The notes: generated by a model from the letters alone, not told the origin. Shown: positions 1 to 42,769, numbered from the stretch's first letter. The stretch: 42,769 nucleotides of DNA from a virus (IMGVR_UViG_3300042503_000853:1-42769), one strand, 5' to 3'. Program-made: numbers and translations.

Positions 1-127
1 CTACCGTTTTGGGTTTAGGAGTCACGGCGGTAGGTTTTGCTCCAGCTTTTGCTGGGGCTCCGTAGGACGGCCTAAACCTTTTATATGCGTCCGCCATAGC
101 TTTCCCCCCAGCGGGGCTAATAATTGC
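1..127. repeat. terminal direct repeat (left copy)
   Basis: Bases 1-127 are identical to 42643-42769. The length of 127 is a common largest k-mer of de Bruijn assemblers, so this is probably the overlap of a circular contig and not a packaged terminal repeat. A coding frame continues across the join, which supports a real circle or a circularly permuted genome. Confidence 0.93.
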
Positions 128-610
128 ACCACCAGGACCTGTCGTTGCCCGGGGAGCAGCAGTACCAGTGCCAGGTCCAGGGGCCGGTCCTGGTGCTGGC
201 ACTGATCCGGTGGAACCCTTACCATCGCCGTACATGGCTTTATACTCAGCTGCTTTGGTGGCGGTTTCTGTGTCAATGGTATCTTTTTGAGCCGTCAAAT
301 TTCCTGCAGCTGTAGCGATATCAGCTCTATACGCGGCCTCATCGTTGACCACGTTGCGTAAGTTTTGTCCACTTCGGAGCGTTCCGCTGCTTTCAGCACC
401 AGTAGCTGTATTGCGCTTTTGTTCCATATACTGAACGTCGCGTGTTCCGTATATGTTGTTTCCGGAAGCGTCCTTTTTGTAGGTAGCATTGCCGGAAGCG
501 TCAAAGGTGGCAGTGGTGGCGCGATCGTAGGCAGCGTCAAGAGCAGCCTTCTTGGCTGTTGCTGCTTCTGTCAATTGGAGCCTGAGCTGATCGTAGTAAC
601 TAACTGGCAT
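1..610 (-). CDS. putative virion/ejection-associated protein, gene crosses the circle junction
   Basis: The ATG at 610 opens a frame that runs to base 1 without a stop and continues in frame at 42642, ending with TGA at 42619-42617, for a total of 211 aa. The first half is Ala/Thr-rich and helical. The second half has a Pro/Gly/Ala-rich linker (GPAPGPGTG-like) and a basic tail ending VPKRIGGY. The stop overlaps the ATG of the next gene (TGATG). It starts inside the end of the small membrane-protein gene upstream. I do not recognise a family. Its place between the lysis genes and the ejection-protein block suggests a small virion protein, which is inference. Confidence 0.75.
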   Translation of the reverse strand, partial: MPVSYYDQLRLQLTEAATAKKAALDAAYDRATTATFDASGNATYKKDASGNNIYGTRDVQYMEQKRNTATGAESSGTLRSGQNLRNVVNDEAAYRADIATAAGNLTAQKDTIDTETATKAAEYKAMYGDGKGSTGSVPAPGPAPGPGTGTAAPRATTGPGGAIISPAGGKAMADAYKRFRPSYGAPAKAGAKPTAVTPKPKTV

Positions 611-815
611 GGTGATCCTGGTCGATATGTTTGTCAAGCTTCATGTCCATCCAAACCTGCATATCCTTGACTTCCTTTACATCGTGCTTGACTGACTGGA
701 TAAGGTCAACAGCTTGGCCGTGTTGATTAGTGTTGCGCTTGTCCAATCTATATAATACCCACATAAGTGGTCCCGATATAAGGGCCACCAGGAGAGCAGA
801 CCAAGCAGCAGTCAT
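600..815 (-). CDS. small single-span membrane protein, holin or spanin-like candidate
   Basis: This 71-aa product (ATG at 815; a TTG at 845 would add 10 residues) has one N-terminal hydrophobic helix, about residues 5-25, followed by a charged, probably coiled-coil tail rich in Lys, Asp and His. It directly follows the M15 endolysin gene, whose stop is at 818-820, and overlaps the next gene start by 11 nt. Small membrane proteins next to endolysins are often holins, pinholins or endolysin-release helpers. The 89-aa protein at 1335-1604 is the stronger holin candidate, so the roles cannot be settled from sequence. Confidence 0.65.
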   Translation of the reverse strand: MTAAWSALLVALISGPLMWVLYRLDKRNTNQHGQAVDLIQSVKHDVKEVKDMQVWMDMKLDKHIDQDHHAS

Positions 816-817
816 GA

Positions 818-1345
818 TCAGCCAGGCTTGGGGAGTGCTCGCCAAGCAGCTTCAAAGCGCTCAGGGTCGTCGGCCATTGCAGGCTCAAGCTCTAGATGCA
901 ACCACTTCCCCCCAAAAGATCCAGCGTTATCGAACTCGGTGAACAATTTTTCCCCAGCCTTCCCCTCCCCGCGACTGCACCTAAAACCGCGACCATACCC
1001 GGGCTTGCCGTCCTTGACGTTTTTGTCAAAGGCGTAGTCGTGAATCTCGACGATGCCGAGTTCCTTGGTGTACTGGAGAAACCAGTCGTACATCTGTACT
1101 CCAACCTTGCGGTCGTCATAGCCAATGTCAACGGCAGCACCTGTAGCGTGGACGCTAAGCCACTTCTCCATGCCGGGGTCCTTGGCAGTCTTGCCTGCGG
1201 TGTGAGAATTTCTCATCAACCGCGAAGCGTAGATTCCTAGGTTCTTAGTCTTCCAGCGGCGGTTACAGAGGTCGGCCAGCTTCTCCGTCCCAGGACGGGC
1301 TTTACCATGGTCTTTCGCAGGATAGTAGGGATACTTACGCGGCAC
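818..1345 (-). CDS. endolysin, peptidase M15 family (VanY / L-Ala-D-Glu peptidase-like)
   Basis: This 175-aa zinc peptidase is predicted to cut peptidoglycan stem or cross-link peptides at host lysis. It carries the M15 signature SxHxxGxAxD as S64-V-H66-A-T-G69-A-A-V-D73 and a C-terminal W148-L-H150-L-E motif. H66, D73 and H150 are the expected zinc ligands. No signal peptide or separate cell-wall-binding domain is visible, so export should need a holin, and a holin-like gene lies just upstream. The GTG start overlaps the end of that gene by 11 nt. The family call is strong; the exact bond cut is not known. Confidence 0.9.
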   Translation of the reverse strand: MPRKYPYYPAKDHGKARPGTEKLADLCNRRWKTKNLGIYASRLMRNSHTAGKTAKDPGMEKWLSVHATGAAVDIGYDDRKVGVQMYDWFLQYTKELGIVEIHDYAFDKNVKDGKPGYGRGFRCSRGEGKAGEKLFTEFDNAGSFGGKWLHLELEPAMADDPERFEAAWRALPKPG

Positions 1346-1604
1346 TGTGCTTGTCCCGGTCTACGCCAAATGCCTTGTCAACTTCAGCTTTGGTGAGCTT
1401 GCCGTCGCTAAGAGCCTTGCTGAGATCGTAAACAACCAAAGCCACGGCAGCGCCACCAGCCTGAAGAGCCTTGTACCAAAGGGGAACGCTGATATCCTTA
1501 GCAAATGCGTCGATAACCGACGAACCAGTGATGATGCCAAGCGAGCTGGATACAAACAGGGCGATCAGGCGGGTAGCTACATCTTTGACAACTTGAAGGT
1601 TCAT
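1335..1604 (-). CDS. putative holin
   Basis: This 89-aa protein has two hydrophobic segments (about residues 9-31 and 43-62) and a polar C-terminus containing DGKLTKAEVDKAF, which resembles an EF-hand-like loop found at the end of some actinophage holins. It sits immediately before the M15 endolysin, as expected for a lysis pair. I chose the ATG at 1604 over longer forms. A GATAAT-like -10 at 1616-1611 would place transcription start almost on this ATG, so a leaderless transcript is possible. The holin call rests on topology and context, not on a sequence match. Confidence 0.68.
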   Translation of the reverse strand: MNLQVVKDVATRLIALFVSSSLGIITGSSVIDAFAKDISVPLWYKALQAGGAAVALVVYDLSKALSDGKLTKAEVDKAFGVDRDKHSAA

Positions 1605-1636
1605 AGGGCAATTATCCCATATATAGTAGCGTATTG

Positions 1637-1828
1637 CTACAAGCCTGCTGCCGCCCACAAGGCATCGATCTGAACCTGCATCTGAGAGATTCGGTCTTCC
1701 AGGGAAACGATGTTTTCCCGCAAGGCCGCAGCGTACTCTTCGTAGCTTTGAGTTTGATCGTTCTTGAGCACGTAAGCCAGCTCATAGGCCTGGCGTGGGT
1801 GACGCCACACAATCTCAATTGGGTTCAT
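1637..1828 (-). CDS. small coiled-coil protein
   Basis: This 63-aa product (begins MNPIEIVWRHPRQAYELAYV) is mostly charged and helical, with a likely coiled coil from about residue 28 to 56 (ENIVSLEDRISQMQVQIDAL). Its ATG overlaps the stop of the upstream 616-aa structural gene (ATGA at 1828-1825), so translation is probably coupled. Its position between the tail and lysis genes fits a small virion or chaperone-like component. I do not recognise a family. Confidence 0.72.
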   Translation of the reverse strand: MNPIEIVWRHPRQAYELAYVLKNDQTQSYEEYAAALRENIVSLEDRISQMQVQIDALWAAAGL

Positions 1829-3675
1829 CGCGAATCTCCTTCAATCCAAACACGCTTAATCCTAAAGCCGGAAAATTTAATAGACACATTGTGCTTGTAA
1901 CCATAGCCCATGTTGTCTGAATCAAACCGCAGGATACGTGTAGCAGTAACACGTTTGTAAGGATTGGCGTTTGCGTAGGGTGCCGTCTTGACTTCTGCGG
2001 GTGTGAAAGCGGTGGTATTGGGAATGCTAGCAAGGGCTTGAGAAAAGACACGATCGCTAGAAATAAAATTGAGATTAGGGTCGTAAGCAACATCTTCCGG
2101 AGCGCCGTTAATAACTGTGACTGTCATTTCTGCGTCGCCGGAAAAATCGCCATAATTAATATAATCTAAATCAAGAGTTGCTTCAACATAAATGCGGCGG
2201 ATGGTAGAAGCTTTTTGGTCATCCACTGGGGACAGAATAAGCGTACCTTCAGTTAACGCATCAAAAGTAGTGTTGTCATCCCCGGCATAGTCATGGCCAG
2301 CGTTTACTTGTTGCTGAAACCAAACACCAAAAGAAATAGACTTGTAACGCGCAAAAGCTTCTGCGCCAAACCCGCTGGTTGTAATATTGGAAGCAATCTG
2401 CATAAACACCATTGCGTTGGGCGGAAACCCAAAAACAGCGGACGGAGTTTGATAGTTGTTTACAGCGCTATAACGCCTGATAAATTTATCGTTTTGAGAC
2501 ACCCCTTCGATTGGGGCAGAATAAAAATTGAGCGAATCGCTTTTGATTCTTAGCCAGTCTCCAAACCTGTTTCTAATCAAAGCGTAAAAACCGCCAGCAC
2601 CAAACTCGCTTACTGAGTATGTACATACAACGTCGCCATTGGACGATGCAGCAAGAGAAGGTGGTGTTACGTGATCAATGTTTGCATAAGGAGAAACAAA
2701 GGCGCGTCCAAGGTTTTGGTACGCAGCAACACCAACCTGCTGGCCGGACAGATAGTTAACGTTTGCATAATACGGTTCCGTCAATCTTGACAAATAGAAC
2801 ATCGTATTGGACTGAGAAACAATTGAAGAATAATCAGTATTCAATGGGTAAACAGCATCAGAAACCTGGCGGACAGCTGCCGTAGCCCCCAATACTCCCG
2901 TAATGGAATAGATGGCGTTTGGTTTGATAACCAGCAAATCGTCATATCTCGGGATTACCCAAGTAACGCCGTTATTCGAATAGCCTGGAGCAATGAAATC
3001 TAAAGTAAGCCAGCTGCTAAAATTCAATGCTTCAGAATAGTAAACGTAATCAGTCGTAGAAGACCATGCAACCATTCGTGCATTCCAAACGGTGATCCCG
3101 TCAACGCTCGTGATACCCGAAGGAAGTGTGATTGTGGTCATAGCCGCTGGGTTAATTGCGTCCCAGTTGCCAGTGCCGGTAAATCTGTAAATCTTGTCTT
3201 TTGAACCTACGTAAGCATAAATTTGCCCGCTTTCATTGGTTGTGAAAACGTTTGTGATTGTGAAATTGTTTGTGAGGCTTACAGCGTCGCTTGAATTGAT
3301 CTCACAGTTTTGAGTAGGGTCTGATGGGTTTCCCCAGCGAAGGCGGTACATTTTAAACGTGGTGGTTGAAGTACCAATAAATTGAACAGCAAAATAAATG
3401 TAATCACCACCTTGAACGGCGGGCGTCACAAAAGTATTGACCGATGCACCACCGTCAATGTACAAAGAATCGTTTTGAATAACAATTCCTGTATCGTGTT
3501 CGCCGGGAGCGTTTAAAGGGATTTGCTGGACCGCATTGGTAGCTACTACAGATCCGTCGTTTAATGATACGGCTACGTTTTCGCCAGTAAAAGTAGATCG
3601 TGGCTGACGGTTGTCGTTCTCCCCAACAAAGTACCCGCCGGTAAAGTCATCCCATGTAGAAGTAAAGGCTGGCAT
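1825..3675 (-). CDS. tail structural protein, possibly tail-tube/stabilisation (T7 gp12-like role)
   Basis: This large 616-aa protein is rich in beta-strands with repeated aromatic Tyr/Phe/Trp and Gly turns. Examples are YIYFAVQFIG, YRFTGTG and YVYYSEALNF, suggesting a beta-propeller or beta-sandwich virion protein. It follows a P22/T7-type tail adaptor, the usual order for the tail nozzle or stabilisation protein in podoviruses. The start is the ATG at 3675, which overlaps the adaptor stop (TAATG); a GTG nine bases upstream is less likely. The gene is somewhat more AT-rich than its neighbours. The structural role is well supported by context; the precise name is inference. Confidence 0.72.
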   Translation of the reverse strand: MPAFTSTWDDFTGGYFVGENDNRQPRSTFTGENVAVSLNDGSVVATNAVQQIPLNAPGEHDTGIVIQNDSLYIDGGASVNTFVTPAVQGGDYIYFAVQFIGTSTTTFKMYRLRWGNPSDPTQNCEINSSDAVSLTNNFTITNVFTTNESGQIYAYVGSKDKIYRFTGTGNWDAINPAAMTTITLPSGITSVDGITVWNARMVAWSSTTDYVYYSEALNFSSWLTLDFIAPGYSNNGVTWVIPRYDDLLVIKPNAIYSITGVLGATAAVRQVSDAVYPLNTDYSSIVSQSNTMFYLSRLTEPYYANVNYLSGQQVGVAAYQNLGRAFVSPYANIDHVTPPSLAASSNGDVVCTYSVSEFGAGGFYALIRNRFGDWLRIKSDSLNFYSAPIEGVSQNDKFIRRYSAVNNYQTPSAVFGFPPNAMVFMQIASNITTSGFGAEAFARYKSISFGVWFQQQVNAGHDYAGDDNTTFDALTEGTLILSPVDDQKASTIRRIYVEATLDLDYINYGDFSGDAEMTVTVINGAPEDVAYDPNLNFISSDRVFSQALASIPNTTAFTPAEVKTAPYANANPYKRVTATRILRFDSDNMGYGYKHNVSIKFSGFRIKRVWIEGDSR

Positions 3676-4289
3676 TATGACCACGCAGCATGTTGATAAC
3701 CGGGGCTATACCGAATGCGGCGGGAGGTGTTCTGCTTCAAGTCATCTCGCATGGTGTCAAGGATTGACTGGTATTCAGCCTGGTAGACCGCAGCACGTCC
3801 CTCGTCCTGGCGAACCATTGCTGCAAGGTACGAGGTGTAGGCCACAATTAGAGGGTGGTGCAAAGCTGGCATGAGCGGTGTCGAATAGTCGCTCAACAGT
3901 TCCGGTTCGCTCCGGTAGTAATACAAAGTCCCGTTTTGATCGGTTGTCGGAAGAGGGTTGAGCCGAGCCTTGTTGCCGATGATCGTCCAAGCAAAGGTAG
4001 CCGTCATACGGTCAGGGTCAAGGAAATCCTCAAGCTGGACCCACATCACCGGAAGATCGTTGATAACTAGCTGGCGGGCCCGTACGAAGTCGTTAGGGAC
4101 AGTAGCCGATCCGCCTACAAAAGTCATAGCCTGAGTGTCCAACAGCCAAGGCCATTCTTTGGTAGCTGAGATAGTAGCTAGGGAGCGGTTGATCAAAGAG
4201 TCAATCGTGGTGTCCGGAAGCAAGCCGTCGCCGGAAGCAGGGATTGCTAGGCGTTGCTTTACAGCCGTACGAATTTGACCACGGTTCAT
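3675..4289 (-). CDS. head-tail adaptor / tail tubular protein A-like
   Basis: The 204-aa product starts with a helical region (MNRGQIRTAVKQRLAIP...) and has the pattern seen in podovirus adaptor proteins: an early IDSLINRSL helix, an EWPWL motif near residue 47, then a VPNDFVRARQLVI strand and a central beta region. The C-terminal half is helical and includes a stretch resembling AYTSYLAAMV. Such proteins form a ring under the portal. It lies before the large beta-rich tail protein, which matches podovirus order. The family call is by motif impression and gene order. Confidence 0.68.
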   Translation of the reverse strand: MNRGQIRTAVKQRLAIPASGDGLLPDTTIDSLINRSLATISATKEWPWLLDTQAMTFVGGSATVPNDFVRARQLVINDLPVMWVQLEDFLDPDRMTATFAWTIIGNKARLNPLPTTDQNGTLYYYRSEPELLSDYSTPLMPALHHPLIVAYTSYLAAMVRQDEGRAAVYQAEYQSILDTMRDDLKQNTSRRIRYSPGYQHAAWS

Positions 4290-4298
4290 GGGTTAATT

Positions 4299-5342
4299 CT
4301 ATCCTAATCCTAGTCCACCATCAAGGATGGACTGCTTGTTGGCAAAGAACCTGACTTGGTTGTCGTAGAACGGTTTATCTCCAGGACTGATCGGTTCGAC
4401 GTAGTAGTCGTTAAACCTTTGAATACCCGCGTTGAGCTCGGCCTGTTCTAATGCTGCAAGTCCGTAAGTGTCTTCAATTCCGTGAATTTGGAACAAAGCC
4501 GACAAGGAGGATGAGGCCATGCGCTTGAACACCATTGTCTTGATTGCGTTATCCAAAGCAGAAATGCCTGATGGTCGGACACGCGCCGTCTCACTACCTG
4601 CTAGGTAGTTACTGATTTGCATAGGGGGCAAAGAGGCTAGGGCTGCGCGTTCCTCTGTAGTGAACCCAAGGGAATCAAGGAATGTCTTAGCTGCCGTGGC
4701 CGCCTCGTCTGTGTTGTTGAATGGATCTTCGGCAAGAACCGACCATTCGTAAACAAGGCGCATAGTTTCCTGGAGCGTGCGGCCGGTTACGGGAGCAATG
4801 CTGTTGTTTACCTTTTCTTCTGCCAGTTGAGTTCTGTCACTTGCCTCTACGTAAATCAAATGCGACGTGCCGTTTAAACTAAGAAACGGTTCATAGACAA
4901 CAATCTGACTAACTTCTTGAAAGACGGAATCAAGGTTTTCTTGTTCAAAAGCTTTTGCCCCATACATGCCGCGATCGCAGCGCCAATCACCCCCGTCAAT
5001 GGCTACTGATTTTGTAAACGTGAATGTTCCGAGCCCCGAATCAAGAGGGCGGTCATAAACGTCAAAAATACGCTCAAGCGGATAAAGGTTCAGAACCTGA
5101 ACTACACCATTACAAAAGACTGTCAAATTATGGATAGGAAGCTTTTGGAATGGGTGGACCCATGCAGCCAACAGCGCCCCATCCTGAAGAACAAATACGT
5201 CAACAAAATCGACCGATTCGTTACCTGCCGGGGTTTGAACCCAAACATCTACTTCTGCTGCAAACTTAGGGAGTTTGTCAAGAACAAAAAATCCTCTGTG
5301 CGTAGACAAGATTGCTGTTGAAAATGGTTGTGTTTGGATCAT
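4299..5342 (-). CDS. putative tail or fibre-associated structural protein
   Basis: This 347-aa protein has a beta-rich N-terminal half (about residues 1-170, with WVQTPAGNESVDFVDVFVLQDG-type strands) and a helical C-terminal half. Its ATG overlaps the stop of the glycine-rich fibre gene (ATGA), so the two are probably translated together. It lies between the fibre genes and the tail adaptor. I do not recognise a family; the virion role is inferred from position. Confidence 0.68.
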   Translation of the reverse strand: MIQTQPFSTAILSTHRGFFVLDKLPKFAAEVDVWVQTPAGNESVDFVDVFVLQDGALLAAWVHPFQKLPIHNLTVFCNGVVQVLNLYPLERIFDVYDRPLDSGLGTFTFTKSVAIDGGDWRCDRGMYGAKAFEQENLDSVFQEVSQIVVYEPFLSLNGTSHLIYVEASDRTQLAEEKVNNSIAPVTGRTLQETMRLVYEWSVLAEDPFNNTDEAATAAKTFLDSLGFTTEERAALASLPPMQISNYLAGSETARVRPSGISALDNAIKTMVFKRMASSSLSALFQIHGIEDTYGLAALEQAELNAGIQRFNDYYVEPISPGDKPFYDNQVRFFANKQSILDGGLGLG

Positions 5343-6393
5343 GGTGCTCCATAGTACTGGAAATAGACCAAACCAACCACACCGGCACCATCGACTGCTT
5401 GACCGCCTGAACCGAACCCACCCCAGTTTGCGCCGTTAGAACCAACTGCTCCGGTTCCAATTTGCACAGAATATCCTCGGCCTCCCGCTCCTCCTGTGTA
5501 CGAGCCATACGTCGTTGCAGATCCATTGCCGCCGTTGCCAGGACGGAACGGTCCATCAAGAATGTCTCCTGCGTTTCCTCCGTTAGCAGCCCACCCTGCG
5601 CCACCACCATAAGAATAGTTATTGGGATCAGGGTTGCTGTTTTTGTCTAAGTTTGAATAACCAACACCGCCGGTGGTAGCTCCGTCTCCTGATCCTTGAT
5701 TGCCGCCATTGCCGCCATATGGTGGGTTGTATGCACCAGCTGCACCACCACCAGCCGACAAGGTTGTCCAGTTGGTGCCGCTAATTGATGTAGCCCCACC
5801 AGCTGCTCGACCACCGCCACCGGCACCAACCGCAACGGTTAAGCCTTGATTTGCACCACTTGAAAAGGCGCGCGAAGAAAGAGCACGGTAACCGCCAGCA
5901 CCGCCACCGCCCATACCGGCACCGCCACCGCCACCGCATATAAAGATGTTGTAAATGCTCGCCGCAATAGGGCTTCCACCAGTAGGCGTAACGGTAGGGA
6001 TGCTAACAGAGTACGAACCAGCAGTACCGTTTGCGTATGGAAGCAAACGCCATGTTGTGAACGTTGTAGTCCCTGATGTTTGTGTACCAACAGAGTTTGT
6101 AGCTACGGCGCGGACATCGTAAATCGTGCCGGTAGAGTTGTTGATTTCAAGACCAGTTTGATTACTAAAAACGTTTTGACTGGTGCTTCCAATTATCCCA
6201 GTAATTGTTGCTCCGTTAGTCCAGCTGGATTCAGAGCTTTTTTTGTATTGAAATTGTACGCTTGTTGTATAGCCATTGGGGTTAACTACAGCATTAAACG
6301 TTGCCCTAGATTCGTTAAAGTTTGTCGTGGAACTGATGGTAATCGCTGGCAAAAGCGTAATTCCTGCGCCCATGAACCCGTGCCTGATGGGCA

Positions 6394-6394
<1 letters not shown>
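5339..6394 (-). CDS. glycine-rich tail fibre / receptor-binding protein
   Basis: This 351-aa protein has two parts. Residues about 15-120 look like a fibronectin type III-like beta domain (FNAVVNPNGYTTSVQFQYK, YDVRAVATNSVG). Residues about 150-345 are a glycine-rich lattice with GGGGGAG runs, alternating with Asn, Ser and aromatic residues. Glycine-rich sandwiches of this type are used as receptor-binding tips in other phages, such as the T4-like distal adhesin gp38. Its start overlaps the stop of the collagen-like gene (TAATG). It ends YFQYYGAP, also typical of a fibre tip. Host-range function is likely but unproven. Confidence 0.8.
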
Positions 6395-7316
<922 letters not shown>

Positions 7317-7317
<1 letters not shown>

Positions 7318-7658
7318 TAAGTCCTCGTAACGTCAGGCAAGACAACAAAGGAACCGGAAAGAATGGTAGTGATAATCCCGGAAGCGTTTTCCTGGAGATC
7401 CCAATAATAGTTCTGTGGTTCAAGAACGGCTGTACTTGCGGCAGACATAACTAGCTGAAGAGTACCAGCTGCACCGCTAATAATTGTGCAGGTAAAGGTG
7501 GCCGCTGGAGTAGGGTCGTCATAGTTCTGACGAACCATAGATGTGTATACGCGGCCAGTAATGTTAATGGGCGTTGTGCCGTTAGTGGTCATTGTGACGC
7601 CGACAGTCAGCGTATCCCCACGTGTTACTACAAGATCCTGCTCTGCTGGAACTGCCAT
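7317..7658 (-). CDS. fibre-attachment protein, BppU N-terminal-like
   Basis: This 113-aa beta-rich protein begins [16 protein letters not shown] and resembles the small domain used to anchor fibres or receptor-binding proteins (BppU_N-like: a TRGDT start, strands with [10 protein letters not shown] and a YYWDLQ motif near the end). Its stop overlaps the collagen-like gene start (TAATG), and its own ATG overlaps the stop of a 56-aa membrane protein gene. It probably forms the base of the fibre. The family assignment is moderate. Confidence 0.68.
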
Positions 7659-7828
7659 TAATCATCTACTCCAACGCCAAATGCGATAGCCACAACACTA
7701 ACACCTAACGTAGCAGCGCTGATGTACAATGCTTTACTGAGGGCGTCTCCTGACAGGGTAATTAATACCATACCTGTTCCGGAGGCCCAAATCAGCAGAG
7801 ATAAGATAGCACCAAAATACTTACGCAT
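7658..7828 (-). CDS. 56-aa membrane protein with two hydrophobic segments
   Basis: A short frame from ATG 7828 to TAA 7658 encodes MRKYFGAILSLLIWASG... with two likely transmembrane helices (about residues 5-24 and 33-52) joined by a short SGDALSK loop and ending GVGVDD. The TAATG overlap with the next gene shows it belongs to the operon. Its size and topology are those of a small holin or antiholin, but it lies inside the fibre module far from the endolysin, so function is uncertain. Confidence 0.62.
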   Translation of the reverse strand: MRKYFGAILSLLIWASGTGMVLITLSGDALSKALYISAATLGVSVVAIAFGVGVDD

Positions 7829-7840
7829 TGCTAGATTTTA

Positions 7841-8845
7841 TCATTTCCGGCGAATTGCTGCAGGAGCTACGCTCATAGCTATGCCGATAGCAATCAAACT
7901 GCGGCGCTCGCCTACAGGCACTGTAGAGCCCACAGGGACGTAGGAATCGACCTGACCGCCGAAGATGTTGATTTCCTCTTCAAACGCCTCACGGACCGCC
8001 TCAGGGGCCGATTGGACGGCTACAACTAGTTCTTCCAACTGAGTATCAGAAAGCTCTTCGATTTCCAACGCAGCAAAGACCTCGGTGGCCTGTTCCTCAG
8101 TTGCTTCCGCCAGGGCTTCCTGGCTTGTTGCAATTTCCGCGGCCTGATCCGCAGTCACCACTGGGGGTATCACTACCGGGGGTGCTGTCGTCGTAGTCTC
8201 GGGCACTGTCGTTGTCGTGCTTGTAGTGGTTGTGGTTGTGGCAGGGACAGTCGTAGTCGTGGCAGGCACAGTCACTGGCGCTGCAGTAGTAGTAGGAATC
8301 GTCGTCGGAATTGTGGTAGTTTGAGGCCATGTCGTTGTCGTCTCCGGAATCGTGGTGGTAGTAGTTGTGGTGGTGGTTGTAGATGTTGTGGTTGTTTGAG
8401 GTAGCTCCGTGGTTGTTGTTGGTGGGAGCGTTGTCGTGGTGGTCGTTGAAGAAGTCGTAGTTGACGCAGGGATACCATTAAAGGTTAGCTCGTAGCTGAC
8501 GTTCCACTGCACCCCGTCACGCCACACATCGGGCTGGTGGCAGCATGTACCCGCGCGCAGGCGATATCTGCCGGGTTGCACTTCCATGGAGATGTAGGAC
8601 TGCAAACCCCTGTAATCGTCATTGGTGTAGAGAAGGGTACCCTGCTCGTCGTACAGCCACAACTGGGGATCGGAGTTGCTGCTCTCCATCATGAAGGTCT
8701 CGGCAATAAACTGCGTCGGTTCGGTGTACTCAAACCAAAAGTCTGTAGGCCTGGTAATTACCGGATTTTCAGCTTTTGCTTGTGAAGATAAAAGAAAAAA
8801 GCTTAGGAAGAATAGGGAAACAAAAAGTCTAAAGCTTTTGAGCAT
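7841..8845 (-). CDS. secreted Thr-rich protein with PPC-like domain and C-terminal membrane segment
   Basis: This 334-aa protein starts with a signal peptide (residues 1-25, hydrophobic core then AKA). Residues 26-125 resemble a bacterial pre-peptidase C-terminal (PPC) beta-sandwich: SDPQLWLYDEQGTLLYTNDD then a PGRYRLRAG strand. Residues about 127-222 are a Thr/Pro linker of TTTT and VPETTTT units. Residues 228-300 are acidic and helical, and the end (SLIAIGIAMSVAPAA, then RRK) could be a membrane anchor. An exported, surface-type protein inside the virion operon is unusual. It may modify the infected cell surface, for example to exclude other phages. The Thr linker style is common in Acidimicrobiia. 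Confidence 0.82.
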   Translation of the reverse strand: MLKSFRLFVSLFFLSFFLLSSQAKAENPVITRPTDFWFEYTEPTQFIAETFMMESSNSDPQLWLYDEQGTLLYTNDDYRGLQSYISMEVQPGRYRLRAGTCCHQPDVWRDGVQWNVSYELTFNGIPASTTTSSTTTTTTLPPTTTTELPQTTTTSTTTTTTTTTTIPETTTTWPQTTTIPTTIPTTTAAPVTVPATTTTVPATTTTTTSTTTTVPETTTTAPPVVIPPVVTADQAAEIATSQEALAEATEEQATEVFAALEIEELSDTQLEELVVAVQSAPEAVREAFEEEINIFGGQVDSYVPVGSTVPVGERRSLIAIGIAMSVAPAAIRRK

Positions 8846-8848
8846 CTA

Positions 8849-9151
8849 CTAGATTAGCATAATGCCGATCGTCGGAGTACCCGTACTGATAATACTAACT
8901 ACAGCCCCGCCACCATTCCACGGAATATCAATGTACCCAGGATTTCCGTGAACCGTTACGTACGTATTGTCGCCACCAACGGTAGGTGTAGCTGGTGTTA
9001 AACCAGTGCTGGCTAGAGTTACATAGGCATGAGAAGTACCGGCCGTAGTAACAAAACGCAAAGCGTTACCTGTTCCAGTAAGGGTAACGGTATCTACCGT
9101 GTTTGCCACTAGCGTGATGTACTTGGATTGAGAAGATGAGTATGTTGCCAT
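8849..9151 (-). CDS. small beta-rich virion protein
   Basis: This 100-aa product is nearly all beta-strand, rich in Thr, Gly and Val (VDTVTLTGTGNALRFV, then an AYVTLAS strand), ending in a hydrophobic PTIGIMLI. The ATG overlaps the upstream stop (TAATG). It sits among capsid and tail genes and has the look of a decoration or head-fibre protein. I do not recognise a named family. Confidence 0.7.
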   Translation of the reverse strand: MATYSSSQSKYITLVANTVDTVTLTGTGNALRFVTTAGTSHAYVTLASTGLTPATPTVGGDNTYVTVHGNPGYIDIPWNGGGAVVSIISTGTPTIGIMLI

Positions 9152-9612
9152 TATTTGAGTCCGTTATTCATTGAGTATTGACGTTTGGTGCCACCTTCAA
9201 GGTGACCGATATCTTTAATGATAGCAAAGTGCATCTTGTCAGCGAGTTCTTCTGCCTTATCGCGTTGTGCTGAGTCTTCTGCAGCACGGGCAGCACGGTT
9301 CTTCTTCTGAATGTCCTCAATCAAGCGGTGGCCTTTTTGCCAGTCGCCTTCAATGAGCTTCACAATAAGAGAGTGATCGCAGCGCGGGGAAGAGCACGCA
9401 ATGTAAGGCGTGTTTTGGCCGTCGATTAGCCATACTTCAAAGTGCTGCGTAAGAGGGTTAAACAGGATACTGGCAGTCGGATCACCGCGCCAGCCTGATT
9501 CGTCTCCCTTGCGGATTCGTTCCGAGATGTTGTACACATCGGTGGAAATCTCAGCCCATCCGTCCGAGCCTGGGATGTGTTGTCCCAAAATGTCATGAGC
9601 TCTTAAATCCAT
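9151..9612 (-). CDS. conserved phage protein of unknown function, capsid region
   Basis: This 153-aa protein has a mixed N-terminal half with a likely metal-binding or structural pair (ACSSPRCDH near residues 72-80) and a long charged helix in the C-terminal half (residues about 105-130). The start has a clear Shine-Dalgarno (CTAGGAGAACATT before ATG). A strong hairpin lies just upstream of it, between this gene and the previous one. No function can be assigned. Confidence 0.72.
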   Translation of the reverse strand: MDLRAHDILGQHIPGSDGWAEISTDVYNISERIRKGDESGWRGDPTASILFNPLTQHFEVWLIDGQNTPYIACSSPRCDHSLIVKLIEGDWQKGHRLIEDIQKKNRAARAAEDSAQRDKAEELADKMHFAIIKDIGHLEGGTKRQYSMNNGLK

Positions 9613-9634
9613 AATGTTCTCCTAGATGATGCCA

Positions 9635-9671
9635 GCCGGAGTGGGTGAAAGGAGAAAAGACCCACCCCGGC
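9635..9671 (-). terminator. intergenic hairpin between capsid-region genes
   Basis: A 12-bp stem (bases 9635-9646 with 9660-9671, one G-T pair) lies in the short gap downstream of the 106-aa gene, read on the minus strand. No T-run follows it, so it may be a partial terminator or an mRNA-processing or stabilising element that lets capsid-proximal mRNA accumulate. Confidence 0.5.
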
Positions 9672-9682
9672 CAACAAGCTTT

Positions 9683-10003
9683 TTATGCGCCGAATGCAAA
9701 GATACGAGCCACTACCGTCGAAACGTTTGTTGTGCTCGGTACTTCTGCTAATGCAGCACCGTCTGTTGTAGTGTCAACCCAAAAAAGTTCAATCTTTGGA
9801 TTGGTTGTTGAACCGTCCCATGCAGGGACATAGCCATCCGTGGTTACTGCCCACAGAAAGTCAAGTCGGTTGAGACCGAGGGAGGCCAGCGAAATCGCCT
9901 CTCCCCCGGTCGCGTACGACGAGTCGAATGTGACTGTTGCTGTCACAAACTTACGGTTACCTGGAACTTCCGGACCCGTAACGATACTTACCGATGCAGG
10001 CAT
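9683..10003 (-). CDS. capsid-adjacent virion protein, decoration-like
   Basis: This 106-aa beta-rich protein (MPASVSIVTG...) follows the major capsid gene by one base and ends in RIFAFGA. It shares the same MPAS opening as the capsid protein, which may be coincidence. Small beta proteins directly after the capsid gene are often head decoration proteins. The hairpin after the gene could raise capsid and decoration mRNA levels compared with the downstream tail genes. Confidence 0.7.
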   Translation of the reverse strand: MPASVSIVTGPEVPGNRKFVTATVTFDSSYATGGEAISLASLGLNRLDFLWAVTTDGYVPAWDGSTTNPKIELFWVDTTTDGAALAEVPSTTNVSTVVARIFAFGA

Positions 10004-10004
10004 C

Positions 10005-11273
10005 TTAGATCGTTGTCTCCGTAAGGTCCTTGATCACGAAGTTAGCGTTGCGCTGCTTACATGCAAGTTCTGCATAGCAGGTCATCGTTGCTTCGTAAGC
10101 ATCGGTGTTAGGAACGCGGTTCATTACTGCACCGTCAAGGTCCATGAACTGCCAGCCTTCGCCAACCTGGTGGAACACCATGCTCTCAGGCGAAAGGCCG
10201 TAGAGTGCGTTGTTCGGGCAGTCGAAGTCTGCGTAGAGGACCGTTGGGCCTTCGTCACCCTGTCCGGAGACTGATGGTGAGTAGTACTGGATACCTGCGT
10301 AGCCACCCTTGAGCTGTGTCTGCTCCATGTTTCGCTTGAGCGAAAGGAACAGGTTTGCAACCGAGAGGTGAACACCTTCTGCAGAAACGAGAAGCGATGG
10401 CTTCTTGCCGCTGTTGATGAGGGTCTTCATGATTGCACCAGTGATGAGGGTCTCGGTAACTGCACGGTTGGTACCGCTGTTGCTGTTAACGTAGGCCTTC
10501 CACTTTGGCTGGCTTGAAGGGTTAATGGTGTGAAGAATTGCGCTATCGTCGACAATTGTCTGAATACCTGTCAATTCCTTCTGACCGTCGCCTGGCTGGC
10601 CGCTGTTGCTGGAAGCACCGCCTGCACCTGCACGGAACAAGAAGTGAGATGATGAGGTGGTAACTGCTGCACCGGAGATAACAACGGTCTTAGCTGATTC
10701 GCTAAGTGATGAGATCGTACGAGCGGAAGCAACTACGGTTGGGTCAGCTACGGTACCAATGTCAACGACCATGCCACCATCAAAGAAGAGGTTGCGGAGG
10801 GCGGTTGTACCGGTTGAAGAAGCCAAAACGACAGTTGTTGAAGAAGTGGTCGTACCACACTGAGCGATAACACCGTTAGATGTACCCCAAAGCTGGCGGT
10901 TGACGTCCTTCATTGCGTCACGGCGGATTCCCTGCATTTCAGCGTCAAGTGCGTCAACGAACGCGCCACGGTCTGTAACAGCCTGACGAATTGTTGGACC
11001 ACTCAGCTGGATGCGACCATAGACGTAGCGGACTGGTACGGGGACCGTCGCAAAGCCTTGGTTGCCTGCTGTTGGGAGCGTGCCATTTTCGCCGCGAGCG
11101 CCGACACCGGACGAACGTCCGAGGTGGAGTGCATGGCGGGCAACACGGCCCGTGATGGTGTCGCGGCGAGTCTCGATCTGCGAGAGGAGAAAAGTCGCTT
11201 GGTTAAGTTGGTCGATGTAATCCTTGTAGTCGTCCTTAAGGATTGCATCAACGGTGGAAAGGCTTGCGGGCAC
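10005..11273 (-). CDS. major capsid protein (HK97 fold)
   Basis: This 422-aa protein forms the icosahedral shell. The N-terminal helix, an ALRG-type region around RVARHALHLGRSSG, a central Thr/Ser-rich insertion (residues about 140-230), and a C-terminal half with KPSLLVSAEG, a YADFDCPNNALYGL strand and a QFMDLDGAVM loop fit HK97-fold coat proteins. The order scaffold then capsid is canonical. The GTG start has AAGGAA nine bases upstream. A 204-base gap with a TTGACA promoter precedes it, consistent with high late expression. Confidence 0.88.
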   Translation of the reverse strand: MPASLSTVDAILKDDYKDYIDQLNQATFLLSQIETRRDTITGRVARHALHLGRSSGVGARGENGTLPTAGNQGFATVPVPVRYVYGRIQLSGPTIRQAVTDRGAFVDALDAEMQGIRRDAMKDVNRQLWGTSNGVIAQCGTTTSSTTVVLASSTGTTALRNLFFDGGMVVDIGTVADPTVVASARTISSLSESAKTVVISGAAVTTSSSHFLFRAGAGGASSNSGQPGDGQKELTGIQTIVDDSAILHTINPSSQPKWKAYVNSNSGTNRAVTETLITGAIMKTLINSGKKPSLLVSAEGVHLSVANLFLSLKRNMEQTQLKGGYAGIQYYSPSVSGQGDEGPTVLYADFDCPNNALYGLSPESMVFHQVGEGWQFMDLDGAVMNRVPNTDAYEATMTCYAELACKQRNANFVIKDLTETTI

Positions 11274-11444
11274 TTTGTTATTCCTTACTGTTGATTGTTG
11301 TTTTGTTGATGGATTGAGTTGTTTAGACCCACTACCCGGCGGTCCCTAGTTCTCCGAACATCGGGGCGCTATGACTTTCCGTCAACGTGCCTTTGTGGTG
11401 ACTATGTTTTCACACCGTCTAATCCAAGACGAATGTATATCTAT

Positions 11445-11472
11445 ATGTTATATGTTACTTGAGCTATGTCAA
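11445..11472 (-). promoter_or_regulatory. promoter before the capsid gene
   Basis: On the minus strand TTGACA lies at 11472-11467, followed after 16 bases by TAACAT (11450-11445) within a very AT-rich stretch. It lies at the end of the scaffold gene and gives a long leader of about 160 bases before the capsid start. It is the only large gap in the structural module, so a dedicated capsid promoter is plausible. The exact -10 is uncertain. Confidence 0.55.
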
Positions 11473-11477
11473 GTAGC

Positions 11478-12230
11478 CTAACTAAGACCGTTTTGTCCAA
11501 GACGAGCCATGGCCCGATCGCGTGGAGACATGTTGTTATTTGGCATGATTGGCGGCAGTCCATTAGGTGCTGCTGATGGCATACCTTCTGATGGGTTTTG
11601 GCGACGCTGCACAATTGATTGAGCTTGCTGAAGAATCTGATTTTCAATGTCCGCAATTGCGGCGTGGAGATCCAAGTCAGGGCGTTGCTGTGCTGCTGCA
11701 ATAGCTGCAATAGCTAATGGGCCATTGGGGTCGTACCCAGCGTCCTGCAGTGTTTGTTCAATTTCAACCTCGTAGCTCTGAACAATCTGCTCGTGCTGAA
11801 AAGCCTGCATACGCTGTTCGACCATTTGCTCTACTTGCTGAGGGGTAAGACCCTGCTGCTGGGCCTGCTGAACAGTTTCCTGCATTACTTGCTGTTGTGT
11901 CTGACCCTGGCTGTTGACGCCAGCAATTTCGTAAAAGCGGTCACCGGCAAGTGTTTTGGCGTTTTCGATCATCCACTGAATAGCGGTGTCTTCGTCACCA
12001 GCAGCCCATGCCTGTGCAAAACCCTGTACAGCTGCTGCGTCATCAGGGTGCATGTTGTCAAATACTTGACGAATTGGCTTGTAGCGTTCACGTTCACGGA
12101 TCCGGTCCTGGACTTCTGAACGGTAGCGCTCTTCCCAGTTGCCGTCAACGCCAGCTTCAACAGGCGCTTCTGCGGCCGCCTCTGCTGGTTGTGTTACGTA
12201 ATCAGTGAAGTTAGTTTCTTCCATTGACAT
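11478..12230 (-). CDS. capsid scaffold protein
   Basis: This 250-aa, acidic and Gln-rich helical protein lies between portal and capsid, the usual place for the internal scaffold. The N-terminus is acidic and Ala/Glu-rich. The centre (about residues 105-165) is a Gln-rich coiled coil with QQQ runs, and the C-terminal 30 residues are basic with a PRDRAMARLG motif, as expected for the capsid-contacting end. The ATG directly follows the portal stop. The assignment rests on composition and position and is fairly secure. Confidence 0.82.
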   Translation of the reverse strand: MSMEETNFTDYVTQPAEAAAEAPVEAGVDGNWEERYRSEVQDRIRERERYKPIRQVFDNMHPDDAAAVQGFAQAWAAGDEDTAIQWMIENAKTLAGDRFYEIAGVNSQGQTQQQVMQETVQQAQQQGLTPQQVEQMVEQRMQAFQHEQIVQSYEVEIEQTLQDAGYDPNGPLAIAAIAAAQQRPDLDLHAAIADIENQILQQAQSIVQRRQNPSEGMPSAAPNGLPPIMPNNNMSPRDRAMARLGQNGLS

Positions 12231-14321
12231 TTACATTCCTTCCATTCCGGGCGTACCACCCATCATCGTAGGGTCCATCATCGACGGATCCATCATTGAG
12301 GGGTCCATCATCGACGGATCCATCATTTGCTCTCCACCCATCATAGGCATACCTTGTGGTGCCATTTGGGAAGATCTTTCCATATCGATCATTTCTTGTT
12401 CGATATCCATTTGACTTTCAGGAATTGGCAAACCTGCACCGGACTGCAATGCAGCCATTACACCAGGATCGGGAGTCATACCCATTGATTCTTGGTCAGC
12501 CTGAGCCATGGTTGCGGCAACCTCGTTAGACATGTACTGAACGTGAGCCATAATGTGGGCGTCAATAAGCTGCTTGACCTCGGGGTCTGCAAGCTCGTAT
12601 GCCGGACTCTTGCGTTCGGTGTTGTGAATGTTGATGTGAATGTCGTGAACGTCAAAGTCCTCGGGGATGACCGGTACGCCTTGCATAAGGAGACCGTTCT
12701 CCCATTCAGCTTTAGCCATGTCAGGGTTCTGCTGAGACAAAAACAGCTTCGGATCCGGAAGATCGAGCATCTTACTGATAGACCTAGCGTCTACGTTTTG
12801 GAACACCATCGGGAATTGCTGGGCAAGCGACGTAATCATTGACTGTGTAGCAAGCTTACTGCGTGGCATTGTTGCGTCAATTGGAACAAGGACGATTGGC
12901 TTTTCGTCAATGTCTTTAGCGTTCCATGTGACCTGGTGAGGGACGCCCTGCTCAGTAATAAGCATCACGTTTCGGGTGATCCCGGAGCTTTCTGCATTCA
13001 TACGGTACAAAGCAAGCGTCATCTCGCCAATACGACCCCAACCCATTGATTGGTCCTTAGCCATGGGGCCAAGAGGTGTATCGTCTTTTTCAGCAAGCAA
13101 AGCCAAAGCAAGTCCACTGTTGCGGTCGCCAGGAGCTTCGCCTCGTGTGGTTTGGTGCGTATGAAAAATGTCGTCCATTTCAGCTTCTAGCTGCGCTGCT
13201 TCACCGGAAATCCAGCGAGGTACCTCAGGAGCGGTTTGCCAGTGCGGTTCACCAATCTCGCTGTTGTATTCCAGGGTGTCTGCTGGGTCAATCGTAATCA
13301 TGTCAGCGTCGTCAACAGATCCTGCTGGAATCATTAGACGAGCGTTGGCTGCCTTACGCATGTGTTCAAGAATCGTTGAACGTGCACGGTTGTATGCGTA
13401 CTGAACGTCTCGCGCGGGGGTGAGTAAGGTGTGCCCAACCCAGCTGGTAGGGATCTTGTTTTGACGGAAAAGCGCAATATTCAGGTGCTTGAACGGGAAT
13501 GGCCATTCATCTTCTTGAAGTACAACCTTGCCATTGACAACGTGAATTACGCATCCGGGACCGCGTGAAGTGGGTCGTTCGTAGTAGACGTAGACAAGGG
13601 TTGTTTTTGGTGGGGCACCACCCGGACGACGTAGCAAAATACTGCGATGGCGAGAAGAAAGCATAGCTTCTGCGTCGGCTTGTGGAACTTCTTCAAGGTT
13701 GTATCTTTCCTGTACCTGCTCCGGCGGGAGGCTAGTACAACGAATCCACCAGCGGGCGTCTCGATCGTTGTGGGAACCTGGTTCAAGGGTGAACTCGTTA
13801 ATACCAAGCGGTGTCAGTCTGATACCACCAACCGGAACGGAGATATTGGACATTGCGTCCATAGTGTAGTCTTCGCCCTTGTCAGGGTCCCAGTCCACAG
13901 AGATTGCGCTAGCTCCGCCGAACAATGTCTGAAGGATGGACATTTCACGAATGTCTTCCCAGTTGTTGTGGCGCTGTTCGCCTAAAAGCAGGTGTTCCTG
14001 CAAACGTTGACGACGCATAGAGGAATCGTCCATACCGGTAGGCTGGACTTCCCAAATAAGCTCAGATCGCGTCAAACGAGCTAAAAGACTGCGAGTACGT
14101 GGCCCATACTTGTCGATAGTGATACGGGAGTTGCGTTCTGCTTCGTTGGCATAATCAAGTTCCTGCACTACGTTGCGGGTAGCATCCCACCAAATCCACT
14201 GATGAGAAGCGTAATAAGAGGCATTCATCCAGTAGTCGCGGCGTTCTTTAACAAGATACTGGTCGGCTTTTTGCCACATGCTAATTACATCAGCAGCACC
14301 AGGCGGGGCCCAAGGCTTCAC
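12231..14321 (-). CDS. portal protein, P22-type
   Basis: This 696-aa protein makes the 12-subunit DNA channel. Its size is near P22 gp1 (725 aa) and far above T7 or siphovirus portals. It has the portal-type N-terminal region (RRDYWMNASYYASHQWIWWD, then LTRSELIWEV), a beta domain, a long helix region after DVQYAYNRARSTILEHM and a Met/Gln-rich C-terminus. The tail end has four tandem MMDPS units. The GTG start overlaps the previous stop (GTGA), implying translational coupling. Confidence 0.88.
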   Translation of the reverse strand: MKPWAPPGAADVISMWQKADQYLVKERRDYWMNASYYASHQWIWWDATRNVVQELDYANEAERNSRITIDKYGPRTRSLLARLTRSELIWEVQPTGMDDSSMRRQRLQEHLLLGEQRHNNWEDIREMSILQTLFGGASAISVDWDPDKGEDYTMDAMSNISVPVGGIRLTPLGINEFTLEPGSHNDRDARWWIRCTSLPPEQVQERYNLEEVPQADAEAMLSSRHRSILLRRPGGAPPKTTLVYVYYERPTSRGPGCVIHVVNGKVVLQEDEWPFPFKHLNIALFRQNKIPTSWVGHTLLTPARDVQYAYNRARSTILEHMRKAANARLMIPAGSVDDADMITIDPADTLEYNSEIGEPHWQTAPEVPRWISGEAAQLEAEMDDIFHTHQTTRGEAPGDRNSGLALALLAEKDDTPLGPMAKDQSMGWGRIGEMTLALYRMNAESSGITRNVMLITEQGVPHQVTWNAKDIDEKPIVLVPIDATMPRSKLATQSMITSLAQQFPMVFQNVDARSISKMLDLPDPKLFLSQQNPDMAKAEWENGLLMQGVPVIPEDFDVHDIHINIHNTERKSPAYELADPEVKQLIDAHIMAHVQYMSNEVAATMAQADQESMGMTPDPGVMAALQSGAGLPIPESQMDIEQEMIDMERSSQMAPQGMPMMGGEQMMDPSMMDPSMMDPSMMDPTMMGGTPGMEGM
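12258..12330 (-). repeat. 15-bp tandem repeat in the portal 3' end
   Basis: About four 15-base units with the + strand core tccatcat(c/t)ga encode MMDPS repeats at the portal C-terminus. Units one and three are nearly identical to each other at the DNA level, so copy number may vary by slippage. Confidence 0.8.
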
Positions 14322-14539
14322 GGAGCAACTCCTTCAGACGGGACACGCCATGTGTGGTAAATCTCTTCACCGTCGTCATTCTTCTTTTTCTTAGAAGCAG
14401 GAGTCTTCTCAGCCCTAACCATTGATGTAAAGTCTCCCGTGTGACGTGAAATAGCTAATTGTGTAATTCGACGGTTCTCACGAACAAGCCAAATAGTAAC
14501 TCCCATATTACCGAGAGCTACAATAGACAACATTATCAC
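14318..14539 (-). CDS. small membrane-anchored protein
   Basis: This 73-aa product has an N-terminal hydrophobic helix (MIMLSIVALGNMGVTIWLV), then a basic and charged cytoplasmic part with KTPASKKKKND. The GTG start overlaps the previous stop (GTGA), with an alternative ATG six bases later, and its own stop overlaps the portal start (GTGA). It lies between the zinc-finger gene and the portal gene. It is unlikely to be a capsid part; function unknown. Confidence 0.65.
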   Translation of the reverse strand: MIMLSIVALGNMGVTIWLVRENRRITQLAISRHTGDFTSMVRAEKTPASKKKKNDDGEEIYHTWRVPSEGVAP

Positions 14540-14943
14540 AATTCCACATCCTTTGGTGAGACGACTTTAAAGTTCTTCTTGGCCGGAGGGGCTTCTTCAA
14601 TAGGTGCTTTAGGGATGCTATTCATAATCCTAAGCGTAGTTTCAAGCTCTTCAATACGACCGGACAGCTTTACGTTGTTTTCTGACAGTTCAGTAATCAT
14701 GTCGGATAGCGCCTGGTTGGAACCGGCCGTAATGAGCTCCAGGTTACGAGAATCAAGAACCATGCGGCTTAGCTCAACACAGCAGTCAGCACAGACATAA
14801 AAACGGCGATTAGCCGACGGGTTGTCATCATCGGGGCTATTTGGGTGATCTAGGTCAATCCCGGTGTCAATCGTAGGCAAGTTGACACTACGGCAGAAAC
14901 CGCAACAACCTGGAAGATATAAGTAATGGTCTACACGTAACAT
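14536..14943 (-). CDS. cysteine-rich coiled-coil protein between terminase and portal
   Basis: This 135-aa protein has an N-terminal cysteine cluster (CCGFC at about residues 13-17 and CADCC at about 51-55) that could hold one zinc ion. A coiled coil follows (about residues 75-110, with NNVKLSGRIEELETTLRI). Its C-terminus is Pro/Ala/Lys-rich. Position suggests an accessory to DNA packaging, but this is inference. Confidence 0.65.
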   Translation of the reverse strand: MLRVDHYLYLPGCCGFCRSVNLPTIDTGIDLDHPNSPDDDNPSANRRFYVCADCCVELSRMVLDSRNLELITAGSNQALSDMITELSENNVKLSGRIEELETTLRIMNSIPKAPIEEAPPAKKNFKVVSPKDVEL

Positions 14944-14946
14944 TTG

Positions 14947-16533
14947 TTACCACCGTTTCGTTTTTGAGCGTTTGCCCATTTTATCGAGTCTTTCAATGTA
15001 ACGCTGTACACGTCCATCTGCACCTTCAGCATACTTCTTAGCTGCGCGTTTATGGACCTCATAGGGTCTGCAGCCTAACAAATACCGCAAAGCGTCAACT
15101 GCGTGGTCTTCGTCCTTGGTGTCCAAGTCTTCAGAATTGCCTTTGTCGTACCTCATCTGAGGGAGGGTTCTAATTAAATTAACGCAGTTATCAAACACTT
15201 TAAGACGGATAACGCCATCAACGGGGCTCGGTGCCATATAGCGACGTACGTTCTGCCATCCACCAATACGCTGGTTCTTAGCCCTGGTCAGGATAACGCC
15301 GTTGCTGTTGTACTGTCCTGCAACTGTGGTTCCGGTGCCCGCTGTGTTGTTAAACATAGACGGGTCACCAACGCTCATAACGTAAGTTTCCGGTTTGTTT
15401 TCGGAAGATACAGATAAGCTTTTGATAGTCCGGGCTTGCTGTGCTGCAGTGAGGTTTTTAGCATAACTTTCCCTATAGATATACATAGTGCTGTCAGACG
15501 GGTCGATCGCGCCCCACAGGCAGCAGTAAGGGTTTGCTGTTCCGAAGTCGACACCGCGATATTTTTGCCACGAATCCGGGATCGGGAATGGGGGAACAAC
15601 GTGAATGTTACGTTGAAATTCCACGAAGTACTGTCCCGAAAACGTGTCCCAGTCGCCCATGAGCTTTTGTCGTCGTTCAGTCTCAGGAAGCATTGATAGG
15701 TGCTTTTTGTAAGTCGGGTCAATATAGGGGTTATCAACAACAGTAGAAGGGACAAAAGCAACGACAAGGTGGTCGTTCGGGTCATGTTCGATTTCAAGGT
15801 TCTGTAACTCCTCTAAGTCTTCCGGAAGCTCCACAAGACGTACAATTGGTGGATCCTCAAATCCGTTTGACACATCGTACACAACAGCGTATTTGCCGTA
15901 TTGGGTAGGCCCAACGAGCATTTGGTACAAGAAAGTATGTCCACGATCGCCTGGGTTGGTGGCGAACATAACGTGGGTTCTAACACCCTTTGCAGCCATC
16001 TTTTTGCTGGTACGTAGACGGCCGGAGATCATTAGCATTTGGTACGGCGTGAACTGCGTAGCTTCGTCAAAGCCAATAAAGTCATACTCAGCAGACATGA
16101 ACTGGCTAACATCCTCATCGCGGGCGCAGTAACCGTATTCAATAATACTTCCATTGCCATACCACCACGCTTTAACGTTGTCGACGCTTCGCAATACTGC
16201 GTCTACTTCTACCTGTGCATACCGTACCTGAGTACGAATAATCAGAGATCGTCGGAGTTCGGGGAGGGAGGTACGAATAAGTAGGCTTCTATGACCTGGA
16301 AACCGGAGGCTGAGCTGGTGTACGTGGTAGGTAAGAAGCTCTGATTTACCTCCACCCGCTGCACCGCCGTAAAGGAGCCAGTCAACTTTGCTGAGTAGCG
16401 CATTTGCGCGTAGCTGCCGTTCGTTACCTTGGAGAGACCAAGCTGTAAGGTCTTCTTCAAGAAGCTTGAGATACTCATCTTGTTCGCGAGTAGAGAGGTT
16501 ATTAAACTCTTCATCGGATAGGAGTTGACTCAT
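14947..16533 (-). CDS. terminase large subunit
   Basis: This 528-aa packaging motor has both domains. In the ATPase, Walker A is GGAAGGGKS (residues 56-64) and Walker B with catalytic acid is FIGFDEAT (D156, E157). A coupling motif ATNPGDRGH lies near 191. In the C-terminal RNase H-like nuclease, the acidic residues are D329 (RGVDFGTANPY), D390 (SVGDPSMF) and the DEDHAVDALRYLL motif (D476, D480). Length is typical. The start overlaps the end of the small-subunit gene by four bases. Confidence 0.95.
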   Translation of the reverse strand: MSQLLSDEEFNNLSTREQDEYLKLLEEDLTAWSLQGNERQLRANALLSKVDWLLYGGAAGGGKSELLTYHVHQLSLRFPGHRSLLIRTSLPELRRSLIIRTQVRYAQVEVDAVLRSVDNVKAWWYGNGSIIEYGYCARDEDVSQFMSAEYDFIGFDEATQFTPYQMLMISGRLRTSKKMAAKGVRTHVMFATNPGDRGHTFLYQMLVGPTQYGKYAVVYDVSNGFEDPPIVRLVELPEDLEELQNLEIEHDPNDHLVVAFVPSTVVDNPYIDPTYKKHLSMLPETERRQKLMGDWDTFSGQYFVEFQRNIHVVPPFPIPDSWQKYRGVDFGTANPYCCLWGAIDPSDSTMYIYRESYAKNLTAAQQARTIKSLSVSSENKPETYVMSVGDPSMFNNTAGTGTTVAGQYNSNGVILTRAKNQRIGGWQNVRRYMAPSPVDGVIRLKVFDNCVNLIRTLPQMRYDKGNSEDLDTKDEDHAVDALRYLLGCRPYEVHKRAAKKYAEGADGRVQRYIERLDKMGKRSKTKRW

Positions 16534-17024
16534 GCGTCACCAGCGACAGCCCTCAACCCACCTTCAACACGACGCTTAGCCTCAAGACGGAGTTCTTCAA
16601 GGCGGTTTTGTCTCGTTTCAGGGGTTTCGTTTTGTGTACCGGAAATGGTAGTAGCTTGGTTCATCTCAAGACGGAGAATGTCGTGCCATACCTTGGCAAT
16701 CTTTGTAGCTTCTTCAGCTGACTTGATTTCCCATTCTCCACCCAAAACACGCAAAGCGTTGTCTGCCATGATCGCAATAGCCATCTGAGGCAGGTCTTCA
16801 CGTGGAATAGCTGCAGCCATCTTGCTAAGGCCTAGCTTTTTGAGCTGTTCCTGCGCTGTGACGATTTCTTTTGAATAACCGGTACGAACATGCTTTTCCA
16901 TGTCTTTGTTCTTCTGACGAGAGACTGCGGCCTTGCGGGCGTTTTCTGCTGCGTTCTCAGGTGTAAAAGCATGGGGAAGGATATTAGCGATACGCTTTTC
17001 CCGCATTTCGTCCGATTCTGACAT
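16530..17024 (-). CDS. putative terminase small subunit
   Basis: This 164-aa, mostly helical and charged protein lies directly before the large terminase gene. The central part (EQLKKLGLSKMAAAIPREDLP, then MAIAIMADNALRVL) and the following amphipathic helix fit an oligomeric DNA-recognition subunit. A classic N-terminal helix-turn-helix is not obvious. The ATG at 17024 overlaps the upstream stop (TAATG). The assignment depends mainly on gene order. Confidence 0.72.
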   Translation of the reverse strand: MSESDEMREKRIANILPHAFTPENAAENARKAAVSRQKNKDMEKHVRTGYSKEIVTAQEQLKKLGLSKMAAAIPREDLPQMAIAIMADNALRVLGGEWEIKSAEEATKIAKVWHDILRLEMNQATTISGTQNETPETRQNRLEELRLEAKRRVEGGLRAVAGDA

Positions 17025-17326
17025 TATTCCGATTTTACCTGTTCGTAAATATTCTTCCATATTTGCATAGATAACTCGCAAATACCTTGAATAGAAGCGT
17101 TTTCCTCAGGGGTAATACTTCCAGCGTCGTATGCCATTTTACCTAAGTTCATGACATATGAACACCCCATAAAGATAGCAGAAGCAATATGCTCAGGCAA
17201 TGGGTCAGGCCACCCGGCGGAAAGAATGCCAGCTAGTGCTTGTGCTGATACGGCACTGTCCGGTGCAGCTTGAGTGGAGGCAAGCAGAAGTTTTGTCTGC
17301 TTTGGTGTGTAGTACTCAGTCGTCAT
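17024..17326 (-). CDS. small helical protein of unknown function
   Basis: This 100-aa product (MTTEYYTPKQTKLLLASTQA...) is helical with a hydrophobic middle (PLPEHIASAIFMGCSYVMNLG). It overlaps the 106-aa gene before it by 11 bases and the terminase small subunit start by one base. It is in the same frame as the WhiB frame upstream, with no stop between them, so it could also be expressed as the C-terminus of a fusion. Function unknown. Confidence 0.68.
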   Translation of the reverse strand: MTTEYYTPKQTKLLLASTQAAPDSAVSAQALAGILSAGWPDPLPEHIASAIFMGCSYVMNLGKMAYDAGSITPEENASIQGICELSMQIWKNIYEQVKSE

Positions 17327-17830
17327 ATTCGATACCATCAATCTCTCCGATTTCAGGCTGGAACGGGACTCCCAGCTTGATTGCCAATGCTTCAATCTCT
17401 GGCCACAAGAAGTTGTAAGCGGCGACAACAACATCTCCGGTTGTTTGCCATCTTTCGTTATAGACTTCCTCAAGCTCTGCTTCTGAAACCAGCTCTTCTG
17501 AGTAGTCCGCGAGATCGAACCATTCGATGGCTTTGTTTCCCGCTTCGACGGCATCTTGTAGGAATTGCTCCCATACGAGCTGCTTGTGGTAGGTTTCGTC
17601 GTCAAACGGTTCTGACGTATGGTTTCCCTCTGCCATGGTGATAATCCTCCGTACATCCCCGCCACATCTTCTACTGACGGGAAACTTAGTGCGTAATCTA
17701 AACAGTCTGCTTTGACTGTACATTCGTTGCAAATCGCTCGTGCAAGGGCGAAAAAGTCTTTTCCTTGCGGTTCTGATGGAAACCAAAGGTTTGTGTCATA
17801 GCCTTCAACGCGACACTTCGCTTCTTGCAT
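17024..17830 (-). CDS. WhiB-family iron-sulfur regulator (frame lacks its own stop)
   Basis: From ATG 17830 (or 17851 inside ssb) the first 70 residues form a WhiB domain. The 4Fe-4S ligands are C6, C34, C37 and C43 (C-x27-C-x2-C-x5-C), followed by the G-[MVI]-[WY]-G-G turn as GMYGG at 58-62. WhiB proteins act with the host primary sigma factor and are nearly restricted to actinobacteria and their phages. No stop follows the domain. The frame crosses the 106-aa gene as a basic, Ser/Lys-rich stretch and enters the 100-aa gene in frame, ending at 17024. The product may end by an unseen event or be a real fusion. The WhiB call is secure; its end is not. Confidence 0.72.
   Translation of the reverse strand: MQEAKCRVEGYDTNLWFPSEPQGKDFFALARAICNECTVKADCLDYALSFPSVEDVAGMYGGLSPWQRETIRQNRLTTKPTTSSSYGSNSYKMPSKRETKPSNGSISRTTQKSWFQKQSLRKSITKDGKQPEMLLSPLTTSCGQRLKHWQSSWESRSSLKSERLMVSNMTTEYYTPKQTKLLLASTQAAPDSAVSAQALAGILSAGWPDPLPEHIASAIFMGCSYVMNLGKMAYDAGSITPEENASIQGICELSMQIWKNIYEQVKSE
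17316..17636 (-). CDS. acidic helical protein of unknown function
   Basis: The ATG at 17636 has a strong Shine-Dalgarno (GGAGGATTATCACC before ATG). The 106-aa product is acidic and aromatic (NKAIEWFDLADYSEEL, ending EIDGIEYDD), with composition expected of a real protein. The first bases overlap the WhiB coding region in another frame, and the WhiB frame stays open across the whole of this gene. I favour this frame as the real one here. Confidence 0.7.
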   Translation of the reverse strand: MAEGNHTSEPFDDETYHKQLVWEQFLQDAVEAGNKAIEWFDLADYSEELVSEAELEEVYNERWQTTGDVVVAAYNFLWPEIEALAIKLGVPFQPEIGEIDGIEYDD

Positions 17831-17834
17831 CCAT

Positions 17835-18218
17835 TTAAAATGGCGCTTCATCAAATAGTGCTTGCGGTTCTGATGGCTGGCTGAACTTAGGGCGATCGTC
17901 GTTTGGAAGCTCAAACCGGATACTTGGGCCGCAGTCGTCCACAAGGACTTCCATTACGGTCTTCTTTTCTCCGGCTTTAGTGGTATATTCGTCTGTCTTA
18001 TAACGACCCACAACCATAACACGATTGCCTTTAGTGAACATTGAAGCAACGTTTTCAGCGGTCTTCCCCCATGCTACACAGCGGTGCCAGGTTGTTTCCT
18101 TAACACCGTTTACATCACGGGTGTCCGCAATGCTGAACTTGACCTTGGCTTTTCCACCTGTTGTGAAAGAAAGCTCCGGATCTTGTCCTAAATTTCCAAT
18201 AATAGTGATGTGATTCAT
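17835..18218 (-). CDS. ssb: single-stranded DNA-binding protein
   Basis: This 127-aa protein has an OB fold with the usual opening (MNHITIIGNLGQDPELSFT), a HRCVAWGKTAENVASMFTKG core with the conserved Trp, and an acidic C-terminal tip ending DEAPF, equivalent to the DDDIPF-type tip that recruits replication proteins. The linker is short, making it smaller than host SSBs. It has a strong Shine-Dalgarno (AGGAGGATT). It protects ssDNA during replication and RecT-type recombination. Confidence 0.93.
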   Translation of the reverse strand: MNHITIIGNLGQDPELSFTTGGKAKVKFSIADTRDVNGVKETTWHRCVAWGKTAENVASMFTKGNRVMVVGRYKTDEYTTKAGEKKTVMEVLVDDCGPSIRFELPNDDRPKFSQPSEPQALFDEAPF

Positions 18219-18225
18219 AATCCTC

Positions 18226-18483
18226 CTATGCGGATATCATATCTTCTGATTCGGTGGTTTCGGGTAAATCCCAATATTCTTTCGGCCAAAAGTACGAGGG
18301 GTGGTGTCCCAGGCTACAGGCTAGCTTATCTGCCCGGTAGAACCTAATTCCCCGTTTAACCCAGTTACGCATGACGTCGCGGCTTACGCCAAGAGCCATT
18401 GCAAAATCGCGGTCAGTATGCTCAGGATCGCGAAGTTTATCAATAACTGGCTGAAAAGGGAGAACTTGCTGCTTTTCACTCAT
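18226..18483 (-). CDS. helix-turn-helix DNA-binding protein
   Basis: This 85-aa protein has an HTH at about residues 24-45 (DRDFAMALGVSRDVMRNWVK) and then a YRADKLACSLGHHPSYFWP segment. Similar small HTH proteins are common in actinophages near ssb and whiB genes, where they probably regulate the operon. The ATG overlaps the end of the coiled-coil gene, with its Shine-Dalgarno (GGAGGA) inside that gene. Target sites are unknown; the inverted repeat at 25080-25097 is one possibility. Confidence 0.78.
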   Translation of the reverse strand: MSEKQQVLPFQPVIDKLRDPEHTDRDFAMALGVSRDVMRNWVKRGIRFYRADKLACSLGHHPSYFWPKEYWDLPETTESEDMISA

Positions 18484-18676
18484 TTTCCTCCTCCATGAGA
18501 GACTTTGCGTTTGTTTCGGAGATCTTTTTTAAAAGTGTGTTTAAGATGCCTTCGAGCTCCAAAATCCGTTTTTTAGCGACTTCCAGCTCATCTTGCGTCC
18601 GCCCATGTGCCTCTTGCGAGTCAATGAGGCGAGAGAGGGTGCTTTGCGTCCAGTAACGACTCCGGTTGTAGTTCAC
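18476..18676 (-). CDS. small coiled-coil protein
   Basis: This 66-aa protein starts at GTG 18676, chosen because the GTGA overlap with the upstream stop puts a purine-rich AGGGGG at good spacing. It has a Tyr/Arg-rich start and then a heptad-like helix (DELEVAKKRILELEGILNTL). It ends with an acidic EEENE tail that contains the ribosome binding site for the HTH gene. Function unknown. Confidence 0.68.
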   Translation of the reverse strand: MNYNRSRYWTQSTLSRLIDSQEAHGRTQDELEVAKKRILELEGILNTLLKKISETNAKSLMEEENE

Positions 18677-18924
18677 TTGTTCCACCCCCTGTTACTAGCC
18701 CGCCACTGTGAAGGGGAGTGGTTCTCCTCTATACGACGGCGCTGATCTTGGTCTTCGTAGAGACGGATTAGGTGCATACAAGGGTCGTAGCCCTCATCTA
18801 GAGCTTCGTCCTCTTCAGGGTCGGTAGGGAACCCGTCATGGGTCGCACACAGAGCTGGGCCGCAGTAACCACGTTCCCAGCCATACTTCAGCCATTCCTC
18901 AGCTGTCATGTCGTTAGCTTTCAC
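18673..18924 (-). CDS. conserved actinophage protein (CGPALC/THDG family)
   Basis: The 83-aa product contains a pattern I recall from many actinobacteriophages: YGWERGYCGPALCATHDG, then a conserved acidic PTDPEEDEALDEG stretch, DPCMHLIRLYED and a final NHSPSQWRASNRGW. The Cys and His residues suggest a metal-binding site. The GTG start overlaps the stop of the 30-aa frame upstream (GTGA). Function of the family is not known to me. Confidence 0.75.
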   Translation of the reverse strand: MKANDMTAEEWLKYGWERGYCGPALCATHDGFPTDPEEDEALDEGYDPCMHLIRLYEDQDQRRRIEENHSPSQWRASNRGWNK

Positions 18925-19013
18925 CACACGCCCTCCGATGGGTTCTTTTCCTTCTCTACGTAGGTTGGTTCTTCGCCATCCCACCGTGCAATTGCTTCTT
19001 GCCATGTCATCAT
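18921..19013 (-). CDS. 30-aa leader peptide or small protein
   Basis: A short frame starting ATGATG at 19013 has a good Shine-Dalgarno (AGAAAGGAACC) and lies just after a TTGACA promoter. It encodes an acidic peptide with three Trp residues (MMTWQEAIARWDGEEPTYVE and ten more). Its stop overlaps the GTG of the next gene, so it may couple translation or act as a leader peptide. It is the first gene of the ssb-terminase operon. Confidence 0.6.
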   Translation of the reverse strand: MMTWQEAIARWDGEEPTYVEKEKNPSEGVW

Positions 19014-19034
19014 GGTTCCTTTCTGTTGGTGTTC

Positions 19035-19063
19035 ACAATAGTACTAGCTAAACCTCGTGTCAA
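19035..19063 (-). promoter_or_regulatory. promoter for the ssb-whiB-terminase operon
   Basis: On the minus strand TTGACA (19063-19058) is followed by a 17-base spacer and TATTGT (19040-19035). Transcription would start near 19028, giving a short leader of about 15 bases before the ATG at 19013. The -35 is a perfect match and the spacing is ideal for a primary sigma factor. Confidence 0.72.
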
Positions 19064-19082
19064 CAACTTTTATAAGATAATT

Positions 19083-19460
19083 TGCTCCTGAGGTTGCGCT
19101 GAGCTGGATCATCGTGTATCTTTGAGTGCACAAGGTAAAGGACCATGGCCACGTAGGGAGTTGCACTCTGCTGGTGTTTACACGGGAACGTGGGTTGATG
19201 TTCCCTGCACCCAAGCAAGAATGAAGACAGATGGTCTTGCCCCTGTTGCGTAAGAGGAACAAGCAGCGTTATGAACGTCATCTCATTAAATCCGGTGTCG
19301 GCTAAAAGAACTTGGCTACGGCGACCGTCTACACAGTAGTAAACCGTGGGGGGAGCTAGAGAACTCCACCTGTGAGTTCGGCCCACACAGCAAGATAGTC
19401 AACAATTGCTCCTGAAAGAAGCTGGCGCTGGTGAAATCCACCTGTTTGGTGGGTCTTTTT
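19083..19460 (+). ncRNA. candidate structured non-coding RNA
   Basis: No convincing gene lies here, yet a plus-strand terminator (19436-19460) implies a plus-strand transcript. A TATAAG -10-like box at 19071-19076 could start it. Possible helices are GAGTGCA/TGCACTC (19124-19130 with 19162-19168) and GGGAAC/GTTCCC (19184-19189 with 19200-19205). The loop TGGGT of the second can pair with ACCCA at 19209-19213 as an H-type pseudoknot. Others are AAGAC/GTCTT (19224-19228 with 19234-19238) and CTGTG/CACAG near 19370-19390. It does not match tRNA, tmRNA or RNase P features that I can check by eye. The length and isolation recall large phage RNAs such as ROOL or GOLLD, but I see no shared signature. 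Confidence 0.4.
19436..19460 (+). terminator. plus-strand intrinsic terminator
   Basis: ATCCACC (19436-19442) pairs with GGTGGGT (19448-19454, one G-T pair) around a five-base loop, followed by CTTTTT. There is no plus-strand gene upstream of it, so it most likely ends a non-coding transcript. Confidence 0.65.
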
Positions 19461-20001
19461 GAAACAAATGTGGAAGATTTTTAACTCCGGGTACAGATTT
19501 ACTGCATTTTCACCCCTTTCGGGAGCAAATCAGGCCTAAGAAGGAGGAATTTACCGCTAGGACACGCTGCAGTCTCTCCGCAACCCCGAAAAATTTTAGT
19601 CAAACGTACGGGAACGTGCTATCAATTACGCGCTTGGGGACCCCTCTGCGGTGGGGGGGTGGTGGTTGGTGGTGGATCGAGGAGCTGGGGACGGTTGGGG
19701 TACTCGGGAGATGGGAGAGATGGAGCCCCGGACGTGGTGGCCGCGGCGTCGCCAGCCCTGCACGTCCTGCACGTCCTGCCTACGTTCTCCCTCTCCCTCT
19801 CGCCACGTCCTGCACTGTCCAAAGTGGTGACGTCCTGCCCCGATTCCTGCCCTGCCCTGCCATGCCGGCCGTGTCGAGCTGATGCAGCCAGGGTGGACGT
19901 ACACCGAGCGCAAGGGTGAGACAGTGGGCGCATCTCTCACGCTCTCACTGTGGGCATCACTGCCCGACACGCTTGCCACTTGATGCCACCCAAGACAGCA
20001 A
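19461..20001. other. GC-rich non-coding region with G-quadruplex motif and iteron-like repeats
   Basis: No credible gene is seen. Three overlapping open frames on both strands are low-complexity shadows of GC-rich DNA. The plus strand is strongly G-rich at 19640-19720, with a G4 motif at 19687-19715 (four G-runs of 3-4, loops 4-6). It then turns C-rich, with four copies of ACGTCCTGC starting at 19762, 19771, 19805 and 19830. A purine-rich AAGGAGGAAT at 19540-19549 has no start codon after it. Such asymmetry and repeats could mark a replication origin or packaging site. Confidence 0.5.
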
Positions 20002-20029
20002 GAAACCCCCACCCGAAGGCAGGGGCTTC
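20002..20029 (-). terminator. hairpin after the zinc-ribbon gene
   Basis: Read on the minus strand, GAAGCCCC pairs with GGGGGTTTC around a short loop (imperfect GC-rich stem), followed by TTGCTG. It has the same GAA-CCCC/GGGG-TTC style as the hairpins near 20446, 21498 and 21963. Confidence 0.55.
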
Positions 20030-20032
20030 ATA

Positions 20033-20055
20033 GGTTGCTAGTTGGTTGCTAGTTG
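20033..20055. repeat. 11-bp tandem repeat
   Basis: GGTTGCTAGTT occurs twice in a row just after the stop of the zinc-ribbon gene, followed by a partial third unit (GG). No function is assigned. Confidence 0.7.
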
Positions 20056-20056
20056 G

Positions 20057-20353
20057 TCACTGCATGGACAGACAGCCCCGACAGTAGTCCCCGACCCGTT
20101 CAGCACCACCACAACGCCAGCAAGTAGGGGCAGAGTCAGCACCAAGGGCAGACACGAAGGCATGCCCCCAACTGTCCCCCGTGTCGTTGGTATCTCGGCA
20201 GGGGTAGCACTGGAATAGGTGGGTGCTGTCGTCAATGTCGCCGTGGCTAGTGGTGAACAATGCCGAGCAATCAGCGCAAGTGTGGACGGTCTCCCCGTTC
20301 ACGATTAGAGGGCGTTCTATGCCCCGTGGGTTGCAGTGGTCTTGTGTGGGCAT
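20057..20353 (-). CDS. double zinc-ribbon protein
   Basis: This 98-aa protein has four CxxC knuckles: C26-x2-C29 with C49-x2-C52, and C78-x2-C81 with C91-x2-C94, consistent with two zinc ribbons. It has a Shine-Dalgarno (CTGAAAGGGGGCAACA before ATG) almost identical to that of the 197-aa gene at 21426. It is flanked by GC-rich hairpins on both sides, so it is an independent transcription cassette. Zinc-ribbon proteins often bind nucleic acid or proteins, but the target is unknown. Confidence 0.75.
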   Translation of the reverse strand: MPTQDHCNPRGIERPLIVNGETVHTCADCSALFTTSHGDIDDSTHLFQCYPCRDTNDTGDSWGHAFVSALGADSAPTCWRCGGAERVGDYCRGCLSMQ

Positions 20354-20427
20354 TGTTGCCCCCTTTCAGTTAGTGCCGAGCGACTGCCCGACATGGACAG
20401 AATAACCGACAGACGGCAGGAATGAAA

Positions 20428-20464
20428 GAACCCCAGCAAGTCGGGGGGCGACCTACTGGGGTTC
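20428..20464 (-). terminator. GC-rich hairpin between cassettes
   Basis: A perfect 9-bp stem GAACCCCAG / CTGGGGTTC (20428-20436 with 20456-20464) follows the 104-aa gene. On the minus strand it is followed by TTTC. It is a likely terminator of the upstream two-gene cassette. Confidence 0.7.
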
Positions 20465-20518
20465 AGTTGTTGGGGTCAGTTCCCGAAGGTGATCACCTTC
20501 GAGCTGCACCGGGCGCGG

Positions 20519-20833
20519 TCAGGCATCTTCAAAGGTGAAGAGCCCGTCCAACCATTCTTCACACTCTCTCGGACGCTCAACGAACAGGGCGAGAGCGTCC
20601 ACGAGATAGCCCATCTCAATAGTGGAGCCATACCCAGCGCAGTCCGTCACACCCCATACCGAGCACTTAGACCCAAAGCGGTCTTGTGCATAGTCCACGA
20701 GGTCAAGGAACAAAGGGAAGGGGGCGTTCTTGGGTTCGTGATTGAGAGACCATGACCAGAGATGACCGAGCGCGGCCAGGTGCTCCGGTGTCTCTTCTAC
20801 ATAATCCCAAACAGTGCGGGCAGTCGTCTCCAT
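20519..20833 (-). CDS. hypothetical protein
   Basis: This 104-aa acidic, aromatic protein (METTARTVWDYVEETPEHLA...) has four Trp residues and a likely mixed alpha/beta fold. The ATG at 20833 overlaps the upstream stop (TGATG), so it forms a translationally coupled pair with the 197-aa gene. No family is recognised. A hairpin follows the stop. Confidence 0.7.
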   Translation of the reverse strand: METTARTVWDYVEETPEHLAALGHLWSWSLNHEPKNAPFPLFLDLVDYAQDRFGSKCSVWGVTDCAGYGSTIEMGYLVDALALFVERPRECEEWLDGLFTFEDA

Positions 20834-21426
20834 CACTCGCCCTCACCCTTTTCCAATGCTTCACGAACGACAGGGGCGATATTCGCCACCCGTTCAATGA
20901 GTCGGTCAAGCTTCTCGGAGTCTGCACCGTCAGCCTTGCCCGTGGCGTACTGCATAACCAGCGAGGAAGTGAACTCACTACCCCACACCGCAACGGCGCA
21001 AGCGTCCAAAGCGTCAGCCAGTGCACCAGTGCCACCGCCTTCGGGGTCATCCGTGGGCTCGTCGTCACCCATCACCAAACGGGACGCAACATCTGCCCGA
21101 GGAGTGACCACAGTGAAAAGCGTGACCCTTCGGCGTTCAGGGTGCAGGCTCGGAGCGTCAGCGTCCAGCGTGCCCGTCTCGGGGTTGATAGGAGCACCCC
21201 AGCCAGTGCAGACAATCGCCAAGGCGTCAGGCTTCACAAGGTCAGGAAATCGGCGGTGGTTCTGCCCGTGGCGGTTCATGGTCATATATATGTCGCCGTC
21301 ATTGGGCACGAGACCTTCTACCCATTCCCTGCCCCACAGTTCCCACAGTTGGGCTACTGCCCCCGTGTCATCAGGCATAGGGACAGCCGTCCCCATGTCC
21401 TCTAGTAGTTGGCTTGCTGTTTTCAT
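20833..21426 (-). CDS. hypothetical protein of actinobacterial mobile-element type
   Basis: This 197-aa protein has a central beta-rich region with ALAIVCTGWGAPIN, a SLHPERRRVTLFTVVTP strand and an ASRLVMGDD motif. A Gly/Asp-rich loop and a helical C-terminus follow. I recall similar sequences in actinobacterial plasmids and genomes, without known function. The ATG at 21426 was chosen because it has a strong Shine-Dalgarno (GAAAGGGGCAACA), which is nearly duplicated before the gene at 20353. Confidence 0.72.
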   Translation of the reverse strand: MKTASQLLEDMGTAVPMPDDTGAVAQLWELWGREWVEGLVPNDGDIYMTMNRHGQNHRRFPDLVKPDALAIVCTGWGAPINPETGTLDADAPSLHPERRRVTLFTVVTPRADVASRLVMGDDEPTDDPEGGGTGALADALDACAVAVWGSEFTSSLVMQYATGKADGADSEKLDRLIERVANIAPVVREALEKGEGE

Positions 21427-21480
21427 TGTTGCCCCTTTCAGGCTGTCGGCACTTGTTGCCACTGGCGAGCATACACGAAA

Positions 21481-21514
21481 GAACCCCCGACAATGCAAAC
21501 ACTGCCGAGGGTTC
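21481..21514 (-). terminator. GC-rich hairpin between cassettes
   Basis: GAACCCCCGACA (21481-21492) pairs with TGCCGAGGGTTC (21503-21514) in 10 of 12 positions. On the minus strand it is followed by TTTC. It lies after the 108-aa membrane-protein gene and before the 197-aa gene. Confidence 0.62.
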
Positions 21515-21573
21515 CTAATCGGGTCAGAGATCAGCCCCGACGTCGTCGAGCTGCACCGGCCAGGAGATCGCGC

Positions 21574-21900
21574 CTAAATGGATGGATGAGTGAGCAACAC
21601 TCCGTTCCACTCTCTCGCACTCTCACACTCGCCCGTCCCGTTCATGATGAGAAAATCCCACAGGTCGCCCATGTCAGAGAACCCCCACACCCTGCCACCC
21701 ACAGCAACACGGTGCGGATAGTTGCCAATCACATTCAAAGACAACACCACTCGGTCACCGTCCTTCAGTGCTTGACTAATCGCTCGGTGACGGGCGTCCT
21801 CGTGTTTCTTCTTCTCATTCTGATTACACACAACAAGCCAAACACAAGCCATGAGGCACAGCCCCAACACGCCCATATCTGCAAAGTAACTAGTTTCCAT
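21574..21900 (-). CDS. single-span membrane protein
   Basis: This 108-aa protein has an N-terminal transmembrane helix (about residues 8-26, VLGLCLMACVWLVV core) followed by a charged soluble domain (KDGDRVVLSLNVIGNYPHRVAVGGRVW). The short N-terminus with a charged C-terminal part suggests an anchored cytoplasmic domain. A Shine-Dalgarno (AGAGGGACAAGAA) precedes ATG 21900. Hairpins flank it on both sides. A superinfection-exclusion role would fit a moron gene of this kind, but that is inference. Confidence 0.7.
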   Translation of the reverse strand: METSYFADMGVLGLCLMACVWLVVCNQNEKKKHEDARHRAISQALKDGDRVVLSLNVIGNYPHRVAVGGRVWGFSDMGDLWDFLIMNGTGECESAREWNGVLLTHPSI

Positions 21901-21945
21901 TTCTTGTCCCTCTTTCTGTTTGGTAAGACACGCCGAGAATAGCAG

Positions 21946-21980
21946 AAGCCCCGACAGGTGCGTGATACCTATCGGGGCTT
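21946..21980 (-). terminator. strong hairpin after the MoxR/VWA operon
   Basis: AAGCCCCGACAGG (21946-21958) pairs with CCTATCGGGGCTT (21968-21980), 13 bp with one G-T pair. It should end the operon that starts at 25060. Confidence 0.75.
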
Positions 21981-21984
21981 GCTA

Positions 21985-22009
21985 GTCGGGGGAAAGGGGG
22001 AACCCCGAC
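21985..22009 (-). terminator. second hairpin in tandem
   Basis: GTCGGGG (21985-21991) pairs with CCCCGAC (22003-22009), a perfect 7-bp stem directly before the 13-bp hairpin in the direction of transcription. The tandem pair makes a robust operon end. Confidence 0.55.
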
Positions 22010-22029
22010 ACAGGGCAGGCTATCGGGTC

Positions 22030-22806
22030 TTAGTCGTCATCCTCACCTAACGAGATAATTCCTTCCTCTAGCCCACCAGCCAAGATACGAAGTAAGAAAG
22101 CAATCAGTTGCTTGCCACCCTGCATATCGTGCAACTCGGTGGCAGTTTTCAACATGCCTGCAAAAGACATATCTTCACCACTCGCCACACATTCACGGGC
22201 TACCTGCATAAACATGAAAGTGCTCATCAGTGCATCATCCACCGCACCGCAAGGTTGAGGAATAGTCCCCTCGCCGTCGTTTAGATACTGCTCAATCTGT
22301 TGAACCACCACCCCAGTTTTGTGAACGATCGAAACGTCAGCTGCAAGCCCGGTAGGCGTGATGACATTGACGATTCGACAAGGCACTTCGCCCTCTAACT
22401 CCTCTCTCACTCCGTCGTCCTCAAACTGTTTCGCCAGTTCTTCCTTCTGCCCTTCGGTCAGTTCTTCATACCGCAAACTTTCCCCTGTCTCGGGGTTCTT
22501 GTATGCGTGATGACCTGTCCCATGAGAGACGAGCAACACTGCACCGATACGGGTTGTTTCTTCTCCGAACCTGCCTGCCTTGTAGTCGGCTGACAACAAT
22601 GCCAGAGACTCGCGAAAAGTGCCCATCAGAGCCTGCTCGCCAACTTCTTCCGCACCGAACATGCGCCACTTGGGCACACCCTCGTTGATGGTGAGGACAT
22701 AACCCAATGAGTGAGACTCAGGGCTTGTACTGCGGTTCTTGTCGTAGCCGTAAGCGGTAAGCCAGTTGTCCATCACTTCTTGTGGGCGTAATTCTTTGAT
22801 ATCCAT
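22030..22806 (-). CDS. third protein of the MoxR/VWA operon, unknown function
   Basis: This 258-aa, acidic, mixed alpha/beta protein has a clear Shine-Dalgarno (AAAGGATTAAAA). It follows the VWA gene by three bases and ends before a tandem terminator, so it belongs to the same operon. A central strand region (RIGAVLLVSHGTGHH, then CRIVNVITPTGLAADVSIV) is flanked by helices, and the C-terminus is hydrophobic helix plus GEDDD. It could be a substrate, adaptor or inhibitor of the MoxR/VWA pair. I do not recognise a family. Confidence 0.75.
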   Translation of the reverse strand: MDIKELRPQEVMDNWLTAYGYDKNRSTSPESHSLGYVLTINEGVPKWRMFGAEEVGEQALMGTFRESLALLSADYKAGRFGEETTRIGAVLLVSHGTGHHAYKNPETGESLRYEELTEGQKEELAKQFEDDGVREELEGEVPCRIVNVITPTGLAADVSIVHKTGVVVQQIEQYLNDGEGTIPQPCGAVDDALMSTFMFMQVARECVASGEDMSFAGMLKTATELHDMQGGKQLIAFLLRILAGGLEEGIISLGEDDD

Positions 22807-22808
22807 TT

Positions 22809-24290
22809 TTAATCCTTTTCTTTTTCTAGGGCTCGCACCCAGTTGGTAATCAGTCGGCAGTATTTGTGTTTAGGCACTGCCCCTGTTCGTTTAATCGTGG
22901 CAAGCAGCTCGATCGCCTGGTCACAAGTGTCCACCCCGACAATGTTGTTACGAACCGATAAGTTCGCACACTCTCTGATGAGGTCGTCGTGCATGTCGTC
23001 GTTCTTGCCTGTTACTTGTCCGTCCGACACCCAAAGAATGAAATCCTTGTTTGACTTTCGTTGCCGAAGTGCCCACCGAAGTATCGGCCCATCTACGCCG
23101 TTACCGCAGTGCAGTGGCAACTCATTGAAGTCTGACTCTGTAATCATTCTCCCGTTCTTAGCGACCACCCAAGCATTAGGTGCGCCTGCGTTGTTGGTGC
23201 TGTTGGTGTACACAACAATCAAAGCCCCTGCGAATTGCTTCACAGTTTCCCGAACGGTCTCATGAGATACACCCATAGAACCCGAGCAGTCAAAGACAAC
23301 AACGCCACCACGAGCCCGAACTACCTCGCGAAAAATGCGGCGTTCCGGGTCAGTGAGCAAACGGTCAGGGCGTGACGGGTATTTGCCCGTCATGGCTGGT
23401 CTCTTTCTCTTTCCGATAAACGAACCAGTGTTTTCCGTGAGCGAGGTCATGCCGAAACGCAAGTGTTCCCACTGGCTTCCACTGTCTCGCCTTCTTCTTG
23501 CGTTGGTTCGCTTTAGTTCCTTTTCCAATTCGGCAGGTGGCTGTTGCATCCATCCTTCAATTTTGTTTGCCAATGGAAAGGTGCGGAGCATGAACCCTTC
23601 GGGAATGAGAACAGAGTGTTCTTCACTTTTCTCCACCCAACTGAACTTCAAAGGGTCGGTGCTAGTAAGTCGCCTGCGTGGAATTGACACAAATCTGCGA
23701 GTGTCAAACTTCCAACCAGTCGAATCCATCTCCTTCTCAATGAGTGCAAAGTTTTCCTTGAACATTGGATTCTTGACCAAGCGACGCTTAACAAGCTTGT
23801 GAACTTCGGTGTTGTAAGTGCCGAGAAACAAACTAAGAGCGTCGTTCCATGAGTTTCTTGCTACGCAACTATCTGCAAGCCCCTTCTCGGAACCGTCAGC
23901 CAAGTGAACAACATCACCAACAAGATCTCCAGTGCGAACATTTTTGACCCACTGGTTAGCAACGTGCCGGGCAACAAGGTTCACTCTCATCTCTTCGGCT
24001 ATGCGAATTGCGTTAGCACTCACTCCCAACTGGTCAATGAGAGCCTGCGGAACACTGGTCGGAGAAATGCGGGCATGAATCATCTCATGCGCCCGTACTG
24101 CCTTGGCTTGGTCACTGTCACCTTCGGGAAGTGCCATCTCGTGCGAACTGAAATCTGTGTAGGCGAGACCCCTCGCAAGAGGGGCAGGATTAACTACCCA
24201 CCCCTCTTGCAAACTCGGGTCAAGCCCAATGTCAGCCCTGTCAGCCACAACCCATTCAGGCGAGGCAATTCTTTTCGTGTAGTCGGTCAT
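22809..24290 (-). CDS. zincin-like metallopeptidase with C-terminal VWA domain (DUF2201-like)
   Basis: This 493-aa protein has an N-terminal HExxH motif (H68-E-M-I-H72) followed by IAEEMRVN (E99/E100 as a possible third ligand), the layout of a gluzincin active site. A basic linker (RRRR near 265-268) follows. The C-terminal VWA domain has the metal-binding DxSxS as D334-C-S-G-S338 and a SDGQ motif. The middle MIDAS Thr seems replaced (GNGVDGP). The combination resembles the DUF2201 putative metallopeptidase/VWA proteins that work with MoxR ATPases. The start overlaps the MoxR stop (TGATG). It probably needs the ATPase to load or open a metal site or a client. Confidence 0.87.
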   Translation of the reverse strand: MTDYTKRIASPEWVVADRADIGLDPSLQEGWVVNPAPLARGLAYTDFSSHEMALPEGDSDQAKAVRAHEMIHARISPTSVPQALIDQLGVSANAIRIAEEMRVNLVARHVANQWVKNVRTGDLVGDVVHLADGSEKGLADSCVARNSWNDALSLFLGTYNTEVHKLVKRRLVKNPMFKENFALIEKEMDSTGWKFDTRRFVSIPRRRLTSTDPLKFSWVEKSEEHSVLIPEGFMLRTFPLANKIEGWMQQPPAELEKELKRTNARRRRDSGSQWEHLRFGMTSLTENTGSFIGKRKRPAMTGKYPSRPDRLLTDPERRIFREVVRARGGVVVFDCSGSMGVSHETVRETVKQFAGALIVVYTNSTNNAGAPNAWVVAKNGRMITESDFNELPLHCGNGVDGPILRWALRQRKSNKDFILWVSDGQVTGKNDDMHDDLIRECANLSVRNNIVGVDTCDQAIELLATIKRTGAVPKHKYCRLITNWVRALEKEKD

Positions 24291-25060
24291 CAGTCCGCAA
24301 CCTTCATGCCAACGGTCAATTCCACTGCCCCTTCAGAGACGCCTTCCTTGCCCATGCTTTCCGACAAGGCAATCGCCGTAGAAATTGCAGGAGCCTCATC
24401 ACCAAAGACAAGACGTACAGCAGCAGCTCGATCCATCCGGCCAGAGAGTTTGTCAAAGGCAAAGAAGGAACGAAGGCTAAAGCGGTCACGCTCTCTGTTC
24501 GCATAAGCACGAGCAACGCCTTGCAGGTGAATCGGCAGGCAAGCGACTGCTTCAGGGTTCACTTCGTTGATGTTGATACGGACAGGGAATCTGTCCACCA
24601 AGTTGGCAGGCAAATCGGTCAATCGTTCGGCATTGGTGGTGGCAATAATCTCAAAGCCATCCTTAGGTGTCATGCGTTCACCAGTTTCGGGGTGTTCGCG
24701 AACAGCCGAGCCGTCACTGTCACAGATAAGCAACAAGGCGGTGAGCACATCTCCCGAGGCTTGGTCAAGTTCGTCAAGGATGAGGCGGTCTCCACCTTGC
24801 CATGCCCGAAGGGCTGAACCTGTCACAAACTTCCACTCGTCCTTGCTCGGCTTCCACAATCCGTCCACATCTGCGGTGGTCATGTCAGGGGAGCAAAGAA
24901 CACGGTACGACTTGCGAGTGCGGTCAAAGTATTCAAGGTGCTTAGTCAATGCAAAATGCGTTTTGCCTGTTCCTGGCTGTCCATAAAGCAGAACACGATC
25001 GGTTCCAGCTTGCAGCGCAAGGTTCAAGTCATTCCAGCATTGTGAGGATGTTGTAGTCAT
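24290..25060 (-). CDS. MoxR-type AAA+ ATPase
   Basis: This 256-aa protein has Walker A GQPGTGKT (27-34), Walker B LILDELD (D96, E97), sensor 1 IIATTN (138-143) and a DRF arginine-finger region (R157). The MTTADVDGLW segment after the first strand fits the MoxR/AAA_5 family. MoxR ATPases act as chaperone-like remodelers together with VWA proteins, and here the VWA gene is directly coupled. The first gene of its operon, it is driven by a near-consensus promoter at 25132-25104. Its short length is typical of phage versions, lacking a long lid domain. Confidence 0.9.
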   Translation of the reverse strand: MTTTSSQCWNDLNLALQAGTDRVLLYGQPGTGKTHFALTKHLEYFDRTRKSYRVLCSPDMTTADVDGLWKPSKDEWKFVTGSALRAWQGGDRLILDELDQASGDVLTALLLICDSDGSAVREHPETGERMTPKDGFEIIATTNAERLTDLPANLVDRFPVRININEVNPEAVACLPIHLQGVARAYANRERDRFSLRSFFAFDKLSGRMDRAAAVRLVFGDEAPAISTAIALSESMGKEGVSEGAVELTVGMKVAD

Positions 25061-25079
25061 TTTATTTCTCTCTTTCGTT

Positions 25080-25097
25080 GTCGGCGTTATTGCCGAC
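25080..25097. promoter_or_regulatory. inverted repeat, candidate operator
   Basis: GTCGGC-GTTATT-GCCGAC is a perfect 6-bp inverted repeat with a six-base centre. It covers the start-site region of the minus promoter and the -35 of the plus promoter, so a bound repressor could control both. It may alternatively form a leader hairpin in the MoxR mRNA. Confidence 0.55.
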
Positions 25098-25118
25098 GGA
25101 GAGATTATGGACTATCCT
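25090..25118 (+). promoter_or_regulatory. plus-strand promoter, probably leaderless
   Basis: TTGCCG (25090-25095), a 17-base spacer and TATCCT (25113-25118) place transcription start at about 25125-25126, the ATG itself. No Shine-Dalgarno is present, so a leaderless mRNA, common in actinobacteria, is likely. Confidence 0.6.
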
Positions 25119-25132
25119 CGTAACCATGTCAA
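25104..25132 (-). promoter_or_regulatory. near-consensus promoter of the MoxR/VWA operon
   Basis: TTGACA (25132-25127), a 17-base spacer and CATAAT (25109-25104) on the minus strand differ from the consensus by one base. The -35 overlaps the start codon of the plus-strand gene at 25126. Confidence 0.8.
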
Positions 25133-25419
25133 GTATTTCCGACCTAGAACTTTTAATAGAACAACTAAACGAAGTTGCCCCACCGCCTAAAGCTCCGTTG
25201 GGCGTGAACCAAATCATAAAAGACAGTGGCGAGTGGCGACTGGTCAAAGTCGGTGCAGGGCTGTACGCAGTCAGAGGTATCTATCGCAACGCCCGTGGCG
25301 AAGAAGTTGAGTGTCGCCAAGAAAACGAAATAGTCGGGTTCGCACCTGCCGTCACCACCGCCGTCCGTTTTACCTTGTCAATCCTGTCCAGCTCACGTCA
25401 CTATTGGATCACCGTCTAA
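25126..25419 (+). CDS. 97-aa protein of unknown function (plus strand)
   Basis: The product begins MSSISDLELLIEQLNEVAPP with an acidic helix, a Pro-rich turn and a beta-rich core (GEWRLVKVGAGLYAVRGIYR, then GEEVECRQENEIVG). The start has no ribosome binding site but lies right at the predicted transcription start. It is divergent from the MoxR operon and may regulate it, since one inverted repeat serves both promoters. No known family; one of only two plus-strand genes. Confidence 0.7.
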   Translation: MSSISDLELLIEQLNEVAPPPKAPLGVNQIIKDSGEWRLVKVGAGLYAVRGIYRNARGEEVECRQENEIVGFAPAVTTAVRFTLSILSSSRHYWITV

Positions 25420-25423
25420 TAGG

Positions 25424-25452
25424 TTGTTTCTACTGCTGGGCTAGGGTACTAT
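25424..25452 (+). promoter_or_regulatory. candidate promoter for the 89-aa gene
   Basis: TTGTTT (25424-25429), a 17-base spacer and TACTAT (25447-25452). About 55 bases of CT-rich leader (repeated CTCACTCTCT) follow before the ATG at 25512. Confidence 0.5.
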
Positions 25453-25511
25453 CTCTCTCGCTCACTCTCTCACTCTCTTTCGTGGGTGAGCACCATCTAG
25501 TTAGGAATATT

Positions 25512-25781
25512 ATGGAAAACGAAACACCGAAGTTTGAACTTCAAGCACCACCACCACCACGCAATGGCTACCGAGTAGGGATGCCACTTATGAGCGAGTT
25601 TGTTGCGTTCCTTGACGCCAACGAAGGAGTGTGGGCATTGTTCTACACATATCAAACAAAACAATCCGGTTACCAACGTGCTTCCGACGCACAGAAGAAG
25701 TACGGATTGAAGTATGAGTTCGTAGCTCGCAACACCGATCACGGCACTGCGGTATTTGGTCGCAAGAAATCAACCTTCTGA
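25512..25781 (+). CDS. 89-aa protein of unknown function (plus strand)
   Basis: ATG 25512 has AGGA eight bases upstream. The protein starts with an acidic, Pro-rich segment (MENETPKFELQAPPPPRNGY). A helix and beta core follow (VWALFYTYQTKQSGYQRASD) and a basic end (FGRKKSTF). The gene ends at a bidirectional terminator. Small basic proteins in this position are often regulators or host-takeover factors, but nothing identifies this one. Confidence 0.7.
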   Translation: MENETPKFELQAPPPPRNGYRVGMPLMSEFVAFLDANEGVWALFYTYQTKQSGYQRASDAQKKYGLKYEFVARNTDHGTAVFGRKKSTF

Positions 25782-25830
25782 CCCCACGCTCACTCTTTGG
25801 GCGGTGTACACTTACATCGCTCCTAACAGC

Positions 25831-25865
25831 AAAAACCCCCAGGGAATTTCTCCCTGGGGGTTTTT
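25831..25865. terminator. bidirectional intrinsic terminator
   Basis: A perfect 15-bp stem AAAAACCCCCAGGGA / TCCCTGGGGGTTTTT with a five-base loop has a T-run on both strands. It separates the converging plus-strand gene and the recT gene. Confidence 0.93.
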
Positions 25866-25874
25866 CTTTGCTAT

Positions 25875-26756
25875 CTACTTTTTAGAGTTGATAGCCATCT
25901 TGACTTCTTTGTAAAGCTTTTCGCTGTGGGCTAACTCGTAAGCACTGATCGGTTCTTCAACACCGATCTTTTTGGCAGCAACTTTTGCAATCGCTTTCAC
26001 ATATGGCCACCCGCCCCATGATTCAACCTGTCGCAAACGAAACTCAAAAGGTGGGCTGGTGTTCTCAACCGGACTGGTTGGAATCACTTTGTCCACAATG
26101 TCAGCAAGCTCTATGAACTCAGCCTTCTCTCCGACTTTCTTTTTCTTTGGTACTGGTTCTTCTACAATCTCCGCATCAACAATTTCGATTTCTTCGGCAG
26201 CGGGCTGTTCAACCTTTGCTGTTTCAGCAATTGTTGTTTCGGGGAAATACTCAACACCTTCAATGCTTGACACTTCTTCGGGCGTGTACGACAAGCCAGC
26301 GATAATGTCGGGGAACACGATACGACACAACTCACTCGTTGCACGGGCAAGAAGCATGGCACGTGGGTATGTCTTCCAGTTGTTCTTGTTGGCAAGACCA
26401 GCCATCTTGGCATCTTCCATTGTCCAGCGCACTGTGGCCGTACTGCCAGTATCTGCTCTGATTCCCTTGACTTCGCAAACTGTGTTGCTGTTTTCAACTA
26501 CATCAATACGGTGTCCATGACGAGCAACCATCGCTCTCATCAGTTCAGGGGACATTGCGGTGCGTCCCTCAATGACATGGATACTGTTCAGCGCCTGCAT
26601 TGGCCCCAGGCCAAGCTCTGCTCCGTACATAATGCAAGCCAAAACTGACTCGTTTTTACCACGTAACGCGGTAGGTACAAAAACTGTGTTGCTAACGCGC
26701 TGGCTTAGCTTCCACATTGTTTCGTAATCGTGTTGGACAATTGCTATTTCACTCAT
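25875..26756 (-). CDS. RecT-family single-strand annealing protein
   Basis: This 293-aa protein anneals complementary ssDNA in phage recombination and probably in replication by recombination. It has the RecT core: FVPTALRGKNESVLACIMYG, GLGPMQALNSIHVIEGRTAM, a Trp-containing strand (TVRWTMEDAKMAGL) and the WKTYPRAMLLARATSELCR then FPDIIAGLSYTPEE block. The C-terminal 90 residues are acidic and low-complexity, then helical. A Shine-Dalgarno (AAAGGAAACACC) precedes the ATG. No partner exonuclease is recognised in this window. Confidence 0.9.
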   Translation of the reverse strand: MSEIAIVQHDYETMWKLSQRVSNTVFVPTALRGKNESVLACIMYGAELGLGPMQALNSIHVIEGRTAMSPELMRAMVARHGHRIDVVENSNTVCEVKGIRADTGSTATVRWTMEDAKMAGLANKNNWKTYPRAMLLARATSELCRIVFPDIIAGLSYTPEEVSSIEGVEYFPETTIAETAKVEQPAAEEIEIVDAEIVEEPVPKKKKVGEKAEFIELADIVDKVIPTSPVENTSPPFEFRLRQVESWGGWPYVKAIAKVAAKKIGVEEPISAYELAHSEKLYKEVKMAINSKK

Positions 26757-26766
26757 GGTGTTTCCT

Positions 26767-27279
26767 TTACTTAATTACCGAGATCGTAGGACGACCCCAT
26801 GTTATCTGACAATAATCGTCAATGTCAATCTGCATTTCTTTCAATGCCCCAGTGCGCCATCCAAGTGACGCCGTGATCGGCATTGCTTTCTTCAAGTCCT
26901 CAACAAGATTAAAGACAGTGCTAGGAGTGATCTCCCCGGTGCCGTTGTTCAAGTGGTGACTTACAATGTCGTTAAGCAAACGCTCACTCTCCCACTTCTT
27001 GCTATTGCTACGGCGCTTCTCAAATGTACCAAGCCCTTCAACAACCTGTTTCTTGTCGGGCATGAGGTCATAAATGTCGTGCTGAATTGTTTCCACAAGC
27101 GCAGCAAGGTTTTGTTTGAAGTCAATTAGGTTCGTAAGTCCGTAACACAACGATTCCCAATCCTGCGCCTCGGCTAGATCTTTGCGGTAATCATCCATCA
27201 ACAACAATGCGTTTTGAAATGCGACCAGTGCATCTCCTGTGATGCGATCCGGTAACGCTACTTTAATTATTTCTGTCAT
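26767..27279 (-). CDS. RecT-associated protein of unknown function
   Basis: The 170-aa product (ATG 27279) is helical. It contains a GTFEKRRSNSKKWESERL segment similar to proteins beside RecT or RecE-like genes in actinophages, whose function I do not know. It overlaps the end of the lytic transglycosylase gene by 17 bases and precedes recT by 10 bases, so it is probably in the same recombination operon. Confidence 0.72.
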   Translation of the reverse strand: MTEIIKVALPDRITGDALVAFQNALLLMDDYRKDLAEAQDWESLCYGLTNLIDFKQNLAALVETIQHDIYDLMPDKKQVVEGLGTFEKRRSNSKKWESERLLNDIVSHHLNNGTGEITPSTVFNLVEDLKKAMPITASLGWRTGALKEMQIDIDDYCQITWGRPTISVIK

Positions 27280-27655
27280 GACCTGATGTTCCTTTCCAGT
27301 GGCCGATGCCACCATTCTGATACAAATATGAAGCTACTGCAAGATTACATCTCACTTTGGTAAGTGCTTTGATTACTTGGCTGTACTTCACTTTGCAAAT
27401 GTTCCTCGTGACTGTAGCCCAACTACCCTGGATTTGCAATAATCCAACATCCGGTTTTCCTGTGTGTCTAACAGCAGAAATGCTCTTTGGGTTGCAACGT
27501 GACTCACGATAAGCGATTTTGCTAAATTGTTTAACCGGAAGCTTGTATTCCCTAAACAAAGACTCGTACTCCGGACAACTTTTTATGGGAGTTGCCGACG
27601 CACGAGTTGGAGTGAAAGTTATTAATGCGAGAGAGGCGATAAGGATTCGTTTCAT
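27263..27655 (-). CDS. secreted lytic transglycosylase-like protein
   Basis: The 130-aa product has a signal peptide (residues 1-21, ending RASA) and a lysozyme-like SLT core: IAYRESRCNP with E51 as the likely catalytic acid, then PDVGLLQIQGSW (69-79) and LAVASYLYQNGGIGHW near the end. It would cleave the peptidoglycan glycan strand from outside the membrane. It is not in the lysis cassette but among recombination genes, so it may act early or in another role. The ATG overlaps the previous stop (ATGA). Confidence 0.82.
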   Translation of the reverse strand: MKRILIASLALITFTPTRASATPIKSCPEYESLFREYKLPVKQFSKIAYRESRCNPKSISAVRHTGKPDVGLLQIQGSWATVTRNICKVKYSQVIKALTKVRCNLAVASYLYQNGGIGHWKGTSGHDRNN

Positions 27656-27846
27656 TCGGCCGCCTTTCTACGTTTCTTCTCCACAATTGGACGGACGTTT
27701 ACCACATCCCTAAAAGAACCGTGTCCGACAGCACCACCATACAAGCAGTAACTACCGTCCTTGTTGTAACCCTTAACCTTGAACTCACCTGACTGCCCGT
27801 GAATACGGACAAGCGAGCCCACTGGTAACCGATTATTGTCTGTCAT
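27652..27846 (-). CDS. small SH3/KOW-like protein
   Basis: The 64-aa protein starts at ATG 27846 (Shine-Dalgarno AGGAGCAAT). It has a compact beta-barrel pattern, LPVGSLVRIHGQSGEFKVKG then YCLYGGAVGHG, like KOW or SH3-like domains that bind RNA or protein. The C-terminus is basic (EKKRRKAAE). The name is a fold impression only. Confidence 0.65.
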   Translation of the reverse strand: MTDNNRLPVGSLVRIHGQSGEFKVKGYNKDGSYCLYGGAVGHGSFRDVVNVRPIVEKKRRKAAE

Positions 27847-27887
27847 ATTGCTCCTAACAGTATTGGTCAATTATAGCTTACAGCTAG

Positions 27888-28496
27888 TTAAAGAGAATTT
27901 GTGTGATTGATTACATCATCAAAAGGTGGATCATCTTCAATGTTTTCTACATACCAATACTGTGTATTAGTAATGTATGAGGGTCTCTCGGGTTCAAACT
28001 CTACAAACGACGAATCGAAAACCAACATCCTGTTTCCAGGGAAAGCTCCAAGCGCACCGCACTCAAGCTGCACGAAGTTAAAGTGCTTGTGTTGATCCGG
28101 ACACATAGCAAAGTGGTCATCGTAAGGCGCAGCAGTGAAAATGTATCTGCCAATCTCCCACTGGCCCTTCATGTAGACCTTGACAGGCATTTCTTTCAAT
28201 GCGTCATACTCGTGCGTTACGAAATCCCACCCATAACAAGACCATATTTGCAAGTGGTCTAATGGGTGGTTGTGTGAGGTCTTGGGGTCAAATGTAATTG
28301 CATGAACTGGAACGTGTTGAACCATGGCACCGTTGTTAAGCAACAGGGATAGACCCCAGGCTCGCCCTGGCAAAGAAGAAAGCCCGTACACCATGCAGGG
28401 AGTGAACTCCCCATAACCCTTCTGCATGTCGTAAAGAAACTCATTACGAACGTAACAGTAAAAAGGCTTAGGGATATCTGCTATGTGTGTGGACAT
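27888..28496 (-). CDS. conserved hypothetical phage protein
   Basis: The 202-aa protein starts at ATG 28496, which overlaps the stop of the cysteine-rich gene (TAATG). It is rich in aromatics and His (YCYVRNEFLYDMQKGYGEF, HFAMCPDQHKHFNF, TQYWYVENIEDDPPFDDV). The clustered His and acidic residues could bind metal. No family is known to me. Confidence 0.72.
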   Translation of the reverse strand: MSTHIADIPKPFYCYVRNEFLYDMQKGYGEFTPCMVYGLSSLPGRAWGLSLLLNNGAMVQHVPVHAITFDPKTSHNHPLDHLQIWSCYGWDFVTHEYDALKEMPVKVYMKGQWEIGRYIFTAAPYDDHFAMCPDQHKHFNFVQLECGALGAFPGNRMLVFDSSFVEFEPERPSYITNTQYWYVENIEDDPPFDDVINHTNSL

Positions 28497-28654
28497 TATT
28501 TCTTCTTCTTGCGCCGATTCTTTTTCTGTTCGGCTAGCTCTTCTTGACCCTTGCGTGACTTCCACCGATGGCATAAGCATTCACAGTTGTCATGAACGTA
28601 CTGAGGCCAAATAGTGATAGCACGATCGACCTCTCCACAGTGGTCGCAGGCCAT
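28496..28654 (-). CDS. 52-aa cysteine-rich basic protein, zinc-finger-like
   Basis: A short frame with TAATG overlaps on both sides encodes MACDHCGEVDRAITIWPQYV..., with C3-x2-C6 and C24-x-C26-x-C28-H29, enough for one zinc site. A Lys/Arg-rich tail (KKNRRKKKK) follows. The overlaps on both ends make the reading secure. It resembles small phage HNH-like or zinc-knuckle proteins without a catalytic motif. Confidence 0.68.
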   Translation of the reverse strand: MACDHCGEVDRAITIWPQYVHDNCECLCHRWKSRKGQEELAEQKKNRRKKKK

Positions 28655-28776
28655 TAGGCAGCTTCGTGGTCGATGATCTGCTGTACGAAATTATAGCACT
28701 TCAGCAGTTCTTCGGTCTCATGTTCCCCGGATGGCACTACCTTGCGGAGAAAATAAAGGAGCATTTCCCAGTTCAT
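28654..28776 (-). CDS. 40-aa hypothetical protein
   Basis: ATG 28776 has a good Shine-Dalgarno (GTGAGGTCAC). The product is MNWEMLLYFLRKVVPSGEHE plus 20 residues of acidic helix. The stop overlaps the next gene (TAATG), which favours the frame. It overlaps the end of the 105-aa gene by 59 bases in another frame. Confidence 0.55.
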   Translation of the reverse strand: MNWEMLLYFLRKVVPSGEHETEELLKCYNFVQQIIDHEAA

Positions 28777-29035
28777 GTGACCTCACTAAGACTTCTACCC
28801 GTTGCACCATTTGCACGGGAATATGGAACACAGAATGTACCATACCGTCAGAGCTGAATGTTGCCACCATGCTGATGTGGTTTTCTTTTCCACCCTTTTC
28901 TGTGGGTAACAAGAAACCGCAACTGTTGACTACACAAGGGCCGTCGTCTTCAAGGTTGACATAATCTTCCCACCCATCTGTTCCGACGTGGGCATCATGC
29001 CAAACAACCATTACAGGGGTGAGCTCAAAGTCCAT
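28718..29035 (-). CDS. hypothetical protein
   Basis: The 105-aa protein starts after the metallophosphoesterase stop with no clear Shine-Dalgarno. The first 80 residues look authentic: MDFELTPVMVVWHDAHVGTD, a PCVVNSCGFLLP strand, and VHSVFHIPVQMVQRVEVL. The last 20 residues overlap the 40-aa gene. The DAH motif is of interest but no family is recognised. Confidence 0.65.
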   Translation of the reverse strand: MDFELTPVMVVWHDAHVGTDGWEDYVNLEDDGPCVVNSCGFLLPTEKGGKENHISMVATFSSDGMVHSVFHIPVQMVQRVEVLVRSHELGNAPLFSPQGSAIRGT

Positions 29036-29037
29036 AG

Positions 29038-29997
29038 TTACACTTTAAACCATTGACCACGCCAAGAAGCGGTACCGTCGAAGATAGGGATTGACTCGTA
29101 AGTGAATCGATTCTTGCCGGTAGTTTCATATTCCACTACTGCTAGTCCTTGTTGCCAGTTCTCATGAGATACCAACGGGCGACCATCAATGTCCATACCC
29201 TGCTTAGTGCTCGGAACTGCTCCGTCAAGCCGTGCCAGGCAGCCTGGGGACGCTGCCATAATGGTTCGTGGGCCATCGTAATCCTCTCGGGTCTTGTAAG
29301 CCAGCTCAATTCTGTGGATATGTCCATAGATAACGCTGTGTTTCTCATTGGCAAGGTACATGTGGGCGGTTGACCCACTGCTCTTGACCTTGCTTCCGTG
29401 AATAATACGGATCTTGTTGTTGAGCCAAATGTGTGAGGCTGGGTAGCCTGGGCGGTATTCCACCCCATAGTCCTCCATACGGCACAGGAAGGGCACAGAA
29501 AGCACGGGCCAGGTGTCAGGTACATTTCCTCGTCTGAGGCCAAAGGCGGCCCTAGCGTTGTCTAGGATGTGGTTTGGGAGGCGTTCCTCGTGGTTGCCTG
29601 CCAGCCATATGATCTCGGCGTGGGGAGCTGCGGCCCGAATCTGAGCGCAGACAAGGGAAGCACGGTCAATGGCTTCCTGGGTGGTCTGCTGGTATGCCGG
29701 GGTAATGCGGTACTTGCTCAGCTCCGGTAAGTCCAGGTTGTCCCCGACGAGAGCTACCACGTCGGGCTTGGCTTCCTTGGTAATTGCAAGCGCAAGGTCG
29801 ATAGCCTTCTCGTCGTGAGTTGGCTCCATCTTCCCCTTGCGGTTCCGGTAGTAACCAATCTGCATGTCCGGCAAAACGACACAGCGCTTCATCTCGGATT
29901 CCATTGGCTTGGAACGGTTGCGTGGAATGGCTACTCGGGGCCCCTGCTGGATAACAGGCCATTCGGGTTTTTGTGCTGGCTTATAAACTAAAGTCAT
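29038..29997 (-). CDS. calcineurin-like metallophosphoesterase
   Basis: This 319-aa protein has all the family blocks: LPDMQIG (D44, with Gln46 in place of the usual His), GDNLD (85-89), GNHEE (134-138), IIHGS (H200) and GHIHR (H226, H228). It should bind two metal ions and hydrolyse phosphodiester or phosphomonoester bonds. The DxQ form of the first motif recurs in phage enzymes. A strong Shine-Dalgarno (TAGGAGGATGT) precedes ATG 29997. The substrate is unknown; DNA or nucleotide end-processing are possible. Confidence 0.9.
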   Translation of the reverse strand: MTLVYKPAQKPEWPVIQQGPRVAIPRNRSKPMESEMKRCVVLPDMQIGYYRNRKGKMEPTHDEKAIDLALAITKEAKPDVVALVGDNLDLPELSKYRITPAYQQTTQEAIDRASLVCAQIRAAAPHAEIIWLAGNHEERLPNHILDNARAAFGLRRGNVPDTWPVLSVPFLCRMEDYGVEYRPGYPASHIWLNNKIRIIHGSKVKSSGSTAHMYLANEKHSVIYGHIHRIELAYKTREDYDGPRTIMAASPGCLARLDGAVPSTKQGMDIDGRPLVSHENWQQGLAVVEYETTGKNRFTYESIPIFDGTASWRGQWFKV

Positions 29998-30071
29998 ACA
30001 TCCTCCTAATGGAGTTACATATTAACTATTGCCTGCGTGGTTATTAGCAATCCCACTTGCGGAAAGCTTTT

Positions 30072-32393
30072 TTATCTGCCGTCGTTTCTGATCCTATTGT
30101 TAGCGCTTCCTACAAGCATAGACTGGATTCCTGCAAGTTTTGCTTCTTGCAATTTGTCAAAACCTTTATTTAGTTGCTGTTCAGCCATTATTTCAGCTCC
30201 CATCCTGGGGTTCTGCTTCATTGCAAGAAGCAAAGAAAGTTCTCTTATTTTTTGTTCACGAACGGACGTTAACGAATCAGCCATTTCTCCAAGTTTTTCA
30301 AAAGTGCTGGGAAGATAATTTCCTGCAGGAAGTTTTTCCGGAGTGTTAAAAACAAAAGCTTGGTGAGTTTGCCCGCTTGTCATTGCACCACCCTGATGAG
30401 GGAAAACTTCCACACCATTGTCGCGAAGAAACATCCATAATTTTTCTTTTGTTGTAAATTCACCAGCGCCAAATTGGGTTAACTCGTTTTCCCCTAAATT
30501 TTCTATTTGCATTTGTATGTTTGCAAATTCTCGGGTTGGACCCCATTGGGAATTTGGAATATTTTTAATTCTTTCAATAATTCCGTTTATTTCTTGTTGG
30601 TTTTTTGACCCCGGTAATTCTTTTTTTATAAATTCGCGAACGAGATCGCCCAATTTATCTGCGCTTTGTTGAGTTATGTTGGGATCCGTTATGTCCAATG
30701 CAGGTAAACCAAAAGCTGAAGTAATATCTCCGCCAGGACCTCTTGTTATCGGCATGTCCCAATAGTTTTGACCACCCATATGATTTCCGGAAAGTGCTTG
30801 CCATTTCGGCCTATTTGAAGTCAGCATTACTTCTTCCAAAGCTTCTTGGTATGGATTTATTGTGAATCCAGGATGTTCCCTGTCCGGATAAACCTTTTTA
30901 AAAAGTTCAATTCTTTCTTTTTCCCATTGAGCAGCTTTGCTTCTTAAAGCATCTCCCAAATCTTTGGACCAATAATGATCGGGGCTTCCTTTTCTAGCAG
31001 TTTCGCCAGCAATATAAACAGCGTCGCTATTTGTAGCAATGGCAGAATCAACAAATTTTTTTCCATCGGAAGAAATCACCGGATATTTAAATTTAATTTT
31101 TTCCGGTACATTCCATTTTTGACCTTTAAAAGAAACAGGAAATGGAAGCCTGTCAACAATAGCTTGAGCCGCTTCGGCAGAATCAGCATTATCAATAATT
31201 TGTCTTACAGATAAATTGGGATTGGCCCAAAGAACTCTTCCCCAATCAGGGCCGATCGGATCATCAACGTTTTTAATCTTAGACAAATAATCGTTTCTTT
31301 GCATGTCTAAAATGTCTTTATAAACTTCATCTCTATTCATTCCAAAAGGATTTAAATCACTTCTGCCATCAGTAAATCCAGTTATTTTATTTCTAGACGG
31401 TAATTGTAAATAATTTTCTAAATACTGATCGTCTACGTTATAAGATGGGAACCCTGAAAACTGTTGGGGTTCATCAAAATAGGTGTAAGACATTGATCCG
31501 GAATCAGAGTCATATTTTCCACCGCTAAACAATTGGCTTGCTCCGCTGCCACGTCTTCCTTCCATTCGGGCAGATTCTTCCATAGAATTAAGAGGGAAAG
31601 GAAGTCGCTTGCCTTGTTGGTTGGTATGCCAAATACGCATAATGTCGGGGTCGTAGTATTTACCTCCCGGAAGACGCTCATACCATTCCGGGCGTGCATA
31701 ACTATCGTTTTTTAATCCGGTTAGCATGACAGATCGTTTGGCTTGTATGTCTCCTTCTTTATTTAAAAGTGCCATTGCCCTCCTTGAGCTAACGTTATCA
31801 ATACTGTTATAGGAAGCCATCCGGATCTGATCAGCAAGTTGTTGTTTACCAGCGGCACTTCTCATAAAAATAGCGTTTTTAAAAGCTTGCTTTAAAGGAT
31901 TGCTGGCTTGGGCGGCTGCTCTAACTCCGGGGACAGCGCTGGCAATGTTTAAAGTATCTTCTCCCAAAGCCATAAGTCGTTCCGGAGCACTTGCATCACT
32001 AAATGGGTTCAATGCCGTATTGGCGTTTTGAAGAGTTGCAGTGCGATAAAAAGACTTAGCTGGCTCCTTGATGAGATTGTCACCAGCAAACTTGATCATC
32101 TGCCCTACGGAGTCAGAGTAGACGTCTCCACCCATATAAGGGGCGATAGTCTTTACCGGCACACGCTTGTCGTAATACGCCCTGTAATTAGCCTCGGCTT
32201 GCTGACGGGAATCAATGGCCTGTTCTGCTTGCCGGATGTTTGTGAACTGTTTTCTTGGACTAACAGTGCCAGCATTAGCTGGGGCTACGGTGGTGCCGCT
32301 GTTGTTAAGTGCTTCTAGCCAGGCAGCAGGGATCTCCGGCTGCTCAGGGACAGCCGGAGTTCTCTTCTTAGGCGCAACCGGCGGACGAAGCAT
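30072..32393 (-). CDS. large putative ejection/internal virion protein
   Basis: This 773-aa protein has a Pro-rich N-terminus (MLRPPVAPKKRTPAVPEQPE), helical segments, and a long central part rich in Asn, Tyr and Trp (NPFGMNRDEVYKDILDMQRN). Its end is Gln-rich and helical. It starts directly after the 102-aa basic protein. The centre (30400-31450, residues about 315-665) is clearly AT-rich compared with both ends. No enzyme motif is seen. Being part of the ejection cluster, it is probably packaged and sent into the cell. Confidence 0.68.
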   Translation of the reverse strand: MLRPPVAPKKRTPAVPEQPEIPAAWLEALNNSGTTVAPANAGTVSPRKQFTNIRQAEQAIDSRQQAEANYRAYYDKRVPVKTIAPYMGGDVYSDSVGQMIKFAGDNLIKEPAKSFYRTATLQNANTALNPFSDASAPERLMALGEDTLNIASAVPGVRAAAQASNPLKQAFKNAIFMRSAAGKQQLADQIRMASYNSIDNVSSRRAMALLNKEGDIQAKRSVMLTGLKNDSYARPEWYERLPGGKYYDPDIMRIWHTNQQGKRLPFPLNSMEESARMEGRRGSGASQLFSGGKYDSDSGSMSYTYFDEPQQFSGFPSYNVDDQYLENYLQLPSRNKITGFTDGRSDLNPFGMNRDEVYKDILDMQRNDYLSKIKNVDDPIGPDWGRVLWANPNLSVRQIIDNADSAEAAQAIVDRLPFPVSFKGQKWNVPEKIKFKYPVISSDGKKFVDSAIATNSDAVYIAGETARKGSPDHYWSKDLGDALRSKAAQWEKERIELFKKVYPDREHPGFTINPYQEALEEVMLTSNRPKWQALSGNHMGGQNYWDMPITRGPGGDITSAFGLPALDITDPNITQQSADKLGDLVREFIKKELPGSKNQQEINGIIERIKNIPNSQWGPTREFANIQMQIENLGENELTQFGAGEFTTKEKLWMFLRDNGVEVFPHQGGAMTSGQTHQAFVFNTPEKLPAGNYLPSTFEKLGEMADSLTSVREQKIRELSLLLAMKQNPRMGAEIMAEQQLNKGFDKLQEAKLAGIQSMLVGSANNRIRNDGR

Positions 32394-32702
32394 TTATCGC
32401 TTGCGGTTCCAAGCATAATCAGCTGCCCCACCCATGCTCTTAATGTAGGCATATGTAGCGTCAGCACGATCCCCACCGGCTTTTGTTGAAGCAACGGCTG
32501 CCGCATTTGCTGTTTTGTTTGCCGACGAAAACTGAGAGCCTCCCTTGAACAACATGTTAGACCTACCAGTTTCACCCATTCCGGAACGACCAGCAGCGTC
32601 GGTGCGATTTCTAAGAGCTTTTTTTCTAGCAAGATTTTTGGCTGCGCTTTCTTCTGCCAAGCGAAAATCGGCAGCTGAGCCTGAGTTGTTACGTTTTGCC
32701 AT
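32394..32702 (-). CDS. small basic Ala-rich protein
   Basis: This 102-aa basic protein (MAKRNNSGSAADFRLAEESA...) has an N-terminal Lys/Arg-rich helix and an Ala/Gly/Ser-rich C-terminus ending in AWNRKR. It may bind DNA or RNA inside the virion. It lies between the resolvase and the 773-aa ejection protein gene. Confidence 0.6.
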   Translation of the reverse strand: MAKRNNSGSAADFRLAEESAAKNLARKKALRNRTDAAGRSGMGETGRSNMLFKGGSQFSSANKTANAAAVASTKAGGDRADATYAYIKSMGGAADYAWNRKR

Positions 32703-32706
32703 TGTT

Positions 32707-33078
32707 TTAAATACCTTCGGGGATTATGAGCAGTTCCAATCCTGCCTCTTTAGATAATACAGGAGCGTGAAAGGTAATGGTAGGGACGTATCCAGGGGCA
32801 TCGTCGTCAACTACACCAGCGTCTACCAGTCCATCAATAGCTGCCTTGGCTGTGGGGTAGCAGGCTCCGGTGTCCTGGAACTTGCGGTCAGGCAGGATAG
32901 GCGTCACTTCGATACGGATAGACCGGAAATGGGGGATCCCCGCCTCAAGAGCAGCGTCTCGGAATGCTTCCCTCCACCACTTGGTAATGGCAGCCCGCTG
33001 ATAGTGGGAACCCTTCTTACGCTCCTGGTTGGTTGTCCAGGGGCGCTGGCCCTTCACTATCACGCTGTACTGTTCCAT
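32707..33078 (-). CDS. RusA-like Holliday-junction resolvase
   Basis: This 123-aa protein has the RusA layout: a KGQRPWTTNQERKKGSHYQ start, then RSIRIEVTPILPDRKFQDTG, AIDGLVDAGVVDDDAPGYV and a final strand. The acidic residues of the DxxxxxxxxxxxxDxLxxxGxxxDDxxx pattern fit the metal site. RusA enzymes cut four-way junctions at recombination or packaging. Its TAATG link to the 2627-aa gene and place among virion genes are unusual for a DNA enzyme. Confidence 0.72.
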   Translation of the reverse strand: MEQYSVIVKGQRPWTTNQERKKGSHYQRAAITKWWREAFRDAALEAGIPHFRSIRIEVTPILPDRKFQDTGACYPTAKAAIDGLVDAGVVDDDAPGYVPTITFHAPVLSKEAGLELLIIPEGI

Positions 33079-36000
33079 TACGGAATCGTATCGCCGGTCT
33101 CAATGGCCCTGCGGCGCTTGAGGGTTTCAATAGTACGCAGACGGTCACGAGCACTACGCATCACATCTTCAATTTGGTCATCTGCCTGGTACGGAATACC
33201 TGGAAGAGAGAACAGGCGTCCGGCAGCTGCCAACCTGCCACCGTACTTAACATTGGGCTGACGAGTGCGTGGGTTGAGACGAACTTCGCCAGTGTCGTAA
33301 CGAGCAACCGGACCAAGAGCAATACGGGTACCTGGAATGCGTGACCCAGGTGCAACGTTCATGGCACGGTTGACAATTGGGAACTGCTGTGCAGTAAATC
33401 CAAGCAATTCACGTGGGCGAGTAAAAGGAAGAAGTGGCGGTGAAATTTCTGATCCGCTGAGTGTGTACGCACCACTTCCCGACGGCCTAGAAATCGGCTG
33501 GAAGCCTTTGGCAATATTTCTTCCAGTCAGCACCGCAGCACCAATACGTGGTACGGGGCCAAGGGTGTTAAGCGCTGGCCTAACATCCTCGTCGGCAAGG
33601 ACTGAACCAATTGGACCACCGAAAACGTCACCAAACGGGTTGAGAATGTTTGTTGAGAACGCTCCACCAAACCATGTTGGGTTGCCATACCGCAAGCCCA
33701 TGGGGTCTTCGTCGGGATCATAAACAAGGGTTCCCATGTAAATGTACCAGCGAAGAGACTGCGGGCTGTCGGAACCAAGCATCATGAACACTTTATGGAT
33801 GTGCTTTGTCCATGCGTAGAAAGGAATGAACGGGGTCACATACTTTCGTTCGCTCATCGAAAGGTCAGCAAAGTCACCCAAGAAGTCGTTTGCAGTGTCT
33901 GCAGCTTCAAGAACAATCTTACGCAATTCCGGATCGTTCTTCCAAGAACCGTCAGCAGCAACGGTGTCAAGGTCAACACCCTTAGCCTTCAATTTGGTAT
34001 CAAGAACTTCAAGGAAATAGGCGTGACGCTGAATACGGTTAATTGTTTCGTTGATCTTGAACGAAGTGTTGATTACGCCTCGGCCACGAACGGCTTCCGG
34101 GTATTGCTTTCCTGTCAAACGAGTCAGCAATGGAGGAAGTGCGTTTCCTTCCGGAATGTTGTACAAGTACCGGCGGTCAGCCAAAGAGGCGCTAATGTCC
34201 TGAATTGGTGATTCTTTAGCAATTCGAATCTTGGGGGTAGGGGTTGGCAATTCTGAAGTTGCATCTACAAGGGTACGTAGACCAGGCCCGTACTCTTCAG
34301 CCTTGACTTCCTTCATGCGACGAATCATGTCCACCACATTGACACCGCTCATTTGAGCAATAATCATGTTGGAGAAAAGGTCACCAAGCTGCCAAGCCAC
34401 AGACAGCACAAGGGTCGATGTTTTGAATTGACTTGTTACCTTGTGGGCACCACGAAGAAATCCGTTCCATGAAGCTGGGTCAATGACAGCCTCAACCTTT
34501 GCAATAGCTTCAGAGAAACCTGTAGGAACGAACATGGTCTCATGAGTAACACGAGCAATCGGCATACGTGAAGTAATTTTGCTGTACGGATCAATAGCTT
34601 TAAATCCACGGTTCGCCATCTCAATAACAACAAGACGACCGTATTCTTCTTTAAGGGCAGCGTTAAAAGCAGCCTTTGGATTAGGCACACCGGAAGAAAA
34701 TGCTGCTGTTCCGCCTTCAGCTTCTGCAATGTCCGCACCAACACGAACTACGGATTGGTTGAGATCGTCTTCACTCATGCGTGAGACTTTTTGGTAAGCC
34801 TTTTCGTAAAGAGAGCGTGACAAATCCTCACCAAGTACTTCAATACCTGTATTGCCAAACTGTGCAACAAGCATACGGTACGATTCGTTGGAGCTCATGC
34901 GGCCCACGTCTTTACCTAGTCGTGCAGCAACGCCACGAATAGAGAAGATTGTTTGGCGATCACCGTCTCGATAGTGTTCGCTTGTCAGGATTTCAAATCC
35001 GGAAAGACCAGCTCGCTGGAGGTCCATTGCCAAGCCACCCGTAAAGACTGCAGGGCGGCCAGTAGGTACATACATTGGCCCCTGGAACTGGAAATCCTCA
35101 CCGTCAGGAAGTCCTACAGCAAATTGTTCTGACGGGTAGCCACCTTCCATTGCAACTCGCAACGGGGCAGCTCCGCCCATAGACTGAATGTCGGCAAGAG
35201 TTTGAGAAGATTCCAGGCGGTTCTCAATGATCTTGAGCTTACGAGCTTTCTTCTTTTTATCTTTAATTTTTTCACGCAAAGCAGATTGAGCAGCAGCGTT
35301 CTTTGCTAAAGCAAGACGAGCTTTGGTGCCGGTCTTTTGAAGCTGGATCAGCCTTTCCGCTTCTCCACGATACTTTTCCGACTGAACAATAAACTCTTCA
35401 AAAGCTGCCAGGCGTTCAGTTGCTCGCTGGGCAGCACGCATCTTCTTTGTTGCGTCCTTAGCCATTGCGTTAATAACGTCAGCTTCGTAGGCGGCGCGAC
35501 GAACGGTCGGATCAGATATCTTGCGTTCCGGCACTACGTCGGTTGGCTTGTCGGCAATAACACGCAGAGATGGGATCTCGTTATCACCAAGGATTTCCCG
35601 AGCACGATTGACAACCGTTACAAGGTCATTGTCAACACCCTCTTCGTTGATCAAGCGGTCAAGGTAATCCTGTGCCTGCTGAAGTTCAAGGTTCTCGTCA
35701 ATTGCGGCAAGAGGGTCAAAGTTCTTGCTCTTGCTTTCTTTAAGCGCCTTCTTGGCACGTTCGTATTCACGCACGGTTTCAAGGAATTGCTGGCCCCATT
35801 CGTCAGGTGTGAGACCGTAAGGGTCAGCTAGCTGGTCAATGTTGTCTGCAACACGAATAAGCTTTGGACCCTTGGCTGCAGTGCTGCGTTCGGTAGTTGA
35901 ACGAAAATATGTACGGGCAAGACGACGGCGTTCACGTGGGTCAAGCTTGTCCCACCATTCCCATTCGGCAGTACCGGAACGTACATTGACATAGAAGGTT

Positions 36001-39000
36001 ACGGAATCATTGGCACGGTCCCACTTGCCTCCAATACCTTCAAGAACACCGGCGTAGGTACGAACTTCTTCTTGCGCCTTAGCCTGTGCGTCTTTGCGGT
36101 ATGTCTCAACGTCTTCAGGTGTTGGGTTACGCATTGACTCAATGTCACGCTCCAACATGGCACGTTCTTCAACCTGGGCCTTAAAGTTTGCATAAAGCGC
36201 AGGATCCTGGGCAACACTGTTAGCAAGCTGCTCAAGCTCAGGGTCAATGAGGGAAGCACCCTCTGCAACAGCTTCTGCTTTTTGTGCAGCTGTTTCCTTA
36301 CGAAGATTGGACAAACGACCCTTTTGCTCACCAATACCTTTCGTTCCGGCAAAATACTGTTCGACGGTAAGTCTTTGAGGATTGACACCAAGAGAACCGG
36401 CTACACCATTTTCAAAAAGCTTGTTGTAGTTTTTAGGGAGAAGAGAAAGAACACTGCCGTTTTCAATTCCTTGATCGCGCAGCTGACGAGAAATTGTTGC
36501 AGCATCAACGGAACCAGGGTCACCTAGTTTTTTGTCGTATGGCTCAATAACGTCATCAAGACGAAGAAGGCCGTACTCAGCACTGATGATGTAAATGCGG
36601 TCGTCGTCAAACATTTCACGAGCAGTAGCCAGTGCGTCTTTAAACATTGACCCTTGGTACATCTCGGCAGCTGTGGTTGCAACCGGCCCCTTAGCAGCAC
36701 CGCACGGAATGATTACATAGTCGGCACGTGTGTTCTTTGCTCCTGGCGCTTTTGTCTGTTCAAGAACGTCATCAACTTTTGCAAGGCGCTTTGGACCATT
36801 GGGGTTCTCAATAACAGAAAGAAAATATTCAACATCAGAAAGAAGTGAGAGATCACGTTCTCGTTGATACGGGTTTCCATATTTTTTGGATGTTTCAACT
36901 TTTAGTTTTTCTATTTCTTTTCTTATTAAATCAACGACTTCACTTTTCAGCGTTTCGTTTAATTTATTAAATTCGTCAATAGCAATTTGATTTTGTGATA
37001 TTCCTTCTTTAATATCAAAATCGTCTTCCAATACGCTGGAAATACTTTGTATTGCCAAAGCTGCTTCTTCTTGCCCTGGAAAATCTTCTTCATCCCAAAA
37101 CCGATCACCAATTCTTTGCCAATCATCAATCGGAACAACATTGTCACGTACGCCAGGAAATTTTAAATCACGCCGAACAAGTTCAGTACCAATATATGTA
37201 ACGTCTTCACCATCTTTAATACGAGCTTGAACCTTGTCAATTGCTGCACGTAAATTGGCAATGTCTTTTAAAGCAGCCGCTTTTGAAGAAGATTTTGCTT
37301 TTGTAAGTCCTTCAACTCTTACATCCCAACCTTTTATCGCCCTGCCTGATCTAAAAGATACATCTTGAGCACCAAGGTCTTGCCTAATTGCATTTTCGAG
37401 AACATCAATAGCTTGAACAACTGTTTCAATTGGAGTGTCGGGGGAAAACTTTAAAGACGGTATAACCCCCGTTACGGGGATTGATGGAAGAGTAATCTCT
37501 ACAGAATCGCCGTTGACTTGATCCCTTTTTGTTCTGACACCCGGAATGCCAGCACTACCCCAGGCAATCTGAGTGGCGGTTGTGTTGGCCTCAAAATGGT
37601 TTTCAATTCTGTTTAATTCTTGAAGCGCCAACTTTAAATAATCGTACGACTTTCTTGAAAATTTACGTAAAGGATGCGTTGCGCCGTTTTCATCTGCTGG
37701 AATAGTTTCACGACTCATTCCTCGTGTCATCTCTGAATACAGTTCAGCCGGAACATAGTCAGGAGGGTTAAGGATTAACTGTATCTTTGCTTCTTTTGTT
37801 GTGGCGGCACGAACTTCTTTAATATACCGGGCAATAATATTTGCCGTTGTAGCCAGCTGATGAACGGTGCCAAACTTGGATGAAACTACCCGTTGGGGGA
37901 ATACGGAAGTATCTGCAGTGTCGTCAATAATTGATTGAATTACTTCATCAATTGCAGAACCTTTTTTCATAATAATAACGTTTGGATCATTCCAATTTGT
38001 TATCAGGCCAAGGTCAAGGCTTCCTACATCGTTGCGTAGCTTGTTAAGTTTGTTAAAAATGGTTGTGCGTGGTTCGCCACCTCGTACGACTCCGCCTTTT
38101 GTCAATGGTGCAGTACCAGCAATAACCCGTTGGTTTGTTTCGTCACCAAGAACCTTGACGATGGCCTCCCCAACAGCCTGTTCCATTGTCATGCCTTCAG
38201 GTGTTTCGTAGAAGGCTTTGTTTAGCTCCTGGGTAACGTCGTTGATAACGTCACCAAGCTGCTCCATGCGGAGATCAGCAACCCGCAACTCTGCAGGCGT
38301 CTGAGCATTCTCCATAAATTCGTTAGCGTCGTTCCAGGCGGATTCAATTGCGGTAACAAAGTTAGGAATAACAGCCTGCAAGCTGCTGCCTTCCAATCCT
38401 TCAAGCGCTTGTTGGGCTACAGCCTTGAGCTGTTCTATGTATGCGTCACCACGTTCCGGAGTAACTGGGAATACTTCTTTAGGATCAACTTCAACTTTAA
38501 GCGTGTCGAGATCTCCGCCTGCCCGTTCAAAAGCCATCTCGCCGTCGTACAGTTCGTCATCCGCAAGAACAATTGCATCGGTAAGGTTACTAATTGCTGA
38601 CTCGTCGGCCTGGCGAGCAATCTCGTTAATATTCCTTGCTGCGTCAACAGCCTGACGAGCAGACGCAGCTGCTGCTTGGGCGTTAGCAAGTTCTTGCTGC
38701 AATACGGCAAGCTCTGCGTCCACTGCGTTTTCGGGAAGAGAAGCCCTTTTCTTACCAATTACCTTCTGAAGTTCTTCAAGCCTTGCGGTGGTTTCGGCAA
38801 GTTTAGCCGCCTGCTTTACTACAGGGCTCTTAGCAATGATTTCCCGAACCTCAGAAACCGGAATACGATATTTCTTAGCAATTGCTTTTTCGTTCATGCC
38901 AGCAAGGTGTGCGTCAACAACGTCGTACTTGCGAACTTGTTGCTGTAGCTTTACATGCTTTTCTTCAAGCAATGCAATCTTGTCGGTGATCTTGAGAATT

Positions 39001-40961
39001 TCATCACCAAGCTTCTTGAGCTTTCCTTTTGTTTTCCCTAAAAGGTTTTCCGCAGCGTTTAGACGGCCCCGTGATGGCGGCATGTCAAATTGCTCAGGGC
39101 GGTCTGCAACTTCTGCATCCGGGTCAGGATTTTTAAACGGGTCCCATGGACCTTTTGGTGCGCGAGGACGACCATCTCGTGGCGGAAGAGGTTCACCCAA
39201 TGCTGCGCCAGTTGCCTCCTGGTTAAAGGAGCGGCGAACGCGACGATAGAACTCAATGTTTTCTCGCATTGACGCTGGGTACATGGAGGGGTCAAGAGCA
39301 AGCTCATCAGGCAACGCTTCAACAATCGCCATAAGAAACTGTTGGCGTACTGGGTCGTTAGCCGGAAGTTCAAAGATTCCGTTTTCTTCTGCTTCTGCAA
39401 ATAAGTCAATAAGGGCTTTGTTCTTTGATTTTGCAACAGCGACTTTAAGACGATTGACAAAAGGCAGAGGAATTAAGTAGTCAGTAGAAAGAGCACTGCG
39501 ACGGCCAACGCCATCTACTGATTTTTGTGCAACTTCAACAAGAGCTTTCATCAAGCCTTCAACAGCAGAAGACAAGCGTTGGTATTGTTCGGGAGAAAGA
39601 TTTCCGTTTACAAAGTCAATTGATAAACGAGCGCCTGATCCCGAAAGGTGGTATTCCGGAGTAGCGTCATAGCGGCCAAGCTCGGCAATTTCTTCAGGTG
39701 TCTTGTTAAGGTTTTCAACAAGGTATTTTACAAGAGCAGCACGGCCGTTGATAACAGCAATGATTGCTTCGTTTTCTATTTGACTAAGTTCACCCCAGGC
39801 TTCGCCGGTGGCGGGATTGACAACATCTTTAAACTCAGGGTTTTTCTGAATGTTAAGAAGTGTTTGTTTTACTAGCTCTGCTTCAAACTCCGAGTTGCGT
39901 ACCGCTTGACGGATTTTTGCTTTTGTAGCATGGGTAAGGGATATGGCAATGTTTCTTGCCGCTTTTTTACGAAGCAACTGAAGGTCAGGATGATTGTCCG
40001 GCATCTCCGGATTGGCTTTACGAAGATCATCAATTTGCTGAATGTAGGATTTGGCTGCGCGTGCGCCCCAGCCGGTAGAAAGTTGTTCTACATACAAACC
40101 TTCTCGATAGGCTTTGCCGAGACCTTTGCCTGCCCACACGTAAGGCTTAAAAGGAAAGTTTGCTGCTTTGTCTACGTAGTCAATAGCATGGCCCGTACGG
40201 GAAGCAGTGCGATCAGCCCATCCGGAAATCTTTGCCATGCGTTCAGATTTTGCAGTATATAAAGCAGCCCTTTCTGCAGCGGCAGCAGCATCTGCCATCG
40301 CCCCTCTTGTAGCCGAAGCAGCGGCCGAACGGGAAGCGACAGAAGCGGCAGCAGCAGATTCAGCAGCAGAAGCGCCGGTAGCTTTTGAAATTGAAGATGC
40401 GCCTCTTGCGGCACCACGGCCTATAAATGAAATGTTGCCAAGGTCTTCAATAAGCATTCCGGAGATAGGTCCTCCAGCTTGCCATTGCTCTGCGTAGTCG
40501 GGAACACGATTCCAAAACTGAAGAGTATTACCGACGCTAGTTGCAAATTGACGTGTTGTTGAGTTTGGATCGCTGTATGGTCTTTCGTCTTGCCAAATAA
40601 ATGGCGTAGATTGCTTTACAAGATCAATCCCGAGGCCGCCAAAAAAACGAATAGCGCCGGATGGAACGTTGCGTACAACGTTTGCAACTTCACGAGTTTC
40701 TGTTTGGAATCTAGATTTTCCTGCAACGGGACTTAATGAAGATGAGCTAGCTGGTGATTTTCTTCCGATGTAGGGAAGACCGTTCCATAATTTAAGCTCA
40801 ACATTTGTAACGTCGTCTGCAAAATTGTCAAACCAACTATTGCCGTCTCCCCCGCCAGTGCTAGGCGTAGGCGAACCAGGCCTGGGAATAGGAGGAAGCG
40901 GCGGAAGCTTTGGCTTATTTGCTACGGGTTGAAGTTTGCGAGGCTGTGCTGGGATAACCAT
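33078..40961 (-). CDS. giant multidomain internal virion/ejection protein
   Basis: This 2627-aa protein takes about 18% of the genome. It starts with a Pro-rich segment (PKLPPLPPIPRPG) and helical repeats. Near 690-710 is an HTH-like segment (EKAIAKKYRIPVSEVREI). Around C1420 is a DUF6884-like domain: CGAAK, MYQGSMFKDAL, IISAEYGLL and IEPYDKKL (Y1435, S1460, G1464, P1474-Y-D). Hydrophobic stretches follow at 2179-2206 (TLVLSVAWQLGDLF) and near 2375-2393. Bases 36850-38000 (residues about 990-1370) are AT-rich. It has no polymerase or protease motif I can see. Ejection or cell-entry with a carried enzymatic domain is the best guess. Confidence 0.8.
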   Translation of the reverse strand: MVIPAQPRKLQPVANKPKLPPLPPIPRPGSPTPSTGGGDGNSWFDNFADDVTNVELKLWNGLPYIGRKSPASSSSLSPVAGKSRFQTETREVANVVRNVPSGAIRFFGGLGIDLVKQSTPFIWQDERPYSDPNSTTRQFATSVGNTLQFWNRVPDYAEQWQAGGPISGMLIEDLGNISFIGRGAARGASSISKATGASAAESAAAASVASRSAAASATRGAMADAAAAAERAALYTAKSERMAKISGWADRTASRTGHAIDYVDKAANFPFKPYVWAGKGLGKAYREGLYVEQLSTGWGARAAKSYIQQIDDLRKANPEMPDNHPDLQLLRKKAARNIAISLTHATKAKIRQAVRNSEFEAELVKQTLLNIQKNPEFKDVVNPATGEAWGELSQIENEAIIAVINGRAALVKYLVENLNKTPEEIAELGRYDATPEYHLSGSGARLSIDFVNGNLSPEQYQRLSSAVEGLMKALVEVAQKSVDGVGRRSALSTDYLIPLPFVNRLKVAVAKSKNKALIDLFAEAEENGIFELPANDPVRQQFLMAIVEALPDELALDPSMYPASMRENIEFYRRVRRSFNQEATGAALGEPLPPRDGRPRAPKGPWDPFKNPDPDAEVADRPEQFDMPPSRGRLNAAENLLGKTKGKLKKLGDEILKITDKIALLEEKHVKLQQQVRKYDVVDAHLAGMNEKAIAKKYRIPVSEVREIIAKSPVVKQAAKLAETTARLEELQKVIGKKRASLPENAVDAELAVLQQELANAQAAAASARQAVDAARNINEIARQADESAISNLTDAIVLADDELYDGEMAFERAGGDLDTLKVEVDPKEVFPVTPERGDAYIEQLKAVAQQALEGLEGSSLQAVIPNFVTAIESAWNDANEFMENAQTPAELRVADLRMEQLGDVINDVTQELNKAFYETPEGMTMEQAVGEAIVKVLGDETNQRVIAGTAPLTKGGVVRGGEPRTTIFNKLNKLRNDVGSLDLGLITNWNDPNVIIMKKGSAIDEVIQSIIDDTADTSVFPQRVVSSKFGTVHQLATTANIIARYIKEVRAATTKEAKIQLILNPPDYVPAELYSEMTRGMSRETIPADENGATHPLRKFSRKSYDYLKLALQELNRIENHFEANTTATQIAWGSAGIPGVRTKRDQVNGDSVEITLPSIPVTGVIPSLKFSPDTPIETVVQAIDVLENAIRQDLGAQDVSFRSGRAIKGWDVRVEGLTKAKSSSKAAALKDIANLRAAIDKVQARIKDGEDVTYIGTELVRRDLKFPGVRDNVVPIDDWQRIGDRFWDEEDFPGQEEAALAIQSISSVLEDDFDIKEGISQNQIAIDEFNKLNETLKSEVVDLIRKEIEKLKVETSKKYGNPYQRERDLSLLSDVEYFLSVIENPNGPKRLAKVDDVLEQTKAPGAKNTRADYVIIPCGAAKGPVATTAAEMYQGSMFKDALATAREMFDDDRIYIISAEYGLLRLDDVIEPYDKKLGDPGSVDAATISRQLRDQGIENGSVLSLLPKNYNKLFENGVAGSLGVNPQRLTVEQYFAGTKGIGEQKGRLSNLRKETAAQKAEAVAEGASLIDPELEQLANSVAQDPALYANFKAQVEERAMLERDIESMRNPTPEDVETYRKDAQAKAQEEVRTYAGVLEGIGGKWDRANDSVTFYVNVRSGTAEWEWWDKLDPRERRRLARTYFRSTTERSTAAKGPKLIRVADNIDQLADPYGLTPDEWGQQFLETVREYERAKKALKESKSKNFDPLAAIDENLELQQAQDYLDRLINEEGVDNDLVTVVNRAREILGDNEIPSLRVIADKPTDVVPERKISDPTVRRAAYEADVINAMAKDATKKMRAAQRATERLAAFEEFIVQSEKYRGEAERLIQLQKTGTKARLALAKNAAAQSALREKIKDKKKKARKLKIIENRLESSQTLADIQSMGGAAPLRVAMEGGYPSEQFAVGLPDGEDFQFQGPMYVPTGRPAVFTGGLAMDLQRAGLSGFEILTSEHYRDGDRQTIFSIRGVAARLGKDVGRMSSNESYRMLVAQFGNTGIEVLGEDLSRSLYEKAYQKVSRMSEDDLNQSVVRVGADIAEAEGGTAAFSSGVPNPKAAFNAALKEEYGRLVVIEMANRGFKAIDPYSKITSRMPIARVTHETMFVPTGFSEAIAKVEAVIDPASWNGFLRGAHKVTSQFKTSTLVLSVAWQLGDLFSNMIIAQMSGVNVVDMIRRMKEVKAEEYGPGLRTLVDATSELPTPTPKIRIAKESPIQDISASLADRRYLYNIPEGNALPPLLTRLTGKQYPEAVRGRGVINTSFKINETINRIQRHAYFLEVLDTKLKAKGVDLDTVAADGSWKNDPELRKIVLEAADTANDFLGDFADLSMSERKYVTPFIPFYAWTKHIHKVFMMLGSDSPQSLRWYIYMGTLVYDPDEDPMGLRYGNPTWFGGAFSTNILNPFGDVFGGPIGSVLADEDVRPALNTLGPVPRIGAAVLTGRNIAKGFQPISRPSGSGAYTLSGSEISPPLLPFTRPRELLGFTAQQFPIVNRAMNVAPGSRIPGTRIALGPVARYDTGEVRLNPRTRQPNVKYGGRLAAAGRLFSLPGIPYQADDQIEDVMRSARDRLRTIETLKRRRAIETGDTIP

Positions 40962-40971
40962 AGTTTACACC

Positions 40972-42204
40972 TCAAGGCCCAATTGAGTCATAACCCCAAA
41001 TAGCGTTTTCATTAGCCTTGCTTGGAATGGTAACAAGACGGTTCTGAAGAGCCTTGAGAAGAAGTGCAAAAGCTTCTGCTCCAGGACGTGCATCAATTTC
41101 TTCAATAAGTTTTTGAGCATTGTCCGAATCACCCTTAGAAATGTAATCGCGATACAAACCAATAATAGCTGCACCGCTGTCAGCATAATCGTTTCCATCG
41201 TCAGGCTTGGTGAAGGTGTAATTCTTATTGATTGTGTCAGACATTTGTGTCTTTGTTTGGCCGGAGATTGGCGACAAAGCTCCATATGAGAATCCTGTTG
41301 TTTCCTCAATATTAAGCAACGCATCAGCTTCAGCTTGATCTTTTGCGGTGTTGAGACGGTCTTCTTGTTCTTTCTGAAGAGCTGTGTATTCGTCGTACGG
41401 AACACCATATTGGTTCATATATTGAGTATCGCGGTTGCGCTTAAAGTATTCTGAGTCAAGTCCTGCAAACTTACCGGCAGCAAGGTTGGCGTCCATGCCG
41501 TATCCCCTGGTAGCGATAGAAGCAGCAAGTTGAGACAACGGGGTCATCTCAAGCTGTTGAGCGGTTTGCAGATATTCCTCAGCTGGCTTAGCTTGCTCTG
41601 TGTACCAAGATCCCAGGGTTGGGGTAAATGACTTGATGGCAGCACGTTGGTTGGCGTACTGAGGCATCGACAGCTGGTCAGCAATACGGAAGTTACCGGC
41701 GCTAACAACACCTGGGTTGTACTCGCTGGTAAAGCCAGTCAGTGGCCCTAAGGCCTGACGGTAGCCCTTATCTAGCTTGGTGTAGTAGTCACGAGCTGTA
41801 GACCTAAGCTGTGGAACGGTGACGTCACGAACGTTCATGGCCGCTCCGCCAATAGCTGTAGTCAAGTCCCCAGCATTGCTAAAGCCCCCGTACTTACCGC
41901 TGCCGCTTGATGTTCTGCCAGTGCGAGCCAAAACGTCGGCAAAGGTTTTCGTTGCTGGAGCACCAACAGCAGATACGTATGGCTGATATGGCTGATTAGT
42001 GTTTGCAATAGAAGTAGCGTTTTGAGCAGCGAGGCTAGGGAAAGCCTGGCTTAGCAAACCCTTGCGGCTTAAAGCTTCTGCATAGGTACCCTGCTGTGGC
42101 GTAGTGGTGCCAGTACCAGTACCACCGGAATCGGTGTTGGTAAATACACGCTTAGGCATTTTGCCACTAGCTGCATTGAAAAGGTCAGATTTTGTACCAA
42201 GCAT
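40972..42204 (-). CDS. putative ejection protein
   Basis: The 410-aa protein is Ala/Gln/Tyr-rich. It has a Gly/Thr-rich N-terminus (GGTGTGTTTPQQG), a helical middle (ARDYYTKLDKGYRQALGPLT) and a C-terminal helix rich in Asp and Glu. It lies 10 bases before the 2627-aa gene, and its 3' end contains that gene's Shine-Dalgarno (GAGGTG). This is the size and place of a podovirus internal protein (T7 gp14/15 position), but no match is claimed. Confidence 0.68.
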   Translation of the reverse strand: MLGTKSDLFNAASGKMPKRVFTNTDSGGTGTGTTTPQQGTYAEALSRKGLLSQAFPSLAAQNATSIANTNQPYQPYVSAVGAPATKTFADVLARTGRTSSGSGKYGGFSNAGDLTTAIGGAAMNVRDVTVPQLRSTARDYYTKLDKGYRQALGPLTGFTSEYNPGVVSAGNFRIADQLSMPQYANQRAAIKSFTPTLGSWYTEQAKPAEEYLQTAQQLEMTPLSQLAASIATRGYGMDANLAAGKFAGLDSEYFKRNRDTQYMNQYGVPYDEYTALQKEQEDRLNTAKDQAEADALLNIEETTGFSYGALSPISGQTKTQMSDTINKNYTFTKPDDGNDYADSGAAIIGLYRDYISKGDSDNAQKLIEEIDARPGAEAFALLLKALQNRLVTIPSKANENAIWGYDSIGP

Positions 42205-42218
42205 TTGTTAATTATTCT

Positions 42219-42617
42219 TTACGATGGTTTCGGCGGAGCTAATGGGTCAGGAAGGCCGGGAACGTCGTAGCCGCTAAGTGCGGGTCCACCGCTGGCATTC
42301 CCACTTCCTCCACCATAGCGTGTAGGGTAGCGCCACTTGAGGTAGCTTCTGTAAGCGTCAACGTATTGTGGAAGCCGCTTAATAGCTGCTCTGTTTTGAT
42401 CCTGACGAGCAGTTGACTGAGTGTTTGAAATAGCCTGCATATTGGCGAGCGCACCAACCGAGGGGATCTCGTTGGGGTTGATTGCAGTTGGCGGAGAAGA
42501 TGGTGTCCCCTGGCCAGGCTGCAGAAGGCTAGAGATGTTTAAGCGGTTAGGGTTTTGTTCGCGAAAAGCCTGTTCGCGCATTGCAACAGAATCTCTATAT
42601 TGTTGAAAAGCCGCCAT
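42219..42617 (-). CDS. small virion-associated protein
   Basis: The 132-aa protein (MAAFQQYRDSVAMREQAFRE...) has a helical N-terminus and a Pro/Gly/Ser-rich C-terminal half ending LAPPKPS. The ATG overlaps the stop of the junction-spanning gene (TGATG). It lies upstream of the ejection-protein genes and is likely translated with them. Function unknown. Confidence 0.68.
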   Translation of the reverse strand: MAAFQQYRDSVAMREQAFREQNPNRLNISSLLQPGQGTPSSPPTAINPNEIPSVGALANMQAISNTQSTARQDQNRAAIKRLPQYVDAYRSYLKWRYPTRYGGGSGNASGGPALSGYDVPGLPDPLAPPKPS

Positions 42618-42769
42618 CAGTAACCACCTATTCTTTTTGGAACTACCGTTTTGGGTTTAGGAGTCACGGCGGTAGGTTTTGCTCCAGCTTTTGCTGGGGC
42701 TCCGTAGGACGGCCTAAACCTTTTATATGCGTCCGCCATAGCTTTCCCCCCAGCGGGGCTAATAATTGC
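42617..42769 (-). CDS. 3' part of the junction-spanning gene
   Basis: Bases 42617-42642 encode the last nine codons (ending VPKRIGGY and TGA) of the 211-aa gene that starts at 610. Bases 42643-42769 repeat its 3' coding section from the left end. On the circle the gene is complete. Confidence 0.72.
   Translation of the reverse strand, partial: AIISPAGGKAMADAYKRFRPSYGAPAKAGAKPTAVTPKPKTVVPKRIGGY
42643..42769. repeat. terminal direct repeat (right copy)
   Basis: Identical to 1-127. The next base after the copy would be 128, so the sequence closes into a circle without gap or mismatch. Confidence 0.93.

Follow-up and report, generated by a model that had tools for sequence, protein, structure and literature searches.

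The window, as the DNA analysed here is called, is a 42,769-base virus record from IMG/VR. It comes from fresh water and encodes terminase, portal and major head proteins as well as a WhiB regulator, so it is a tailed phage with, most likely, an actinobacterial host. Three closely packed genes occupy its minus strand between positions 22030 and 25060, and all three ORFs named in an initial annotation of the sequence were confirmed. The genes, the accompanying signals and the conserved upstream neighbour are as follows:

24290-25060, minus strand: MoxR/CobS-type AAA+ ATPase, 256 aa, with matches to PF07728 (AAA_5) and phrog_16448
22809-24290, minus strand: zincin-VWA protein, 493 aa, based on phrog_33218, a family alignment and an AlphaFold2 model
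22030-22806, minus strand: third protein, 258 aa, without a match in the family libraries and aligned within its close subfamily
25132-25104, minus strand: sigma-70-like promoter candidate TTGACA-17-CATAAT, matching at 11 of 12 positions
21946-22009, minus strand: strong tandem hairpins 3′ of the third gene, from a fold of the sequence
25875-26756, minus strand: RecT-type annealing protein (PF03837, 4.7e-7; phrog_561, 1.2e-41), upstream of the operon and a conserved neighbour in the close subfamily

The ATPase and zincin-VWA genes have one base in common at their junction (TGATG), and a gap of 2 bases separates the zincin-VWA gene from the third gene. The candidate promoter lies 43 bases 5′ of the ATPase start codon. 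Its near-consensus character, as initially annotated, holds for the match itself, but promoter-like sites in the region (3) are not more numerous than in shuffled sequences (2.5). Likewise, the strong hairpins at the operon end are present, but the T-run required by the terminator scan was not found there. A perfect actinobacterial SOS box was not found in the window sequence.

Three further ORFs of the record may be mentioned. A small plus-strand ORF (25126-25419) is divergent from the operon and overlaps, with its start codon, the -35 hexamer of the promoter candidate. A 230-aa protein (27888-28580) matches phrog_3704, labelled ferredoxin, with 1.6e-40 and is kept across the phage group on either side of RecT, depending on the phage. 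About one fifth of the record is taken up by a minus-strand ORF of 2627 aa (33078-40961).

The first gene encodes a MoxR-type AAA+ ATPase

The ATPase matches the AAA_5 family PF07728 with 7e-17 (62 bits against a cut-off of 22) and phrog_16448 with 2.4e-31. It carries a Walker A motif (GQPGTGKT), a Walker B motif (LILDELD), a sensor (TTN) and an arginine-finger region (DRFPVR); these motifs are conserved in the alignment of relatives. The AAA_5 domain together with these motifs confirms the initial assignment to the MoxR-type AAA+ proteins, and in the PDB the ATPase profile matched Midasin and NorQ. Membership in the bpMoxR/VMAP ternary conflict system is not indicated: the bpMoxR profile scored 14.7 bits against a cut-off of 27, and a Pfam search of genes 2 and 3 returned no match to VMAP or to a beta-propeller partner.

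The second gene combines a gluzincin-like motif pattern with a VWA domain

The 493-aa protein matches phrog_33218, a family of unknown function, with 1.6e-39. No Pfam family was found for it at E <= 1, including CobT families PF06213 and PF11775. DUF2201, which consists of a metallopeptidase plus a VWA domain, was considered as a candidate identity and rejected, as a Pfam match at E <= 1 was not found. Searches of NCBIfam, PADLOC and Pfam gave no specific match for either gene 2 or gene 3. Relatives with 27-97% identity were collected by scans of a viral collection, and 18 sequences were aligned. The motifs of interest in the window protein are encoded at these positions:

24075-24089, minus strand: H68-E-M-I-H72, the HExxH motif of the putative zinc site, within predicted helix 60-75
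23979-23996, minus strand: E99-E-M-R-V-N104, containing the Glu that may be the third zinc ligand, 26 residues beyond H72
23277-23291, minus strand: D334-C-S-G-S338, the VWA MIDAS motif, conserved in the alignment

HExxH, EExRxN and DxSGS are invariant in all 18 relatives, with H68, E69, H72, E99, E100, R102, N104, D334, S336, G337 and S338 among the invariant residues and a spacing of 25-28 residues between HExxH and EExRxN. Invariance down to 27% identity argues that these motifs are not due to chance. Judged from the sequence, HExxH followed by a Glu in the next helix is the gluzincin pattern, and the protein carries a putative zinc site of this type. Both the HExxH at H68-H72 and the DCSGS site of the initial annotation were thus found at the residues given there.

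An AlphaFold2 model based on the 18-sequence alignment (mean pLDDT 82.5) predicts a gluzincin-like domain at the N-terminus and a VWA domain at the C-terminus. Three strands are followed by HExxH in helix 60-75 and by EExRxN in the next long helix (92-117), which is the gluzincin order. Structure search, proposed earlier as a check, bore out the VWA half, which matched VWA structures with Z 8.6 to 8.0, in line with the invariant DxSGS. The match to the VWA domain of NorD in the NorQ-NorD complex (Z 8.5, 142 residues, rmsd 3.4) was tied with several other VWA domains. For the zincin part Foldseek gave no significant match; as VWA chains dominated the list from the whole-model search, this half was barely probed. 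Two zincins, jannalysin (4jix) and profragilysin, are among the weak, non-significant matches. The AAA_5 match, the motifs and their conservation together support the earlier view that the phage encodes a MoxR/VWA pair whose peptidase site looks intact.

The third protein is restricted to close relatives

The 258-aa protein matched nothing in Pfam, PHROGs, PADLOC or NCBIfam. Its AlphaFold2 model reaches a pLDDT of 80.9, and the PDB fold search proposed for it gave nothing clear, the best matches being weak (Z 4 or less). Portal-protein matches from Foldseek were discounted for an rmsd near 20, and a relationship to a degenerate ATPase was dropped as chance (BLAST E 0.03 to 0.1).

The gene occurs only in the close subfamily of the window. 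It is absent beside the pair in L018, in the distant viral clade and in all 19 actinobacterial genome loci. The unit is therefore the pair, and the third protein is an addition, so the search for the same gene order in relatives speaks against the triad initially taken as the functional core. A universal role as adaptor or substrate, as suggested for this protein, is unlikely for the same reason, and we regard it as a lineage-specific accessory factor that may serve the window phage group.

The third protein evolves fast, with 38% identity to its counterpart in the related phage L013 compared with 82% for the ATPase and 93% for RecT. The genes 3′ of the cassette diverge in L013 as well, so a recombination breakpoint would explain the difference equally well. 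As a separate observation, genes 5′ of the ATPase are 92-99% identical between L013 and the window and those from the zincin-VWA gene onward 34-53%, which marks a sharp mosaic border at the ATPase.

Similar pairs in phages and plasmids

When genes 2 and 3 were searched by tblastn in 50,697 phage records, no credible match appeared. More distant counterparts were compared by motif and profile. In Gordonia phage Sixama, gp117, gp116 and gp115 comprise an AAA-ATPase and two further proteins, of 263 aa and of 696 aa; the latter has HETGH, EELRCE and DCSGS motifs. This resembles the window; the gene order differs, the third proteins are unrelated by profile, and gp115 matched the window family with an E of only 0.049 in hhalign. 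The third protein of the window is also unrelated to cyanophage gp151, to a small cyanophage DNA-binding protein, and to the 302-aa protein and DUF3150 protein of an IncC plasmid, as well as to Sixama gp116.

In T4-like cyanophages, CobS stands beside a ‘peptidase’ with HEVGH...EDARIE and DWSGSM, and the ‘CobT’ of an Ochrobactrum phage has HESAH. Elements of about 100-117 kb from Acinetobacter, Aeromonas, Methylobacterium, E. coli, Klebsiella and Providencia, which apparently are phage-plasmids, show this pairing as well, and so does an IncC plasmid. Two of the proteins, that of IncC and one from Acinetobacter, score above the Pfam threshold for CobT (PF06213). Phage CobS/CobT pairs (phrog_249 and phrog_459) share with the window an AAA+ ATPase next to a protein with HExxH, a downstream E(D/E)xR and a DxSGS VWA site. 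In contrast to these proteins of about 700 aa, the window protein has 493 aa, and the ATPase gene lies upstream of its partner, as it does, directly, in every complete locus examined. The window type is an actinobacteriophage-specific subfamily.

Profile comparisons of the N-terminal domain joined the cyanophage set to the plasmid set (E 3.9e-14) and the plasmid set to cobaltochelatase CobT (E 8.6e-7). The window family scored 28.0 against the joint mobile-element CobT-like set, compared with at most 16.9 in 100 column shuffles. With 18 actinobacterial-genome sequences added, it scored 32.9 (E 2e-4) against the cyanophage set, where a second null of 26 unrelated HExxH-containing ORFs gave at most 17.9, and 16.8, within the null, against the plasmid set alone. 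The direct comparison of the window N-domain with cobaltochelatase CobT (16.1) also falls within the null. For the VWA domain, the window family matched plasmid CobT with an E of 6.9e-7. Weak but consistent profile matches, at E about 2e-4 to 1e-3 for the N-terminus, thus suggest a link between the window pair and the mobile-element CobS/CobT pairs.

Genes of DNA metabolism surround both the window-type pairs and the phage CobS/CobT pairs (the latter annotated in cyanophages as porphyrin-biosynthesis protein plus peptidase). In the window subfamily the operon comes after RecT and other conserved genes, and in one relative (L028) a RecE-like exonuclease gene lies just 5′ of the ATPase. The IncC plasmid has the order ATPase, 302-aa protein, ssb, bet, exonuclease, DUF3150 and VWA-zincin (L061:6812-14657); the DUF3150 protein could be a further part of this machinery. 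In cyanophages and the Ochrobactrum phage, gp46/47-type nuclease genes come before the pair and clamp genes after it, and dnaE follows the pair in the phage-plasmid-like elements. Some distant copies lie near ArdC-type anti-restriction and methyltransferase genes.

Copies in actinobacterial chromosomes

A search of 395 genomes from one actinobacterial class detected the family in 21, twice only in pieces. HExxH is present in all of the 19 loci inspected and EExR in at least 18, the pattern used leaving one unresolved. In 16 of the 19 the pair lies directly upstream of a series of nrdR, PIG-L and PolIV genes, mostly with a LysM (yneA-like) gene in between. Paired perfect actinobacterial SOS boxes (GAACnnnnGTTC) occur just 3′ of the zincin-VWA gene in 17 loci. 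In six, lexA is divergent from the ATPase gene, with a perfect box of this kind between the two or at the lexA start. The cluster of lexA, yneA-like LysM, nrdR, PIG-L and PolIV genes that hosts the pair, with paired SOS boxes before the LysM gene, can be seen in L045:3487-9359 and L092-L109; perfect boxes of L045 are at 4138, 6340 and 6364.

In the tree, the 17 SOS-cluster copies form one clade with full support, which indicates one ancient placement and not 17 independent ones; the other two copies, which lie outside the cluster, branch with viral sequences. No SOS box was found 5′ of the ATPase in cellular loci without an adjacent lexA, so the pair itself may escape SOS control there, and such control of the pair is only suggested.

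HExxH in mobile-element CobT-like proteins and cobaltochelatase CobT

Cobaltochelatase CobS/CobT (PDB 9uka; PF06213, PF11775) shares with the window pair the AAA+ plus VWA architecture and a Glu-x-Ala-Arg motif in the CobT N-domain. Six CobT proteins were taken from cellular cobST loci of Sinorhizobium, Rhizobium, Methylobacterium, Pandoraea, Sphingomonas and Cereibacter (L072-L077), of which four are annotated as cobT, one as ‘cobalt chelatase’ and one carries no annotation. Unlike the window protein, all six lack HExxH, having GDSMALR or similar where mobile-element proteins have LDHEVAH; the ExAR motif is retained. HExxH is kept in 13 of 14 mobile-element CobT-like proteins, the exception being an Acinetobacter plasmid protein with QEVAK, so cleavage is perhaps not essential everywhere. 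The N-domain of cobaltochelatase CobT resembles a peptidase domain that has lost HExxH and retained the ExAR helix motif.

Clusters of cobST have been described in tailed viruses whose hosts belong to 8 orders, in a study that considers it a mistake to annotate cyanophage cobT as a peptidase (PMC8651126). In view of the conserved catalytic residues, the peptidase label of phage CobT deserves a second hearing.

Proposed function and alternatives

We tentatively favour an ATP-driven, VWA-guided metallopeptidase or remodeller that acts on proteins of DNA repair, recombination or replication and is not a cobaltochelatase, although this falls somewhat short of an even chance. In known MoxR-VWA systems the VWA protein attaches to the AAA+ ring and delivers a client (PMC7159879). 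From the genes, motifs, conservation, adjacency and neighbourhoods observed, we infer zinc binding, docking, cleavage, a substrate class and a role of the third protein as follows. Genes 1 and 2 would form a two-component machine of a MoxR/CobS-type AAA+ ring and a VWA/gluzincin-like partner. By analogy with other MoxR-VWA pairs, docking of the VWA domain on the ring would bring in a bound protein, which ATP hydrolysis by the ring would remodel. The HExxH...E site might then cut the client, or the action of the ring might activate the partner by exposing the zincin site. Given the recurring DNA-transaction neighbours, which by themselves do not prove the function of the pair, the likeliest clients would be proteins of recombination, replication or DNA damage, for example ones stuck on DNA, or a repair regulator. 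In the window phage group only, the third protein could be an adaptor, or a guard or inhibitor against self-cleavage.

The pair might instead be a non-cutting chaperone or assembly factor of the NorQ-NorD, RavA-ViaA or CoxD-CoxE type, with a zincin fold that serves for metal or peptide binding only. NorQ-NorD, which acts on nitric oxide reductase, likewise consists of a MoxR ATPase and a VWA partner; it differs in that a plasmid NorD-like protein lacked HExxH in the motif scan. The VWA domain in common with NorD, the best-ranked MoxR-system structural match, and the ATPase profile matches to Midasin and NorQ fit such a role, as does the existence of a plasmid homologue and a CobT branch without HExxH. 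Against it stands the observation that His, Glu and His, with the catalytic Glu69 among them, never change over a range of 27-97% identity, which would not be expected of a purely structural metal site. We consider this alternative unlikely.

Still less probable is a cobaltochelatase helper, in which phage CobS/CobT homologues would lend ATPase subunits to host CobN and so boost cobalamin, a role that has been suggested for archaeal tailed viruses and for cyanophages. The report of viral cobST clusters and its rejection of the peptidase label (PMC8651126) speak for this, together with the homology chain from the window VWA to plasmid CobT and from the plasmid N-domain to cobaltochelatase CobT. 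However, HExxH is lost in the six cellular CobT proteins and kept in nearly all mobile-element and in all window-type relatives, and it is not evident what a conserved peptidase site would contribute to chelation; moreover, the neighbours are DNA genes and not cofactor genes, and the window protein has no CobT Pfam match.

A protease that attacks a host protein in defence, counter-defence or host takeover, the third protein serving as its adaptor or as an immunity factor, would agree with the faster divergence of the zincin-VWA and third genes than of the ATPase and RecT among close phages and with the ArdC-type and methyltransferase genes near some distant copies, but the defence role raised in the initial annotation is very unlikely: PADLOC gave generic AAA or P-loop matches and no specific defence profile, relatives have recombination, replication and SOS genes as neighbours, with the chromosomal copies in a conserved SOS cluster, and a breakpoint accounts equally well for the divergence.

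Beyond the window, the metallopeptidase reading could be extended to the phage and plasmid ‘CobST’ pairs in general, including the cyanophage core gene cobS. These would then be AAA+-driven VWA metallopeptidases of DNA repair, recombination or replication and not B12 genes, with a chromosomal version kept in the SOS cluster of actinobacteria and cobaltochelatase CobT as a derived, peptidase-dead offshoot; we hold this wider view to be possible but rather doubtful. In viromes, phage cobS and cobT are often read as auxiliary metabolic genes for vitamin B12. Such readings would be wrong if phage CobS/CobT were ATP-driven proteases of DNA transactions, and the puzzle of T4-like cyanophage cobS beside gp46/47 and clamp genes would become testable.

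Both phage CobST pairs and MoxR-VWA pairs are already known. In the open-licence literature searched, where absence is no proof, we found the intact zincin site and DNA-damage context of the pair undescribed: nothing was found that ties phage CobT to HExxH or combines cobS, phage and MoxR, a report of the SOS-cluster version was not found, and PMC9503650 holds no prior description of the ATPase/zincin-VWA system. The short proteins of actinobacteria and actinophages are the smallest versions found in this analysis and thus offer practical subjects for structural and biochemical work.
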